Shown here: positions 1 through 64,000 of the stretch, in pieces
Layout of the letters: each line of letters opens with the position of its first letter
How positions within the stretch are numbered: the first letter of the stretch is position 1
Assembly (NCBI GenBank): GCA_003116975.1
Contig: BGKB01000079.1
Location: forward strand, 248,001-312,000
Length of the DNA stretch: 64,000 nt
Direction: 5' to 3'
DNA from: Aurantiochytrium sp. KH105
Lineage: Eukaryota > Sar > Bigyra > Thraustochytrida > Thraustochytriidae
Made by a program: the position numbers and the translations under genes
Notes under the pieces: model-generated
What the model was told of the DNA's origin: nothing
The model's database searches: none
Seen by the model: the letters and a program-made list of their open reading frames with translations, nothing else

Positions 1-1014
1 GCTCGAGGCCTCAAGAACCAGCTGATCATCCGCCGTAAAGGGGATGATTTCCCCGGCTTCATTGCGCTTGTTGATGACTTGAACCACACCAATAACGAAC
101 AAGCGTTCTTCTCGCAGGTCTGCCGCGGACTTTGGTTGACATCGCATCCGCTCCTGGGCATGCACCGTCTCTAGATCGGTCGTGGTAAACCCGCGCCCAA
201 GCTTCACTGGCGCTGCGGTCTCGGGAAGTCCGATGGGAACAGTTAGGAGCGACACCGTCTTTGTCTCGGCCGAAGCGTCGATGGACGGGTCAAAGCGTGG
301 ATTGGCGTACGCATCGCTTGAGTTGATGCTAACGCCTGTTCGTGCTACCTCGCCGGGAATACCCTCGCCAATTGCGATCGGCGGGGACTTGATATTGAAG
401 GCGACCTTGCTCTTGGCCTTGGCATCAAAAGAGGTCCCTTCTCCATTTTCACCATCGTCTGAATCAAAATGTCGTGCGACTTGCATACGAAGCGTCTTGG
501 TCCCTGGATCCACACTGTAAAGTATGGCGCGGTCTGCGCCGACGATATGAGAAAGACTTCGTACAATGTACGCGTACTGACTCTTATTATCGTGCTGGCG
601 TGAGAGCTCTCGGGCAAGGTGGTTGACTTGCAAAAGTCGTCGCAATTGCGCAATCGACTCGCGCGCAACAAGCGCAAGCTCATCGGCGTCGTCCCTGCAT
701 TCTTCGAGCAGCGCATCAAGTTGAGCGGGTTCTGTGGCGAGAGCAATTTCCTTGAGCAGCTCGCCGCGACCGAGACTTGCGATAGACGTCTGGGACTGGT
801 TGTCGGCCGTGTCAGAGTCGTATTCGGCCTGCTCGGCCCTTCGCGCAGCGAGAATAGCTTTTCGCGAGTTCGATCGCACAGGCTGGGCAGGTTTCTCCAT
901 CCTTGTGCTGTCGTCGGCTCCTTTGAATGACGCGTGGCCATCGTTATTCACCGCGTCATGCAGGTCCTTGGATGCATATTTATCCTGTTTCGAGGCCGAT
1001 GCCCCAGCACCCAT
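1..1014 (-). CDS. GAF-domain protein, N-terminal part (cut by window edge)
   Basis: The minus strand is open without a stop for 338 codons from an ATG at 1014 to the left edge, so the 5' end is present and the 3' end is missing. The protein starts MGAGASASK, which fits the N-myristoylation rule (Gly2, Ser6) and suggests membrane attachment. Residues 39-120 are charged and helical. From about residue 125 the pattern is that of a GAF domain: SQYAYIVRSLSHIVGADRA, then a strand reading LYSVDPGTKTLRMQVA, a GIPGEVARTG turn, and the closing VIGVVQVINKRN followed by FTADDQ. These are the hallmarks of the small-ligand GAF modules found in cyclic-nucleotide phosphodiesterases, adenylate cyclases and some kinases. 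The output domain lies off-window, so the activity cannot be stated. An internal ATG at 900 is an alternative start, but the upstream one keeps the myristoylation signal and is in good frame. Confidence 0.82.
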   Translation of the reverse strand, partial: MGAGASASKQDKYASKDLHDAVNNDGHASFKGADDSTRMEKPAQPVRSNSRKAILAARRAEQAEYDSDTADNQSQTSIASLGRGELLKEIALATEPAQLDALLEECRDDADELALVARESIAQLRRLLQVNHLARELSRQHDNKSQYAYIVRSLSHIVGADRAILYSVDPGTKTLRMQVARHFDSDDGENGEGTSFDAKAKSKVAFNIKSPPIAIGEGIPGEVARTGVSINSSDAYANPRFDPSIDASAETKTVSLLTVPIGLPETAAPVKLGRGFTTTDLETVHAQERMRCQPKSAADLREERLFVIGVVQVINKRNEAGEIIPFTADDQLVLEASS

Positions 1015-1944
1015 CGTGCAGAGCAGCAACCAATTATGAGGACGTGCGTGTGCGCACTCGTTTGCACTCACACACGCGCTATCGCACGCGCTATCACACT
1101 CGCTGCGTGTGCACCACCCGCGCGGGCAAGCGAGCGTGCGAGTGAGCGAACGAGCAATGGTCTCAAGCAGGGGCACACAAGCGAGGAGTGCGCGCGCGCA
1201 CACGCACACACGAGAGCGCTCGGTATGATCTTGCTGATTTGCTGCACCCTCTCTCTCCTGAGAAAAGGGTCTCAGTAGTGGCAGGCAGCACTCTACCGCT
1301 GTGCCGCCCTTCCAGCAGAAATAACGATGAAAAGAGCCGCAGTGTCTGCCGTAAAGTATGCTGTTGGCTTTTCCGGTCGCGGACCTCTGGCTGATTCAGC
1401 TGGAAAGGAGTCCAACTCCTGAATGGCAGCCTAGTGACCGTGTGGTGAGGGTTTCTTGCTTCTGCGGGCATCACGCCAGCCAGCAAAAGAAAATCGACCT
1501 CCGCGCCGGAAACTTCTCCTTTCCAAACTTCTCAGAATCGCCTTTTCCTGGATGGCTGCGGAGTTCTGGCATGGTGCAGCTCGCCACAAAATTTCCTTCT
1601 TGATTCGGACGGACGGGCGGCCGCGTCGCGCGCCCGCTCGCTCGCTGGAGCAAGCAACGTCGACAGCAGGTGGGTGGGTTGGGAGGTAGGTCTTAGGATG
1701 TCGGGGGGTGGCGTGCCGTGGTGAGGCGTACCAGGCCGCGAGCGCTCGCTCTCGGGATCATCCCGAGGATTCGAGCGACGACCGGGCCCCGGCCCCAGCC
1801 CCAGGTTTGGTCAGCCAATTGAAGCCTAAAAAACGGCGCCGCGAACCGGAAGTTTGAGAAAATGGGCATAACGGATCTATCTCTGGTACACACCGTTTTA
1901 CAAATCGAAAAGGAAAGAAAAAAAAAAAAAAAAGGGAAAAAGCA
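1015..1944. other. Intergenic: 5' flank of GAF gene, 3' flank of Ku80
   Basis: No credible gene. It holds purine/pyrimidine-alternating CA/GT and GC-rich DNA near 1045-1210, short chance frames, and a purine tract with a run of A residues at 1917-1933 just downstream of the Ku80 stop. The GAF promoter must lie here, but no clear TATA element was seen. Confidence 0.6.
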
Positions 1945-4164
1945 TCAATCGAAATCATCGAAATCGGCATCCTGAGCTGGGACCGCGGGGGCCGGGGCCA
2001 TGAGAGCGCCAGCTTGATCGTTCCGCGAAACATCCTCCTTGATAAAATCGGCCGCGTCTTTCGCGGACACGCCAGACACGGCCACAGCGTCGTCAGAACT
2101 GATGAGCGTGAGGTTTGCCGCGGCCACTCGCTTCCAAAATGAAGGCTCGCAAGAGACCTTGAGCCTGCGCAGAAAATGATTAAAGTCCGTTTCGGTGCTG
2201 GCACGCAGGGAACCTTTGCGAAGTGCTTCGACGCAGCGCAGGGCCTTTGGATGAAACTCCTCGCCGCCTTCGGGTCCGAGCAAGAGATCGATCTGTTTGA
2301 CCATGCCATGAAACGCTGGCTCGGAAAGATCTTTGTCCCGACGGTCCAACATGGCATTATAGTCGCCCTCTGGGTTGACGTTTCCAACAGCATCGATGCG
2401 TTTGTCGGCGTCAAACCAGCCGCTTGCTGATGCGCCCGCGTCCGCCTCTTGCACAACACCAATACCTGTTGCCTGAGGTTCCCCATCGTTTGCTTTCGAT
2501 TCCCCGGCAGCTCCGATTCGTGCGCGCTTGGTCGCCGGCTCACCGTCGGCTTTGCGTCCCGTTTTGGGATCGACAACATGTTCCAGCTTGAATAAGGAGC
2601 GAATTTGCTTGAGCGCGGGTTTGGCTGCCTCGAGCATGGTTTCGTCTGGTTTGTAAAAACGTGTGACAACTGGATCGTCCTGTGGCAGAGCGGATCCCGG
2701 TGCCTTGGCACGCTCCAGCAAAAGCCGAAAGAGCCTCTCTAGAAAAGGGTTCAGTGTGTCCTCTGGGCGAAATAGCTCTTTTCGAACCTGCGCAGGCGTA
2801 CTTGCGGACGATGCTTCGTCTTCCACTTTAATGCCTGCGCTAAGATCCATAGCTGTCACGAGAGCGTCGGCGGCAGCCTTTTGCTCCGTAGATGGCGTGA
2901 GCGATTGCAGCTTGATGGTTCCAAAAGAGAAGTCGCGCGTATCTTGCTCAAAGGGAAGCTCTCTTGAAAAGAGACACTCATAACCGTGCGCCTCGTCCTT
3001 GTACGGAACAAGAGCAACGATCGAAAGGGTCCCCTTGTCGCGAGGAACAAAGCGTGCAACTGCGACGCGGTTTAGCTCCAAGAGAGCTTGCACCCAGGCG
3101 CGAAAACCTTGGCTAGACCGCTCGAGACCTGGAATGGCCTCAATAAAGTTGACGGACCCCATGTTCATCCACAATGGCACCTTGGATCTGTCCAAGTATC
3201 CGAGCACTGTGAGCTCCTTGATTGTGGCGTAGGTAGCAATCTCAGCGTCGTGACCACTCAGCGGGACGACCTCGCGGCCATAGCGATAGCCCTCGGCGAT
3301 GTCATCGACCGCTACCTCTGCGTCCGGGTCGTCTGGCAAGGTATACGAGATTTGCCGACTTACTTGAGCCGAATTGACATCATTCGCAGCGGTCTCGTCT
3401 TGGTCCACCACCACCTTGGAGACCTTTTTCAGCGACGGTGGGCTTTCTCGGCGCGTTTTGGTGAACGCCTGGACGTGAAAGCCAACCGCGTCGTTTAGCA
3501 CGCGTAAGACACCGCGGTATGCCGCCACCTGGCCCTTGCTGCCCACGTGTTCACGAAGGAGACGCTCTTCAACTTGCTTTGCTGAGCGAAACGCGCAGAG
3601 CTGGTCAGGGATGCTTTGCGCAAAACTCTGTAGATCGCTTTCGTCGTCGACATTAACACTTGGCGAAGCGTCAACGGCGACGAGGGTGGTCTTAATTTCG
3701 GGATGCGCCTTGATCTCGTCCACGGCACTTCTTAAGGTCTCGAGACCAGCCGATCGCGTCGAGGTCAGGACAATGATACGACGATTATACTTTTTCTTTG
3801 CTGTACGCTTGATGATCATTTGGCGGGCCACGCGCACGGCATCGCCAAGATCCGCCTGGGTTTGCGTACTTGATTTTTTAAAGACATCCTCGTGGTCGAC
3901 GCTAAGGAGACTCTCGGCGCTGCACTCTTCGAGTGGACGCACGACGACGACGTGCTCGCATCCGCCATACTCTGTGAACTCAGGGTTGTCGGTGCTGTCG
4001 GCCCCGCTTGCGAGGACGCAGACCTCGTCGTTCTTTTTGCCCTCACGAAGCATGTTGCTCATGAACCCCTGCGCGAGATCTCGGGCCCGCTCGAGCAGCG
4101 ACGCCGCCCCCATGGGCTCGCTTACATCGACAACGAGGGCCAAGGCCTCCTTTGGCCGCGCCAT
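1945..4164 (-). CDS. KU80: Ku80, DNA-end-binding subunit of the Ku heterodimer
   Basis: This 739-residue protein should pair with Ku70 to form the ring that loads on broken DNA ends in non-homologous end joining and at telomeres. The N-terminus (ALALVVDVSEPMG) is the Ku-type von Willebrand A fold. The central region, around residues 270-430, carries the Ku80 beta-barrel signature, including GYRYGREVVPLS, a KELTVLGYLDRSKVP strand and VALVPYKDEA. Residues roughly 590-715 match the Ku80 C-terminal helical domain known in animals to bind DNA-PKcs, and the chain ends in an acidic-aromatic tail, DADFDDFD. The ATG at 4164 is chosen because the frame further upstream offers only a GTG. Length matches animal Ku80 (about 730). 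The gene is intronless. No Ku70 gene is in the window. Confidence 0.9.
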   Translation of the reverse strand: MARPKEALALVVDVSEPMGAASLLERARDLAQGFMSNMLREGKKNDEVCVLASGADSTDNPEFTEYGGCEHVVVVRPLEECSAESLLSVDHEDVFKKSSTQTQADLGDAVRVARQMIIKRTAKKKYNRRIIVLTSTRSAGLETLRSAVDEIKAHPEIKTTLVAVDASPSVNVDDESDLQSFAQSIPDQLCAFRSAKQVEERLLREHVGSKGQVAAYRGVLRVLNDAVGFHVQAFTKTRRESPPSLKKVSKVVVDQDETAANDVNSAQVSRQISYTLPDDPDAEVAVDDIAEGYRYGREVVPLSGHDAEIATYATIKELTVLGYLDRSKVPLWMNMGSVNFIEAIPGLERSSQGFRAWVQALLELNRVAVARFVPRDKGTLSIVALVPYKDEAHGYECLFSRELPFEQDTRDFSFGTIKLQSLTPSTEQKAAADALVTAMDLSAGIKVEDEASSASTPAQVRKELFRPEDTLNPFLERLFRLLLERAKAPGSALPQDDPVVTRFYKPDETMLEAAKPALKQIRSLFKLEHVVDPKTGRKADGEPATKRARIGAAGESKANDGEPQATGIGVVQEADAGASASGWFDADKRIDAVGNVNPEGDYNAMLDRRDKDLSEPAFHGMVKQIDLLLGPEGGEEFHPKALRCVEALRKGSLRASTETDFNHFLRRLKVSCEPSFWKRVAAANLTLISSDDAVAVSGVSAKDAADFIKEDVSRNDQAGALMAPAPAVPAQDADFDDFD

Positions 4165-4621
4165 GATCGCTCGCACGCCCGCACGCACCTCGTCGCTGTA
4201 TGTCTTTTCAAGTTTTCTTGTTTGAGGTCGGCGGAGCAGCTTGAAGCGGGTTGCGGAGCCCGCTTCGTGAGCTTTTGGGTACTTTTAAGTTGCCCGCGGT
4301 TCGGCGGACGGCACGACAAAAGGCAAGAGGCTCATCACTCGACGAGTGTGCCAGATTAATGATCACCGTGTGCTCATCTGCAACAATGGAAAGAGCCATG
4401 TCTCCCCCCCCCCCCCACAAAAGCAAAGCAAGAGAAAAAGCAGAAGAGCGAAAACAACACGTAGCAGCTATACGTATACATACATGAAACCGGATGGGAA
4501 CGAGTGGACCTGTCAGGCAAGGCAGTCGCTGACAGGCACAGGTTTATAGAAAATGAGTGCCATATGATATGATGATGGCTCGCGTCAACATGGAAAGAAA
4601 AAACAACAGAGCGCAGCGCCC
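4165..4621. other. Intergenic between Ku80 and the 982-residue gene
   Basis: This is the 5' flank of Ku80 and the 3' flank of the next minus-strand gene. It contains a poly-C run at about 4402-4415 and AT-richer DNA at 4470-4610. Nothing coding is supported. Confidence 0.55.
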
Positions 4622-7570
4622 TTACGACTCGAGGTTGGCGTGCTGATTGACACGACCCATTTCTACATAGGCCCCGGTTTGGGTGTCTTGGACCTCCAGA
4701 ATGACAATGCAATAAAGAATGCGGCGATCACGGCTGACCCAATTGATCCGCGTGACGCGTTGATCCCCAATCATGTGGGTGAGGATGATCTTGTGGTCTT
4801 CAATCCACGCGCGGTAATTCCAGCCCTGCGAAAGCTGCGAAAAGGGAGCAGGAAGACTGATACCCCACGAGTGCTCCTCACCGTCCAGCACGAAACGAAG
4901 TGCCGTGTTGGAGATCCATTTGCGGTTGAGTCGCATGATCATGACCAAACCCGCAATCTCAATCTCGTAACGGGACTCCATAAACTCGAACATTTTGCTC
5001 AAGATCCACGGCGTGCCCATCTTTATGCGCATCTCTTGCATCAGGTTTTCAGACGCTTCGGTTTGCCGCCAGCGACCTTGAATATTCGGGATGCGGATGT
5101 TTCCAGGACCTGTAATGTAGAGCGGCTGGCTTGGAACAGGCACGCTGCTTGATGATGACGAGGAGGAGGAAGAGGAGGAGGACGGCGCCGTCACGCTGGA
5201 CGTTGATACAAACGAGCTCAGCGCGCCAAATGCCGTTCCCAAAAGCGAAGACTTGGGCGGGGGCTCGGACCCAACTGCATCGCCCGACGACTCCTTTGCT
5301 GGCCAGGCCGCGCGAGCTCCGGTGGGCTCCAGCGCCGTCGCCGCCAGCTTACCGCCTCGCTCCGCGTTTGTGGTTTTGCCTTCGGCCTCTCGTCGGTGCA
5401 CATCCGAACAAGCATCTTCGGCCTGCGTGCGACTTGAACGACCTTGAGAAAAGCGGCCCGTCGCGCTATTAAAGGCTCGCTCGAACTCTGAGCGACTAAT
5501 GTTGCGACTCCGACGATACGACTCGAGATGATCTTGAACCATCCGTAAGAAGCCATGATAGTCCGGTGCACCATTGTGCGCCTGACGTGTGATTTTGCCG
5601 ACGGCGCGCTGAAACTTGGACTCGTTGCGAAGATACTGTGCTACATCATCCATCATTTGATCACTCATCGTCCGCTTAAGTTGCTGCGGAGCGGTAATCG
5701 TGTCGTCAGACCGCGCACTCCCGCGAGCCGGCGCGGCAGCATTTGTTGTTGCTGAGTACGAATCGCCAATATCGGGTGTCGTCAAGGGCGCAGGCGGAGG
5801 TGTTGGGAATGCGGCAGCAGCATCCTCTCCGAAAGCGCTCACGTCGTGATCACCGTCCGCACCAAAGGAGAAGACGTCATCGCCGATATCAGGTAGTTTG
5901 GCAAAAAGCTCAAATGCATCGTCGAGCATTTGTGAATTGAAGGCATCATCGCTTGCATTTGAATCTCTTTCCGGGCCAGAGAGCAGTCCTCCCAAGTTGT
6001 CCAGTCCATGGTCATCTGGAAATCCTTGAAGTGAGTTCTCCGCGGGAAAAAGTGCAAGCGCGTCGGGATTATCGCGATCTTGTTGCCGCTGCTGCTGTTG
6101 CTGCTGCTGCTGTTGCTGTTGTAGTTGCTGGATCCGACTCATCACCACGGCGAGGCGTTTAAAAATCGTGTCCATGCGTGAAGAGTCTGCGGCCCCGATC
6201 ACCACCGCACGCGGCTGATACGCCGGGGCGGCAGTGGATGATGATGAGGACGACGACGACGACGAGGAAGATGTTTGCGGTACGTGGGCAGTTGACTGTC
6301 CAGCCTGCTTGGACTCTGCACTGGAGGTGATATTCGTCGCATCAGGGTTGTCTAAACGCTCCCGCTTCACGTGTTGAGCATCCGGACTTGTCCCAGAGCG
6401 GGCTCGCTTCGTAGGAGCCGATGTCGGCGCTGACGGCATGAGCGTGAACCGACGACGGCGGCGGCAAAAGAGCATGAAACTTGGGGAACGCACAATGAGC
6501 CTGCAGATCAAGCTCTCCGATTCATCTTGAGAGGCTTCAAATACGTAGCACTGAAGCGCGTGCTGCGCGTTGCACGTATGTTTGTTTGAAGCCCAACCGT
6601 AATGCCATCCACGACGTTCGCGATTGAATTCAAACGTTGTCGCGGTCTCGGTGCTCTTTTCATTGAGACGCTCGCCCCGCACAAGCGGACGAATCGGTTC
6701 CTCTTTGCTTCGTTCCTGCTCCAGCACTGAAGACATTGGCACGCGCTCCCCCAGCTGATATCGCGAAGGCTCATCAGAGAGGACAAACTCAACCCACGAG
6801 TAAAATCGTCGCGAAGGTGCGTCTGGGCCATGCGCCAATTCAATTTCCAAAGATCGCCCGCAAAATCCTTTTTCTTTGTGTCGAAAGCCACAAGAAGGAA
6901 AGCATCGTAAATTTTTGAGCCCTCCTCGCTTGTTGTTCCGCTGATACCGCGCTTTGAAAATCGTGTTGTCAAAGCTTCCGCGTAAAGGGATCTGGTCTGA
7001 GACAGGAATACCCTGCGCGGGCTCGTACACAAAAGAGGCGGCAGGCTCGAGATCATATGGCGCTGCAAAGTGCTGCGGCCTCGAGATCGACTGCGGTAGA
7101 GGTTCGGATCCTTCAGCGTAAAAGCCCTCCTCGTTATTGTCGTGCATGATGTTTCGGTTCATCGAAGCTCGAACTTGGCTCTCATGTTGACCTCCGGGTT
7201 CGTGCAGGGTCTGATGCTGCGGATGTGTGTGAAAGTGAGGCTCGTGGTGCTGATGTCGCTGGTGTTGGTGTTGAGGATGGTGCTGGTGGTGTCGGTGCTG
7301 GGACTGCGGCTGCATATATAGCTCATGATGTCGCGTCTCGGCGCCGGCAGGAGTATAGTCTTCGGGCTGTAGACTCTGATCATGCGGCACAAAGACGCTC
7401 TCCGCAGTCTGCATGTGTCTTGGAAGCGTCGGAAGCGGTCTATGCATGGCGACAAAAGGAGCGTCCTGCAGCAGCCCCGGCGGCGCCTCGAGGCGCTCGG
7501 GTCCTGCCGCTCTCGGACCTCCTCCTCCGCCTCCTCCGCTGCCGCCCCTTGCCGGGCTCGACGCCCTCAT
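4622..7570 (-). CDS. Large Gln/Ser/His-rich protein, probable nuclear regulator, family unknown
   Basis: I do not recognise this 982-residue protein. The ATG at 7570 is the first in a frame that runs further upstream through implausible low-complexity sequence. In order: Gly/Pro-rich start; a His/Gln-rich tract at about 81-123; a well-mixed, likely folded block at 199-378 containing several Cys and His (LRCFPSCGFRHKEKGFCG, KHTCNAQHALQCYVF) and ending in an arginine run; a basic TKRARSG element usable as a nuclear signal; a poly-serine run; a poly-glutamine run near residue 500; an acidic Phe-rich segment; a helical piece; a second poly-serine run. Residues about 818-982 form a compact beta-rich domain (NIQGRWRQTEASENLM, GTPWILSKMFEFMESRYEIEI) that resembles calycin-like lipid-binding domains seen in stramenopile hypothetical proteins. 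A DNA-linked role is only a guess from composition. Confidence 0.75.
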   Translation of the reverse strand: MRASSPARGGSGGGGGGGPRAAGPERLEAPPGLLQDAPFVAMHRPLPTLPRHMQTAESVFVPHDQSLQPEDYTPAGAETRHHELYMQPQSQHRHHQHHPQHQHQRHQHHEPHFHTHPQHQTLHEPGGQHESQVRASMNRNIMHDNNEEGFYAEGSEPLPQSISRPQHFAAPYDLEPAASFVYEPAQGIPVSDQIPLRGSFDNTIFKARYQRNNKRGGLKNLRCFPSCGFRHKEKGFCGRSLEIELAHGPDAPSRRFYSWVEFVLSDEPSRYQLGERVPMSSVLEQERSKEEPIRPLVRGERLNEKSTETATTFEFNRERRGWHYGWASNKHTCNAQHALQCYVFEASQDESESLICRLIVRSPSFMLFCRRRRRFTLMPSAPTSAPTKRARSGTSPDAQHVKRERLDNPDATNITSSAESKQAGQSTAHVPQTSSSSSSSSSSSSTAAPAYQPRAVVIGAADSSRMDTIFKRLAVVMSRIQQLQQQQQQQQQQQRQQDRDNPDALALFPAENSLQGFPDDHGLDNLGGLLSGPERDSNASDDAFNSQMLDDAFELFAKLPDIGDDVFSFGADGDHDVSAFGEDAAAAFPTPPPAPLTTPDIGDSYSATTNAAAPARGSARSDDTITAPQQLKRTMSDQMMDDVAQYLRNESKFQRAVGKITRQAHNGAPDYHGFLRMVQDHLESYRRSRNISRSEFERAFNSATGRFSQGRSSRTQAEDACSDVHRREAEGKTTNAERGGKLAATALEPTGARAAWPAKESSGDAVGSEPPPKSSLLGTAFGALSSFVSTSSVTAPSSSSSSSSSSSSSVPVPSQPLYITGPGNIRIPNIQGRWRQTEASENLMQEMRIKMGTPWILSKMFEFMESRYEIEIAGLVMIMRLNRKWISNTALRFVLDGEEHSWGISLPAPFSQLSQGWNYRAWIEDHKIILTHMIGDQRVTRINWVSRDRRILYCIVILEVQDTQTGAYVEMGRVNQHANLES

Positions 7571-8808
7571 CGTCGCGGCCTCGGTCGAGAAGGTGGGGTC
7601 CGCGCGAGGCTCGCCCCCGCGCCGGCTGGCCGGCCCGCGGCGCGGCGAGGACGGCCGGCCGGCGGGTAGGTATCGCTCGCGGGCCCTCGCCCGAGGATGA
7701 TGATGATGCCCGTGCTCAGGAATCCCGCCCTCCCTTTTCGAATCCCAGATAGACAGACCGCTCGCCAGGCAGAAACGCAGACCGCCAGACGGGCCTCCCC
7801 GCCCGTCGGCCTGCGCGCGGGCGCGCGAGCGAGCGGGCCGGCCCCGCCCGGCTCCCTCCCTCCCCGCGCGCCGCGCCCGTGCGCGTCGAGCGGGATTGCG
7901 AGTGGGGCGACGACTCGCGTCTTCTCGCCTCTTCTCTCTCGCCTCTTTCCTCCTTGAAGAGCGCGAGACACAGACACAGAGAGGGAGAGAGAGGGAGGGA
8001 GTGAGAGAGAGCAGGCAGGCAGGCAGACGCGGCGGCGGGAAAGATAATAGAAGGGGCCGGAATAGCGCACTTGCTGCCGCGCGCCGCAACACGGGTATTT
8101 ATTTTCGCGCGCACTATCACGCGCAAGGCCGGCGCTAGTGCGCGTAAAGGACTTAATTGGCTTCAAAAGGGACTTATTTTTAGTGGGGACGGCGACTCGC
8201 AACCTACTAGTAGAGAGATCCGTTGAGGCAAGGCGAGCCGGGGCGGCCGCTTTGGGGAATTAACGAACGGCGTGGGCCGAAGAAGGAAATGCGAGTGGGA
8301 GTACGAGCGACAGTGTATGGCGGACTTGGGCGCGAGGATAAGAAAACACGACTTGAACTCCTGTTGACGACAAAGACGACGGTATTGAGTTCGTCTTCTT
8401 GTTGCCAACCCCCGAGCGAGCGAGCAAAAGTGCAACGAACGCTCGTTCATATGGTATATAGCCACCCACCTCCAAGACAGTCAGTCAGTCAGTCAGTCAG
8501 TCAGTCAGTCAGACGAGAATATTGAGAGACAGCAACAGTCGAGTGGTAATGTACTAGTAACCAACTATTACCGAACCTTACCTTACAATTCCTGTCCCGG
8601 ACATTCACAATCGAACGTGCGAGATTTTGGCTGGGGAATTTTGCGGGGAAGGAGAGTGTTGCCCGAATTCTGGACGGCCAGACTCAGTTCTACAACGAGA
8701 GCCAGGGGTGCCTTGCCTGCCTGCCCGAACTGCTGGCAGGCCGGGCGGGCACAGAGGCCCTGGCGCAAACGCGACGACGCTCACTGCGCGCTCGCGCGCG
8801 TCCGGAGG
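7571..8808. promoter_or_regulatory. Divergent intergenic region with microsatellites
   Basis: These 1238 bases separate two divergently transcribed genes. The part next to 7570 is extremely GC-rich with GA/CT tracts near 7975-8035. The part next to 8809 is more balanced and has a TATATAG element at about 8454 and a CAGT microsatellite. Both promoters should lie here. No coding sequence is supported. Confidence 0.5.
8478..8512. repeat. (CAGT)n microsatellite
   Basis: About nine near-perfect tandem copies of the tetranucleotide CAGT, some 300 bp upstream of the deoxyribosyltransferase-like start codon. Confidence 0.9.
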
Positions 8809-9675
8809 ATGAACTTTCTACCTCGAAGCGATGTAACACTCGGCGACATGCGCGCAAGCAAGGACGGCAGCGCTGCCAAGAACGAGCAGGCCAAGGCCGA
8901 CGGTGCCAAACAGCTCAAGAAACCAAGGTTCGAGTCACAAGAAGAGGAGACCAAGGAGTTTATGGACGACGAAGCCGCTGCGCAAGTGGCCACGTCCTCG
9001 ACAAAGTGCGAGGAGGATGCGGTAGATTTCACGCTGCGGCAGGTCTTTGAGCACTCGCAGGCAAGCAAAACGCAGCTCGTCTTGTCTCTGCGAAAGCTTG
9101 GTCTGGAGTGCGACGAATCAAGCGATCTGGCTGCCGGGGCGGCGCTGGAGCGCGACGACTCTATTTGTACCTTTGCAAGCTTTCGCGCGCTCGCAAGACC
9201 TGCACTTTGCCGCGCTGCAGCCAAAGCATGTACATGGGCGGGTGACGGCGTTCAAGTCTTTCTCGGCGGCGCCTGCAATCCTACGACTTGGCGCAAAGAC
9301 GAAGCTATACCACTTCTTGAAGCTGCGGGCATTACATTCTACAACCCACAAGTCGACGAGTGGTCCCCAGAGCTTGTCGATATCGAGGCGCGCATGAAAG
9401 CCTCTGCCCAGACCCTTCTCTTTGTTGTGGCTGCGCAGACCCGATCCATCTCGTCAATGATTGAAGCCGCGGAGCACATTGCGCGACAAAGAAGTGTCGT
9501 TCTGGTCATTGAGGAGCTCGACGCAGGTCTTTTTCACCCTGCGGAGGTTAAAGATCTTCAGCGCGGACGCGCATATCTTACAGATGTGGCGAAGCGGCAC
9601 GGGCTCACCGTCTACAGCAGCACGTCCAGAGCTGTGTCTGCAATTGTCCAAGAATTGAGAGGCGCCAGTCCTTAG
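8809..9675 (+). CDS. Nucleoside 2-deoxyribosyltransferase-like protein
   Basis: A 288-residue protein starting MNFLPRSD at the first ATG of the frame. Its C-terminal half (about residues 145-285) is a Rossmann-like domain of the nucleoside 2-deoxyribosyltransferase-like group: VFLGGACNPTTWRKD, FYNPQVDEW, a helix with a conserved acidic residue (ELVDIEARMKASA), then LLFVVAAQTRSISSMIEAAE and VVLVIEELD. Classical members swap bases between deoxynucleosides; this eukaryotic subgroup has no firmly assigned substrate as far as I know, so a role in nucleotide salvage or damaged-nucleotide cleanup is inference. The first 60 residues are charged and Lys/Glu-rich and probably disordered. Residues about 70-130 may be a small helical adaptor. 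Confidence 0.78.
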   Translation: MNFLPRSDVTLGDMRASKDGSAAKNEQAKADGAKQLKKPRFESQEEETKEFMDDEAAAQVATSSTKCEEDAVDFTLRQVFEHSQASKTQLVLSLRKLGLECDESSDLAAGAALERDDSICTFASFRALARPALCRAAAKACTWAGDGVQVFLGGACNPTTWRKDEAIPLLEAAGITFYNPQVDEWSPELVDIEARMKASAQTLLFVVAAQTRSISSMIEAAEHIARQRSVVLVIEELDAGLFHPAEVKDLQRGRAYLTDVAKRHGLTVYSSTSRAVSAIVQELRGASP

Positions 9676-10143
9676 AGGCGTCCGAAACCAAAGGCTTACT
9701 GCATGTAGCACAGCATGCTAATATCTTCGACGTTGGCGAATTCCATTTGGAAAAGATGACTATCATAGCAATGAACACAAAATAAGTGCAAGCGCCACGA
9801 ACCCACAATATTATCCCATACTTGTTAGAGGAGGTCGAAAAAGAGAAATGTGCTATGTTTTGTTTGCAATTGACGATTTAACATTTCCGGTCAGAGTCTC
9901 TGAGAACGGTGTGCCATGGCATAGCACATCGTCATAGCGTATGATATTGCAGAGCTCGTTCCCTTCAATGCTCGAGGAGTAGGCTCACCTCACTGATTCG
10001 AACAATTTGCAGACATCGAGGCCTATCTATGTTGCAGCCCCCTTTCAGGCACCGAGATGAACCGAGAAAATGAAAGCCGCTGTGTGTGTGACAGCGCGCG
10101 CATCAGTGGGAGTGGGTGGCAAACGAAAACACCGACGATCATC
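9676..10143. other. Intergenic: 3' flank of deoxyribosyltransferase-like gene and LeuRS promoter
   Basis: AT-richer than its surroundings, with no supported gene. An in-frame ATG at 10057 would extend LeuRS by 29 residues, but the extension does not look like a targeting peptide. Confidence 0.5.
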
Positions 10144-12690
10144 ATGAGGACAGCGCTGGCAGCAGCGCGTCTGCGGGCGCCCCTGCAGCGGGTCGGCGTA
10201 CGCGCTCTCTCCTCGGCGTCCGGATCTGGCGCTCCCACCGGCACGGGCGAGAATTTGACCTTGACAGAGCTCGACCGCAAATGGCAGGCGAAATGGGCGG
10301 AGACGACACCCGGACGCAGCGCCACGGGCGACGCCTGCGCGGGACAGGCCACTTCGGACCCGGCGCTGACCAGGGAAACCAAGTACGTGCTGTGCATGTT
10401 TCCCTACCCGTCGGGCGACTTGCATCTGGGTCATGTGCGCGTGTACGCCATTGGTGACGCTTTGTCGAGGGCAGCGCGGATGCAGGGCCGCGACGTGCTA
10501 TTTCCGATTGGCTGGGACGCCTTCGGTCTTCCTGCTGAGAACGCAGCTCGCGATCGCGGCGTGCACCCGGGCGATTGGACGAACATGAACATTTCCCAAA
10601 TGAAAGGCCAACTCAAGGATTTGGGCATCGCCTTCGACTGGGACTATGAACTCGCGACTTGCAAGCCCGACTATTACCGCTGGACGCAATGGCTCTTTCT
10701 TCGCCTGCATCGCGCTGGTCTCGCTTACCAAGCCGACGCCACCGTGAATTGGGACCCCATTGACGAGACCGTTCTTGCCAATGAGCAAGTCGATGCGCAA
10801 GGCCGCTCTTGGCGCTCGGGTGCTGTCGTCGAGAAGCGTGACCTCCGTCAGTGGTTTCTCAATATTTGCGCGTACCAGGACGATCTCGTCGACGGCCTTG
10901 ACACTCTGACGGAAGGATGGCCAGAACTCGTGCGCAAGGCCCAGCGGCAGTGGATCGGGCGCTCCGAAGGCGCGCACATCACCTTTGAGATGTTTCGGCC
11001 AGACGATTCCGCTGCCACCACCGATGTGACCGTGTTCACGACGCGCCCGGATACGCTCTCGGGTGCGAGCTTTGTCGCGCTTTCCCCGCAGCATCCGCTG
11101 TCGCGCCAAAGCGCTGCTCAAGACGTCAACTTGGCAATTGCCCTCGAGTCCATTGCTGGAGCCGAAGGCGCCGAGGGCGTTCTGCTCCCCATCAAAGCAC
11201 GACACCCTGTGACAAACGAACCTCTTCCTGTCTTTGCCGCGGCCTACGTGCTCAGCTCGTACGGCGAGGGCGCCGTCATGGGCGTTCCTGCAGAGGACGA
11301 ACGCGATGCCCGGTTCGCCGAAGAGCACGGCCTCCGCGTGCCGGAAGTAGATAGCACTGCAATCGACGCTGATACACTTGCCAAGGTGTGCAAGCCCACC
11401 AAGACGTACCGGCTTCACGACTGGCTTGTATCGCGCCAGCGTGGGTGGGGAGCGCCGATTCCAATCATTCATTGTGACTCGTGCGGGCCGGTTGAGGTCC
11501 CTGAATCGCAGTTGCCCGTCGTACGCCCTTTCGACCAACAAGAGGCGAAGGCATGGGCTGAGGACGTCACTTGCCCTTCATGTGGTGGCACGCACGCGCG
11601 CCGAGATCTCGACACACTCGATACCTTTGTGGACTCTTCTTGGTACTTTTTTCGCTTCTGCGACGCAAAGAATGACCAAATGGCTTTTGATCCAGCCAAA
11701 GTTGATCACTTTATGGGAGAACGTGGCGTCGGACTTTACATTGGGGGCGTGGAGCATGCCATCTTGCACTTGTTGTACTCGCGCTTCATCACGCGTTTTC
11801 TTCACAGCGAGGGCCTCGTGCGTTGCGTTGAGCCCTTTGACACGTTGTTGACCCAGGGTATGGTTCTTGGCAAGACATTCAAGGAGACCAAGTCGGGCCG
11901 TTATTTGAAATCAAACGAGGTGGATTCTGTTCAGGAAGAAGATCGGATTCAGGTCTGGGAAAAGATGTCCAAGTCCAAGTATAACGGTGTGAGTCCTGTC
12001 GATCTGCTCAGCACCGTCGGCGCCGACGTGACGCGTCTTGGCATCCTCTTTGCCACAGCGCCCGAGGCCGAACTCGCATGGGATGACGCTGCGCTTGCAG
12101 GCCATACGCGGTGGCTGAAGCGCGTTCACACCAGCATCGAAGCACTGGCCAAGGGCGACCCGGACCACCGCGGTAGTGCGGCCGCCGATGCAGAATTGAA
12201 AACCTTTTTGCACAAGACGATCATGAGCGTAACGGAGCAGGTGAACACCAAGTTTCATCTCAATGTTGCGATCGCAGATCTCATGAAGCTTTCAAATGCT
12301 CTTGCAGACTTTGACACCGCTTCGCATCGTCTCAAGGTCGAGGTCATGAACACGCTGGTGCGGATGTTGGCCCCCTTTGCTCCGCATGCGGCTGAAGAAT
12401 TCTGGGAGATGCTCACCAATGGCCAACAGAGTTCAGTGCATGATCAGACGTGGCCAAAGGCCGACGCTGCCATTGCCAATGCCGTCACGGCGCTTAATGT
12501 GGTGGTGCAGATCCGGGGCAAGAAGAAGGCGGTGCTCACCATTCCTTGCGAGCCAGAAATGCCCTCTCAGGAGGCGCTGCTGGAAGCTGCGCGCGAGGCT
12601 GTCCGCGAAACGCTTGGCGAGGACGTTGTGCGCAAGGAGATTGTTGTTTTCCCGCGCAAGGATCGCTGCATTATCAACCTCGTCATCTGA
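10144..12690 (+). CDS. LARS2: Leucyl-tRNA synthetase, mitochondrial, bacterial type
   Basis: The enzyme charges tRNA-Leu in the organelle. The 848-residue protein opens with an Arg/Ala/Leu-rich stretch (MRTALAAARLRAPLQRVGVR) typical of a mitochondrial transit peptide, which decides for this ATG over the upstream one at 10057. The class I signatures are present: HLGH at residues 94-97 and KMSKS at 607-611. Between them lie the bacterial-type editing domain (FTTRPDTLSGASF, GAVMGVPAEDERD) and the zinc/leucine-specific region with Cys residues (CDSCGP, CPSCGGTHA). The anticodon-binding helical domain follows (APFAPHAAEEFWEML). Length is normal for the bacterial/organellar form and far short of cytosolic eukaryotic LeuRS (about 1100). 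Intronless. Confidence 0.95.
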   Translation: MRTALAAARLRAPLQRVGVRALSSASGSGAPTGTGENLTLTELDRKWQAKWAETTPGRSATGDACAGQATSDPALTRETKYVLCMFPYPSGDLHLGHVRVYAIGDALSRAARMQGRDVLFPIGWDAFGLPAENAARDRGVHPGDWTNMNISQMKGQLKDLGIAFDWDYELATCKPDYYRWTQWLFLRLHRAGLAYQADATVNWDPIDETVLANEQVDAQGRSWRSGAVVEKRDLRQWFLNICAYQDDLVDGLDTLTEGWPELVRKAQRQWIGRSEGAHITFEMFRPDDSAATTDVTVFTTRPDTLSGASFVALSPQHPLSRQSAAQDVNLAIALESIAGAEGAEGVLLPIKARHPVTNEPLPVFAAAYVLSSYGEGAVMGVPAEDERDARFAEEHGLRVPEVDSTAIDADTLAKVCKPTKTYRLHDWLVSRQRGWGAPIPIIHCDSCGPVEVPESQLPVVRPFDQQEAKAWAEDVTCPSCGGTHARRDLDTLDTFVDSSWYFFRFCDAKNDQMAFDPAKVDHFMGERGVGLYIGGVEHAILHLLYSRFITRFLHSEGLVRCVEPFDTLLTQGMVLGKTFKETKSGRYLKSNEVDSVQEEDRIQVWEKMSKSKYNGVSPVDLLSTVGADVTRLGILFATAPEAELAWDDAALAGHTRWLKRVHTSIEALAKGDPDHRGSAAADAELKTFLHKTIMSVTEQVNTKFHLNVAIADLMKLSNALADFDTASHRLKVEVMNTLVRMLAPFAPHAAEEFWEMLTNGQQSSVHDQTWPKADAAIANAVTALNVVVQIRGKKKAVLTIPCEPEMPSQEALLEAAREAVRETLGEDVVRKEIVVFPRKDRCIINLVI

Positions 12691-12851
12691 CATGGTTCAT
12701 TATTAAGCTTTTAGGGTAGTTTCTTTCTTGATCAATGAGAGCGAATCTGTTGATCTCGTGTGGGCAAGAGACGACAAGGAGCAACGTTGGATGTGCTTTG
12801 CACGACTCTTTTTTGAACTTATTTTATGGCTTGGTCGGTATCGTGATTTGA

Positions 12852-13223
12852 TCAGAGGTCGCGCTCGGTGATGAGAATCAGGTGGTATCCGAACTGGGTC
12901 TTGACAGGGCCATGCACAGTGCCGACCTCGTAGTCCTTGCCAAAGACGACATCGTTGAACTCGGGGACCATTTGTCCCGGACCGAACGAACCGAGCGCGC
13001 CGCCCCTGTTCTTGCTCGGGCACGAGGAATGTTCCTTGGCGAGCTCAGCAAAGTCTTCACCACCGGCGATGCGTTCCTTGAGCTTTTCCGCGGCCTCTTC
13101 GGTCGGCACGAGAATGTGCGACGCGCTCGCCTTGGCTCCCTGCGCAGGCGCGACCACGAAGGCAGCCACGACCGCCACGAAAAGGGCCACGAGGGCGAGC
13201 GTCTTGGTCTTGTTGAGCATCAT
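12852..13223 (-). CDS. Secreted parvulin-type peptidyl-prolyl isomerase
   Basis: A 123-residue protein made of a signal peptide (hydrophobic residues about 7-29, cleavage likely after AQG) and one parvulin domain. The domain shows the parvulin marks SASHILVPTEEAAEKL, the CPSKNRGGALGSFGPGQMVPEF loop, and the closing FGYHLILI. It would catalyse cis/trans isomerisation of peptidyl-proline bonds in the secretory pathway or outside the cell. It has no WW domain and no KDEL-like end (last residues ERDL), so it is not Pin1 and is probably not ER-retained. Two adjacent ATGs exist; the first (13223) is used. It is divergently transcribed from the Myb-repeat gene. Confidence 0.88.
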   Translation of the reverse strand: MMLNKTKTLALVALFVAVVAAFVVAPAQGAKASASHILVPTEEAAEKLKERIAGGEDFAELAKEHSSCPSKNRGGALGSFGPGQMVPEFNDVVFGKDYEVGTVHGPVKTQFGYHLILITERDL

Positions 13224-13671
13224 CGTTCTCTTTATCGCGTTGCTTCTTGCTTCTCGCTCAGCCACTGCTTTCTGCTCTTCCTCTTGCTGCTGTTCTTACT
13301 CCTGCTGCTGCTTCTACTCTGCGGCGGTGGCGACGGCGGTGGCGTCGGCGGTCTTCTTTCTGCTGCAACGGCGATCTTTTGGGATTTGTCGGGGCTGTGC
13401 GAGGGGCTGTGACTCCCTTCCTTCCTTCGCAGCCGTGGAGGAGCACAATCTCGCTATCTGGCATCATTTCTGGGGCATCAATCGGCATCAAAAGCAATCA
13501 AAGACGCGACTGCACCGCGCCGGCCGTCGAGATCGATGCTCTGTCTCTGAGGAGCGATCGCCCAAGGCGCCACGCTGCTGCGCGTTGTCGCGAAACTCGG
13601 CCCACCTCGTTCGCGCAGAGCAAGGCGCAGCGCTAGAGTCTTGGTGCGAGCGAGCGAGTATTACACCAAAC
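13224..13671. promoter_or_regulatory. Divergent promoter, parvulin / Myb-repeat gene
   Basis: A 448 bp spacer between two start codons on opposite strands. It has TGCTGC/CTCTTC-rich DNA at 13265-13365 and no obvious TATA box. The plus-strand frame stays open here but reads as low-complexity antisense of the flank, not as an extension of the Myb protein. Confidence 0.5.
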
Positions 13672-14817
13672 ATGGCGACGACCGCCGTGGGGACAGCGCG
13701 CGAGAAGCTGCGCGAGGCCCGAGATGAACTCGCGGAAGCCCTCGGGGTCCTCGAGGCGCATGTGCGTGAGCGCTGGGGAGCAGCTCGCGATTTGGCCGAC
13801 GATCAAGTCGAGGATGATGCAGAGGACGAGGATGAGATAGTTGAAAATGAGGATGTCGAAGACGACGACGACGATAACGACGAGGATGACGATACGTTTT
13901 CGCTGCGAGACATTTTCGATAAAGGAACTGTGAGCAACCGAGACGCTATGCAATGGCGACTCCAGCCTTTAGAGTCGTCGGGATACGTCCCGTGGACACC
14001 GGCTGCGACGAGACGCCTTCTCGAGGTCGCGCACGAGTTTGACGGTGACTGGGAAAGGGTGCAGCGGACTCACTTTCCTGGATACTCGACTCAATGCCTC
14101 GAGATCAAGCACGCCAACGAAACATGCCGCGCTAAGCATGGAAGCTTCACCAAAGCCCAGGACAAGGCCTTGCGTGAATTTGCAGCGCGATATAAATTTC
14201 GTCGCTGGGATCTCATTTGCAAAGAGCTCAACGACTCCTTGGGAACGAACTTTACAGAATGGATCTGCCTCGAACAGTTCACGCGTAAAGGACCCGCGGC
14301 CTCTTTTACAGAAAGTGACGATCGCGAATTATATCGACTCGTCCAGGTGTTCGGAGACAACGACTGGCAGCTCATCGCCGAGTTAAAGCAAAACTTTACA
14401 GCTCGCCAATGCGCGGCAAGGTATAGAGAGCACCTCGAAGCACGAGGTGACTCGTTGTTGCTCGAGAACGCGCAATCTCGCGTTCGACTCCCATGGACGG
14501 ATGCAGACGATGATCAACTACGGCGTCTAGCTGTGGCCTATGACGAAAATTGGACACTTGTGTCGAAACACCTTACAGGACGCTCTGCTATGCAATGCCG
14601 AGAGCGTTTCAAGAATGTTCTTGACAGCGCATTGAACAAAGCCCCCTGGTCTGCTTCCGAGGACGAGCTTTTGCGTACTCTCCTCGCAAAACATGGTCAT
14701 GGCAAGTGGAGTAAACTTGCAAACGAATTCAATCGTGTCATCAAATCCGGAAAACGCACGCCTACAATGTGTAGAAAGCGTGCAAGTGCGCTCAGTGCGT
14801 CGCATTCATCCTCGTAA
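13672..14817 (+). CDS. Five-repeat Myb/SANT protein, SNAPC4-like
   Basis: A 381-residue DNA-binding protein. Residues 1-45 are helical, 45-75 are a long Asp/Glu run, and from about 107 to the end are five tandem Myb/SANT repeats, each opened by an aromatic residue: WTPAATRR, FTKAQDKAL, FTESDDREL, WTDADDDQL and WSASEDELL. Recognition-helix ends are visible as QCAARYREHL, QCRERFKNVL and MCRKRASAL. SNAPC4, the large subunit of the snRNA-activating complex, has four and a half Myb repeats after an acidic N-terminus, so a role in snRNA-gene transcription is a reasonable but unproven guess. General Myb regulators usually have two or three repeats. The start is the first ATG after the divergent promoter. 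Confidence 0.8.
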   Translation: MATTAVGTAREKLREARDELAEALGVLEAHVRERWGAARDLADDQVEDDAEDEDEIVENEDVEDDDDDNDEDDDTFSLRDIFDKGTVSNRDAMQWRLQPLESSGYVPWTPAATRRLLEVAHEFDGDWERVQRTHFPGYSTQCLEIKHANETCRAKHGSFTKAQDKALREFAARYKFRRWDLICKELNDSLGTNFTEWICLEQFTRKGPAASFTESDDRELYRLVQVFGDNDWQLIAELKQNFTARQCAARYREHLEARGDSLLLENAQSRVRLPWTDADDDQLRRLAVAYDENWTLVSKHLTGRSAMQCRERFKNVLDSALNKAPWSASEDELLRTLLAKHGHGKWSKLANEFNRVIKSGKRTPTMCRKRASALSASHSSS

Positions 14818-15216
14818 GGCAGAGGAATGAGCGGTTTTGAAAATTGCTGTCAGAGCGAAATAGTTTCAGATGACCATAAAAGGAAAACGAGCCAGACACG
14901 GTGGAATGTTCTTGCTTCCAATTGAGGGCGACGGGCAAGCGATATTTACAGAGGCAATGACAGAAGTACAAGGATGCGCTTGAAGATCAGCTACTAGACA
15001 GATAGATGCAGTGACAGCGCACAGTGGTGTGCGTGCAGAACAAGCAATGGGCAAAATGTGTGATAGAAGAGCACAGAGGTGTGCGTGCAGAACAAGCGAG
15101 GGCAAGAAAAAAGCGATACAAGTACAGTGGTGTGCGTGTGGAACAAGCAATGGGTAAGAAGTAGTGATACGAGTACAGTGGTGTGCGTATAATGTTAGCG
15201 CTGTCGACATTTTAGT
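14818..15216. other. Convergent 3' spacer
   Basis: Spacer between the convergent Myb-repeat and PH-domain genes. Its second half is a minisatellite (listed separately). Nothing coding. Confidence 0.6.
15021..15190. repeat. Minisatellite, about 51 bp unit, 3.3 copies
   Basis: The core ACAG(T/A)GGTGTGCGTG recurs at 15021, 15073, 15124 and 15175 (spacing 52, 51, 51), each followed by AACAAGC and a G/A-rich stretch. The last copy is partial and stops 27 bp before the PH-domain gene's stop codon, so it may lie in 3' UTRs of both genes. Confidence 0.85.
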
Positions 15217-17172
15217 TTAGCGAATTCGAGAAAGCTGAGACGCTCGGGAGACTCTTGATGCCCGTGATGTTGTGCTGCCAGGCGTCTCGGCTTCTTCCAT
15301 GACCGGAGACAGCTTTTCTGGCCGCGGACTCTGCCATGCTTGCAAATGCTCGCTGTTGAGATGAGAGGGCTTGCGTCGGGAAGGTGAAACGAAGGTGTTG
15401 CTGTCAATGTTGTCAATGTCAACGTTTTCGTCCTGGTCCTCTTCTTCTGCATCGTCATCGTCGTACTCATGGTCAGAACCACTGTTCGAGTCCTCGACTT
15501 TCTCCGACACTTGACTTTGCTGCGCATTTAGAATGTCCAAGCATGAGAGCGAGTCAACCTCGAGCTCATTCGAGGCGTCGGGAGAAGGTGCTGACTCTTC
15601 CATTGTCGTCAGCGAAGGTGATAGCGTCAACTCGTCGACGAGGGTCTCGACCGATGCCGAAGGGGCCGCCGTGGCGGAGGCCCTTCGTTTGCGCGTATCT
15701 TTGGCGTCTTCGGCATCATCATTGCTTTCCACAGAGTCGTCGCCATCGTTTACGGTTCTGGCAGCGCCACGCCCGAGACGCAACGCGCTTTCGTTGGTGC
15801 AAAGAGTTTCCGGAAGCTTGCAGCGCGGGTCGATGGCGCGCGCCCACGCATTTGCAAGGGCTTGGGAGGGTGCCTTGAGATAAAGCATTCCGTTGGAGCG
15901 ATGCATGTTGACAGGCAAGAGGTTCTTCACCCCTTGCAGGGTGATCACTCCCGGTGCCGTATCTGTTACTGTCGCACGTGCTGCAGCGAGGTCGTACATG
16001 CTCTGCGCGGCGATCGGCTTGGATACAGCTTGCTTCTCCGAGTCCCAGGATAAGAGAAAGGTGTTGACGAGGTCGGCGTCGTCAGCGTCGTCGCTTGAGG
16101 CAGCGGCAGCAGCATCAGCTGCTGCGGGCGACTCGTATGCCTTGTAAAGGCGAAAGTAAAAGTTACACAGTACCTGGCCGGTCGCAGGGCTTGCAACAAC
16201 GCCCAACGTCTCGCATAAGTCGGGCATTGGATACGTGCGTAATTGGTCGAAACCAGTACGAGGAAAACTCTCTGCAATGCTGGCAAAGGTAAGCGCTGAC
16301 ATCCAGCGATGCGCTCGGCGCGCATCCGAGGCCTTGAGGCGCATAGGTGGCACAGGGGCTTGAGGATTCATGGCATTGACGAGATTGTGCAGAATCAAAG
16401 AGCTGTTGGCGGCGTCATTGCCCGTGGCGACGGAGCAGTTGCTGAGCAGAAAAGCACCTCGCGGACGGAGGCGCTGTGCGCCCGTCATGGCCATGCGGGC
16501 ATCACACGACCAGTACAGCAAGAGAAATCTGCGGTGCGTGTCGGCAGAGATAAGGCCCTTGGGTAGGTCGGGAAAATTGTCGAGTTCATAGGATTCAAAG
16601 GCGGCGAGCCGGAAAAATCGTTGTTTCCAGAGCCCAAGGACATCGCCTTGTTTTTGCAAGTGGCCACAGACTTCCTCCATGGCCCAAGACTCGCGTCCTG
16701 ATGCTGTCGTGCCCTCCGAGCTGGTGTCTGACACAAAGCTATTTGTGCGTCGCAGGGTCAGATCTGATTGGCTTCTGGCCTTGATGGTGGTGGACCTATG
16801 TGCGGGCGGCAGGGCCACCGCGGCAAGGGGCACGTCAAGGCTCGGGTCGTGGTCCTCCAAGGTTGCGGGCACGGCCTCGTGAATGCAGTCGAGGCTGGTG
16901 GCTCTGTCTGAATGCGACCTTCTCCGCCGTGCTGATCGCGCGCGTCGAGAAGGCTCCGGTTCCGTGCGTCTTTGCGCGTCTGCCGCTGGGGCTGTTCGCG
17001 TTTCTGACGTGGGGCCTGCAGCTGGCCGTGACCGCGAGTCGTTGAGCTGTTTGGGGTCTCGAAAGGCGAGCTTGAGACCCGTCACGAGGAGCGACGAGAC
17101 GACGAGCGCAAAGGTCAGCACGCTTTGACGGAAGGCGACTGCGCTGTCGTTGCGATGGTTCGTCCTGCTCAT
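15217..17172 (-). CDS. Membrane-anchored PH-domain protein
   Basis: A 651-residue protein of unknown function. After MSRTNHRND comes one hydrophobic segment at about 16-36, enough for a single membrane anchor. Residues 45-150 are Arg/Ser-rich and disordered. A pleckstrin-homology-like domain begins near residue 165 with EVCGHLQKQGDVLGLWKQRFFRL and, with a long insert, continues to about 300 (the closing helix RAHRWMSALTFASI). A second PH-like stretch may follow at about 385-465 (LQGVKNLLPVNM, YLKAPSQALANAWARAI). The C-terminal third is acidic with Ser-rich and Asp/Glu runs, ending in an SR-type tail. PH domains usually bind phosphoinositides, so a scaffold at a membrane is likely. The ATG at 17172 is used because the upstream frame lacks a convincing start. 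Confidence 0.75.
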   Translation of the reverse strand: MSRTNHRNDSAVAFRQSVLTFALVVSSLLVTGLKLAFRDPKQLNDSRSRPAAGPTSETRTAPAADAQRRTEPEPSRRARSARRRRSHSDRATSLDCIHEAVPATLEDHDPSLDVPLAAVALPPAHRSTTIKARSQSDLTLRRTNSFVSDTSSEGTTASGRESWAMEEVCGHLQKQGDVLGLWKQRFFRLAAFESYELDNFPDLPKGLISADTHRRFLLLYWSCDARMAMTGAQRLRPRGAFLLSNCSVATGNDAANSSLILHNLVNAMNPQAPVPPMRLKASDARRAHRWMSALTFASIAESFPRTGFDQLRTYPMPDLCETLGVVASPATGQVLCNFYFRLYKAYESPAAADAAAAASSDDADDADLVNTFLLSWDSEKQAVSKPIAAQSMYDLAAARATVTDTAPGVITLQGVKNLLPVNMHRSNGMLYLKAPSQALANAWARAIDPRCKLPETLCTNESALRLGRGAARTVNDGDDSVESNDDAEDAKDTRKRRASATAAPSASVETLVDELTLSPSLTTMEESAPSPDASNELEVDSLSCLDILNAQQSQVSEKVEDSNSGSDHEYDDDDAEEEDQDENVDIDNIDSNTFVSPSRRKPSHLNSEHLQAWQSPRPEKLSPVMEEAETPGSTTSRASRVSRASQLSRIR

Positions 17173-17728
17173 TGGAGGCTCTTTGTCTGGTGTCCGGGCG
17201 GGTGGCGCGCCTCTTGCTTCAGGTCCAACTTCCTTTGCAATCTCAACGGCCAGCGCCCCGCCTCGTAGGAGTCCCAAATCTTCCTTTCTTCGCCCTTGCT
17301 GCTTTTTGCCTCTTCTTGTTGTTTTGCTTTGCCGTGCCTCGCTGGCGTGCTCGCCTCACCTTGCCTTGCCTCGTCTCGCCTCACCTCGCCTCGCCTGCAA
17401 GCGAGCGACCGAGCAGGTTTGCAGGTTTGTTCCATCCGTGCGAGTTGCTCTTGATGGGGATGTTGTCCAGATACGGAAGGTAAAAATAATAAATGAGCGG
17501 TTGCACCGAGTTGCATATACCACACTGCATACTCGAGAACAGTGACCGACGGGCGGTATGTTCTCTGAAGGATGATGAGCTTTCTTCGCCAAAGGCTGAA
17601 AACTTGCTGTTTGGATTCAGCAACAGGAAAAGCGAGCGATGCAAGTCGATCGAACGACGCGAAGATTGTACATGAGCACCTAGGGACGATCGTGATAAAA
17701 AAATAATGAGAAAGAAAAAAACTAAGGC
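17173..17728. other. Intergenic between two minus-strand genes
   Basis: 5' flank of the PH-domain gene and 3' flank of the PEX26-like gene. It has CTCGC/CTTGC-type pentanucleotide-rich DNA at 17340-17400 and AT-rich DNA at 17460-17725. No gene supported. Confidence 0.55.
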
Positions 17729-18864
17729 CTAGGTGCCGCCGAAAAGCATGTTGCCGACAGATTCGGCCAGGGAAGAAGCCGTGGCGGTAATGCGTTTGCG
17801 CTGAGAAAACAAGGCGGCTGCGGCCGCTGACGTGACGACGAGAGCGAGAACCTGGTCCTTGGTGAGCACAAGGGCTGGCTCATTGTCATCGTCGTCAGCA
17901 AGATTACTTTCGTCGCTGGTTGTGTTTTTCGGGGACTTGCGCCCTCTTGAGGCCGAAAGCCCACCTTGTTGAGGCGTGCGCATTCCGGAGCGCGAGGCGC
18001 TGCTACCGCCTGTGCCTACCGCAGAGCTCGGTGAGCCACCTGCAGCGGTTGAAGCAGCAGAGCTTGGCGTTGACGCCTCTGCCCCAGGCGTAGCAGCTTC
18101 GGCGGATCCATCGACAGAAATGTCGCCGCCAGTGGCGGTCTTGAGTGACTCAGATGCCTCGATCTCCTCATTGAGGGCATGAAGAAGCTCTTGGCGCTTT
18201 TCTCTTGACAAGAGGATATTGTTGTTATGGATTGCAAGGAAGCGCTGCGCGCCGTCGACCTCGCCAAGGCGTGGGAGTGTTTGCACTGTATAAATCTGGG
18301 CAAGTGCGGCATACTGCGCGCACATTTCCGGGGTCGCTACACCTCCACGCTTGACGCGTTCTGCGTACATGCCCATAAAGGCCTCGAGTTTCTCTTTGAC
18401 GAGCTCGTGTTGACCGAGGTGGGATTTGAGGTTGAGCCAGGCGAGAACCAGCTCAAAGGGCAGAGGTCCATTGAGGCGCAAGAACCTGTCGAGCAGCTGC
18501 ATGTCGCTCGAGTTGGCTGGCTCCCCGGTCTCAAAAAGGGCTTGCAAGAAGAGCATGGCCGCCTTGATCTCGCTGCGCGTCATCATCATCATATTCGTCA
18601 TCATCAAGATCATCCAATCAACCAAGATCGTGGTCAGCAATCATCACCATCTTCGTCTGCGCCTCCCCCCCCCTTGTCCCCGTCTGCGCCCCCTCAAACT
18701 CACGCTGGCACCTCCTGGCGACTCTGCGGCGCGATCTCGAGCTTGGCCGTGGCCGCGCGTCCCTCGTCAAGGTGGCGCTTGAGCACGGCGCGGCATCCCG
18801 CCGCGCACGCCGCAAAGTCTCCCAGCAGCAGGTCGTCCTCGGCGCGCGAGACCTCGTCCGCCAT
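17729..18864 (-). CDS. PEX26-like tail-anchored peroxin candidate (two exons)
   Basis: Exon 1 runs 18864-18704 and exon 2 runs 18572-17729, giving 334 residues. The junction is phase 2 and restores VPA then EIKAAMLFLQ. The protein is helical, with LLLGDFAACAAGCRAVL near the start, a TPR-like middle and an Ala/Ser-rich linker. The single hydrophobic segment lies close to the C-terminus (about 298-313, ALVVTSAAAAALF) and is followed by basic residues. That layout, and a local resemblance to the human PEX26 stretch [25 protein letters not shown] as I remember it (here YAALAQIYTVQTLPRLGEVD), suggest the peroxisomal membrane anchor of the PEX1-PEX6 ATPase. The head-to-head neighbour is PEX2, which supports the idea. 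The alternative is another tail-anchored TPR protein such as a FIS1-like factor. Confidence 0.62.
18573..18703 (-). other. Intron (131 nt) in the PEX26-like gene
   Basis: Minus-strand donor GTGAGT and acceptor GCGCAG. Upstream exon ends GC, downstream exon starts C, giving an Ala codon (phase 2). The intron holds ATG/ATC-rich repeats and in-frame stops. Confidence 0.82.
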
Positions 18865-18887
18865 CCTCCCGCGCGCTGTCCCGCTCC

Positions 18888-18923
18888 GCTCTGCTCTGCT
18901 CTGCTCTGCTCTGCTCTGCTCTG
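18888..18923. repeat. (CTCTG)n pentanucleotide repeat
   Basis: About seven tandem copies, 24 bp upstream of the PEX26-like start codon, so probably in its 5' leader or core promoter. Confidence 0.9.
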
Positions 18924-18943
18924 CCCCGCCCGAGTTTGGTCTG

Positions 18944-18970
18944 CGAGTCGAGTCGAGTCGAGTCGAGTCG
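18944..18970. repeat. (CGAGT)n pentanucleotide repeat
   Basis: Five copies in the middle of the divergent peroxin promoter. Confidence 0.9.
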
Positions 18971-19181
18971 CGTCGCGCAGATTGCTTTGTGGATTCCCGT
19001 CGAGGGAGCTCCCGATTTCCCGTTCCGGTGGACGTGTAATAGCGCACTACGAGCGAAATGCAGATGGGCACGTGCAAGAGGAGCGAGCGTCGACCGAGGC
19101 CGCGCCAGACCCCGAAGGAGGAGGAGGAGCAGCTGCAAGACGACGAGGAGGAGGAGGAGGAGGCGACGCGAGGGCGCGAGC

Positions 19182-20384
19182 ATGTGGAATGCGGAGCTCG
19201 AGGGCGAGCTGGAGACGGTGACCTCGTCCTGGCGCGCGAGGGGGCTCGCGCGCAGCGCCGCCAAGCTCGATGTGAGCCGGGTCTCGCAGCTTGACGCGCT
19301 CATGCTGGACGACGAGCTGCTGGCGCTGCTCAAGACGCATGCCGGAGCCGTGCTGGCCTGCGTGCCGGCGCTCGAACAGCGCAGCGCACGGTATCAGCCG
19401 GAGATGATGGCCCTCCTGCGCGCGATTGTATGGATCTTTTCCTATAGGGTCAACGAGGCGCCGCCCGGGGACGCGCTGCAAAACCTGCGCTACCGCAACG
19501 AGGGCCTCTTTGACGAGGCGCATAAACGCGGGCTCCTCAAGCTGCCTGGTGACGGCCCCACGCGGTTACAGCGTTTGCTGCATGGCGCGGGCGCCGTCGT
19601 TGTGCCCTGGGTTTGGGAGCGACTCGAAGAGCATTCGCTCGTGCATAGGTGGTCCTCGTTGGACGAGGACGACTGGCGACATCGAGCGGCAAAAATCATG
19701 GACAAGGCGGAGCGGGTCTACGTGCTTGCAAACCTTGCCAACTTTGTACTTTTTCTCCACAATGGCCGCTATCGCAGCCTGTTGGATCGCCTTTTACAGA
19801 TGCGCGTCGTGTATGCGACCAAGGAGGCGCACCGGCCCGTGAGCTTTGAATTTATCAACCAGCAGCTTCTCTATGACGGCTTTAGTGACATGCTCATGTG
19901 CGTGCTGCCACTCGTGGACTGGACGCGCTTGCAACGCTTTGGGCTGCGTTCCGTGCTTGCACTCTTTTCCTTTTACAAACGCTCAGTTGCGCCATGGCTT
20001 CGCTTTCTGCGGAAACGCATGCTTGGGCTCCTGCTCTTTGTCCGTGAGAAGATACGACGTGCACGACGGGGCAGCGCCATTTCTGAAGACTCTAATGCTC
20101 AAGAAGATTCTCTTCTCGCCGAGGCCGCCGCGGACGGCGAGTCGGCAGAGGACGACGCAGAGGCAAATTCCGACGATCCTTCCTCATCATTGTTAGCAGG
20201 GCCTGCTGGGGCTTCAGCATGTGTAGTGTGCGCCAAGTCCCCGCCGTGCATGCCGCACGAAACGAATTGCGGTCATCACTATTGCTACTACTGTCTCAAG
20301 ACCACGCAAATGCAGGCCTCGGAACCTTCAGCCTTTGTCTGCGTTCGCTGTGATGAGCCTATAATTCGTGCGAAGCGACTGTAG
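19182..20384 (+). CDS. PEX2: PEX2, peroxisomal RING E3 ubiquitin ligase subunit
   Basis: With PEX10 and PEX12, PEX2 forms the membrane channel-ligase that monoubiquitinates the import receptor PEX5 for recycling. The 400-residue protein has the Pex2/Pex12 N-terminal domain: VSRVSQLDALMLDDELLALL at about residues 31-50, RYQPEMMALLRAIVWIFSYR, and the PEX2-typical FLHNGRYRSLLDRLLQMR. Membrane helices follow, with an acidic Ser-rich linker. The last 55 residues are a RING finger with the Cys/His series CVVC, C-P-P-C region, NCGHHYC, YYC and CVRC. The ATG at 19182 is the first in frame after an Arg-rich non-protein-like stretch. No intron. The neighbouring PEX26-like gene is transcribed from the same promoter region in the opposite direction. 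Confidence 0.92.
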   Translation: MWNAELEGELETVTSSWRARGLARSAAKLDVSRVSQLDALMLDDELLALLKTHAGAVLACVPALEQRSARYQPEMMALLRAIVWIFSYRVNEAPPGDALQNLRYRNEGLFDEAHKRGLLKLPGDGPTRLQRLLHGAGAVVVPWVWERLEEHSLVHRWSSLDEDDWRHRAAKIMDKAERVYVLANLANFVLFLHNGRYRSLLDRLLQMRVVYATKEAHRPVSFEFINQQLLYDGFSDMLMCVLPLVDWTRLQRFGLRSVLALFSFYKRSVAPWLRFLRKRMLGLLLFVREKIRRARRGSAISEDSNAQEDSLLAEAAADGESAEDDAEANSDDPSSSLLAGPAGASACVVCAKSPPCMPHETNCGHHYCYYCLKTTQMQASEPSAFVCVRCDEPIIRAKRL

Positions 20385-20722
20385 TTTACTCACGTCTTGA
20401 ATCAGATGATGGACGTATGTCTCTTTCACCTGCAGTGCTAGCCCTCCAGGCTGCTTGTGGATGGGGTAGTTGGTGACCTCATCATCTTTACATTTATTTG
20501 CCCCTTCTAGGCGCTTCTAGGCATAACATAAATTATTTGCGGACCTTCTTGACCAGACACGAACGAGACAACCTGACAGCGGCGTGGACGCGCTGACGCC
20601 CGATATCTCGGGCGTGCATACCTACGTGCGCGCCCGCGCGCGTGCCTGCGTGCCTACCTGCACGTTTGTTTATTGACCGGCGGGCGGAGTCAAGCTCGGC
20701 GCCAAGCAGGTTGGCTGACAAG
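20385..20722. other. Intergenic between PEX2 and PPIL1
   Basis: Holds the PEX2 3' end and PPIL1 promoter; GC-rich CGCGC stretches at 20630-20660. Nothing coding supported. Confidence 0.55.
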
Positions 20723-21289
20723 ATGGCGGAGATGGTTTCGGACGCAGCGGCAGCGACGCCACCAACACCACCACGAGAGGGCGGTGTGGTCTTGGAGACC
20801 AACATGGGCCGTGTAGTCGTGGAATTGTACTGGGATGAGGCGCCTCGCGCGTGCGAGAACTTTCAAGGTCTCGCAAATGCCGGCAGGTACGATGGTTTAG
20901 ACTTTCATCGTGTCATTGCTAATTTCATGGTGCAAGGCGGCGACCCGTCGGGCACAGGGCGTGGTGGACAGTCGATTTGGGGCGGCAAATTTGAGGACGA
21001 GATTACGCCCAAGCTCAAGCATGTCGGCGCGGGAATCTTTAGCATGGCCAACTCAGGTCCCAACACAAATGGCTCGCAGTTTTTTATAACGTTGCAACCA
21101 TGTCCCTGGCTTGACGGCAAGCATACAATCTTCGGTCGGGTGCATCAGGGTATGCGCGTCGTGCAGCGCATCGGCAAGGTTCCATGCGACAAGAACGATC
21201 GTCCTCTGCAGCCGATTAAGATTGACCGCGCTTTCGGTTATGAGGGTCGAGACCCCGTCGACGCAACTTCCGCTTCGACAAGTTCATGA
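20723..21289 (+). CDS. PPIL1: Cyclophilin peptidyl-prolyl isomerase, PPIL1 type
   Basis: A 188-residue single-domain cyclophilin. The catalytic set is visible: FHRVIANFMVQGGDP with the key Arg, the GTGRGGQSIWGGKFEDE loop typical of the spliceosomal PPIL1 group, SMANSGPNTNGSQFFIT, and PWLDGKHTIFGRV, whose Trp is the cyclosporin-contacting residue. The family catalyses proline isomerisation; human PPIL1 sits in activated spliceosomes with SKIP. The short N-terminal extension (MAEMVSDAAAATPPTPP) has no targeting character, so the protein should be nuclear or cytosolic. The ATG is the first in frame after a Cys/Arg-rich flank. Confidence 0.92.
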   Translation: MAEMVSDAAAATPPTPPREGGVVLETNMGRVVVELYWDEAPRACENFQGLANAGRYDGLDFHRVIANFMVQGGDPSGTGRGGQSIWGGKFEDEITPKLKHVGAGIFSMANSGPNTNGSQFFITLQPCPWLDGKHTIFGRVHQGMRVVQRIGKVPCDKNDRPLQPIKIDRAFGYEGRDPVDATSASTSS

Positions 21290-22290
21290 TAGGCTGACAC
21301 CTCTCGCGTCTTTAACGAAGCCCATCCCGCCCTAACTCGAAGGAGAGGAATAGTGCAGCGAGCGATATCCTATTTCTCGACCCCATGTGAACACTGGGTC
21401 AAAAATGCGTGCTTTGTCGCCGATTCCGCGCCGGTCAATATAGGAAAACATCCCAAACTCTGGGTTTGAAGTGAAAGCTTATGCGTATACAGTTCGCGAA
21501 TTTCGTAACGACAAGCGCACTCACAGTCATCGTTTTGAGATAATCTCACCCGATGAGATGCTGCAACGCTTTCGCAACGGACTCGTATTCGGGGCCTTTG
21601 GCCGTTTACGGCGTGATATTGCGGCCAAAATTTTCTTCTATTCTGAGGCAGAATCGCCATCGTTACGAGACGATTTTCTGGACAGCCCTCAAGATCATAA
21701 TGCGAGCGTTAAGTCTTTCGAAAATGACTTTGGCGGTTCTGAAAGTGAGTACCCTTTGCAACGTCGTTCTGCATCGTCAGCTCTGCCATTCTGTCAATCA
21801 AAATGTGGCATGTTGGGACCATTAGCACAGGAATCAAATAGTGAAGCGTAGAGAGTATCGAAAGTGGACATCATCAGACTAAAAGATTATAAAACATATT
21901 TTCAGCCCAAACCCTAGCAAGTACACCTCGAGATGGACTCGCTGTCTTTTGAAGACATGGGTTCACCACTCTCGCTTAGTCCAAGCGAGTCAAGACGAAG
22001 ATGGCAATATGTAGACAACCCCGCCGCAGCACCCACCTCCCAAACTTTGTGGCGAAGAGTCTGCGGGAGCAGGATCTTGCGGCCCAGTCTCTACCCTGGA
22101 TCGCCTTTGTGTGTGGAAGTATCCGACTCTTTGAGCTCGATCGAGCGGGAGTTGGCTTCGTCAGATTCACCCACCACCGTATGCACCTCGCGAGGCAGGT
22201 TGCTATAAGAGCTTTGCGTCTTCACGTCCTCGCGCCGCGTCGCGCGCAGAATGGCGGCAGCTCGGGTTTTCGGAAACCAGATAATTCTTC
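21290..22290. other. Intergenic, 1 kb, possible unrecognised small gene
   Basis: Balanced base composition. A plus-strand frame open from 21471 to 21851 reads protein-like around DEMLQRFRNGLVFGAFGRL but starts with GTG (first internal ATG about 21555) and matches nothing I know. Another frame at 21933-22208 has an ATG (MDSLSFEDMG). A GTGAGT at 21746 could be a splice donor, but no acceptor joins the two frames cleanly, so I make no gene call. Confidence 0.3.
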
Positions 22291-25200
22291 CTAGTCTTGA
22301 TTGTTTTGTACAAATTGTAGAATATCGCGTGGCGAAGCGGTGCGATCCTTGGAAAGCTGACCTTGCGCAAAAGCTGGCGAACCGCCGCCTTTGCCTGGAA
22401 GTGGTCCATCCGTGGCAAGGATGCGCTTGAGCATGTCTCCAGCGTGCAGACTCGTGTTTTGAGTGCTACAGGCCACCAGTTTGGACCCGCAAACGACCAC
22501 GTGCAGGCGAGTCGGGTCAGACTTGACGGCTGTCGACAAGAATGTCTGCAGCGATTTACGGGCTTGCTTGAGATCATCGGGAGCAAGGTCAGGGATCTCG
22601 TGTACCGCAACAGTCTCTGAGGTCGCTTTGCTGGGTGCGTTTCCATTCTCGCTCGAGGCACCGCCATTCGCCGCAGCAGCTTCGAGAATTCGTTTCTGCA
22701 AAGCCTTGATATCAGCCTTTTGACGCTGCTGCGTTTCACAAAGCTTGCGGATCGCCGCTTGAACAGCGTCCGGTCGTGCATCAGCCTTGAGCTCGGTGGC
22801 AATGTTCTCGAGCGTATCAACACGCTCTTGCATCCAAACGCGGGCGGCGGCGCCGACGACGGCCTCGACACGGCGTGTCCCCGCGGCCACGCTGCTCTGC
22901 GCAACAATTTTAAAGGGGTGTAGCACGGCAGTGTTGGTAACGTGCGTGCCACCACAAAGCTCGGCAGAATGGGTCACGGGCATGTTGGGGTCGGCCTCGC
23001 CAGCAACACGGACGACGCGAACCTCTTGACCGTATTTTTCGCCAAAATGCATGAGAACATCCATTTTCTTGGCTTCCTCGAGGCTCACCGTCTGTGTCTG
23101 CACATCAATCGCTTGCTCTGCGAAACCATTAACGCAGGCCTCGATACGACGAATCTGTATCACAAGTGAATGAACGAATACAATCGAACAAATGAAGTCA
23201 CCAATGTCAGTCAACCATTTGCTGTCGTAGCAAAACCGAAACAGGCTTTGAGGGCAAGGAGGAGTATGTGAGCCCTGCAGTCGCGACCATGCAGACGCGC
23301 AAGCGTCACGGCGTGTCTGACGCGGACGCACAGGGCAGTCAATGTCGCACTCGTTCCTTGGGGCATCTCCTACATGGCATCCACGCGAACGTGGAAGCAA
23401 GAAGTGCCCCTACACATGAATGCAATTTCTCGCCATTCTCCTTGACATCTTCCCTCTCCCCCCTTCCCCCCCAAAAAACCGCCCTTCTCTTTCTCGAGCA
23501 AAAAAGCACTTTTACCCTCTTGCACCGCGAATACTTACCTGGTCTGTGGAGAGTGGAGCACTATGGGTGAAATCAAAGCGCAAGCGATCAGATGTGACGA
23601 GCGATCCGGCCTGCACAACATGTTCACCGAGCTCGGCGCGCAAGGCAGCCTGCAAAAGATGCGTGGCTGTATGGTGAGCAGCTGCACCGCGTCGTGATCT
23701 GGCATCGACAACAGCCGAGAGAGCGCTGCCAACAGGGGGCAGGTTTTCCGGGGATCCCTCAACGAGCACGGCGAGACCGTCTTCAAAGGGCTTGCACACG
23801 TGAAGGACGGGAAAGTCATTGCCCTGTGCACACGAAAGCGTGCCACGATCGCTCTGCTGACCACCTCCCTCTGGATATAGCGGGCAAGGAGAGATACTAA
23901 CCCACGTGGTTCCGGGCTGGGCCCCAGGGGCCTTGGCCAAGACATGCGCATGCGCCTCTTGGGTACATTCATGACCAGAAAAGTGAGCCTGAACGCCCTG
24001 GCCGGCCCAGGCACGGACCTCTTCGGTTGGATCGCGCATCCCAAAGGCACTGTCGCTGGCCCAAGAAGCGTTGGCACTTGAGCGTGCACGTTGCGCCTCC
24101 ATATGGAACCGAAAACTGTCGAGATCGACCTGGAGACCGCGGTCCTGCGCAACACGCGTTGTGATATCGACGGGAAAGCCAAAGGTGTCGTACATTTTAA
24201 AGGCAAAGGCGCCATCCACGATTTGGCCAGCGCTGGCATGTTGGAGATGCTTTTCCAAAAAGTCCATGCCCTGATCCAGCGTCTGGAAAAAGTTGGTTTC
24301 CTCGGCCTGAACAACAGAGGCAATAGCACCGCGACGCTCCGTCAGTTCCGGGTATTGGTTGGAGGCAGCAAAGGTCGCCTCAAGCGTTGGAAGGAGCGCC
24401 GCGAGAAAAGGTTCTCGGAGCCCGACGGAATGGCCAAATCCTACAGCTCGGCGAAGGATGCGTCGTAAGACGTAGCCACGCCCCACATTGCTTGGCACGA
24501 CACCGTCGGCAATGAGAAAGGCCGCAGCCCGCACATGATCCGCGGCGATTTTGGCAAAGACGTTAGCATTGGGGTGGTCTTTGACGGGTACCATGGCAGC
24601 GGCCTGTTGCACGAGAGGGGCAAGGAGGTCCGTTTCATAGTTGGTGGGCACACCCTGCAAGACAGAGCAGACGCGCTCGAGGCCCATGCCAGTGTCGACG
24701 CAAGGGCGCGGCAGTGCGTCAAGACCACCGTTGCCATCGGCCTGAAACTGCATAAAGACAAGGTTCCAAATTTCGAGATAGCGATCATCATCGGCGGCCT
24801 CGGTGTCCCCTGTGTCAAAGAATATTTCTGAGCAAGGGCCGCAGGGCACGCCTTTGCCATCGCCCATGGACCAAAAGTTGTCCTCTTTGCCGAGACGGGT
24901 GATGGGCCCGGCTTCGGGCGGAAGAATCTTTCGCCAAAGCTCGGCACTTTCGTCGTCTTCATGAAAGACGGTGATACTCAGGCGGTGGGCAGGTAGATCG
25001 AGGTCGTTGCGCACAAAGTTCCATGCCTTGACAATGGCTTCTTCTTTGAAGTAGTCGCCAAAGGAGAAATTACCAAGCATCTCAAAAAAGGTATGGTGGC
25101 GCGCGGTGTAGCCAACATTGTCGAGATCGTTGTGCTTGCCGCCGGCGCGGACGCATTTCTGACAGCTCGTGGCGCGCGTATAAGGTCTCTGGTCGCGTCC

Positions 25201-25521
25201 GAGAAAAACCTCTTTGAAAGGCACCATGCCCGCGTTGGTAAAGAGAAGCGAAGCATCCCCGCTATCTGGGACGAGGGAGCTCGACGGCACGCGAGCGTGG
25301 CCGTCGCGCTCGAAGCTCGCGAGAAAGCGCTCACGCACCTCTGAAGATAGAGGAGAAGAAGGAGACGCTGCGGTGGGTGGTGGCGGCACGTCTACTTTGG
25401 TCGCCAGCGCACGTGTGCCAGTGCTGCTCGTCGCGCGAGGCCACGCTCGGGCTCGAAGTCCGAGCGCGGCGGGCGAGGCTCGGGCAGCCCACGCGGCTGG
25501 TCTGGGCCGACGCGCGCGCAT
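22291..25521 (-). CDS. AARS2: Alanyl-tRNA synthetase, probably mitochondrial (two exons)
   Basis: Exon 1 is 25521-23539 (661 codons) and exon 2 is 23154-22291, joined in phase 0 to give 948 residues. The first 40 residues are Arg/Ala-rich and acid-free, as in a mitochondrial transit peptide; dual targeting is possible because no second AlaRS is seen. The class II core begins VRERFLASFERDGHARVPSSSL and LLFTNAGMVPFKEVFLG. The editing domain shows the zinc-binding HHTATHLL in exon 1 and CGGTHV in exon 2, so proofreading of Ser/Gly mischarging should be intact. The C-terminal region has coiled helices and an FLSTAVKSDPTRLHVVV C-Ala-like end. The intron splits the editing domain between the two zinc-ligand motifs. 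Confidence 0.93.
23155..23538 (-). other. Intron (384 nt) in the alanyl-tRNA synthetase gene
   Basis: Minus-strand donor CAG/GTAAGT and acceptor TACAG. Phase 0 junction: TDQ then IRRIEACVNG. The intron contains a C-rich stretch near 23455-23480 (G-rich in the transcript) and in-frame stops. Confidence 0.88.
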
Positions 25522-26128
25522 GATATCTTTTCTCTCGATTCGAGGTTTGCCGAGAGATTTTGCCGAGAGAGTGAGTGAGTGGTCGCGAGCCCACGAGGAG
25601 CGACGACAGTCATTTTACGACCATAAATGAGGTATAATTTTCCAAATCTAATTTCATTTTTATTTCTTGTTTGCCTATCGTCTGAGTCCGCGAAATCTTG
25701 AGATCGACACGGCCATGTCGCAACGCGCGACTTGGGAAGGCGTTCCTGTAACGGCGGTATTTGGCGTGAGTCGGGCGCAGTCGTCCAAGAAGAGGTGGAG
25801 ATCGTCGTATGTTATACACCGATTTGGCTGTGAGGCCGGTCCTGCCGAGCTGCCGAGGCGGACATGACAAGATGCTCTTTTGTTGCTTGGTCCAGTAATT
25901 TTCATTTCGCGCCAGATGTGTTTTACAAAGTAGGGGGGTGAGAGACTGCGTTTTGAATTAATGCAAAGTGAGAAGATGGCTGCTCAAGAATTTTCGACTA
26001 TTGGATTCTTTTGTGAAATAAGAGCCAAGCGAAATTGGGCTTACTTACTGCTTTTGTTGGGAGCATGAAGTTTCATCACAACACCAAAAAAAAGTATTTA
26101 TTGTTTATTAGGAGGGGCAAAGACAGAC

Positions 26129-26159
<31 letters not shown>

Positions 26160-26471
26160 GGCTGACCACTGAAATGATGAACCCGCCCATGAACTCTACG
26201 AAGAGCGCTCAGCACTCTCTTTCTTAATTGCTCTTGTTCACCAAAGAGGTTAGATGATGATTTGAATCCTCATGTTTTTCCTCCCCTCCCCCAAATCTTA
26301 TCATCGTGGCTCGCTTGCCAAGGCAGAGACAGTCCCGTGTCAATGGTTTTGGATTGGAATAGAGACGACGCGAGAGAGCTGCTCGATATAGTATATACCC
26401 CACAAAGGGACCAGCCTTTTTCGAGAAATAGGGCCAGCAGCAGGTTGCGCGACCGAGAGTGTCGTCAACGC
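25522..26471. other. Intergenic, 950 bp, AT-richer
   Basis: 5' flank of AARS2 and 3' flank of the Ala/Glu-rich gene. A short AT-rich promoter-like stretch lies at 25625-25680 and a (GAAA)n repeat at 26131-26159. The plus-strand frame at 25667 is short and not protein-like. No gene called. Confidence 0.55.
26131..26159. repeat. (AAAG)n microsatellite
   Basis: About seven tandem copies in the 3' flank of the Ala/Glu-rich gene. Confidence 0.9.
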
Positions 26472-27971
26472 TTACGCGCGGGTCTCCTCAGCAGCGGGCT
26501 GCTCGTCGTGCATGGCCGGGTTCTTCTCGGCAACCTCCTGCGCGGCAACGTCAGCCTCCTGGGCAGCCTCGTCGGCGCGGTCAGCAGCACGCTCGGCAGC
26601 AGCCTCGTTCTGAAGCGACTGGTCGAGGCCCTTCTTGCCGCAGAGCTTGCCGAAAACCTTGGAAAAAGGGCTCTGCTTCTTTTCCTTTTTGGCGGGTGCC
26701 GGGGTCGCAGTCGGGGTAGCGGCGGCATCGACGGGAATGTCTGTGGTGGCCTCCTCCTCGGCGGCCATCTTGGCGGCGATGGGGTCCTGCTCAGCCTTGG
26801 TCTCGGCGGTCTGCTCGACCTCATCCTTGTCGGTCTCGACCGCGGCGGGGATCATGGCCTCGGTGACGGCGTCACCTGCCTCTTCGACCTTGTTGGCACG
26901 GTCGTCCTCCTTGGTCGCCTCCTCAGTGGCGGGCTCCGCCGTGGCCTCGGCGGTGGGCTCAGCAGTAGCCTCGACAGGGGTCTCTTCGGCGGCAGCAGTG
27001 GTGGTCTCCTCGGCAGGAGCAGCAATCTCGTCAGCTGCGGGGGTCTCCGTGGTGGTGGTAGTGGTCGCCGCGGCGGCCGCGGGCTTCTTCTCGCTGCTCT
27101 TCTTGGTGAAAAGACGCGTGAAAAAGTTCTCCTGCTTCTTCTTGGCAGGAGGAGCCTTGGTGGCAGTGGTAGCGGTCTCCGTCTCGGTCTCGGTCTCGGT
27201 CTCGGTGGCGGTGGCCTCGGTCGTGCCCTCCTCGGAGCCGACCATTTCCTTGACGGTGGTCGCGGCAGCGGTGGCGGCGGCGGCAGCAGTCTCGGCAGCA
27301 GCCGTGACAGTCTCGACGGCAGTGTCCTTGACCTCCTGGACCATTTCGGTGGTCGAGGCGGTGACGACGGCATCGGTGGCCTCTTCGTGGACGTCGGCGG
27401 CAACCTTCTCGGTGGTCTCGTTGGCGGTCTCGTTGGCGGCCTCGTTGGCGGCTTCGGCCGCAGCGGCCTCGACCTTTTCGGTCTCGGCACCCTCCGGGGC
27501 GGCGGTAACCGCAGCCTCGGCAGCACCACCTTGGGCCTTTTCGAGGACCTCGTCCTTGACCTCATCCTTGGCGGCGTCCTTGGTGCCGTCGGCAGCGTCC
27601 TGAGCCTCGGTCGCAGCGTCGTGGGCCTCGGTGGCGGCCTGGGCAGCGTCGGCCTTGGCGGTCTCGACGACGGACTTCTTGGACTTGGCCCTCTTGGGCG
27701 AGAACATCTTGGCAAAGAATCCGGGCTTCTTTTCCTTTTCGGCGAGAGTCTCGGCGGCCTCCTGGAGAGCCTCCTTGGCCTCTTCGGCCTTGGCCTCAGC
27801 CTTGGTCTCGGCCTCCTTGGCGGCCGCTGCGCCCTCCTCGGTGTCGGCGGGCGTCGTGGCGGCCTCGGTCACCTCGACGGGAGTGTCGGCCGTCGTCTCC
27901 TCGGCCTCGACCTTTTCGGTGGCCTCCTTGACCTCGTTGTTGGCCTCGTGGGCGTCCTGGGTGAGCGCCAT
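26472..27971 (-). CDS. Ala/Glu/Thr-rich protein with three basic-aromatic motifs (MARCKS/AKAP12-like composition)
   Basis: A 499-residue, mostly disordered acidic protein with no family I can name. Three short basic motifs interrupt the acidic Ala/Glu/Thr background: EKKPGFFAKMFSPKRAKSKK (residues about 80-99), AKKKQENFFTRLFTKKSSEK (274-293) and KKEKKQSPFSKVFGKLCGKK (426-445). They share Lys-rich start, aromatic, Lys/Arg, hydrophobic, Phe, then basic end. Such basic-aromatic patches in an acidic Ala/Glu-rich chain are the design of MARCKS effector domains and AKAP12 repeats, which bind acidic phospholipids and calmodulin. There is no Gly2, so no myristoylation (start MALTQ). Homology is not claimed. 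Codon use is extremely GC-biased, which is why the opposite strand is also open. The ATG follows directly after a GCAA repeat in the leader. Confidence 0.78.
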   Translation of the reverse strand: MALTQDAHEANNEVKEATEKVEAEETTADTPVEVTEAATTPADTEEGAAAAKEAETKAEAKAEEAKEALQEAAETLAEKEKKPGFFAKMFSPKRAKSKKSVVETAKADAAQAATEAHDAATEAQDAADGTKDAAKDEVKDEVLEKAQGGAAEAAVTAAPEGAETEKVEAAAAEAANEAANETANETTEKVAADVHEEATDAVVTASTTEMVQEVKDTAVETVTAAAETAAAAATAAATTVKEMVGSEEGTTEATATETETETETETATTATKAPPAKKKQENFFTRLFTKKSSEKKPAAAAATTTTTTETPAADEIAAPAEETTTAAAEETPVEATAEPTAEATAEPATEEATKEDDRANKVEEAGDAVTEAMIPAAVETDKDEVEQTAETKAEQDPIAAKMAAEEEATTDIPVDAAATPTATPAPAKKEKKQSPFSKVFGKLCGKKGLDQSLQNEAAAERAADRADEAAQEADVAAQEVAEKNPAMHDEQPAAEETRA

Positions 27972-27975
27972 CTTC

Positions 27976-28012
<37 letters not shown>
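27976..28012. repeat. (CTTG)n microsatellite in 5' leader
   Basis: Reads as (GCAA)n on the sense strand, ending four bases before the ATG of the Ala/Glu-rich gene. Confidence 0.92.
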
Positions 28013-28411
28013 GTGCTGCTGCTCTTCTGTGCTTTACGAGTTTGCAGGCCGGGCCGAGCCGAGCCGACACACATCAGACAACAGTCAAGAAAGAGCACGT
28101 GAAATGAAATGAATTCCCGTGCGCGTTGCATGGTTAGAGCATAGCGTAGCATAGAGAGAGCATCGTCAGCGGTCAGTCACCCGAGCGATCAGTCAGTCAT
28201 GCGGTCATTCACTCGATCCATCCGCTCCCCCTTTTCTTCCTCCTCTCTCTCCCAGACAGGCGGGCAGGCCCACAGAGCGACTCAGAGAGTGAGATGGAGA
28301 GGGCGAGAGAGAGTCAGAGGAGAGGCGAGAGATACCTGCGAGAACTCCCTCCCTTCTTTCTTTCTCTCTCCCGTGCCCTCTCATGTCTCATGGCATTGCA
28401 TTGCGTGTCAC

Positions 28412-28439
28412 GTCCTGTCCTGTCCTGTCCTGTCCTGTC
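28412..28439. repeat. (GTCCT)n pentanucleotide repeat
   Basis: Over five tandem copies about 440 bp upstream of the Ala/Glu-rich gene. Confidence 0.88.
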
Positions 28440-28951
28440 GTGGCCACCCATCCTCCTTTCCCGCGTCACGCCTTTCCTCTGCTTTCCCTTCTTTTCTCGC
28501 TTCCTTTCCATCTTCCTTTCCTTCTTTCTCCCCCCTCTCAGCACGCGCCAGAAGCCAGCTGCCGCACGCTAGGCCCCGCTAGCGCCCAGCTACCAGGAGA
28601 CAGCGGCCGCTGTCTCCCCGCCGCCAGAGGGGACACTGTGCTTGCGTCCAGGGATGCGCGGACCGCGGCTGACTCCTTGCGCGCCTCCTTCCTCCCGCGT
28701 TTCGCCTAGCACCACTCTAGGCCACCCGTAACGCCGCCGCCCGCCGGCTAGCGCGGAACACCTGCGGAACTGGTACGGATCGCGCGGGGAGAATGAAATG
28801 AAATGAAGAAGACCAACTCACAGCGGAGAGGAGAGGGACGGGCGCGAAAGATTCCGTGCCATTGCTTTGCTTTCCATTCGCTCTCGCACTCGCACTCGCA
28901 CTCGCACGCAGCTGCAGAGAACTGCTCGACCGCGTCGAGGTTCGGCCCGTG

Positions 28952-28977
28952 CGAGCCGAGCCGAGCCGAGCCGAGCC
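28952..28977. repeat. (GAGCC)n pentanucleotide repeat
   Basis: Five tandem copies in the gene-poor region. Confidence 0.88.
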
Positions 28978-29770
28978 TGGACCGGAGCGGAGCGTGCTTC
29001 CGTCCGCAGTGCCAAGCAAGCTCTAGCTCTAGCTAGACAAGCCGGGCTCGCGAGCTCGCTCGTGTTCGCTTCCTTCCTGGACACCGCGAGGACGCGAACC
29101 CTGAGGCCGCGACGGTATCGCCAATGTAAGGCCAGCGAGCGAGGCTCGGCGTAGCTCGGCGTAGCGCGACGAGCGAGCGCGACGCGATCGCGACGCGAGG
29201 CGACGCGAGGTCACCAGCGCGTACGTACGCGTGTCTCGAGCGAGCGTTTGGCGCGCCGGCCGGGCCGACCCGCGTGGCTTCTTCGCAGGCCGGCTCCGCC
29301 TCATTCCTGCTCCGTGTCGTCGCCGCTCCCGCCGTCTTTCCTTCCTCGCAAGCGACCTCGGCACGGCCTGCCCGTCTCCGCCCTGCGTCGCTCTCTCGCC
29401 GCGCGTCGCCGCGTGCGTCCGCGCGGCCTGGCTTCGCGCTCGCCGCGCTGTCTCCTGGCAGTGTATAGCAAAGCAAGCCTTCCTCGTTTTCCTCGCTCAG
29501 CTGCAGCTCATCGTCGGTCGCAGGCAGGCAGGCAGACAGGCAGGCACGCCTCGTTGCTCCAAATTCCCGAGGCCGGCCTCCCGCGCCGCCTCCGGGCCCG
29601 CTAGCTCTCGCTCTTGCTCTCGCTCTCGCGCTCTCTCTCCCGCTCGCTCCAGCCGCTGCGCTGCGCACGGCGCCCTTCGCAGCGCGGCCCGGGGGCTTCT
29701 TTCTCCACGTACCTTGTCTCCAAGTTCGGGTTCTGCTGCAGATCGATTTTGCTTTTTTTGATCGAGCGAT

Positions 29771-29795
29771 GCTGCTGCTGCTGCTGCTGCTGCTG
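29771..29795. repeat. (GCT)n trinucleotide repeat
   Basis: Eight copies in apparently non-coding DNA. Confidence 0.9.
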
Positions 29796-30346
29796 AGCCA
29801 ATGGGAGTGAGAGTGAAGACGAATGCGACCGTCCTGGGTGTTTTCTCTTACTGCGACCGTCCTCCCGGGAAGCAAACCCGACAATGCAAGCAAGCGACCC
29901 AAGAACCAAACACGACCAACCAAAGAAACAACAGCATTGACAAGACGGGGACCGAGACCGAGACGGCGACCACGGCTGACTGCAGCTCGCGCTTCGCGAG
30001 CAAGCGAGCGAGCAAGCGAGCAAGCAAGCAATGCGCACGAGGACTTCAAGTTTCTTTCCTTTTCTTTCGATCTATCGTCTCGCGCTCCCTCGCGCTCTCC
30101 GCGTGCGCTCTCCGTGCGTTTCCTGCCTCTCTCAGCTTCTCCTCCTTCCTTTCTTCTTTTTCTGTCTGTCTGTCTGTCTCTCTCTGGAAGCAGGCAGAGG
30201 CAACTCGTTTCGAATTTTCAAATTCCTTTCAGACCTAACTTCCTTCCTTGTTTTTTTCCCCCAAATCCAAAATTCGAAAATTCGAAATTCGAAAAGTTTC
30301 AAAGGCAGCCGCCGGCACGGGCCCCGCCCGGGGTGCGCGCCGCTTC

Positions 30347-30356
30347 GCTCTCTCTC

Positions 30357-30389
<33 letters not shown>
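30347..30389. repeat. (CT)n microsatellite
   Basis: A pure pyrimidine CT run with one CCC interruption. Confidence 0.9.
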
Positions 30390-30427
30390 GCAGGCAGCTG
30401 CTGCAGCTTCCGTTCGAGCTTGCGTCT

Positions 30428-30452
30428 CCATCCATCCATCCATCCATCCATT
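30428..30452. repeat. (CCAT)n microsatellite
   Basis: Six tandem copies. Confidence 0.9.
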
Positions 30453-32601
30453 TATATCGCGTCGCGTGCGCCAGGTCGCTCGTTCGCGAGCCTCGCCACT
30501 GGCTGGCTGCCTGCCTGCCACCACCAGTAGCGAGTGGAATCGATCCTCGACTAGCGATTCGCAGATCGTTGACCGGCTGCGAGGCGAATCGATCTCGATC
30601 TCGCCAGCGCTGCGAGGCCGGCCACCTCGAGCTGCGTCGCGAGTGCAAGTATACTTCTCGCAGCCGCCGAGCCTCAGCCCGTGCGTCCGGCACGGCCAAC
30701 TGCACGCGCGACATCGCCTGCTACGACTTCGACGGGCTCACGATCCTGCGCTCAGCGTCGCTCTGCATGCTGGCTGATGTCAAGTGGCACGGATAGTACA
30801 TGAGGATGTACGCGTCTATCGCCTGTCTCCCCTCGCATCGCCTCGCATCGCGTGCGGGTCGCTCGATTCCCTCGCTCGTGGTCGCTCGCTCGCTGGCTCG
30901 CCGGCCGGGCCGCATCACGTGGGCGCCAACCACCACCTCCACCACCTCCGCCGCCCTCGTGCGTGCGTCCTTGCGTGCGCTTCCTGCTCCACTTGACCGG
31001 GAAGCACGGAGAACAAAAAAGGAGAGAGGGAGAACTCCCGCATCTCTCCTCCATCAGCGTCCACCGTGGCCATCAATCGACCTCGCGCAACATTCACGCC
31101 AGCGACTGCGACTGCGACCAGGGCGAGCGCTGCCTCTCCTCCCTCACCCTTCGCAAGTAGTTGGTGAACAACAACAGACTTCTTGGCGCAGATTTTCCTG
31201 CCCTCCATGGCCGAGACCAACAGCTGGTTGCAGCGCGCGTCATCGTGGACAGCGAGCTCCGCGAAGAAGCACGCTCGCAGCACATAGCCGCTCAAGGACT
31301 TCGGCCTGCAGGCAGTCAGGCGTGCCGGCCGAGATTCCAAGACGAGCCGGCGCGCCGTCTCCCCGCGACGTCACCGCCGTCCTTGTTAGCCCTGCAGTGC
31401 GTGCGCACGTGCGTGCGCACTCACTCACGGCCGGCCATCTTGCTCAGCTCGTCATCGCATCACCGACCACATCTCGCGCGTCGCGCCGCGTCGCGTCGTG
31501 CCACGGAGTCCTCGCTCCCTCGCTCGTCGGTGTCGCCTTTCACGTTGCGGAGCAGGCGCGCTGGGGTCGTGGTCGCGATGGGGTCACGGAGGGGATACCG
31601 GGCCCAGCGGAGCGGCACGTGAACGGTTTCGTGCGAACTCCGACAGTCCAGGGGGGGGGTGAGTCGCGGTTTCATCCCCTGGGGTGGCCGGGAGTAAGTT
31701 TCGAGGATAGAGATGGTGGTTGAGTGGGGCGACTGGGCGGAAAAGAGGCCGCTGGCAGTGGGAATAGGGCTCGCCTCATCGATGTCGGTTGAATGTTGGC
31801 AATAAAGATTGGGTGCTTGACTGTAAATGACTTGTCGGTCCTTTGATTAAAATGTCCTTTTGCGCGCGCTTTTTGGGTTCGATCTTCTGCCACTTGCAAA
31901 GTCACACGACCAATTCAGCCGAAGCAATAAGTGATTTGGCTTTCAAAAGGAAGCAAGGTGCCTTACGCGTTGCTCTCTGATCCAACGCTGTCGATGTCAA
32001 ATGCGGGGGTCTGTCTACTCCTGCGACTTTGTTCAGAAGACGTTTTGTTTTGTAGGCCCAAATAAAGTTTGAGGTGCCGTCACAGAATCCTTTCGAAATC
32101 TTATGCTCTTGTTTCTCCTCGCTCGTTATTGTTGCGCTTCTGATCGTGTAAGGTTGAAGTTTCCGTCTGTAAGCTAATTTTTTCGAATCATTTGTTTGTG
32201 TGACGAAAAGAAGACTTCTCCGACAGACCAAAAGTTTCCTCGACTTCTTCTCGATCGGAAATCTCTTTCTACCCGAGCAAGCAAACATCGCGCCTCCAAA
32301 GAATATTAAAATCCTCGCTCTCCAATTACAACCAGTCAGTCTTGCTTGCTTCTCCAGCAGCACAAGACTATGGTCAATCTCTTCTGGAGCTCCCACCCCA
32401 TGCGGAGACTTGCAAGCAGCGTATTCACCGAGTTCAAGCAAGGTCTGCTTTGCGTTCTGTTTTCTACCAGGCGGCACTACAGCGGTAAAATAAAAGAAAA
32501 CAGAGCATTCTTCTTCATGATAAAATCAACTACAGTTCAAAAACGATATGCTACGAATGTCAAGTCTACGTGTGGATAAAAGACAATGCAGACCCAAAGA
32601 A

Positions 32602-34359
32602 TTAAACCTGGGCAACAACTCCGTTGGCGCCGGGCTGCTCGTTGCTCGAGTCCGAAGACTCACGCTGGGCATCGACGCTGTCGTCATCCTCATTCTCCAC
32701 GGTAGCCTTGGAAAGCTGGGGCGCCTCAACGTCAGCCTTGGTGTCCTCGCCCTCGGGCTTGGTGAAGTCGTCGTCAGAGAGACCAAAGCGGCGCTCGAGC
32801 CAAGCCCTGCCATTGCGACGGTTGTACCAGAAGGCAATGAGAGCGTGAATGACAACAAAGAGAATAATGGCGACAATGCAACCCGCCATGGCTCCTGTTC
32901 CCATCTGGATGCCAATGCTAATACCGAGAATCACGCCCGGGTAGACAAAGAAGAGCATGATAATGTAGAAGATGGGGAAGGCCTTGAAGGTTGCCGCAAG
33001 GTTGCCGAGGTTTTTGGCAGCGCGAATCGGAATGGCACGAATGATCGGGAGCGGGTAAAACATAACCACACCAAGAACGTTGAACATGACATGCACCATT
33101 GCCAGCTGGAAGCCAGTCGAGCTGTCGCTGACGAGCGAGGCCAAGACACCAGTGAGGGTCGTACCGATGTTGGCGCCAAGGGTGAGCGGGAGCATACCCT
33201 CGACCGAAAGCGCATCGATGGCAACAAGGGGCGTGAGCACCGAGGTAGTGATGGAGGACGACTGGACAAACATGGTGACACCGCAGCCAACGACAATGGC
33301 GAGGTAGCCATTCATGTTGAGCGCCTTCTTGAGAGCGTCTTCGGCGGCGCCGCGCACGGCGATGCCCAGGATCTTGACCATGCAGAGGAGCGAGATGATA
33401 AGCATGACGAGGGAGAGGACGAGCGTGATAATGCCGGCCTCGCGCTGCAGACCGGCGTCAGCAAAGACACCGGCCTTGTTGAGCTTGTACGAGTTAAAGT
33501 GGTCGCGGGCAGCTTCCATGGCGGTCTGATTCACCGAGATGACGCCGTTGTCGTAGACGCAGTAGTCAAAGCTGGCCTTGGCCTTCTTCTTGCTGTCGCC
33601 GCACCATCCCTCGAGGGCGAGCTCGGACTCGGCGCAGCGCTTCTGGTGGAAAACGTACGGGTCGCACACACCGGTGGACGCGGCATCGTCGCAGAGGACA
33701 TCCTCGCAGTGGCTGAGCGCAGGGCGGCCGTAGGCAAAGTCCTTGATGACGTCCTTGTCGACCGAGATGATCTTCTTGGAGATGGCCGCGGTGATGGTCT
33801 TAAGCGGGCCTTCCCAATCCTCGCAGTTGTCGCCCGTGCACTCCTGGAAGCTCTGGGCCATGGCTTCGGTCATGAGGAAGAGCACGCCGCCGTTGCCGCC
33901 GTTGATGGCCGACGAGATGAGCTCGACGGGCAGCCAAAAGATGACGTTCATGTAGTTGAACATGTCGTGCACGGTGGCGCCCGAAAATGCGCGGCGGTAC
34001 TGCTCGCGGTCGCCTACAAAGCTCATCGACACAATGGTGTTCGTCACCGAGGTACCGATGTTGGCGCCCATGACCATGGGAATGCCCTGCTCGACAGGGA
34101 GAACACCGGCGCCGGCGGCGGCAACAATGATCGAGGTGGTCGTGGACGACGACTGGACGAGCACGGTGGCGAGGATACCGACCATGAGGCCGGCGATCGG
34201 ATTATCGACGGACCCAAAGAGCGAGCCTGCCGAGTCACCGGCGATCACCTTGAAGCCATCGCCCAGCAGCGCGAGGCCCACGAGGAACCAGTACAGAAAA
34301 AAGAGCACGCCGGCAAAGAGGGCGAAGCCCTTGAGCCACGCCTTGTAGTTGCAGTCCAT
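32602..34359 (-). CDS. Sodium-dependent phosphate cotransporter, SLC34 (type II) family
   Basis: A 585-residue polytopic membrane protein expected to drive phosphate uptake with sodium across the plasma membrane. The two inverted halves each carry the family's QSSS signature: VQSSSTTTSIIVAAAGAG near residues 68-85 followed by GANIGTSVTNTIVS, and later VQSSSITTSVLTPL followed by GANIGTTLTGVLASL. Between the halves is a large extracellular loop with many Cys residues (ECTGDNCEDW, HCEDVLCDD, EGWCGD), as in animal SLC34 proteins, where disulfides and glycosylation occur. The C-terminal tail is acidic and cytosolic. The ATG at 34359 (MDCNYKAWLKG) is chosen because the frame upstream is Arg/Ser-rich leader sequence. 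No intron. Confidence 0.92.
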   Translation of the reverse strand: MDCNYKAWLKGFALFAGVLFFLYWFLVGLALLGDGFKVIAGDSAGSLFGSVDNPIAGLMVGILATVLVQSSSTTTSIIVAAAGAGVLPVEQGIPMVMGANIGTSVTNTIVSMSFVGDREQYRRAFSGATVHDMFNYMNVIFWLPVELISSAINGGNGGVLFLMTEAMAQSFQECTGDNCEDWEGPLKTITAAISKKIISVDKDVIKDFAYGRPALSHCEDVLCDDAASTGVCDPYVFHQKRCAESELALEGWCGDSKKKAKASFDYCVYDNGVISVNQTAMEAARDHFNSYKLNKAGVFADAGLQREAGIITLVLSLVMLIISLLCMVKILGIAVRGAAEDALKKALNMNGYLAIVVGCGVTMFVQSSSITTSVLTPLVAIDALSVEGMLPLTLGANIGTTLTGVLASLVSDSSTGFQLAMVHVMFNVLGVVMFYPLPIIRAIPIRAAKNLGNLAATFKAFPIFYIIMLFFVYPGVILGISIGIQMGTGAMAGCIVAIILFVVIHALIAFWYNRRNGRAWLERRFGLSDDDFTKPEGEDTKADVEAPQLSKATVENEDDDSVDAQRESSDSSNEQPGANGVVAQV

Positions 34360-34850
34360 CTTGTTTGCTTTGTTGTAATGCAGGGGCGCTGCGAGACACC
34401 CGTGCCCTGTGCTTGCTTGCTTGCTTTCTTTCCGAATCAAGCTCAAGCAGACACGATTCAGCCGCACAAGCTGACTAGCTGTCAAGCTGTCAGGCTGCTG
34501 CGCTGCCGCGAGTCTGAATCGAGTTCGAGGTTTGCTTTTTCGGTTTGCCGAGGCTTGGGTTTTGCCTTGCGGGTTTGTCTGCCTCGCCGCGCGGGACTGG
34601 TGGTCGCTCGCTCGCCCAGCACGGCCTCGGGGCAGTGGGCCTGTCCTCTCGGCGCCACACACTCCCTCTCTGCCCCAGAGGCGCCGGGAGGGGAGGGGGG
34701 TAGGCGGGGCGTCGGGCGAGTCGGGGCGAAGCAAGGCCGAGAGAGAGAGACAAAGAAAAAGAAAAGCAAGGCGACCGGAAATTGGAAGGCGCCGCCGGGC
34801 CTGCACAAAGAAGGGAGGAAGGAGAGGAAGCTTGGAAAAGCCACCCTCGA

Positions 34851-34873
34851 CTCGCCTCGCCTCGCCTCGCCTC
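34851..34873. repeat. (CTCGC)n pentanucleotide repeat
   Basis: Nearly five tandem copies about 490 bp upstream of the SLC34 start codon. Confidence 0.85.
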
Positions 34874-36204
34874 GACTTGCCCGTGCGTGCGTCCGTGCGT
34901 GCGTGCGTGCGTCCGTGCGAGCGCGGGCCGGCCGACAGACAAAATGACAGACAGAAGGACGGCGGAGCAGGCCGCTAGATGCGAAGGCGCACGCCTCTTC
35001 AGCGCCGCGCGTGCCATGCGCCGGGAAAAGAAAGTCTCTCTCTCGGCTCCGTTGTTGCCTCACCCCCATCTTCACCGTCATCAATCCTCGTCAACGTGCA
35101 GTGTCCATCCGCTCCATTCACTCATCCATCCATTCGAATGACGTGCACCGCGACGTGGCATGACATGACACTCATCCCATCCAAAATGGACCGCCAGCAG
35201 CAGCCGCAGCAGCCCGCCGGAGCAGAGCAAACTGCAGCCGCCTGGCCGGTTCTCGCGGCCTGCCCCGGGCGCCGTAGGGTGGCGGCGCCGCCAAGAAGGA
35301 ATGAACGAACGAACGATGCGAAGTGCGTGGGAGAAGGAATGAATGAATGAACGAATGAATGAGTGCAGGGAGCGGCGCCACCCTCGGCGGCACGAGCGCG
35401 CGCCACGAGCCGCCTCTGGCGTGCGGGCCGAGCCTAGCCGCGGCCTAGGCCTCTTCTACGCGCGCGTTGCCCCTTGGCCGCGGGCGGAGCGAATCTTCCC
35501 GGAGCCTCTCACTTCCTGCACGCCACCCTCCTCGCCGCCGGCTCTGAGGGGGCCGAATCTTATCACTGGGGAATATCAGAGGAGACGCAGGACTTGAGGC
35601 CTCTACAGAGCGCCCTGCTGCGGGCCACCGCGAGGGTGCAACCTGCGGTTGAAATTCGTCAGGGTTTGATTGCGATTTTTTATTTAGAAATGATGATAAT
35701 TCGAAGCCTGCGGAAACTCGGCCCGGGTTGATCACTCGTGGTCGCGGGCTGCAGCTGCTGCTGCTGCTGCCTCACTGTCACGGCCAGTGGCGGCCGGCTG
35801 CGCTCGTGGCCGAGCCAACGCGTCTCGAACCTCCTCGCGCTCGATTTCGTCCTTCTCCTCGCGCAAAAACAAAGGAAAGAAAAGAAAAGGAAAGAAAAGA
35901 AAAGCAAGAAGGAAAGAAAGAAAGAATCCAAAAGCTAGGAGCAGCAACAGCCAGGGAGACGACTCGAGGCACCGGCAGCCAGCCCGAAAGCGACTGATAC
36001 AGAGGGAGAACGCTGGAAACGAGCCACCCTACCGCCGCTACACCTAGCCCAGCCAACGCTCCCTCTTCCTCCGCGCCCCCCCCCCCCCCGTCCTCGCTCC
36101 CTGCCTCCCTCTGCCTCCGACACATTTCCCGGCCGGCAGCGGGCCTTGCAAGCGCTGCCTGCAGCTGCCTTCAAGTTTTCATATACTTTCTCTCCTCCTC
36201 CCGC

Positions 36205-36226
36205 GATCGATCGATCGATCGATCGA
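36205..36226. repeat. (ATCG)n self-complementary repeat
   Basis: Five and a half copies of a palindromic tetranucleotide, able to fold on itself. Confidence 0.9.
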
Positions 36227-37561
36227 ATCGCGTTCGGATCAACCCCCGCGCTCGGCTGAATGGCCCGTCGAAAGCGGTCGCAGCAACGGCGCCGCACCGC
36301 ACCGCGTCAACCGCATCGATCATTTCTTTCGTTCTGGCTGCCGGGGTCTGTCTTTCGCGTCCCTTTCGGCGCGGCGCGGATAACGAACGCGAAGCAGATA
36401 CGAGGCGCAAGTAGATGCGATGCCTCGGCGCCCCCGCCATCCTCGCTTCGCATCGCGTCGCGTCGCGTCGCGTCGCGTCCGTCGCTGCTCTCGAGCCAAT
36501 CGCCCGACTCGAGCTCGACCTTAAGCGCCTACGTACGGTGCGCGGAAGGCTTGCGGCGTGCAGTGCGGATGCACGCATGCCGGCGAGGAAAAGCCAAGAT
36601 GCGACGAGCCCGCGACCTCGGTGCGGGAGATTTCGAAAAAATATAAATCAAAACCAAGCCGACAGTCAACCACCGCGCCACGAAAGCTCGCTCGCTCGCG
36701 CCAGCTGCCTGTAGCCTCTCTGCAACGGCCGCACTCTTCGTCCTCGCGCTCAGCTTTGCAGGCTCAAGCCCGAGCGCAAGCTCGAGCTCTAGCCTGCCGC
36801 CTGCTGGCTGCAGCATGCGCAGCCAAGCCAGGTGATGCAGGCGCGAGATGACGCCTCGCGCGCCCCACAGCGGCGGCCCAGGATGTGTGTACGTGCGTGT
36901 ATGGCGCGCGCACCGAGGGCGGTGCTGGCTGTGGGGGCCGCACCCCAAGGAGGAGCTCAGGCCTAGGGTTCCGCCTAGCGCGCCGCTAGCGTAGGGTGGC
37001 TGGCGGGCTGGCGCCCAAGATGGACGGGAGGGCGGAGGGACGGCTGCCGCCAGCTGCCGCACCTACTTGACTTTTATGCACTTGTGGCTTGACTTGAATG
37101 GCCATGAAGGCACGCCGCGGGCTCGAGCGCCCTGGCCTCGCGGTCGAAGGCAAAGGCGAGGCCGACGCGAGCCGAGCGGATCGGAGCGAATGCGGCGAGA
37201 GTGAGTCGGCCGCTGGGGAGGGTGAGGGGCCGAGCGAGGTAGATTCCGGCAGGGTGGTGTTTTTTGGGGTGGGGGGTTCTTGATTATGGAAAAGCAGGGT
37301 GACGAGGGAAAGAATGCACGTCGCGTGGAGGCGCCGAACAATCGAGGTCCACGGCACCAGTGCCTGCCTACCTACCACCCAACCCGACCTGCGCCGGCGC
37401 CGCGGCTCGACCGGCTCCGTTTGGACGTGGCTTGACGAGACTTGCCTTGCCTTTCATGGAGATCGATCGATCAATCTATCAACCGATTGACTGTCGTCCC
37501 CTGGCACGACAAAGAAGAAGAAAAAGAAGAAGAAGAAGAAGAAACGCAAGCGTGAAGCCTG

Positions 37562-37606
37562 CCTCCCTCCCTCCTCCCTCCCTCCCTCCTCCCTCCCTCC
37601 CCCCTC
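37562..37606. repeat. (CCTC)n pyrimidine tract
   Basis: CCTC repeats directly following a purine (AAG)n tract at 37505-37548, so a pure-purine and a pure-pyrimidine tract lie side by side on one strand. Confidence 0.85.
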
Positions 37607-38240
37607 AAGACTTGAGAACTCGTCTGTCTCGCCTGGAAGCCAACGAAGATTCGATCTCTCCCCCTGACGCGCCTCCAAACTTGAACCCAATCGCAACCAG
37701 CCAACCCGTGCAGCCAACACACGCGCCTGATAACTCGCATCGCAGAGAGCAGGAAACCAACGCTACAAGTGTCCTCTTTTCTCCTTTCCTCTCCGCGCGT
37801 CCGTCCCGGCCGAGCGTGCGCCTGCTTCCGTGTCCGCCGCAGGTCGACTTGGTTGGTGCACGATGCGCCGCGAGCTGCCAGAACGAAGATTCGACAATCG
37901 TAAGTAAGCGATGCGCAGGAGACTGCAACTTTCACATCGATTCGCTGCCAAACTTTGCCCGTGCCAGGCGAGCAGAAGCAAGCAACAGCAAGCCGCAACA
38001 GCTTCAGCAAGCAAATAGTGACCCTTATGTATACGCCATACATTTGCAGCTACTCTCGCTGCCCTGGCAATCGGCCGCGTGCGGCAGTCAGCTGCAGCAG
38101 CGCAGCTCCTCGGTGGCCGTTTGTTTCGCCGCAGCTCGACGCTCAGGACCGGCAGCGCACTGCAAGCGCGCGAGAGCTCGCGACGGGTTGGTTTCCCTAC
38201 GCCGATTGCCTCCACGAACGGATCAAAGGCGCGGCGGCGG

Positions 38241-38284
38241 CGTAGGGTGGTGCGCCTCGCCGCGAATCAAGGCGCCACCCTACG
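38241..38284. repeat. Inverted repeat built from CGTAGGGTGG
   Basis: Left arm 38241-38256 and right arm 38271-38284 pair over 10 plus 4 bases with a 2-nt bulge and a 14-nt loop. It belongs to the family of GTAGGGTGGC motifs in this region. Confidence 0.85.
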
Positions 38285-38471
38285 AAGCCCGGCGGCCTCG
38301 GAGGGCTCAACCGCGAGCATCGAGCGAGCGAGCGACCAATCGGGAAACGCGCGCGGCAACCGCCGTGGCGAGACGAAACGAGACGAAACGAAATGATGAA
38401 ATGAAATGAAACGCAACGAGACAAACTGAAACGAAACGAGATGAGCCACCCTACGCAATAACACAAATTCT

Positions 38472-38499
38472 GGGCGATCACCCTGGGGCGATCACCCTG
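38472..38499. repeat. Perfect 14-bp direct duplication plus palindrome
   Basis: GGGCGATCACCCTG occurs twice back to back, followed at 38499-38510 by the palindrome GGGACGCGTCCC. Confidence 0.9.
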
Positions 38500-40337
38500 G
38501 GACGCGTCCCGCGTCCCAGCACGACCTCACCTCAAACACAACAGCCACTGCAACAAACATCGCGTTCGTTACATTCCGCCCTGCTCGCTGATCGGCTCGA
38601 GCGAAGCGCCAGCCTTCGCTTTGTTCACCCAGCCCCGCTCGCGATGCCAACGGTCGCGCAAGTATCCATCAATCTGTACGAACCGCGGAATGAATTCTTC
38701 TTGCATCCAGGACCCCTAGACGGCCGTTGCCTCAGGCGACAAAACGCTTGAGCCCCCTAACGTACTCAATCGCCGACCTGGCCTCCGCCACTGCGTCGAG
38801 CGAGTCTAGCTCATACATCATCCGCGTCGCGCGAGAACAGCCACGGCCAGATCGCGCGCCAGACGAGTACGCCCGGGTTATTGTTGGCCACCGGTGGGGA
38901 CAGAATCGGGGCTCGATGGCGGCGACAATCGTGCGATGCGGGACCGTGCGGGACGGCGCACGCGGCAGGCTGCGAGGGTGTCCAACAGCGATGGTGGCGG
39001 TGTGGGAGGCTCGATCGCTCGTCATCGGCAGGCCACGCGAGACGATGCGTCTGAATTGCAGCGCAGCCGGCAGGGCTGGTGCGGATCGCGTGAGCTACTT
39101 GCGGCTCCAAAACTTGCACCTCGTGACGCGTGTCGCAGTCGAGCGAGCAAGGACGCGAGCGAGAAACAACATTTTGTTGGTTTCGTCGTTGGATCGGTAG
39201 ATCATGATCGCGTCGTTCGTCGTGCGCAAGCCGGCTTCCTCTTCTCGTGCGAGAAACAGTCCAGGCCGAAGTCATTCTCCTGCGATTCGACAGAAACGCC
39301 CAGCGCAGCAAAGCGAACGAGCGCAATTGACACTCTCTCCAGGCCTAGGAGTTCAGGCCCGAGTATCCAGGCCCCCGACGTCTCAAGCTTGAAAGGAGTC
39401 GCAGTCCGCGAGGCCGGTGCTCCAAAGTGGTCTCGACTCACAGTCTGCAACGCTCGCGCTCAAAAAAAAAGGTCTCGGCCTGCGGTTCTTAGATTTCCCG
39501 CATGCCCTCCGCATCCCCCAACCCCCACTGGCGGCTGCGGCCGCACCCAGGCGTCGCCCCGAGGCCCATCCGTATCCTGCCGCGTGCGCAACGGTCGAGG
39601 CCCGGTCAGCGAGTGTTCATCGGGCTCGGATCGGCGCTCGGGTCAACGCCGGGGAGGCTCGAGTGCTGGAGGCTAGGTTACTGCAGCTCCTGCCTGCGAT
39701 GCCCAACGTTTCACCGTATCAAAAAATGTCTCGCCCTGGCCGTTGCAGCCTTGTCGCGTGTGGGGCCCCAGGCTCCGAGCCTGACCTCCTGGCCAGACTT
39801 CGGTTAACCACAGTCGAGGCTCGTCAACGAGCGATAGGGGTTGACGATCTTGAAGTTGTAAAAGACGCGTTCGGCACCGGTAGCGGATACCGTTTCTCGC
39901 CAAACTCAGTCGCAATCGCGAGCGCATACACACACGTGCGTGGACAGGTGGAAATCACTATTTAAGTGGTTCTGGGAACGAGAATTCCTTCATACCTTCA
40001 AGGCCTCGTGCCTCGCGATGCGGATGCAGCGTGTTTGGTCTCTCAGGAGATTATTTTGTCCACCTTGGTTGAATGCTGCGCTATTTCTTGCTTCGCGATC
40101 ACTTGGCGAAAAATCAGCTTGCTTTTGTTCAAACAATCTTGCCGACCAATTTGGAAGAACGAGCTTGCAGTAACGCCCTAGCATGCACGTTGTACGGCAA
40201 TGCTTTCTTCGAAATGCTACAAGTATTTTGTTTCTTGAATTAAGACTGGTTAAGTAGAAATCCAATGCGAGGTGACAGAGTTTCTTTCTCTTTGTGTCGA
40301 AAAGTATTATGTGCTCAACTTTTGAGCCAAAGAAAAT

Positions 40338-41810
40338 TCAAATTGAAGGATCTAATACAGAGTGGTTTCTCGATCGCCGCCGACGGGGCTGAGTGCTCGA
40401 TGCCGAATTTGACCTTGGTGACGTCATTGGCGAGGGACCCATCGACGGCATTCGCGCTACTGATCGCACCCGACGGGGTGTAGCTGATGATGATGTTCGT
40501 CGCGGACCCCCTCGTGGCTCCGTGCCATACTGCGCAGACTCCCCAGACTGCAGCAAGGGATCTAAAGCAGTATCTCCAATTTGCAAACGCTCCTCCAAAT
40601 CAGCAACTTGGTCGCTACCCTCGAGGATTTCCGCATTAGCATCAGCATCGACGTCAGCATCTGCATCCACCTCGGCATCCGTATCCTCATCTTCAGCATT
40701 CGCGTCGCGACAATCTTCGTCTTCATGATCCGTATCCTTGTAGTCCGGCTGGCCATACAGCCGTGGTCCGTAGCGCAGGACGAGGATCGACAGAAGAGAG
40801 CCAAAGATACTCGGAAAATACATTCCGCCGCCTGCAGCTAGTCCCGTGGCCGCAGAAATCCAAACACTTGCCGCAGTCGTGAGTCCGCGCACCGCATGGC
40901 GGCCCTGGTCCGTCTGGCCCTTCCAGACAATGCCCGATCCAAGAAAGCCAACACCACTGTATATGTACAAAAGACGGATCGCAACACTCAGATCATGTCA
41001 GTTTCTCGTCAAATGTCTTTTGTCTCTCGCTCTCTCTCGCTCTCAAAAATTTTCTCCCTTAGCTCCCCTTTTTGAGAAAAAGGGGGAGAAAAATGCACTT
41101 CGACCTCGCACTCACCTCGGAATAGCTGCGCTCACGCGAGAGGCGTCCCAGTTATTCCACCCATTGGTAAAGGCCCAGGTCCCGCCAATTGTAAACAGGC
41201 ACGCTCCCAAGGAGGCAAGGCTCATGGTACGAATGCCCGCGGGTCTGTCTGCGGATCGCCGCTCGAATCCAATCATGGCGCCACTAAAAACCGCGACTGT
41301 CATGCGACGTCCAAGATCTGCCTCCATGAGCGTCATTCCTAGCAGAAACCACCGCCGCTCGAGACGGCCTTCATCTGCAATGTACCCGGGGTTGTGCCAA
41401 CTTGCCTTGGCAGTCTCATTATTGAACCGCGGATGTGCCAGCGTGTAGTACATTGCATCGTCGAGCGAGACGCCGCAGCCTGCCTTGGCGTCCACCATGA
41501 CGCGGCACAGTGGATTCGCAAAGAGCGCTAGCACCGCCAGCGTCAGCGCCCCGACGAGGACGACGGCCTCAAAGATCTGGTCCTTTTCGACATCAGAGGG
41601 AAACCGCATCTCTCGTGTGCGCGCCTTCTCGCCGGGCGAGCGCGCCCCTTCTCCCACCTCTCCGCGGCACCTGCTGCTCGCTTGGCCTTGGCCCCAGCCT
41701 TGGCCTCGCGGAGACGCTTGTGGTTGCGGTATGCCACCAAAAGTAAAGTAAAGCGGTGGTGCAGTGCAATCACAGTCAATGCATGTCGAGTGACGACTCA
41801 CATCAGTCAT
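40338..41810 (-). CDS. MgtC/SapB-family membrane protein (two exons)
   Basis: Exon 1 is 41810-41116 and exon 2 is 40956-40338, joined in phase 2, for 437 residues. The MgtC core spans the junction: MIGFERRSADRPAGIRTMSLASLGACLFTI cut as GAMIGFERR and AGIRTMSLASLG, then DASRVSAAIPSGVGFLGSGIVWKG, GLTTAASVWISAATGLAAGGGMY and a last helix. Bacterial MgtC aids survival at low magnesium and affects membrane ATPases; the role in eukaryotes is not established. After the core is an acidic Asp/Ala/Glu repeat tail (about residues 310-365) and an Arg/Ser-rich end, both unusual for the family. A later ATG at 41609 (MRFPSDVEKDQ) would give 370 residues and is equally plausible. Confidence 0.85.
40957..41115 (-). 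other. Intron (159 nt) in the MgtC-like gene
   Basis: Minus-strand donor AG/GTGAGT and acceptor TATACAG. The phase 2 junction restores a Ser codon inside the conserved MgtC motif, which confirms it. A short inverted pair of CCCCTTTTT/AAAAAGGGG lies in it at about 41065-41085. Confidence 0.92.
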
Positions 41811-42146
41811 AAAGCGAATCTTTGCGTATTTACCTTTTTATACCCCTCGTACCGTGTATGATGGTCAAAATATGGCCAAGTCCGTTACGTCCTCGCACAC
41901 CCTGTATGCGCACAAAGCTTCCTGCGTACCCATGAGAACGAGGCCCCCGCGCCGCGCCGAGCTGGGCGACGCGTCTTCTGTCTCACCCATGTATCGTGTA
42001 TACAGCAGGCAGCGAGGCTCCGCGAGAGGAAAGAAAGTAGAGTGAGACGGACCGAACATAAAGATATCCTTTCTTGATGGTCGCAGCGTGCTGCTGGCGA
42101 TTTTGGCGTCCAATCGTGAATTGCAAGAATTCAAGGCGCGTGAACC
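41811..42146. promoter_or_regulatory. Divergent promoter, MgtC-like / ODAD1-like
   Basis: A 336 bp spacer between start codons on opposite strands. TTTTTATA at about 41833 could serve as a TATA-like element. No repeats of note. Confidence 0.45.
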
Positions 42147-44228
42147 ATGGACGACGGTGACGCGCTCGATCTTTGCGAAGGAGAGGTTGTTCGCGACGAG
42201 CGAGAAGATAATGAGTACGCCCGCGAGGCACGCTGCGGCGAGGCTCGTACAAAACGCAAGAAACGTTTGAGGGCAACTAAAGCGTCGCCAACTCCGAAGC
42301 AAGAGACTGTATACGATGGTGATACGGATTCGCCAAAGATGGGAACGCACGTGAAAAAGCTAAAGAAGAAAAAGAAGAAAAAGGTAAAGAAGCGCAAAGA
42401 CAAAAAGGCTTCTCTACTTGGTATCGAGGATGAGGTCATGCAGGCCATTCTTGCTGCGGCAGAACAAAAGCAGAAAGCCCTCAACGACCAGCGCAACTCC
42501 ATCGTATCGGGAGGCCGTCGCCGCGGATCCACCTCGAAGCGACGAAACAAAAACAGCAACAGTAATAACAACAACAACCCCAACGAGGATGAGAGTCCAC
42601 CAAAGGACCCACTCCTGGAACGTCAGCAAATGCAAGAGAATGTCGAAAGGTGTCTTCGCAAAACAGAAATCCTTCGAGGACGACTTGAAAGCCTCGGACT
42701 CAAAGAGCAAATGATTCAGCAGCGCATCATCGAGGAGAAGAAGCGCATGCGGAACGTAGGCGGCGTGCGCGCCACGCTTGATCAAAAGCTTAAAGCAGCC
42801 AAGCGCACAAAAATCCTCAATACCAAACTCGAGAGACTGCATCTACGTCGCAATGACATCAATGTGGAAAACAACGCACTTAAGGCCTCAATCAACGAGC
42901 GACGCAAGGAACGAATGGCATTTGAGAGCATTCAATGCAAGCTACGCGCTGACTTTGAGCAAAAGCAAAAGGAAATGGCAAACCTCCTCCGATCTTCGAA
43001 TGAGCTCATCACGAACCGGATCCGTGCGGAGAAGGACCTTAAGCGCGTCGAACGCGAGGAAAGCATTGCAAAGGAGAAAGCGAACAGCGAACTTGATCGT
43101 CTTGAAGGCATTGTCCGCAAGCAAGAGGTCATCCAGACAGAAATGCAAACGGCCTCACTCAAACGTCGTGCCCATCAAATTCGGGAGCAACTCGGTAGAG
43201 GACGTCTTGACCCCGAGGAAGAGGCCAAGCTCAAGGCGCGTCTTCAGTCGCTCACTGTAAAGATCGAGAAGAAATCGCACGAAATTGATGCCACGCATCA
43301 ACTCACGCTTCTCAATTACGAAGAGGCCTTTGAAAAAATTCTTGCAGAGGTTCCAGCACGCTCCGATAAACCAATGACGCTCAGCGAAGTCGTCGAGAAC
43401 TACGTCGATGATTATGACGAGGCCTTTTCTCTGCTCAGCTACATTCAAGGGATTCAAGACGAAAACTTCCAACTCGAAACCGAAATCGCAAACCTTCGCG
43501 ACGAAATGGGTCGCCTCACGAGCCAGCAGGGCAAAGAGGACCAAAATAAGGAACGGATTCGTCGAGAGCTGCAAAGACGGCTCGAAACGCTTCGCCAACA
43601 AAATCTCCGTCTCAACGATTCCATCCAGGACCGAGAAAGGTCGCGCGAGCTCACATTTGCAACGGTCGAACGCATCATGACGCGTTTCAACACCACACTC
43701 GCCGGTCACATTGGACTTATTGACGGCACGGTCTGCGATGATCATGTCATGCATGTTCTTGGCCAGGTCGAGCTCAAGGCGCTCCAGCTCACGCAATTGC
43801 TCCAGCAGAGCATTCGGTTGGGCACTTTTCGCGGCATGCCAGCTCGCGGGCAGATTACAACGCCAAGCCCCGCACTGGTCCGACAAGCCACCTTCCGAGC
43901 AGGGAAGATTCGAATCGGCCCGACCTCGCCACACCGAAGTACCAAGGCGCTGATCCCGAGTGTACAGCCGCTTTCCAGCGTGAAGATTCAAGAGCTTTTC
44001 ACGGCGCACATCAGACTGCTGGAGGATCCAGCTGACGACGAAGCGGACACTCTGGCAAGGACAGAGACGAGGGCTTCTGGCTTTCACGAGCAGGACTTTG
44101 GTGGTCCTGGATCACCTCTTGAGTCTCGTCCCAGACTCTCCATCCAGTCAGTCGACGACTTGCGTCGAATTATTCAGCAGAATTTTCCGCTTGTCGATAC
44201 TGTGAAACCCAAGGCCTCAACTCCTTAA
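42147..44228 (+). CDS. Coiled-coil protein resembling outer dynein arm docking complex subunit (ODAD1/CCDC114, DC2)
   Basis: A 693-residue protein that would help fix outer dynein arms to axonemal doublets. Residues 1-60 are acidic and charged, 65-90 are a lysine run, and from about 165 to 570 there is near-continuous coiled coil. Two regions match the ODA-docking pattern: RATLDQKLKAAKRTKILNTK with the following NALKASINERRKERMAFESI, and YEEAFEKILAEV, then TLSEVVENYVDDYDEAFSLL, then QDENFQLETEI, which corresponds to the family's FI-ED-NFSLFNYVNELN segment. The C-terminus is Ser/Pro-rich. Related families (CCDC63, CCDC151) cannot be excluded by eye. Neighbouring genes include a MAK-type kinase linked elsewhere to cilia. 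Confidence 0.75.
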   Translation: MDDGDALDLCEGEVVRDEREDNEYAREARCGEARTKRKKRLRATKASPTPKQETVYDGDTDSPKMGTHVKKLKKKKKKKVKKRKDKKASLLGIEDEVMQAILAAAEQKQKALNDQRNSIVSGGRRRGSTSKRRNKNSNSNNNNNPNEDESPPKDPLLERQQMQENVERCLRKTEILRGRLESLGLKEQMIQQRIIEEKKRMRNVGGVRATLDQKLKAAKRTKILNTKLERLHLRRNDINVENNALKASINERRKERMAFESIQCKLRADFEQKQKEMANLLRSSNELITNRIRAEKDLKRVEREESIAKEKANSELDRLEGIVRKQEVIQTEMQTASLKRRAHQIREQLGRGRLDPEEEAKLKARLQSLTVKIEKKSHEIDATHQLTLLNYEEAFEKILAEVPARSDKPMTLSEVVENYVDDYDEAFSLLSYIQGIQDENFQLETEIANLRDEMGRLTSQQGKEDQNKERIRRELQRRLETLRQQNLRLNDSIQDRERSRELTFATVERIMTRFNTTLAGHIGLIDGTVCDDHVMHVLGQVELKALQLTQLLQQSIRLGTFRGMPARGQITTPSPALVRQATFRAGKIRIGPTSPHRSTKALIPSVQPLSSVKIQELFTAHIRLLEDPADDEADTLARTETRASGFHEQDFGGPGSPLESRPRLSIQSVDDLRRIIQQNFPLVDTVKPKASTP

Positions 44229-44449
44229 AAGTGATCAAACCTTATTCATGTTTTCAATTATTCTGTAGAAAAACGCTGTGCGATTTCACGTTTGCAGGAC
44301 CCAACGAAATTTTTCATACCCCTCGGTGAGTTCAAACCTGTTCTCGGGGCTCTTTGTCTATTTTGAACACATTGTCATGGTAAGTTTTTTGCCGTGAAAT
44401 GGACCCGCATGCTTTACGCCTTTGTCTCTACAGAACAGGGAAACCTTGA

Positions 44450-45760
44450 TTATGAATCATCTTGAACTGCGACTCGGAACGCGGCCATCAAACGGTTGAG
44501 CTCTTTCACGCGCGTCCGCAAGTACGCATTCTCGGTGCGCAAGGCCTCAGATGCTTTCTCCTGCGTCAGGAGTTTGGCCTCCAGAGGTTTGACCACGTCC
44601 CTCTCATAGACGGCCAACCGGCGCTCACCCCGAGCGCGAGTTTCGTCAATCTGACGTTGCATCGACTGCGCTCGCTGTCGCAGCTGCTCCATTTTTTTCG
44701 CATGCTCATGCTCGGCTGCCGTGCGCGCCTTGGCGTAAAGTCCCGCCCATTCATTGTCAGCGAGCTTTTTATGCTCTCGCAGGTCGTCGATTGCCTTGAG
44801 CTTTTGCTTTTGTTGCGCCTCGGTCTCCTGATTTGCCGCTTCGACGGCAGCCTCCAAGTCGCGCACTCGCCGATGCAATCCTCCGTGCGACCGGTCATGC
44901 ACCTTGAGCGCCGCCTCGAGCTTCGAGACTTCCTTGTGATGGTTGTTCTCGAGGCGAGCAACCTCAGCGCGATGGGATGTTGAGAGCCGCTCGAGTTCTG
45001 CAGAGGCCTGGCCGCGTACAACACGCGCGTAGTCTGCCATTTCTGCGGTAAACTTGCGCTCTCGCTCCGCGTACTTGGAACGCTGTGTTTTCAGCTCTGC
45101 GTCAAGACGACACACCTTTTCGACGTACTCGTCGATGAGCGCCTTGAGACGCGCTGGTGATACAATCTGCAAGCTGTCGAGCTGTTTGCCGAGGCCCTCC
45201 CTCGTTCCAATTGAGCTCGCAAGCATGCGCGCGCCATCGACAACACGAAGTTGTTCGGCCTCCTTGACGAAGGACTTGTCGAGACTCCGTACTGGGCCAA
45301 ACGTTTCGTCCCATTCGCGCATGCAAGCCTCGAGATAATTTGTGCGGTCCTCTTGTTGTGCGTGCAGGCGCTCAAGATCGTCGGCCTGTTCCTGAACTTC
45401 TCGAGCTAGTTCGAAGAGATAGCGCGCCGCTAGACTCTTGCAGTCGTACTTGCCGGCGCACTTTTCCTCGTAAAACCAGCACGTCTCGCGCAGCGTTTCT
45501 GGGGAGGCTCGTCGCCGCGCACGAAGTGACATGCCAATGCGCCCTGCAGGCAGTCGATGCACGGGCTCTGGAATTGGGAAGAGAGACCGTTCAATTTCCT
45601 TGTCGTCCACGCGTCTCGAGTCGAGCCATCTCGCCTTCAGCTTGATTTGTGGGCGCGGTCGCGTCGTCGTCTCCGTCGTCGTCGTTGTCGTCGTTGTCGT
45701 TGCCGTCGTGTCCTTTTGCTCCTCGGGAGCCGCACGACGTGCTGATGAAACCCGCGTCAT
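44450..45760 (-). CDS. Coiled-coil protein, function unknown
   Basis: A 436-residue protein not recognised as a family. After MTRVSSARRAAPEEQ comes a threonine run (about residues 17-33), then a conserved-looking segment with Cys residues (ETCWFYEEKCAGKYDCKSLAARYLFEL), and from about residue 115 to the end an extended coiled coil rich in Glu, Arg and Ala. Such proteins are commonly structural parts of cilia, basal bodies or the cytoskeleton. It is convergent with the ODAD1-like gene, 221 bp apart, and follows the MAK-like kinase on the same strand. The start is the first ATG; the frame upstream begins with GTG only. Confidence 0.72.
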   Translation of the reverse strand: MTRVSSARRAAPEEQKDTTATTTTTTTTTETTTRPRPQIKLKARWLDSRRVDDKEIERSLFPIPEPVHRLPAGRIGMSLRARRRASPETLRETCWFYEEKCAGKYDCKSLAARYLFELAREVQEQADDLERLHAQQEDRTNYLEACMREWDETFGPVRSLDKSFVKEAEQLRVVDGARMLASSIGTREGLGKQLDSLQIVSPARLKALIDEYVEKVCRLDAELKTQRSKYAERERKFTAEMADYARVVRGQASAELERLSTSHRAEVARLENNHHKEVSKLEAALKVHDRSHGGLHRRVRDLEAAVEAANQETEAQQKQKLKAIDDLREHKKLADNEWAGLYAKARTAAEHEHAKKMEQLRQRAQSMQRQIDETRARGERRLAVYERDVVKPLEAKLLTQEKASEALRTENAYLRTRVKELNRLMAAFRVAVQDDS

Positions 45761-46267
45761 GCTGCGAAACGAGTCGAGACGGCCTCTAGGCTGTCGAGAC
45801 ACAGACCTCGTCTCGCGCGCACGGCTTTGACGTTGTCGTACACGGACACCGAGGGGTGTGAGACTGGCCTTCCCGTGGGCGCAAGCTTTGCGCCGTCCTC
45901 TTTGTCGCCGCCGACTGCCGCCGGGGGGCTCAAAGAGAAAACGGTTTTTGGAGACGCATTGAATGCGTACACATTACAAAGCAACTTGAGGCAAGGGGAG
46001 CTAAAGTGAGACAAGTGAAGAATCGTCACGGTGATCGTTTTTTTTTTTTTTTATCTATTTGGGTCTCATCAAACAGCAATCGCGGTCACGAGCATCTCAC
46101 CCAGCTGGGCCTAGGAACAGCAAAAGTAAAAGGTTAATCGTTTTCGTATTTTTTTTTTAATCACCAAGCTTTTGCACACACGTTCGCATTGCAGACAAAA
46201 AAGATCAATCATTATTACTTTTGTGGAAAGGTGTGGAGGGGGGGGGAGGGATTAAACTTAGATTTTC
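45761..46267. other. Intergenic between two minus-strand genes
   Basis: 3' flank of the kinase and promoter of the coiled-coil gene. A T-run at 46040-46053 and a second at 46150-46159 may mark transcript ends. No gene. Confidence 0.5.
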
Positions 46268-48493
46268 TCATACGGGGTTATGCCCGTTTGCCAGCTGCTC
46301 TTGCAGACGAGCAATGATTGCATCGCGCTCACGAACCTGCCTTCGCAGTTGCTCGATGGCCTGCCGGCAACGTTTGCTCGCACAAGTCGGCGCAAGAGGG
46401 CTCTCGAGGCTTGAAAGCCCAGTACCATTCGTGCCGCTTTCACTAAACTTTGACTCGATACGCTCATCAGGCCTCTTGCCCTCAATAAGCATGCTCAGAT
46501 CATCTTCACACTCACGACGACAAACCTGTTGTTGCTCGGCTGGCTGTTCTGCGCGTTCCGTGCTCTCATTAGCCTCGCGCTCACTGTCGTCCATTTGCTG
46601 CAATGGCGAGAACTCAGACCCAATGCTGCAAATCTCAATCGCGTCTTGCTGCTGCTGCTGCTGTTGATCCGCAAAAGAAACGGGTGAGGTAGGTCCCTCC
46701 ACGCTGGTGACCCTTTCTCGCGCCGAATAGGCCTTTACAGGTATCTCCTCGGCCGCGATGGTGTCCTGCTGAAGCGCCTGCACACGAAAGGACCGCGCCC
46801 CTCGCATATCTCTTGCCGATTCAGCTCGTCTTGCTCCTTGTTGTCCAGCGCCTGCATCTTCCGCTGCCAAGGTCTCTTGGACCTTTTGACCACAGTCACG
46901 ATCAAGACTCCACTTGGTGGTGTGAGGTGTAGCAAGCCTGCGCGGAATGTCTTCGCTTTCCGCTTTTTCGCTGGTGCTATCGCTCCCACTGTCGCCTTCG
47001 TCATTATTGTCGTCATCGTCATCGTCATCGTCGTCGTCGTCGTCAAGCGTTTGCAGGTAAGCAGAAACAACTCTACGTCGCTCCATACTCGAGGTCCTGC
47101 CAAAGGGAATACGAGGCGGCGCAGCTACGCCTGCGCGCATGGGAGAGGGAGGAAGCCCTTCCGAGTCTGTGTCGGTGCAGCTCGTTTCCTCGCTGTCGTC
47201 GCCATTTCCATCACTCGACGCTGACCCTGCGAATTCCCCCAGCTGTGAGGTGTCGAGAACGGAAGAACTAGGCAGCAACGCTTGATTTGCTGCGGCCTTA
47301 CCGCTGCTGGCTCCGTCAGGACTCATGGAAATATCTTGAATCTCCCGCGTCAACTCGTCAATTTCTTGCGTCAGAATTTTAAGCTCGCTGTCACGTCTGC
47401 AAATATTGCGATGAGGGGACTTTGCACGCGTCACATTTTTAGATGCGACTTTGGACTCTTTCTTAGCTTGGCGCTGTACCCCACTGGGCGAATTTGTTGT
47501 GTCCACCTTGAAATTGTCTGGTTCTGCGTCGTGTTGCAGGCCATCGCGCAAGGTTTGTACGCGTTCATTGCATTCCTTGAGAAAAGGATGCGCCAAGCAT
47601 TGCGGCGCTGACGGTCGGGCATGTGGGTCCAGCTGCAGCATGTCTACAATGAGACTGACGCAATGACGCAGCGCTGGGCTGGCTACTGCCTCTGCAGACT
47701 CGAGTTTTTCGAACTCAGAGACAAGGTGTGCGGACAAGGGCGCAGAAGCTTTGCTTGGAGGTAGTTGCAGGTGCTGCTGCAGGAGCATCGCGCTTCCCTG
47801 AGGCCACGACTTGGAGGTCACGGGCCCGACGCGACTTGTAATCATGAGCATGTGCTCGACTTTATCCTGAGCTGGAAAGAGCGGCTTGAGGGTCAGACAC
47901 TCTGCTGCGACGCATGCCGCAGCCCAAATGTCAACCGGTGAGTTGTACATTGTCGCGCGCAGCACAAGTTCCGGAGCTCGGTACCATTTGGTAGAGACGT
48001 AAGAGGTGAATGGCGGTCTTGAGCGCACATCCCGCGCCAGTCCAAAATCACAGACTTGGATGCCGTCGTCACTATCCAAGAGAAGGTTTTCAGGCTTGAT
48101 GTCGCGATGGAAGAAACCGTATCTGTGCATATAGGCGAGAGCAGAGACAAGTTGGTATGTCCATCGCGCAATAAGGTCGAGGCCAAAGCAACCGCCACGC
48201 TGGCGAACCTCTTGGATGCGTGCGTGCAGGTTACGAGGATGGTAGTCGAAGACAAGGTACAGCTTTTTGTTTTCTCGCACGATCTGACGCAGCACTACGA
48301 TGTTCTTGTGGTTGGACTTGAGCGCACGTAACGCGCGAACTTCTCGGAGCTTGAGGCATTCGTCCCAGGTATCATATCTACGGTTCGAGATGACCTTGAC
48401 GGCCACGCGGTCGCCGGAGACGCGCTCAATGCACTCGGTCACCTCGCCAAAGGCGCCTTGCCCAATGTGTCTTACCACCTCGTATTTGTCCAT
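46268..48493 (-). CDS. MAK/ICK/MOK (RCK)-family protein kinase
   Basis: A 741-residue Ser/Thr kinase. The catalytic domain fills residues 4-300: glycine loop GQGAFG (11-16), AVK with Lys33, HRD (129-131), DFG (149-151), and activation loop FTSYVSTKWYRAPE with the TxY motif (T163, Y165) that marks RCK kinases, which are activated by CCRK-type kinases. Members such as LF4, MAK and ICK act at the flagellar tip and restrict flagellar length. The long tail is disordered, with Ser/Asp runs, a poly-Gln patch and a short C-terminal coiled coil (RRQVRERDAIIARLQEQL). The ATG at 48493 opens MDKYEVVRHIGQG; the frame upstream starts only at TTG. Other CMGC kinases are less likely given the loop. Confidence 0.9.
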   Translation of the reverse strand: MDKYEVVRHIGQGAFGEVTECIERVSGDRVAVKVISNRRYDTWDECLKLREVRALRALKSNHKNIVVLRQIVRENKKLYLVFDYHPRNLHARIQEVRQRGGCFGLDLIARWTYQLVSALAYMHRYGFFHRDIKPENLLLDSDDGIQVCDFGLARDVRSRPPFTSYVSTKWYRAPELVLRATMYNSPVDIWAAACVAAECLTLKPLFPAQDKVEHMLMITSRVGPVTSKSWPQGSAMLLQQHLQLPPSKASAPLSAHLVSEFEKLESAEAVASPALRHCVSLIVDMLQLDPHARPSAPQCLAHPFLKECNERVQTLRDGLQHDAEPDNFKVDTTNSPSGVQRQAKKESKVASKNVTRAKSPHRNICRRDSELKILTQEIDELTREIQDISMSPDGASSGKAAANQALLPSSSVLDTSQLGEFAGSASSDGNGDDSEETSCTDTDSEGLPPSPMRAGVAAPPRIPFGRTSSMERRRVVSAYLQTLDDDDDDDDDDDDNNDEGDSGSDSTSEKAESEDIPRRLATPHTTKWSLDRDCGQKVQETLAAEDAGAGQQGARRAESARDMRGARSFRVQALQQDTIAAEEIPVKAYSARERVTSVEGPTSPVSFADQQQQQQQDAIEICSIGSEFSPLQQMDDSEREANESTERAEQPAEQQQVCRRECEDDLSMLIEGKRPDERIESKFSESGTNGTGLSSLESPLAPTCASKRCRQAIEQLRRQVRERDAIIARLQEQLANGHNPV

Positions 48494-49109
48494 GTTCTCT
48501 TCCCGTCTCTGCACCTTGGTGACTGACGCACAATCCGACCAGCTTTGATACGCTTCGACCAATGTGCGCTGCCTTCCTGGACCTCTTTGGGGACCTTTGT
48601 AATTGCGGCGGCGACGACTCTCGTCGCTACGTCACGTTACGTGCGCTTGCCTGCACGTCTGCCTCGAGCAGCCGCGCAAGCGCGAACGCCGCGGGTCGGT
48701 GGTGCGACCGGTTTTGCTGGCCAAAAACCTTGCCACGTTTTCTTTCCCTTCCTCCCTTCTTGCAGGTTACTATATAAATTGAAGACGTGGGAAGGAAACG
48801 TCCTTGGTCGGAAACGTATAGCCAGCTACAGCTACGAAAGACAGGAAGTCCACTGGCAGTGCGAGAGCTTTGCAAGTCACAGGAAGAACAAGAAGCTAGT
48901 AGATGCCAAGAGTTGGACACGCAGTCTTTGACAGTCTACGTAGTCTGAGTCACGGCGAGTCCGAGTCCAAGTCCTGCAGATTTTGTAACGGTCACTAAAA
49001 AAAAAAAAGTTGGAAAATAGACGATCGAAAATAGAAAAGAATTCGTGCTCGGAGCGACTCGGAGCAAAGAATAGCCCAGATTAGCTTCTTATTGACAACA
49101 CGTATCACG
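48494..49109. promoter_or_regulatory. Divergent promoter, MAK-like kinase / small coiled-coil gene
   Basis: A 616 bp spacer. CTATATAAATT at about 48771-48781 is the clearest TATA-like element in the ciliary block. An A-run lies at 48999-49010. Confidence 0.5.
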
Positions 49110-49661
49110 ATGGCGAGCGCGCGCGAGTACCGTCATCCGCGCCATATGAAGGGCGAGATTGACGAGCTGACCGAGACGCTCAAGGACCTTGAAAAGCGAG
49201 CGAAGCAAGGTCGGGCGCAACTACAGAACGTCGAACGCGCCCATGCCGAGACCGCCGAGAAGACGCAGCGCGCCAACCTCGAGCTCGTGCAGCTCGTGGC
49301 TCTGCTAAAGCAGCTTGCAAGAGAACGAGCCCAAGAAAATGCCAATGACACATCTGCTCACGTGGAGACCAAAACGAAAGACCTTTTCACTGTAAAAGGT
49401 GTGCCAAGCAACCCAAACAAGCATTCGCAGTCAACGAAGAGCGTCAACGCAGCAGCAGATGCCGTGAAGATTGACAATGTTGATCGATACCTGCAAGAGA
49501 CTTTCGCAGAGCTACAAGTAGATCCAGCTTCACGCGGCGTCAGAGCTGTCTTAACGACACCTGCGAAAAGTCCCTCGAGGTCGATGCCGCTGCCTGATTC
49601 GAAGACGCAAGCAAGCACGCGGTCTATGATGTCCACGACGAGCTCCGCGCTGGGAGACTGA
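49110..49661 (+). CDS. Small coiled-coil protein, unknown
   Basis: A 183-residue protein starting MASAREYRHP. Residues 13-80 form a strong coiled coil (GEIDELTETLKDLEKRA, RANLELVQLVALLKQL). The rest is Lys/Ser/Thr-rich and disordered, with one short helical element (VDRYLQETFAELQVDP). Not recognised as a family. It shares a divergent promoter with the MAK-like kinase and lies near the ODAD1-like gene, so a ciliary role is a weak guess from position only. Confidence 0.68.
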   Translation: MASAREYRHPRHMKGEIDELTETLKDLEKRAKQGRAQLQNVERAHAETAEKTQRANLELVQLVALLKQLARERAQENANDTSAHVETKTKDLFTVKGVPSNPNKHSQSTKSVNAAADAVKIDNVDRYLQETFAELQVDPASRGVRAVLTTPAKSPSRSMPLPDSKTQASTRSMMSTTSSALGD

Positions 49662-49768
49662 TGTAATGCGTTGTAACATGATGTGAGGACGATGATTGTA
49701 TGTAGGATATTGAGCTGTTAGTTGGATAAAGAATGTAAAGTGATTGGTGCAATCCCAGAGCGGTAATT

Positions 49769-52700
49769 TTACTGCTTGGTGTCCCGGAGCTTGCCGGGCT
49801 CCTTCATGAGCATGATGCGCATCTCGGTCATGTCCTCGATGGCATAGCGCACACCCTCACGGCCAAGGCCGGAGTCCTTCACGCCACCATACGGCTGCGA
49901 GTCGATGCGGTACGACGGCACATTGTTGATGACGACGCCGCCGCAGTGCATGTTCTCAAAGGCGTAGTGGGCCTTGGAGAGGTTGTTGGTGAAGACACCT
50001 GCCTGAAGACCGTAGCGGGAGTTGTTGACCTCGTCGACGATCGAGGCAAAGTCCGAGTACGGCTCGAGGCAGACGGCGGGGCCAAAGAGCTCCTCGTTGT
50101 AAATGGTACAATCGTGCGAAACGTTTTCGAGCACGGTGGCCTCCACGAAGTTCGTGCCCTGCTTGTTTCCACCCGTGAGCAGGTTGGCGCCCTTGTCGGT
50201 AGCCTCCTTGATCCACTCTGTGATGCGATCAGCATCCTTCTCGCTGATGACGGGACCGAGGAAGGTGTCCTCCTCCTTGGGGTCGCCCATTTTGAGACTC
50301 TTTACCTTTTCGACAAAGGCGTCCTTGAAGCGGGAGTAAATGGACTCGTGCACAAAGAGTCGCTGCACAGAAATGCAGCTTTGTCCACTTTGATAGAACG
50401 CACCCGTGGTGATGGACTGAACGACTGTGTCGAGCCCCTCATCGAGATCATCCACAACGCAGGCAGCGTTACCGCCAAGCTCGAGCACGACGTGCTTCTT
50501 GCTCGCTTTCGCTTTGAGTTCCCAGCCGACGGAGGCGGAACCGGTAAAGGAAAGAAGCTTGAAGCGGTCATCGGTCGTGAGAGCATCGCCGGACTCACGC
50601 GTGCAAGGCAGCACGGAAAAACCTTCCTTGGGCATGTTAGGGTCGTTGGCGAGAATCTCGCCCACGAGCAAGGAACCAAGCGGAGTGCGGCTTGCGGGCT
50701 TGACGACAAAGGGGCAGCCGGCGGCAATCGCCGGTGCCACCTTGCTGGCCAAAAGGTTGAGCGGGAAGTTGAAAGGGGAGATCATGCTGACCGGACCGCG
50801 CGGGAAGCGCTTGACGATGCCCTGATACCCGTGGGCACGCTTGGCAATGTCCATGTCGCCGGCCTCGCCATACATGCGAACTGTTTCTTCGGCAGCGATT
50901 TCAAAGGTCTGCACAAGGCGTTCGACCTCGCCGCGAGCGTCACTGATCGCCTTACCATTTTCAATGGTGGTCATCATGGCAAGCTCTTCGCTGCGGCGGC
51001 GCGCTTCCCGCGCAACGTTCATGAGGATCTCCTTGCGCACGTAGTGCGGAAGGGCTGCCATCTTGCGGGCTCCCGTGGTGGAGACCTCGTGGATGGCAGT
51101 CTCCATGTCGGACTTGGTTGCGACAGCCACCTTGCAAAAGACTTCGTTGGTGTGCTTGTCCATCACCTCGAGGTCCTCATTGGCGTACACGGGACGTCCC
51201 ACGAGGTAAAAGGGGACGCTGTCGCCCTTGTTGATGCTCCACTTTTCGCTCTCCTTGCTGTCGCTCTGCGATGTGGACTTGTTCTCGCTCTTTTCCGATG
51301 TCGAAGCAGACTTTGAATCCGACTCCGAGGAGGACTTGGCGGCCGAAGAGCTGGAAGCTGATTTCTCTTGCTGGGACTCTTCGCAGCCCTTTGTCTCCGA
51401 TGTAGAGGAGCGCTCCGAGTTGGAGCGACGCACCTTGTCAAGACGCTTGGTGCATTCCTCGGAAGCCTCCTTGGAGGCCTCCTCAGCTTCTTCCTTGGAC
51501 GAGGGGGGCAGAGAGTCTCCGAGGAGAATGTCTTCGCCAAATTCGTCGACGATGCGACGCAAAATCTCCGAAGCCTCAGATGGTACCTTTTCGAGCATGT
51601 CCGAGACCCAGCGGTAGGTGACGGGGACCTCGACGACGTGGACGCCCTTGGTTCCGATGCAGTGGCGCAGAACGTCGGCAAAGTCCTCGGTCTTGGACAC
51701 GCGATGGCCTTGGGCGCCAAAGGCCTCGGCGTGTTTGACAAAGTCGGGGTTCCGCAGGTCCAAATTGTACTCGTCAAAGTTCATGCCCTCTTGCTTCCAC
51801 TTGATCATACCGAGAGCGTTGTCATTGAGAACGAGCACGGTGATGTTGAAGCCGTACTGGACGGCGGTGGCGAGCTCCTCGCTGTTCATGAGGTAGCCGC
51901 CGTCGCCGCAAATGGCGACGACGGGCTGGTCCGGGCTAACCAGATTGGTGCCGATGGCGTTTGGCAGACCGGCGCCCATGGTGGCCAGGGCATTGTCGAG
52001 AAGCACGGTGAGCGGCTCGACAGCCTTGTAGTAGCGCGCGACCATGACCTTGTACAGGCCATTATCGAGGCTAAGAATGGCGTCGTCAGGAAGCACCTTG
52101 CGCATGTCAGTGATGACGCGGGCGACGTTCATGGGGAACTGATCATCGTCGGTGCCACGCTGCATGCACTCATCGGTGTACTCTTTGATGCGGCGAAAGG
52201 GAGCAGCATCAAAGACCTTGTTGTCGGCGCGCAGCTTTTCTTTGATTTGCCAGACTGCGTTGGCGCAGTCGCCCACAATCTCGACCTGCGGAAAATACGT
52301 CGAGTCGACGTGCGCAGGATCAAAGCTGATGTGAATGACCTTTCGAGACGAGGCGCCCGAAGACATGATGAAGGGAGGCTTCTCCGTGGTGTCGTGGCCG
52401 ACCATGATGATGACGTCGCTAATGTCGAGAGCGGCGTGGATGTAGTCTTTGGAGCTGATGGCGGCGCATCCGAGAAAGAACTCGCTCCGCTCGTCGACGA
52501 CACCCTTGCCCATTTGAGTGGAGACCACATGAATCTTGAGCTCATCGACGAACTCGCGAATGGCCCGACGTGCGCGGTGGCGGTTGGCAGCTGCGCCGAC
52601 GATCATGATGGGTCTCTTTGCATTGCGGAGGATGTCGACCGCGCCGTGCGTGCCCTTTTCGTCGGTGACGGGCCGGCGAACAGGCGTGGGCTCAAAGAGA

Positions 52701-53230
52701 TTGAACTCAGTTTGCATGGAGGCAATGTCCTCGGGCAGCTCGAGGAGCGTCGGGCCAGGCTTCTCGGTGGTTGCCTCGCGGAAGGCGCGACGGACCATGG
52801 ACGGCACGAGGTTGCCGTCGGTGATGGTCTTGGCATACTTTGTCAGGGGTTGGTACATGGAGACAATATCAACAATTTGGAACTCGGCCTGTTTGGTGCT
52901 ACGGATGCCCTTTTGACCCGTGAGGAAGACACAGGGCATGCCGCCAAGATGCGCAAATGCCGCCGCCGTGGTAAAGTTTGTCGCTCCGGGTCCGAGCGTG
53001 GAGAGAGCGACGGCCTTGACTTGGCCCGTAAGTCTGCCCACGGTGGCGCAGATGAAGCCTGCGGCCTGTTCATGGCGCGTGAGGATCACCTTGATCTTGC
53101 TCTTGCGCAGCGATTCGAGCACGTCCAGGTTTTCCTCTCCCGGGATGCCCACCACGTACTCGACGCCCTCATTCTCGAGCGCCTTGACCAGCAGGTCGCT
53201 GACCTTGATCTTCGACTTGTCGTCGCCCAT
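49769..53230 (-). CDS. Fusion: thiamine-diphosphate acetolactate-synthase-like enzyme + aldehyde dehydrogenase
   Basis: One 1153-codon frame holds two complete enzymes. Residues 1-565 are a ThDP enzyme of the IlvB/AlsS type: GIPGEENLD, catalytic Glu54 in TRHEQAAGF, STLGPGATN, FQIVDIVSMYQPLTKY, and the cofactor motif GDGGYLMN (from 442) with N471. It lacks the RFDDR-type FAD signature, so it looks like the FAD-free or catabolic group. Residues 575-665 are a Ser/Glu/Lys linker. Residues 670-1153 are an NAD(P)-dependent aldehyde dehydrogenase with N821 (SPFNFPLN), K844, E917 (LELGG) and catalytic C952 (GQSCISVQR). No targeting peptide or PTS1 is seen. Pyruvate or another 2-oxo acid could feed the first half and an aldehyde product the second; this coupling is inference. 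Confidence 0.93.
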   Translation of the reverse strand: MGDDKSKIKVSDLLVKALENEGVEYVVGIPGEENLDVLESLRKSKIKVILTRHEQAAGFICATVGRLTGQVKAVALSTLGPGATNFTTAAAFAHLGGMPCVFLTGQKGIRSTKQAEFQIVDIVSMYQPLTKYAKTITDGNLVPSMVRRAFREATTEKPGPTLLELPEDIASMQTEFNLFEPTPVRRPVTDEKGTHGAVDILRNAKRPIMIVGAAANRHRARRAIREFVDELKIHVVSTQMGKGVVDERSEFFLGCAAISSKDYIHAALDISDVIIMVGHDTTEKPPFIMSSGASSRKVIHISFDPAHVDSTYFPQVEIVGDCANAVWQIKEKLRADNKVFDAAPFRRIKEYTDECMQRGTDDDQFPMNVARVITDMRKVLPDDAILSLDNGLYKVMVARYYKAVEPLTVLLDNALATMGAGLPNAIGTNLVSPDQPVVAICGDGGYLMNSEELATAVQYGFNITVLVLNDNALGMIKWKQEGMNFDEYNLDLRNPDFVKHAEAFGAQGHRVSKTEDFADVLRHCIGTKGVHVVEVPVTYRWVSDMLEKVPSEASEILRRIVDEFGEDILLGDSLPPSSKEEAEEASKEASEECTKRLDKVRRSNSERSSTSETKGCEESQQEKSASSSSAAKSSSESDSKSASTSEKSENKSTSQSDSKESEKWSINKGDSVPFYLVGRPVYANEDLEVMDKHTNEVFCKVAVATKSDMETAIHEVSTTGARKMAALPHYVRKEILMNVAREARRRSEELAMMTTIENGKAISDARGEVERLVQTFEIAAEETVRMYGEAGDMDIAKRAHGYQGIVKRFPRGPVSMISPFNFPLNLLASKVAPAIAAGCPFVVKPASRTPLGSLLVGEILANDPNMPKEGFSVLPCTRESGDALTTDDRFKLLSFTGSASVGWELKAKASKKHVVLELGGNAACVVDDLDEGLDTVVQSITTGAFYQSGQSCISVQRLFVHESIYSRFKDAFVEKVKSLKMGDPKEEDTFLGPVISEKDADRITEWIKEATDKGANLLTGGNKQGTNFVEATVLENVSHDCTIYNEELFGPAVCLEPYSDFASIVDEVNNSRYGLQAGVFTNNLSKAHYAFENMHCGGVVINNVPSYRIDSQPYGGVKDSGLGREGVRYAIEDMTEMRIMLMKEPGKLRDTKQ

Positions 53231-54527
53231 CCTTGCCTGCTCTGCAAGCTTCGTCTATCCCCGTCGTCTTTTCCGCCTCCAATTCGGGTTTGCTGCCCGA
53301 GACGCCGAGCCAAGCCAAGCCAAGCCAAGCCGAAAGCCTAGCCCAGCTCACTCAAGTTCTGATGAGGTCACAGTGACTCACAGTCAGGACTGTCCGTGTG
53401 CGCGGAGAAAATTTCGTTCGCTCTGTCGATCACCAAAGTCCTCCAGCCAGGGTCTGCGCGCCACCTGGCTGCTCCGCTGAGTCTTCCTCCTCCTGTCACC
53501 CGCTCCCGAGCAGCGCCAGCAGCAGCTGCAGCTACCATGGCTACTGCGCCGCCACCACCTCCCGAAGCTCGAGGCAAAGCCACGCCGCGGCGTCGACCGC
53601 GCACGAGCAGCCACGAGCAACGCCGCGCAGCTCTGGAAACCTTCGCAGCAGCCAGCCAGCTCTCGTGACTCTCTCCGCCGACCCAGCGGGGCTGCGCCTC
53701 ACCGAGGCGCGCCTCGGCTGCGTCCCCTCTGCGCTCTCAGCCGCGGGGCTGCGCGGTGTGTGCCATGGCGTACACTAGCTTATACCGCGCCCACAAAGGG
53801 CCGGCTTGTGATGTATACTAGGCCTAGCCGCACAGGAGATGATGTAAGGGACGAGGCCCACTCTACTCTACGGGCTGCGGCTGGGACGCAGGAGAGCCTC
53901 GCGGGGCGGCGGGATCTGCACGGAGCAACTCGAGGCGATCGACAGATGTAGATTGATTGGTGCCTCGCCTTCTTGGTGTGCCTCGCCGACGCCGGAGCCG
54001 TGACGCGACGAAGATGAATCTGCAGGACGCAAGCCGAGCAAGGTGCGAAGGCCGTCGACGACCCGGCGTCGCCAGTGCAGCCGAAACGCGATAGTCTCAC
54101 CGCGTCCCAACCGGCAAGGATGAGCGAGGCGAGGAGGACCGTGACATCGACTCGGGCGCGAGGAGTCTCTCGCTACCCGTCGCAGTCGGTTCCGATGCTC
54201 GCTCGATCCGAGCTGGGGCCGAACGTGGGACGCAAGCGTGCGTGCACTGCGATGAAATGCAGTAATCGTGGCATGGTCAAGTCGCGTCGCCGCCGTCGAT
54301 TGTGACAGCCGACAAGCTTGCCGACAAGACAAAAGCAGCGTGCATTCTTTGATCTGTGATGGCTGCTTGCGCCACCGACGACATGAAAGTAATTCGCAGC
54401 CGTGCGCAAGCTGGACTTGACGGCCAGAGGCGACAGGAGAAATGAGAGCGAGAACAACAACGACATCAAAGTGCAAAATGAATGGACATGTATGTGGATG
54501 GGTGGGGAGAATTATGATAGATATAAC
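53231..54527. other. Intergenic, 1.3 kb
   Basis: Promoter of the fusion gene and 3' flank of the beta-oxidation gene. An (AAGCC)n repeat at 53307-53331 lies 77 bp upstream of the fusion start. An AGGCCTAG palindrome is at 53820. Open frames are Arg/Ser-rich and not supported. Confidence 0.5.
53307..53331. repeat. (AAGCC)n pentanucleotide repeat
   Basis: Five copies in the presumed leader or core promoter of the fusion gene. Confidence 0.88.
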
Positions 54528-56663
54528 TTAGAGCTTGGCGTTGACCTTTTTGGAGTTCTTGGCCCAGTACGCGGCAAGAGACTGGTTGGCAGCAACGCAG
54601 TCCTTGAGCAGGTTGGAGGGACGAAGGTGCTCCTTGGGGTTCTTCTTGCTGAATTCCTCGAGGGCCTGGAGGATCTTGGGAAGACCGTAGGCATCAGCCC
54701 AGTGCATGGGGCCGCCGCGGTAGCGCGGCCAGTTGTAGCCATGCACGAGAGCAACATCAATATCCTGAGGACGAATGGCAAAGCCCTCTTCGAGGATCTT
54801 AAAGCCCTCATTGACAATGGGCAAAAAGAGACGCTGCAAAATCTCCTCCTTGTCGACCTTGCGCGCAGTGATTCCCTTGACCTTGCGAACGGCCTCGATC
54901 TTGTCGAGCACAGACTGGTTCACAGTGCGCTTGCGGTTCTCGTCGTAATCGTAGTAGCCGGCGCCGTTCTTCTGGCCGAGGCGGCCGTTGACAGCGAGCC
55001 AATCGTCAACCGACGTCTCGGTGTTGACCTCGCCGCGCTTCTTGCGAGCCTCAAAACCGACATCACCGGTAAGGTCACGCAGCTGAAAGGGCCCAAGAGG
55101 CATGCCATACTCGACAGCGACGCCATCGATCTCGGTAAGCGGAGCACCCTCCATGAGAAGGCTGCGGGCCTCTGCAGAATAGTTAGCCATCATGCGGTTC
55201 GCAATAAAGCCGTGGCAGTTGCCCGCAAGGACGCACCACTTGCCGATGCGCGAGCCGACATCCATGGCGGTCGCGATGGTGGCGTCGCTGGTCTTGGCGC
55301 CGCGCACATTCTCGAGAAGAGGCATGACGTTGGCGGGGGAGAAGAAGTGCATGCCAATGACGTTCTCCGGGCGCTTGGTGGCGCTGGCAATCTCGTCGAT
55401 GCTGAGAAAAGAGGTGTTGGAAGCAAGAACGGCGTCCGGCTTGCAGTGCTTGTCGAGAAGGGCAAAAATCTCCTTCTTGACCTCCATGACCTCAAAGACG
55501 GCCTCAATGACAACGTCCGCGTCCGCAATGTCCTCGTACGAGGTGGTGGAGCTGAAGAGTGAGAGAATCTGGTCGACGCGAGCCTGCGTCTTGGAGCCGC
55601 GCTTGACGCTACGGGCGTAGTTGGCCTTGATGACGCTCATTCCCTTGTCGATGAACTTCTGCTCGCGATCCAGAAGCGTGACGGCGATGCCAGCTTCGGC
55701 GAGCGACATGGCGATACCGCCGGCCATGAGGCCCGAGCCGATGAGAGCGGCCTTCTTGACCTTGTTGGGCTTGGCCTTGAGGCCCGGGATCTTGGCGGCG
55801 CCACGCTCCGAAAAGAAGACGTGCTGGAGGGCGTTCGCCTCGGGGCTGCCAATGAGGGTGGCAAAAAGCTTGCGCTCGGTCTCGCAGCCGTCCTTGAAGG
55901 ATGACTTGGTGGCGGCCTCGACGCAGTCGATGATGCGCTGCGGTGCGGTCTGGCCCTTGCGCTTGGCGGCGTACTGCTTGCGCATCTTGTTGAAAAAGGC
56001 GGCATCGACCTTCTTGCCCGGGACCTGCTTGACCTCGCTGATCTTGCGACCCGAGTTGCTCGGGTTAGAGCTCGCCTTTTCGAGGGCAAAGGCGACAGCG
56101 TCCTCGACAAGGCTTTCGGCGGGGACCACCTTGTCGGCGACGCCCCACTCGGCAGCCTTCTTGGACGGCACATGGGCGCCAGAGCACATAAAGTCGAGAG
56201 CGGCCTCGGCACCGATCAGGCGCGGCAGGCGCTGGGTGCCCTGACCGCCAGGGAGGAGGCCGATGTTTACCTCGGGAAGGCCGATCATTGCGTTGGAGGC
56301 CATGACGCGGTAATGGCATCCGAGGGCGAGCTCGAGGCCGCCGCCCAGAGTGAAGCCTTGAATGGCCGCCACAACGGGGACCTTGAGGTCCTCAAAGTAC
56401 TCCATGAAACCCTTGCGCGGGTACCGATCATGCTTCTTGTTCAGGTCCACGATATCGGCACCGGCGCACAGAGCACGGGACCCAGCGCCGCGCACGACGA
56501 CGGCCTTGATGCTCTTGTCGGCGTCGATCTTGTCGGCGGCATCCTCAATGCCCAGCTGGACGGCGTTGCTCAGCGTGTTCAGCGGGAAGTGGTCCAGCGT
56601 CACAATCGCGCAGCCGTCCGGCCGTACCTCGAGGTCCACGCGGTTCGTGCCGGGTGCGCTCAT
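54528..56663 (-). CDS. EHHADH: Peroxisomal L-bifunctional enzyme: enoyl-CoA hydratase / 3-hydroxyacyl-CoA dehydrogenase
   Basis: A 711-residue enzyme doing steps two and three of peroxisomal beta-oxidation: hydration of trans-2-enoyl-CoA and NAD-dependent oxidation of the L-3-hydroxyacyl-CoA. The hydratase half (1-190) shows CAGADIVDL, GGGLELALGCHYR with Glu111 and GLPEVNIGLLPGGQGTQRLPR-type sequence with Glu131. The dehydrogenase half begins near 300 with the dinucleotide motif KAALIGSGLMAGGIAMSLAEAG and has NTSFLSIDEIA and GMHFFSPANVMPLLE with its catalytic His. Two C-terminal dimerisation domains follow. The chain ends AKL, a canonical type 1 peroxisomal targeting signal read by PEX5. The ATG at 56663 (MSAPGTNRVD) is used because the upstream frame begins at GTG. 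Length equals animal EHHADH (about 720). Confidence 0.95.
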   Translation of the reverse strand: MSAPGTNRVDLEVRPDGCAIVTLDHFPLNTLSNAVQLGIEDAADKIDADKSIKAVVVRGAGSRALCAGADIVDLNKKHDRYPRKGFMEYFEDLKVPVVAAIQGFTLGGGLELALGCHYRVMASNAMIGLPEVNIGLLPGGQGTQRLPRLIGAEAALDFMCSGAHVPSKKAAEWGVADKVVPAESLVEDAVAFALEKASSNPSNSGRKISEVKQVPGKKVDAAFFNKMRKQYAAKRKGQTAPQRIIDCVEAATKSSFKDGCETERKLFATLIGSPEANALQHVFFSERGAAKIPGLKAKPNKVKKAALIGSGLMAGGIAMSLAEAGIAVTLLDREQKFIDKGMSVIKANYARSVKRGSKTQARVDQILSLFSSTTSYEDIADADVVIEAVFEVMEVKKEIFALLDKHCKPDAVLASNTSFLSIDEIASATKRPENVIGMHFFSPANVMPLLENVRGAKTSDATIATAMDVGSRIGKWCVLAGNCHGFIANRMMANYSAEARSLLMEGAPLTEIDGVAVEYGMPLGPFQLRDLTGDVGFEARKKRGEVNTETSVDDWLAVNGRLGQKNGAGYYDYDENRKRTVNQSVLDKIEAVRKVKGITARKVDKEEILQRLFLPIVNEGFKILEEGFAIRPQDIDVALVHGYNWPRYRGGPMHWADAYGLPKILQALEEFSKKNPKEHLRPSNLLKDCVAANQSLAAYWAKNSKKVNAKL

Positions 56664-57484
56664 GGTGTCTGTAGTACTACACGTATAGCCTCGCGACGGG
56701 AGCTCGTTCACTCACGCACGCGCGCTAGCGGCGTCGGCCGGGAGGCGGAGCGGACAAACAACTCTACGCTCGGCTCAGCTTGGCTTGGCTTGGCTTGGCT
56801 TGGCTTGGCTCAGCTTGACGTGGCTCGGCAGGTTGCGAGTTTGCTTGCTGCCGCTACGCGATCGGAGTCCGCGCTTCCAGTCTCTGTCAGACTTGTCAGG
56901 CCTATCTTGCCCCGCCCCTACGGGTCCTAGGCGGTACCTATGGCTCGCAGCGCCACGCAGGGACAGACGGTCGGACGAGGCCGCCCTGCGCCGTCTCGGT
57001 CCCCGTCGCCTTTCGCCCCGCCGTGCCGCGCGCGATTTAAGCGTATATTCTTGTAATTACTGCCCGATGTGGCCAATTTTGGAAAGAGGAGAGACTACAG
57101 ATACAAGACTTTTCATTCAAGGAAGAGAATGATACAGCGGAGGTTCAGGACGGAGCAAAACCTGGCTTTTCTTCTTTTCCTCTTTTTTCTCTTTTGCGCG
57201 CAAGGATAGAAAGGAGAAAGCTTCCGCCGGCCAGGTTGGTTTCTTTCCGGCCTCAGCGCCGCGACTCTGTCGTGCGCAGAAGGAGAAACAGGGCATGGCG
57301 GCTGGGGCGGCTGGCTGGCCGGTGGTGCGCGGAATCGAGGGCGAAGAGGCGAAGAGGACGGGATTAGGTTGTGAGGTGAGGTGATGTGAGGTCAGGCGGT
57401 ATGGGCTACGATGTCATGCCGATCACTGGCGCACACGGAAGGTGTGCGCGATTTCGAGGACACCTTACGGGGACATCAAAAAGA
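56664..57484. other. Intergenic: 5' flank of the beta-oxidation gene
   Basis: Contains a (CTTGG)n repeat, CG-rich DNA at 56930-57040, a CT/TC-rich stretch near 57170-57200, and an 8-bp hairpin at 57429-57449 (GCGCACAC, loop GGAAG, GTGTGCGC) just before the tandem array. No gene. Confidence 0.55.
56779..56810. repeat. (CTTGG)n pentanucleotide repeat
   Basis: Six copies about 116 bp upstream of the bifunctional-enzyme start codon. Confidence 0.9.
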
Positions 57485-58474
57485 GGACAAAAAAAGAGAA
57501 AGGTGCGAGTATCGAAATGCCGTCTGCGAGCGGGGAGACCGATGCGAACAGGTGTGGATTTCCTGTCCGCGAGTCGTAGCTCCCCTTGAATCAGTCAAAA
57601 TTCGGGCTTCTGTGAAATTACTCACTCACGCCGTGGCTCACATTGCACGAACCTCCTCGCCATGCTTATAAAGGCCTCTCTCTTCTGGAATGGTGCAAAA
57701 AGTGATCCACGATGGTTCCGCAGACTTTTGCGCGAGCAAAAAAAAAGAAAGATGCGAGTATCGAAATGCCGTCTGCGAGCGGGGCGACCGGTGCGGACAG
57801 GCACTACTATACGTATAATAGTAGGATGCCCTGTCCACGGGTCGTAGATCCCCTTTAACCAGTCAAAATTGGGACGTCTGAGGCAGAACTCACTGACGGC
57901 GTGGCTCACGTTGCACGAACCTCCTCGCCATGCTTATAAAGGGCTCTCTCTTCTGGCATGGTGCAAAAAGGGATCCTCGATGGTTCCGCAGGCTTTTGCG
58001 CGAGCAAAAAAAAAGAAAGATGCGAGTATCGAAATGTCGTCTGCGAGCGGGGCGACGCCGCGGACAGGTATGGATTTCCTGTCCGCGACTCGTAGCTCCC
58101 CTTGAATCAGTCAAAATTCGGGCTTCTGTGAAATTACTCACTGACGCCGTGGCTCACATTGCACGAACCTGCTCGCCATGCTTATAAAGGCATCTCTCTT
58201 CTGAGATGGTGCAAAAAGGGATCCTCGATGGTTCCGCAGGCTTTTATGCGAGCAAAAAGAAAGAAAGATGCGAGTATCGAAATGCCGTCTGCGAGCGGGG
58301 CGACGCCGCGGACAGGTATGGATTCCCGGTCCGCGACTCGTAGCTCCCCTTGAATCAGTCAAAATTCGGGCTTCTGTGAAATTACTCACTGACGCCGTGG
58401 CTCACATTGCACGAACCTCCTCGCCATGCTTATAAAGGCCTCTCTCTTCTGGCATGGTGCAAAAAGGGATCCCG
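57485..58474. repeat. Tandem array, four copies of a ~249 bp unit with TATA-like box and hairpin
   Basis: Anchored on GTATCGAAATG, copies start at 57509, 57758, 58026 and 58274 (periods 249, 268, 248). Each unit has, in order: the anchor and GTCTGCGAGCGGG; a hairpin with stem GCGGACAGG/CCTGTCCGC; CAGTCAAAATT; TGGCTCAC; GCTTATAAAGG, a good TATA box; an A-run preceded by GCGAGC. Identity between units is high, so the array is young or homogenised. The 19-bp excess of the second unit is exactly the replacement of the 9-nt hairpin loop by a 28-nt segment that folds itself. Short frames through the units are not conserved as protein. Function unknown: candidates are a small structured-RNA gene cluster, a promoter array or a plain satellite. 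Confidence 0.88.
57790..57837. other. Expanded hairpin in the second unit of the tandem array
   Basis: The outer stem GGACAGG/CCTGTCC is kept, while the loop contains a second stem CTACTAT/ATAGTAG around ACGTATA. Confidence 0.85.
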
Positions 58475-59703
58475 ATGCTTCCTCCGCCGCATTGTCGTTC
58501 TCCGCTCAAGGGCCAACCTCGCTTCATGGCGACTCACGCCAGGCTGCTCTGCTCAGCCGACGTCAAGTTGAACTCACAGTTAATCCTGGGAGGCTCTCCC
58601 CCATGCCCTATCAGCTTGCGCAATGACTTGTACTTCTAAAGACGCGGCCTCACTGTCAGTTCGACCCTGGCAGACTCGGACCGCCCTTTCCAGCTGCGAA
58701 CCGCAGCCTCGCCTTCGTAGACACCTTCGTCAACATTGCAAATGCGCGCGTCGCGTCTCCGACCAGCCCTGGGGAAAGTGTGCAAAACCAGCGCTGCAAG
58801 TGTACCAATCTCGGCACCCAGCACGGCACGCAGCCCCGCCGCCTGCAGCTGCCGGCCCGCGCCCGCCGCTGGTGCTGCCTCGCGCGCGGGCTCTCGCCGC
58901 CGTCGGAGGCGGCGCCGGCGCGGCTCTTCGCCGTCTCTCCGCTCGCGAGCTTGCTGGCGAGCTGCAGCTCGCTGCGCGAGCGAGGCGAGCCCCAGAGGCG
59001 CCGCCGTTAAAGATCTACGGGTGACCTGGGAGCTCAGGGTAGGACCCCCCTAGGCCCCAACCAGGCCCTCGGAGGCTTGTTTTCTGCGAGTGCACACTTG
59101 GCTTTTGTACTTCTTGCGGCGCGCGCACGGTTTTGTGTGTGTGTCTGATCTGCGGCAGCCATCCGTCCTCCCGTGCACGCGACGCTACAGCACAGCTCGC
59201 GCAGCTCGCGCAGCTCGCGCAGCTCGCGCAGCTGCAACTGGCGGAGCGCCGGCACGGCTGGCGACGCCCCGACGGACGCGGCCTGGCTCGCCTTGGCTTG
59301 CTTGATTCGAGCAACCGGAGGTCTCCGATCCGACCGCCTGTTCTTACCTCACGCGTAGCAAGTTGAATTTTTGCGCGTAAAGCCTTCATACCGCCGCCGC
59401 GAGGGGCGATCAGCCAGCGCGTGCAGGTTGGTTGGTCGCTCCGCGCGGCGACGAGTATACTATACGCAATCTACTTCCTCCTTGGTAGTAAGAATGAGAG
59501 GGTGGTAAATGGTGCTGGCAGTGCCGGCGTAAAAGCGGCTGCGCTGGACCGCCAGAGGATGTCTGACTGCGCGGTCCCAATCTATGCGGTGCTTGTGCGT
59601 GCCTCTACTACATGAACTCGTCTTCCGCCAAGAGAGATAAAGGTCTGCTCGCCGTCCATGCGGCGCAGACACCTAATTGCTCGCGTCCGCAAGCTTTGCG
59701 AAA
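58475..59703. other. Intergenic, 1.2 kb, promoter side of CSC1-like gene
   Basis: Very GC-rich at 58840-59000; a 9-bp tandem repeat (CAGCTCGCG) at 59193-59232; TATACTATA at about 59455. No gene supported. Confidence 0.5.
59193..59232. repeat. (CAGCTCGCG)n, 9-bp repeat
   Basis: More than four tandem copies; in-frame translation gives an artefactual Ala/Gln/Leu or Arg/Ser repeat. Confidence 0.88.
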
Positions 59704-62700
59704 ATGAGTTGGCGAAACTGGCTCTGGCGCAGCGATGCCGCCGGAGACGAAGCGAATGAGGCGTCCGGTAGCGCCAATCGAGAACGCAGCGACGCGGCGT
59801 CCGCAGCAGCGTCATCGAGCGTGCAGCCTCTCGGCGTCCAGGCGGACTCGGACTCTGATCAGGATGATGATCGTGGCGAGGACGGCCATGATGATCACGA
59901 CGTCGAAATGGGATCCTCGAGCAACAATGATGACGTATCCACGGTACCTGCCGCGCGGGGCGATGCCAGTGGCCAACGACAAGTCGCAGTGGAATTCCTT
60001 GACGGCCCGGTAGGTGGTCTTGGTCGGCGCGTCGTTGAGCGCAATGAGGACGTTGACACCCCCGAAGAAATTGAGGCCTCGTTGCGTCGCAAAGGCGCCA
60101 ATGAGGTCGTTGAGCTTGCCGCGCATGGCGGAAAAATGCAACTCAACGTTGATCTACGCAGCGAATACACCAAGCCTGTGGTGGAACTCGCGCTCAAGTA
60201 CCGCAAGCAGCACCACCCTAGCGATCAGGACGGCAACCCTCTGACCTTTCGGGACACCCCGACTGGTATGTTTGATTTGCCTTGCAAAAAGAGCAAAGAC
60301 CCGGGCCTAATTCGCTTTGGAGCCGGCATCTCGAGCTATTTCAAACTGCTCAAATGGATGGGCATCATGTACTTGACTCTCTTCGTGCTACAGATTCCTA
60401 TCATCGTGATGAACGTCAACGCGGGGTCCCACTACGACGATGCGGTCATGGCCATCACACGCACCACGTTGGGCAACTTGTATCGCGAGCCTCAGGGCAA
60501 TCTGTCCGAGGCCGAGGTCGTCGAGATCTATGAGGTGAACCTGCCACCGGCCTGCACGGATGGCCGGTGCACGGTGAGCCGCGACAAGCTCGTCTTTGCA
60601 TATGGCATCATGGACGCCGTCACGACCCTCGTATTTCTCGTATTTGTTGCGCTGGGAAAGCATTTCGTATTGCAAGAGCGCCGCAAGTTCTCCAAGGAGG
60701 TTCTCAAGGTCGAGCACTACACGGTCCAGGTGGAGAAGATCCCGGAAGACTGCACGGCGGAGGCGATCCAGACGCACTTTGAAAACCTTGTTGGGGGCGC
60801 AATTCATGACGTCCAGCTTGTCCAGGGATCAGGGAATTCGATTGCCCTTTGCGTGCGGCGGGGACGGCTCATGACAAAACTTGCGCGTGCGGATGCACGA
60901 CGTAAATACCTTGACGACATAAACGCTCCTCTGCTGAAGCGCGACAAGGCCGAGGATGAGTTTGACGCCATCTTTGAGCGTGTCAAGCAGCTTGACGAGG
61001 AGGCAAGCCGCAGCGCAGAGGCTGGTGCCGCGCTCTTTGCTTTCGTTACCTTTGAAGACCAGCGAGATCGCGCACGGTGCCTAAAAATGTACCGTCGCGT
61101 CACTTTTTCCCTGCATCAGGATCCAGAACTCAAACTCAATGGCGAGCAGGAGCTCAAGGTCACTGCCGCGCCCCCGCCATCAACCTTGCTTTGGGAAAAT
61201 AACGAGGTCAGTCGAACATCGCGCCATGTCCGCGCGGCGGGAACCACGCTCATGATGGCCATCCTGCTCTTTCTCACAATCGTCATCAGCTTTGCCTCCG
61301 AGCCCTACAAGATTTCGAAATCGCTTGCCGACGTAGCTTCGGGGCTGTCATCGTACGACACGGTTTGCGATGGCGTCTTTGCCGTGGCTAGCTCCTTCGA
61401 GGAGGCCGTGGCCATTGCCGACGACCCGTCCGAGCAGGACAGCTTCAGCATGGTCAATCGTCCCGATCTTTCGCTGCCGGACTGCCTCTGCGAGGCCGTA
61501 ACATCGGGGATCACTTTTCCGAATGGAACTACGCCCGAAGGTCTTTTTGTTGGCGACGGCTATTGCGCCGAGTACTGGAGTGATCGTACGTATGCGATTG
61601 CGGTCCAGGTGTTTGTGAGCTTTGCAACGCTTGTCATGAACACCATCATCTTCTTCTTTCTCACAGGTACGGCGTACATGATGAAGTACACCAGCGTGGT
61701 GCGTCGCGAGCTCGACATCATGCGTCGCCTCTTCATCACCACATATTTGAACACCGGCCTCGTGGTCCTTGTCGTCAATGCTGATTTCCAGAGCGTGCTG
61801 GATACTACATTCAACTCCTTTGGACAGTGGCTTTTTCAGGGCAACTTTGACGACTTTACACAGGAGTGGTTTCGTGTCGTTGGCGTCGAGATCATCATGT
61901 TTGCAGCGCTTAACGTTCTTGCGCCGCATATTTATCCGCTCGTGCTTCAGGCCATCAACTCCCTTTACCGCCGCTACCACATGCCCATCTCGCAGTCTGA
62001 GCTGAACGAAATGTACCTCGGGCCAGATTTTGTTCTTTCGTATCGCTATTCGCAGGTGCTTATGATGTGCTTTTTCCTCATGACGTACTCGACGGGCATG
62101 CCCGTGCTCTACATGTTTGGCATCATTTCCATTCCTGTCACCTTTGCCGTCGACAAGTTCTTCTTTACGCACCTCTGCCGCACGCCCGCCGAATTCTCGG
62201 GCGTCCTGGCCACCTGGGCCAACGAGATTCTCCAATGGGCGGCCGTTGTTCACCTCGTCTTTGGCATCTGGATGCTCACGAGCCCGTACATTTTCCCGCA
62301 GAGTTCGAGCGACATTGCCCTCGGTGCGCTCGCCTCAATCACCGACACGGCGTCGGATGACGAGCTCGCTGTCGTCTCCAACATTACGGCCTCGGGGATT
62401 ACGGTGGTGGACACGAGCCTCATCAACGACATCATCTCCCGTGCTTTGCAGAACCAAGCCATCCCAAACTTGTTGCTTCTCATTTTCTTTATCGCGTGGA
62501 AGATTCTCCGCAACTTTCGCTACGGACTCGTCATCCTCGAAAAGGCTCGCTTGTACACGCGCGACGCTTTTGCTCGTGTCTTCAAGAACGACTCGCTGTC
62601 GAGCCTGCTCGACGAGTCTTTCGAGGATGATCGTCAGCTCACCTTTGAGCAGGCCCTTGACGCGGGGCTCATCTCCGGCATCCGGTCGTACTACATTCTG

Positions 62701-62877
62701 GCCAACCCCAAGTACGCGCGCGCTTTCCACCGCCGCGACGAGGATCACGACGACACTAGCGAGAAGAGTTTCCTTGACATTTTGCGCCAGCGCGCCACCG
62801 AATCTGACGGCGTCAACGCGCTCTTCTCGCTGACCGGAAACTCCTTCATGTCGGGCCGCAAGTCGCGTACCTCCTGA
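59704..62877 (+). CDS. CSC1/OSCA/TMEM63-family mechanosensitive cation channel
   Basis: A 1057-residue polytopic protein. The N-terminal 110 residues are acidic and disordered. A first helix (ISSYFKLLKWMGIMYLTLF) and an extracytosolic loop are followed by a helix and the RNA-recognition-like cytosolic domain of the family (YTVQVEKIPEDCTAEAIQTHF, then LFAFVTFEDQRDRARCLKMY, closing APPPSTLLWENN). A second large non-cytosolic insert with Cys residues (about residues 540-625) precedes the pore-forming membrane block, which includes FVSFATLVMNTIIFFFLTG, RRLFITTYLNTGLVVLVVN and YRYSQVLMMCFFLMTYSTGMP. OSCA/TMEM63 proteins are osmotically or mechanically gated calcium-permeable channels; this one is longer than plant OSCA (about 770), close to protist forms. 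The ATG at 59704 (MSWRNWLWRSD) is the first in frame. Confidence 0.85.
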   Translation: MSWRNWLWRSDAAGDEANEASGSANRERSDAASAAASSSVQPLGVQADSDSDQDDDRGEDGHDDHDVEMGSSSNNDDVSTVPAARGDASGQRQVAVEFLDGPVGGLGRRVVERNEDVDTPEEIEASLRRKGANEVVELAAHGGKMQLNVDLRSEYTKPVVELALKYRKQHHPSDQDGNPLTFRDTPTGMFDLPCKKSKDPGLIRFGAGISSYFKLLKWMGIMYLTLFVLQIPIIVMNVNAGSHYDDAVMAITRTTLGNLYREPQGNLSEAEVVEIYEVNLPPACTDGRCTVSRDKLVFAYGIMDAVTTLVFLVFVALGKHFVLQERRKFSKEVLKVEHYTVQVEKIPEDCTAEAIQTHFENLVGGAIHDVQLVQGSGNSIALCVRRGRLMTKLARADARRKYLDDINAPLLKRDKAEDEFDAIFERVKQLDEEASRSAEAGAALFAFVTFEDQRDRARCLKMYRRVTFSLHQDPELKLNGEQELKVTAAPPPSTLLWENNEVSRTSRHVRAAGTTLMMAILLFLTIVISFASEPYKISKSLADVASGLSSYDTVCDGVFAVASSFEEAVAIADDPSEQDSFSMVNRPDLSLPDCLCEAVTSGITFPNGTTPEGLFVGDGYCAEYWSDRTYAIAVQVFVSFATLVMNTIIFFFLTGTAYMMKYTSVVRRELDIMRRLFITTYLNTGLVVLVVNADFQSVLDTTFNSFGQWLFQGNFDDFTQEWFRVVGVEIIMFAALNVLAPHIYPLVLQAINSLYRRYHMPISQSELNEMYLGPDFVLSYRYSQVLMMCFFLMTYSTGMPVLYMFGIISIPVTFAVDKFFFTHLCRTPAEFSGVLATWANEILQWAAVVHLVFGIWMLTSPYIFPQSSSDIALGALASITDTASDDELAVVSNITASGITVVDTSLINDIISRALQNQAIPNLLLLIFFIAWKILRNFRYGLVILEKARLYTRDAFARVFKNDSLSSLLDESFEDDRQLTFEQALDAGLISGIRSYYILANPKYARAFHRRDEDHDDTSEKSFLDILRQRATESDGVNALFSLTGNSFMSGRKSRTS

Positions 62878-64000
62878 GGTCCGGCTTCCGGCTTCCGGCT
62901 GCTGCTGCTGCTGCTGCTGCTCCGCTCTTACTTTTGTTTTCTTTGTCCACCATGATGTTTCTCTTTGTCCCTTTTTCTCCTTCTTCTTCTCCTCCTCCGT
63001 CTTCTTCTTCTGTGGTGCGACGCACGTGCACCTAAACGTATACGTACTACCCGTGCTGGAAACTCCATTTTAATTTAAAATCGCCCACATCGATCGAGCG
63101 AGCGAGCGAGCGAGCGAACGAATGCAATTCCACCAGGCTCGCACTGCAGTCCCGGCCCGGCCGCTGCAGGCCGCATCTACTCGCGCTCGTTCTCGCGCTC
63201 GTTCTCGCCTCGCCCCGCCTCGCCTCGAGGTTCTCGCGCCGCGCGCCTGCGGTCCCGGGAACCGCGCGCTCGCGCTGGAAAAGAGAGAACGCGGCCTTCC
63301 GCAGCCCGAGCGTGCACAACTATCTTCGACCGCGATGGGCAAGCAAGGCCAACTTGAACCTGGCCTCCGGGTTCGAGTCATGGCGCTTGGCATTCTTCTG
63401 GCCTCGCGCGGCATGCCATGGCGCGGCGCGCATGGCATGGCGCGGCTCTGCGCGGTACGTGTGCACGGCATGCGAGGCTCGACGTGCGAGCGCGTGCGCA
63501 TGTAAGGTAAGACAAAAGACGACAAGACGAGACAAAACACACAAACTCCCAAACGCGACCTCGAGGCAGCAGACCTCGATCGGCACGCGAAGGCTGGCCG
63601 TGCCCCGGGCTGCCAGAGCGGGCGAGCGGGCGGGCGAACAGCGTCGGAGCGGTCTGCGCGTCGTCCGCGTGTGCGTCGAGCGGGCGAGCGCGCGAGTCAG
63701 TCTCAAGAGACGCCGCCGCGCAAGCGAGGGATTTCAAATCAGACATCCATCCAAACATCCATTTCCCTCGCCGGAGCACGCGCGCGCACGCAACGCGCGG
63801 AGGGAGGAGAGGAGGAGGCGGCGACGCGCGGCAGCAGCTACTGCCGCTACTGCTGCTGGCACGGCGCAGGCCTGCGTCGGAAAACGAAGGAAGTAAACAG
63901 ACAAGAGGAGGCAAGAGGAGACGAGACGAGCAAGCAGAGCGAGCTAGTACTACTCTAGGTAGGCCTACTACCACCATTTCACCTACAAAAGAATTAGAAC
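62878..64000. other. Right-edge intergenic region
   Basis: Downstream of the channel gene: CCGGCTT triplication and (CTG)n at 62898-62921, CT-rich DNA to 63010, (GAGC)n at 63096-63116, then GC-rich DNA with palindromic GGCATGCC-type words at 63405-63475. Open frames are Arg/Ala-rich and not supported. No gene seen up to the edge. Confidence 0.5.

Follow-up and report, generated by a model that had tools for sequence, protein, structure and literature searches.

A predicted 2-oxoglutarate decarboxylase and succinic semialdehyde dehydrogenase in one open reading frame of Aurantiochytrium sp. KH105

In the window, by which we mean the whole stretch of 64,000 nucleotides of Aurantiochytrium sp. 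KH105 DNA analyzed here, a single open reading frame joins a ThDP-dependent enzyme to an aldehyde dehydrogenase (ALDH). Judging from family placement and active-site residues, its product is probably one bifunctional enzyme, which would carry out a bypass of the OgdA/SsaD type, from 2-oxoglutarate to succinate, in one polypeptide. The gene, a predicted 2-oxoglutarate decarboxylase-succinic semialdehyde dehydrogenase (SSADH), occupies 49769..53230 of the minus strand (1153 codons), and all features given below lie on that strand. Sources with a PMC number are cited from excerpts.

Results

The fused frame is intact and its linker is coding

The frame runs from ATG to stop over 1153 amino acids (49769-53230) with no internal stop or frame change. 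Pfam matches, all above cut-off, were obtained for TPP_enzyme_N, TPP_enzyme_M and TPP_enzyme_C (residues 9-125, 197-328 and 389-535) and for Aldedh (residues 685-1138). The first-pass annotation had proposed a one-frame fusion of two full-length enzymes, and this is what we found: a ThDP enzyme, a coding linker and an ALDH, with both enzymes complete. The Ser/Glu/Lys linker extends over about residues 560-668 (51227..51553), of which 604-662 are predicted to be disordered. Its codon adaptation, with the six other frames of the window as reference, is 0.755 in frame versus 0.478 and 0.598 in the other frames. Moreover, residues 556-668 are without Met, and the next Met, at 690, lies within the ALDH match. 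We infer from the sequence that a single mRNA spans 51200-51600.

AlphaFold2 modeled the fused protein as two folded parts (mean pLDDT 76.9, pTM 0.49). Linker residues 604-662 are below pLDDT 50, and smaller segments within the domains (108-123, 180-185, 308-311 and 1106-1122) also fall under this value. Both flanks of the gene hold frames with eukaryotic domains (Ku, ODAD1, Myb and a 10TM transporter domain). Scanning the window for Rfam families and tRNAs gave no matches, and viral contigs contained no pattern match to the fused protein.

The ThDP half belongs to the bacterial PRK08322 family

The ThDP half (residues 8-547; 51590..53209) matches NCBIfam PRK08322 (NF006187) with 722.6 bits against a cut-off of 509, a lenient model to which AlsS itself scores 511. 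It reaches 347 bits with the catabolic AlsS model TIGR02418 (cut-off 551) and 354 bits with the biosynthetic acetohydroxyacid synthase model TIGR00118 (cut-off 538), and it differs from acetohydroxyacid synthase in the VGQHQMW and LGMVRQWQ-like motifs. At residue positions 394 and 479, where the fused protein has lysines, alignment places Ala and Gln in the AlsS structure 4rji, which we take to be from B. subtilis, and Tyr and Gln in the ancestral AlsS 9zgl. By family score and active-site residues, then, the half appears to be something other than an acetolactate synthase, although the first-pass annotation had called it acetolactate-synthase-like; its assignment to a bacterial, non-AHAS type stands.

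The catalytic residues named by that annotation are present in both halves (Glu54, GDG 442-444, Asn821, Glu917 and Cys952), except that Asp470, not Asn471, occupies the metal-ligand place in the ThDP motif; acetohydroxyacid-synthase-like loci have Asn in this column. Glu54 (53069..53071) corresponds by motif to Glu50 of MaKGD, the ThDP-activating glutamate (PMC10418658). MaKGD is a characterized Microcystis decarboxylase for which a strict 2-oxoglutarate preference is reported (PMC10418658). Lys394 (52049..52051) and Lys479 (51794..51796) are positional matches of MaKGD Lys386, a docked 2-oxoglutarate contact, and Lys471, a docked salt bridge to 2-oxoglutarate; both are lysine in 80/80 bacterial loci. 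Both lysine contacts were obtained by docking to a predicted structure, and the MaKGD mutants described in the excerpt are at residues other than these lysines (PMC10418658).

MaKGD was mapped by residue number rather than by alignment (15 positions share a single offset fixed at Asp435; Glu50 was placed via its own motif), and by this mapping 11 of the 16 positions are identical in the fused protein, including Glu50, Lys386, Asp435, Asp462 and Lys471. The two docked lysines and the ThDP residues of the cyanobacterial-type 2-oxoglutarate decarboxylase (OgdA/KGD) are therefore in place. The other five positions differ (V382->N, A384->L, H385->Y, Y465->L and L467->M) and count against 2-oxoglutarate as substrate, and Gln254 could not be mapped. 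Instead of the OgdA/KGD signature VGAHK ... YGL, the fused protein reads NGLYK ... LGM. The column of its Leu473, which holds Tyr in 78 and Phe in 2 of the 80 bacterial loci, also counts against the 2-oxoglutarate reading.

In the trees of the ThDP half, the half nests among bacterial enzymes as the sole eukaryotic row and falls in clade B, sister to the type-A clade, with support of 100/100 for the A/B split. Ten fetched relatives have His-Lys at the positions of residues 393-394; seven of these match MaKGD at every one of V382, A384, H385, K386, Y465, L467 and K471, and five of these seven adjoin an ALDH21-like gene. Four type-A loci have Cys at the MaKGD Ala408 position, and in relative L199 the position of Lys471 is occupied by His. 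No PRK08322 match at E <= 1e-140 was obtained in the control genome of Synechococcus elongatus, a strain not known to have the 2-oxoglutarate decarboxylase/SSADH bypass.

The ALDH half is related to ALDH21

The nearest solved structure to the ALDH half (residues 673-1147; 49790..51214) is ALDH21 (5mz5, 573 bits), presumably from a moss. Common to both are the catalytic Glu and Cys, a pair of arginines and the coenzyme-position serine; the solved chain is a standalone protein of 515 residues, whereas the domain in the window is fused to a decarboxylase. Asn821 (50768..50770, in SPFNFPLN at 818), Glu917 (50480..50482) and Cys952 (50375..50377) take the places of the oxyanion asparagine, the general base and the nucleophile of ALDH enzymes. 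Arg771 (50918..50920) and Arg1108 (49907..49909, within a stretch of low model confidence) are conserved candidates for the carboxylate site in the alignment; we take them to be equivalent to Arg121 and Arg457 of the PpALDH21 substrate/carboxylate site.

The ALDH half is sister to moss ALDH21 in two trees (support 99/91 and 98/89). An AU test against leaving the moss out gave p 0.027, a value to be read with the long branches and with the choice of the test after the first tree was known. The half scores 315 bits with the SSADH (GabD/ALDH5) model, below the cut-off of 646, and the GabD row of the ALDH tree (L037) stands apart from it; in these respects the C half differs from GabD/ALDH5 enzymes, for which the same reaction is predicted. 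PDB entry 5j6b is, we assume, from Burkholderia. A review describes moss ALDH21 as a tetrameric NADP+ SSADH (PMC7823795). Because the ALDH half is related to ALDH21, NADP+ is more likely than NAD+ as its coenzyme, a change from the NADH production suggested at first.

ThDP and ALDH genes adjoin in bacteria

The search kept 80 bacterial loci, with no cyanobacterial decarboxylase or SSADH among them, and in 24 of these loci an ALDH gene lies on the same strand no more than 600 bp downstream; 11 of these 24 ALDHs are ALDH21-like (at least 48% identity). Bacteria from several phyla have ThDP and ALDH21-like genes adjoining in this order, so the adjacent homologues anticipated in the first-pass annotation do exist. 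Such PRK08322 and ALDH21-like pairs, in Planctomycetota, Verrucomicrobiota, Myxococcota, Burkholderia and others, resemble both halves of the fused gene in order and strand, and the type-B pairs are about 50-57% identical to each half. Unlike the fused gene, each pair is split into two frames, with 9-398 bp between the matches, and the ThDP and ALDH genes are separate in the frame maps drawn for 80 loci. The fused gene probably arose by the joining of two genes that adjoin in this order in various bacteria. The two-gene bacterial origin proposed earlier passes the tree check named with it only in part: the N half lies among bacterial enzymes, but the C half groups with a eukaryotic enzyme, moss ALDH21.

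Most of the remaining loci (53/80, mostly Pseudomonas) have no ALDH just downstream, which counts against the 2-oxoglutarate reading. Nine Pseudomonas loci have a different ALDH downstream of the ThDP gene, and all four of those scanned are the NADP-dependent SSADH equivalog PRK11241 (1003-1021 bits, cut-off 828). One type-B gene is near a molybdenum xanthine-dehydrogenase-family set.

Co-absence of OGDH was considered as functional evidence for the pair and rejected, since two tests gave no association. OGDH E1 is over cut-off in 7/11 pair genomes versus 12/17 others; it is missing in 5/10 type-A genomes, in 6/13 type-B genomes with the partner and 7/11 without, and in 14/22 Planctomycetota without an over-cut-off PRK08322.

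Discussion

We propose that the N half would use ThDP and a divalent metal to decarboxylate 2-oxoglutarate non-oxidatively to succinic semialdehyde and CO2, and that the C half would oxidize this product to succinate, with NADP+ as the most likely coenzyme. A flexible linker would keep the two active sites in a single chain, where the reactive aldehyde may be passed on locally. The net reaction would sidestep 2-oxoglutarate dehydrogenase and succinyl-CoA ligase, like that of OgdA/SsaD, with which cyanobacteria complete their citric-acid cycle. Of the routes first suggested, a coupled conversion of a 2-oxo acid to an aldehyde and then to an acid is the best reading of the predicted activities; acetoin or acetolactate metabolism finds no support in the family scores or in the residues at 394 and 479.

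It is very improbable that the gene encodes a true acetolactate synthase fused with an unrelated ALDH and acting in acetoin or branched-chain metabolism. In favor of this reading, PRK08322 is named "acetolactate synthase large subunit" in the database, the N half has overall similarity to AlsS structures, and AlsS itself barely reaches the PRK08322 cut-off; but the N half is under the AlsS and ALS cut-offs, and Lys394 and Lys479 are unlike the residues of AlsS and acetohydroxyacid synthases. Moreover, neither pathway includes an ALDH step. We rejected the acetolactate reading on the basis of these cut-offs and residues, bearing in mind that the PRK08322 model narrowly accepts AlsS. We give equally little credence to the idea that the halves are made as separate proteins or that the fused frame is an accident of assembly or annotation, in view of the uninterrupted frame, the linker codons that match local usage in frame only, the Met-free stretch up to Met690 inside the ALDH match, and the eukaryotic-domain frames on both sides.

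Decarboxylation of some other 2-oxo acid, such as 2-oxoadipate or a further one with an additional carboxylate, with oxidation of the resulting aldehyde by the same chemistry, is unlikely, although the five pocket positions that differ from MaKGD, the 53 loci without an ALDH just downstream and the type-B gene near the molybdenum set all agree with it. The GabD equivalog beside the type-B gene in four Pseudomonas loci, the relationship to ALDH21 and the two lysines in common with MaKGD favor 2-oxoglutarate and succinic semialdehyde instead.

The first-pass annotation had suggested a new pathway module, but in principle the module is not new, because the cyanobacterial 2-oxoglutarate decarboxylase/SSADH bypass is known as a two-gene operon (PMC5160925); the gene of its ThDP enzyme has been described as one for acetolactate synthase (PMC4224347). 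OgdA/SsaD (Synechococcus 7002 A2770-A2771) has the same two predicted activities, and the fused protein shares 11/16 mapped MaKGD positions; the cyanobacterial route consists of two genes, whereas in the window both kinds of enzyme are encoded together in one open frame for one polypeptide, in a eukaryotic host and with a ThDP half of sister type B, not A. Among eukaryotes, Euglena gracilis has a 2-oxoglutarate decarboxylase and an SSADH, reported to be mitochondrial (PMC6630311), with the same net bypass as predicted here; its decarboxylase is described as distinct in phylogeny from that of cyanobacteria (PMC4224347). The idea of a eukaryotic OGDC-like gene also has a precedent, since a cyanobacterium-derived OGDC, labelled acetolactate synthase, was suggested for land-plant chloroplasts (PMC4224347). 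We found no report of a fused 2-oxoglutarate decarboxylase-SSADH in the literature searched by titles and abstract beginnings, and no literature assay of a type-B (window-type) enzyme.

A wider proposal is possible, and we advance it tentatively: that a eukaryote with flagellar genes may convert 2-oxoglutarate to succinate outside the mitochondrion with one CoA-free, NADPH-yielding polypeptide that transfers the aldehyde internally, and that ALDH21, a standalone protein in mosses and green algae, may have descended from, or been co-acquired with, such a decarboxylase-SSADH unit.

If the prediction holds, a eukaryote would bypass part of the citric-acid cycle through an ALS-like decarboxylase as a single enzyme, and this would provide a natural example of a fusion that deals with a reactive semialdehyde. 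The prediction would also suggest the real role of many bacterial "acetolactate synthase" (PRK08322) genes, and the fused gene offers a testable origin for plant ALDH21.

A two-enzyme frame

The fused gene occupies 49769-53230 (-) as one open frame of 1153 codons running from ATG to TAA. Pfam assigned three ThDP-enzyme domains to residues 9-535 and an Aldedh domain to residues 685-1138, confirming the first-pass annotation of two enzymes in a single frame. The catalytic residues it listed are present, except that Asn471 should read Asp470, since this column is Asn in acetohydroxyacid-synthase-like loci and Asp in the family of the ThDP half. The linker is coding, with a codon adaptation of 0.755 in frame vs 0.478 and 0.598 out of frame (reference: six other window frames), and the structure model, whose quality is moderate (mean pLDDT 76.9, pTM 0.49), predicts disorder at residues 604-662. 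An in-frame stop lies at the ninth codon 5' of the ATG and thus an N-terminal extension is absent from this exon; a spliced exon may lie further upstream.

Frames with eukaryotic domains flank the gene on both sides, and the window has a GC content of 52-64% (per 2-kb block), long uninterrupted frames and an outer-dynein-arm gene, features that may fit a protist of the thraustochytrid kind. Two open frames lie antisense to the fused gene, 49946-51316 (+) of 456 aa and 51368-53341 (+) of 657 aa; such long antisense frames are probably a by-product of high third-position GC. Next to it upstream on the same strand, 54528-56711 (-) encodes a bifunctional enoyl-CoA hydratase/3-hydroxyacyl-CoA dehydrogenase with a C-terminal tail of peroxisomal type, -AKL, vs -TKQ for the fused gene. 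Tandem arrays are found at 57488-58482 (248-bp unit, 3.9 copies, 85% matches) and 15021-15188 (51-bp unit, 3.3 copies).

The pocket of the ThDP half

In NCBIfam the N half matched PRK08322 at 722.6 bits and fell below the cut-offs of both the AlsS and the biosynthetic ALS models. PRK08322 is a lenient model, as the AlsS chain 4rji also passes it (511 bits, cut-off 509), and residues therefore weigh more than the family name. We compared the N half with MaKGD, the 2-oxoglutarate decarboxylase of Microcystis, whose residues near ThDP and 2-oxoglutarate come from docking on a predicted model (PMC10418658). Fifteen positions were mapped by a single offset set at Asp435, and Glu50 was placed through its motif. 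The N half is identical at 11 of these 16, including Glu50, Lys386, Met410, Asp435, Asp462, Lys471 and Tyr531, and differs at V382, A384, H385, Y465 and L467. Offset mapping gave no assignable position for Gln254.

Lys394 and Lys479 of the fused protein are Lys in all 80 bacterial loci kept of 572 relatives. AlsS has Ala or Tyr at column 394 and Gln at column 479, and the acetohydroxyacid-synthase-like loci fetched carry VGQHQMW/VRQWQ-like motifs. In the available text of the MaKGD study, the mutants described sit at Leu467, Tyr465, Asp435, Asp462, Met410 and Glu50 (PMC10418658), so the role of both lysines rests on docking. Leu473 of the window protein is Tyr in 78 and Phe in 2 of the 80 loci. 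Because MaKGD Y465A raises the K0.5 for ThDP 16-fold (PMC10418658), this departure suggests that the ThDP affinity of the fused protein could be lower.

Two types of decarboxylase-like gene

Ten loci from further samples fetched by phylum have His-Lys at 393-394 (type A; VGAHK in nine of ten), and the window type has NG[VIML] followed by YK, or FK once (type B). The full MaKGD letters at V382, A384, H385, K386, Y465, L467 and K471 occur in seven of the ten type-A loci (L134-L137, L200, L201, L203); L195 and L202 depart at one of these positions each, and L199 has His at the Lys471 position. The Ala408 position is Cys in all four type-A loci inspected. The types split at 100/100 in one tree, and in another they together exclude other ThDP enzymes (SH-aLRT 99), except that L196, of a third kind, takes a basal place in type B next to the window. 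Within type B the window N half sits on a long branch, no row being resolved as its sister, and it is most similar to a Planctomycetota sequence, at 56% identity. At least four enzyme kinds pass the PRK08322 cut-off (NF006187), namely types A and B, a third one (13bb, L196) and, by a narrow margin, AlsS.

The aldehyde dehydrogenase half

The best solved relative of the C half is ALDH21 (5mz5, 573 bits), which we take to be from moss, followed by 5j6b, 5jry and 5kf0 (541-554 bits). The C half and moss ALDH21 were sisters in two trees (99/91 and 98/89). Grouping the window with bacterial ALDH21-like rows to the exclusion of moss was disfavoured (AU p 0.027), which is moderate evidence given that the test was chosen with the first tree already in view and that the branches are long. 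Arg771 and Arg1108 match what we take to be the substrate-site arginines of PpALDH21. Both are kept in the ALDH21-like clade (row L207 is incomplete at the second), in the clade of partner ALDHs that is sister to it and in five other, non-partner rows (L117, L118, L119, L131, L132); GabD lacks both. The residue at the coenzyme position, Ser847, is shared with moss ALDH21, which suggests NADP+ as the coenzyme. According to the available text of a review, moss PpALDH21 is a cytosolic, tetrameric, NADP+-dependent SSADH (PMC7823795).

Bacterial gene pairs

A same-strand ALDH lies at most 600 bp downstream in 24 of the 80 loci (11 ALDH21-like, 13 different); no ALDH follows in 53, and three loci are incomplete there. 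The phylum samples gave 2/5 (L133-L137), 10/30 (the best 30 of 66 genomes having a match), 4/5 and 7/8, with L162, L192 and L083 duplicating genes of the 80-locus set. ALDH21-like neighbours accompany 17 different type-B genes (19 tree rows, two repeats) and half of the ten type-A loci, each of these five carrying the full signature. In Burkholderia stagnalis the type-B and ALDH21-like genes are adjacent. Another ALDH kind lies downstream in nine Pseudomonas loci of the 80-locus set, and all four scanned are the NADP-dependent SSADH equivalog PRK11241 (1003-1021 bits). Hence two ALDH lineages whose known or named substrate is succinic semialdehyde adjoin the same kind of ThDP gene. The proposed substrate is argued from the ALDH21-like neighbours of types A and B together with these Pseudomonas neighbours. 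In Synechococcus 7002, the decarboxylase and SSADH genes ogdA-ssaD are described as an operon in the available text (PMC5160925).

In Bacteroidota a third ALDH kind, 34-36% identical to the C half, adjoins the ThDP gene; no NCBIfam model scored over its cut-off for the three scanned. The Pseudomonas PRK08322-type genes directly upstream of NADP-SSADH (gabD) in L037, L045, L048 and L080 are of a sort named acetolactate synthase that may be 2-oxoglutarate decarboxylases. On a Palleronia plasmid (L102:5001-11234), a type-B gene has in its vicinity a set of three xanthine-dehydrogenase-family (molybdenum) genes, possibly another aldehyde oxidiser.

Absence of 2-oxoglutarate dehydrogenase (OGDH) showed no association with the gene pair in either genome comparison. 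OGDH E1 scored over cut-off in 7/11 pair genomes vs 12/17 others; in the second comparison it was missing from 5/10 type-A genomes, 6/13 type-B genomes with a partner, 7/11 type-B genomes without one and 14/22 Planctomycetota without an over-cut-off PRK08322.

Predicted function

Taken together, the fused protein is likely to convert 2-oxoglutarate via succinic semialdehyde to succinate on one polypeptide; we infer its substrate, its coenzyme, its location and the passage of the aldehyde from one site to the other. Literature searches, within the text they made available, returned no report of a fused 2-oxoglutarate decarboxylase-SSADH. One paper, in its available text, suggests that the chloroplasts of land plants have an OGDC derived from a cyanobacterium (PMC4224347). 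The pathway itself is already known in cyanobacteria; new here are its fused form and the type-B decarboxylase.
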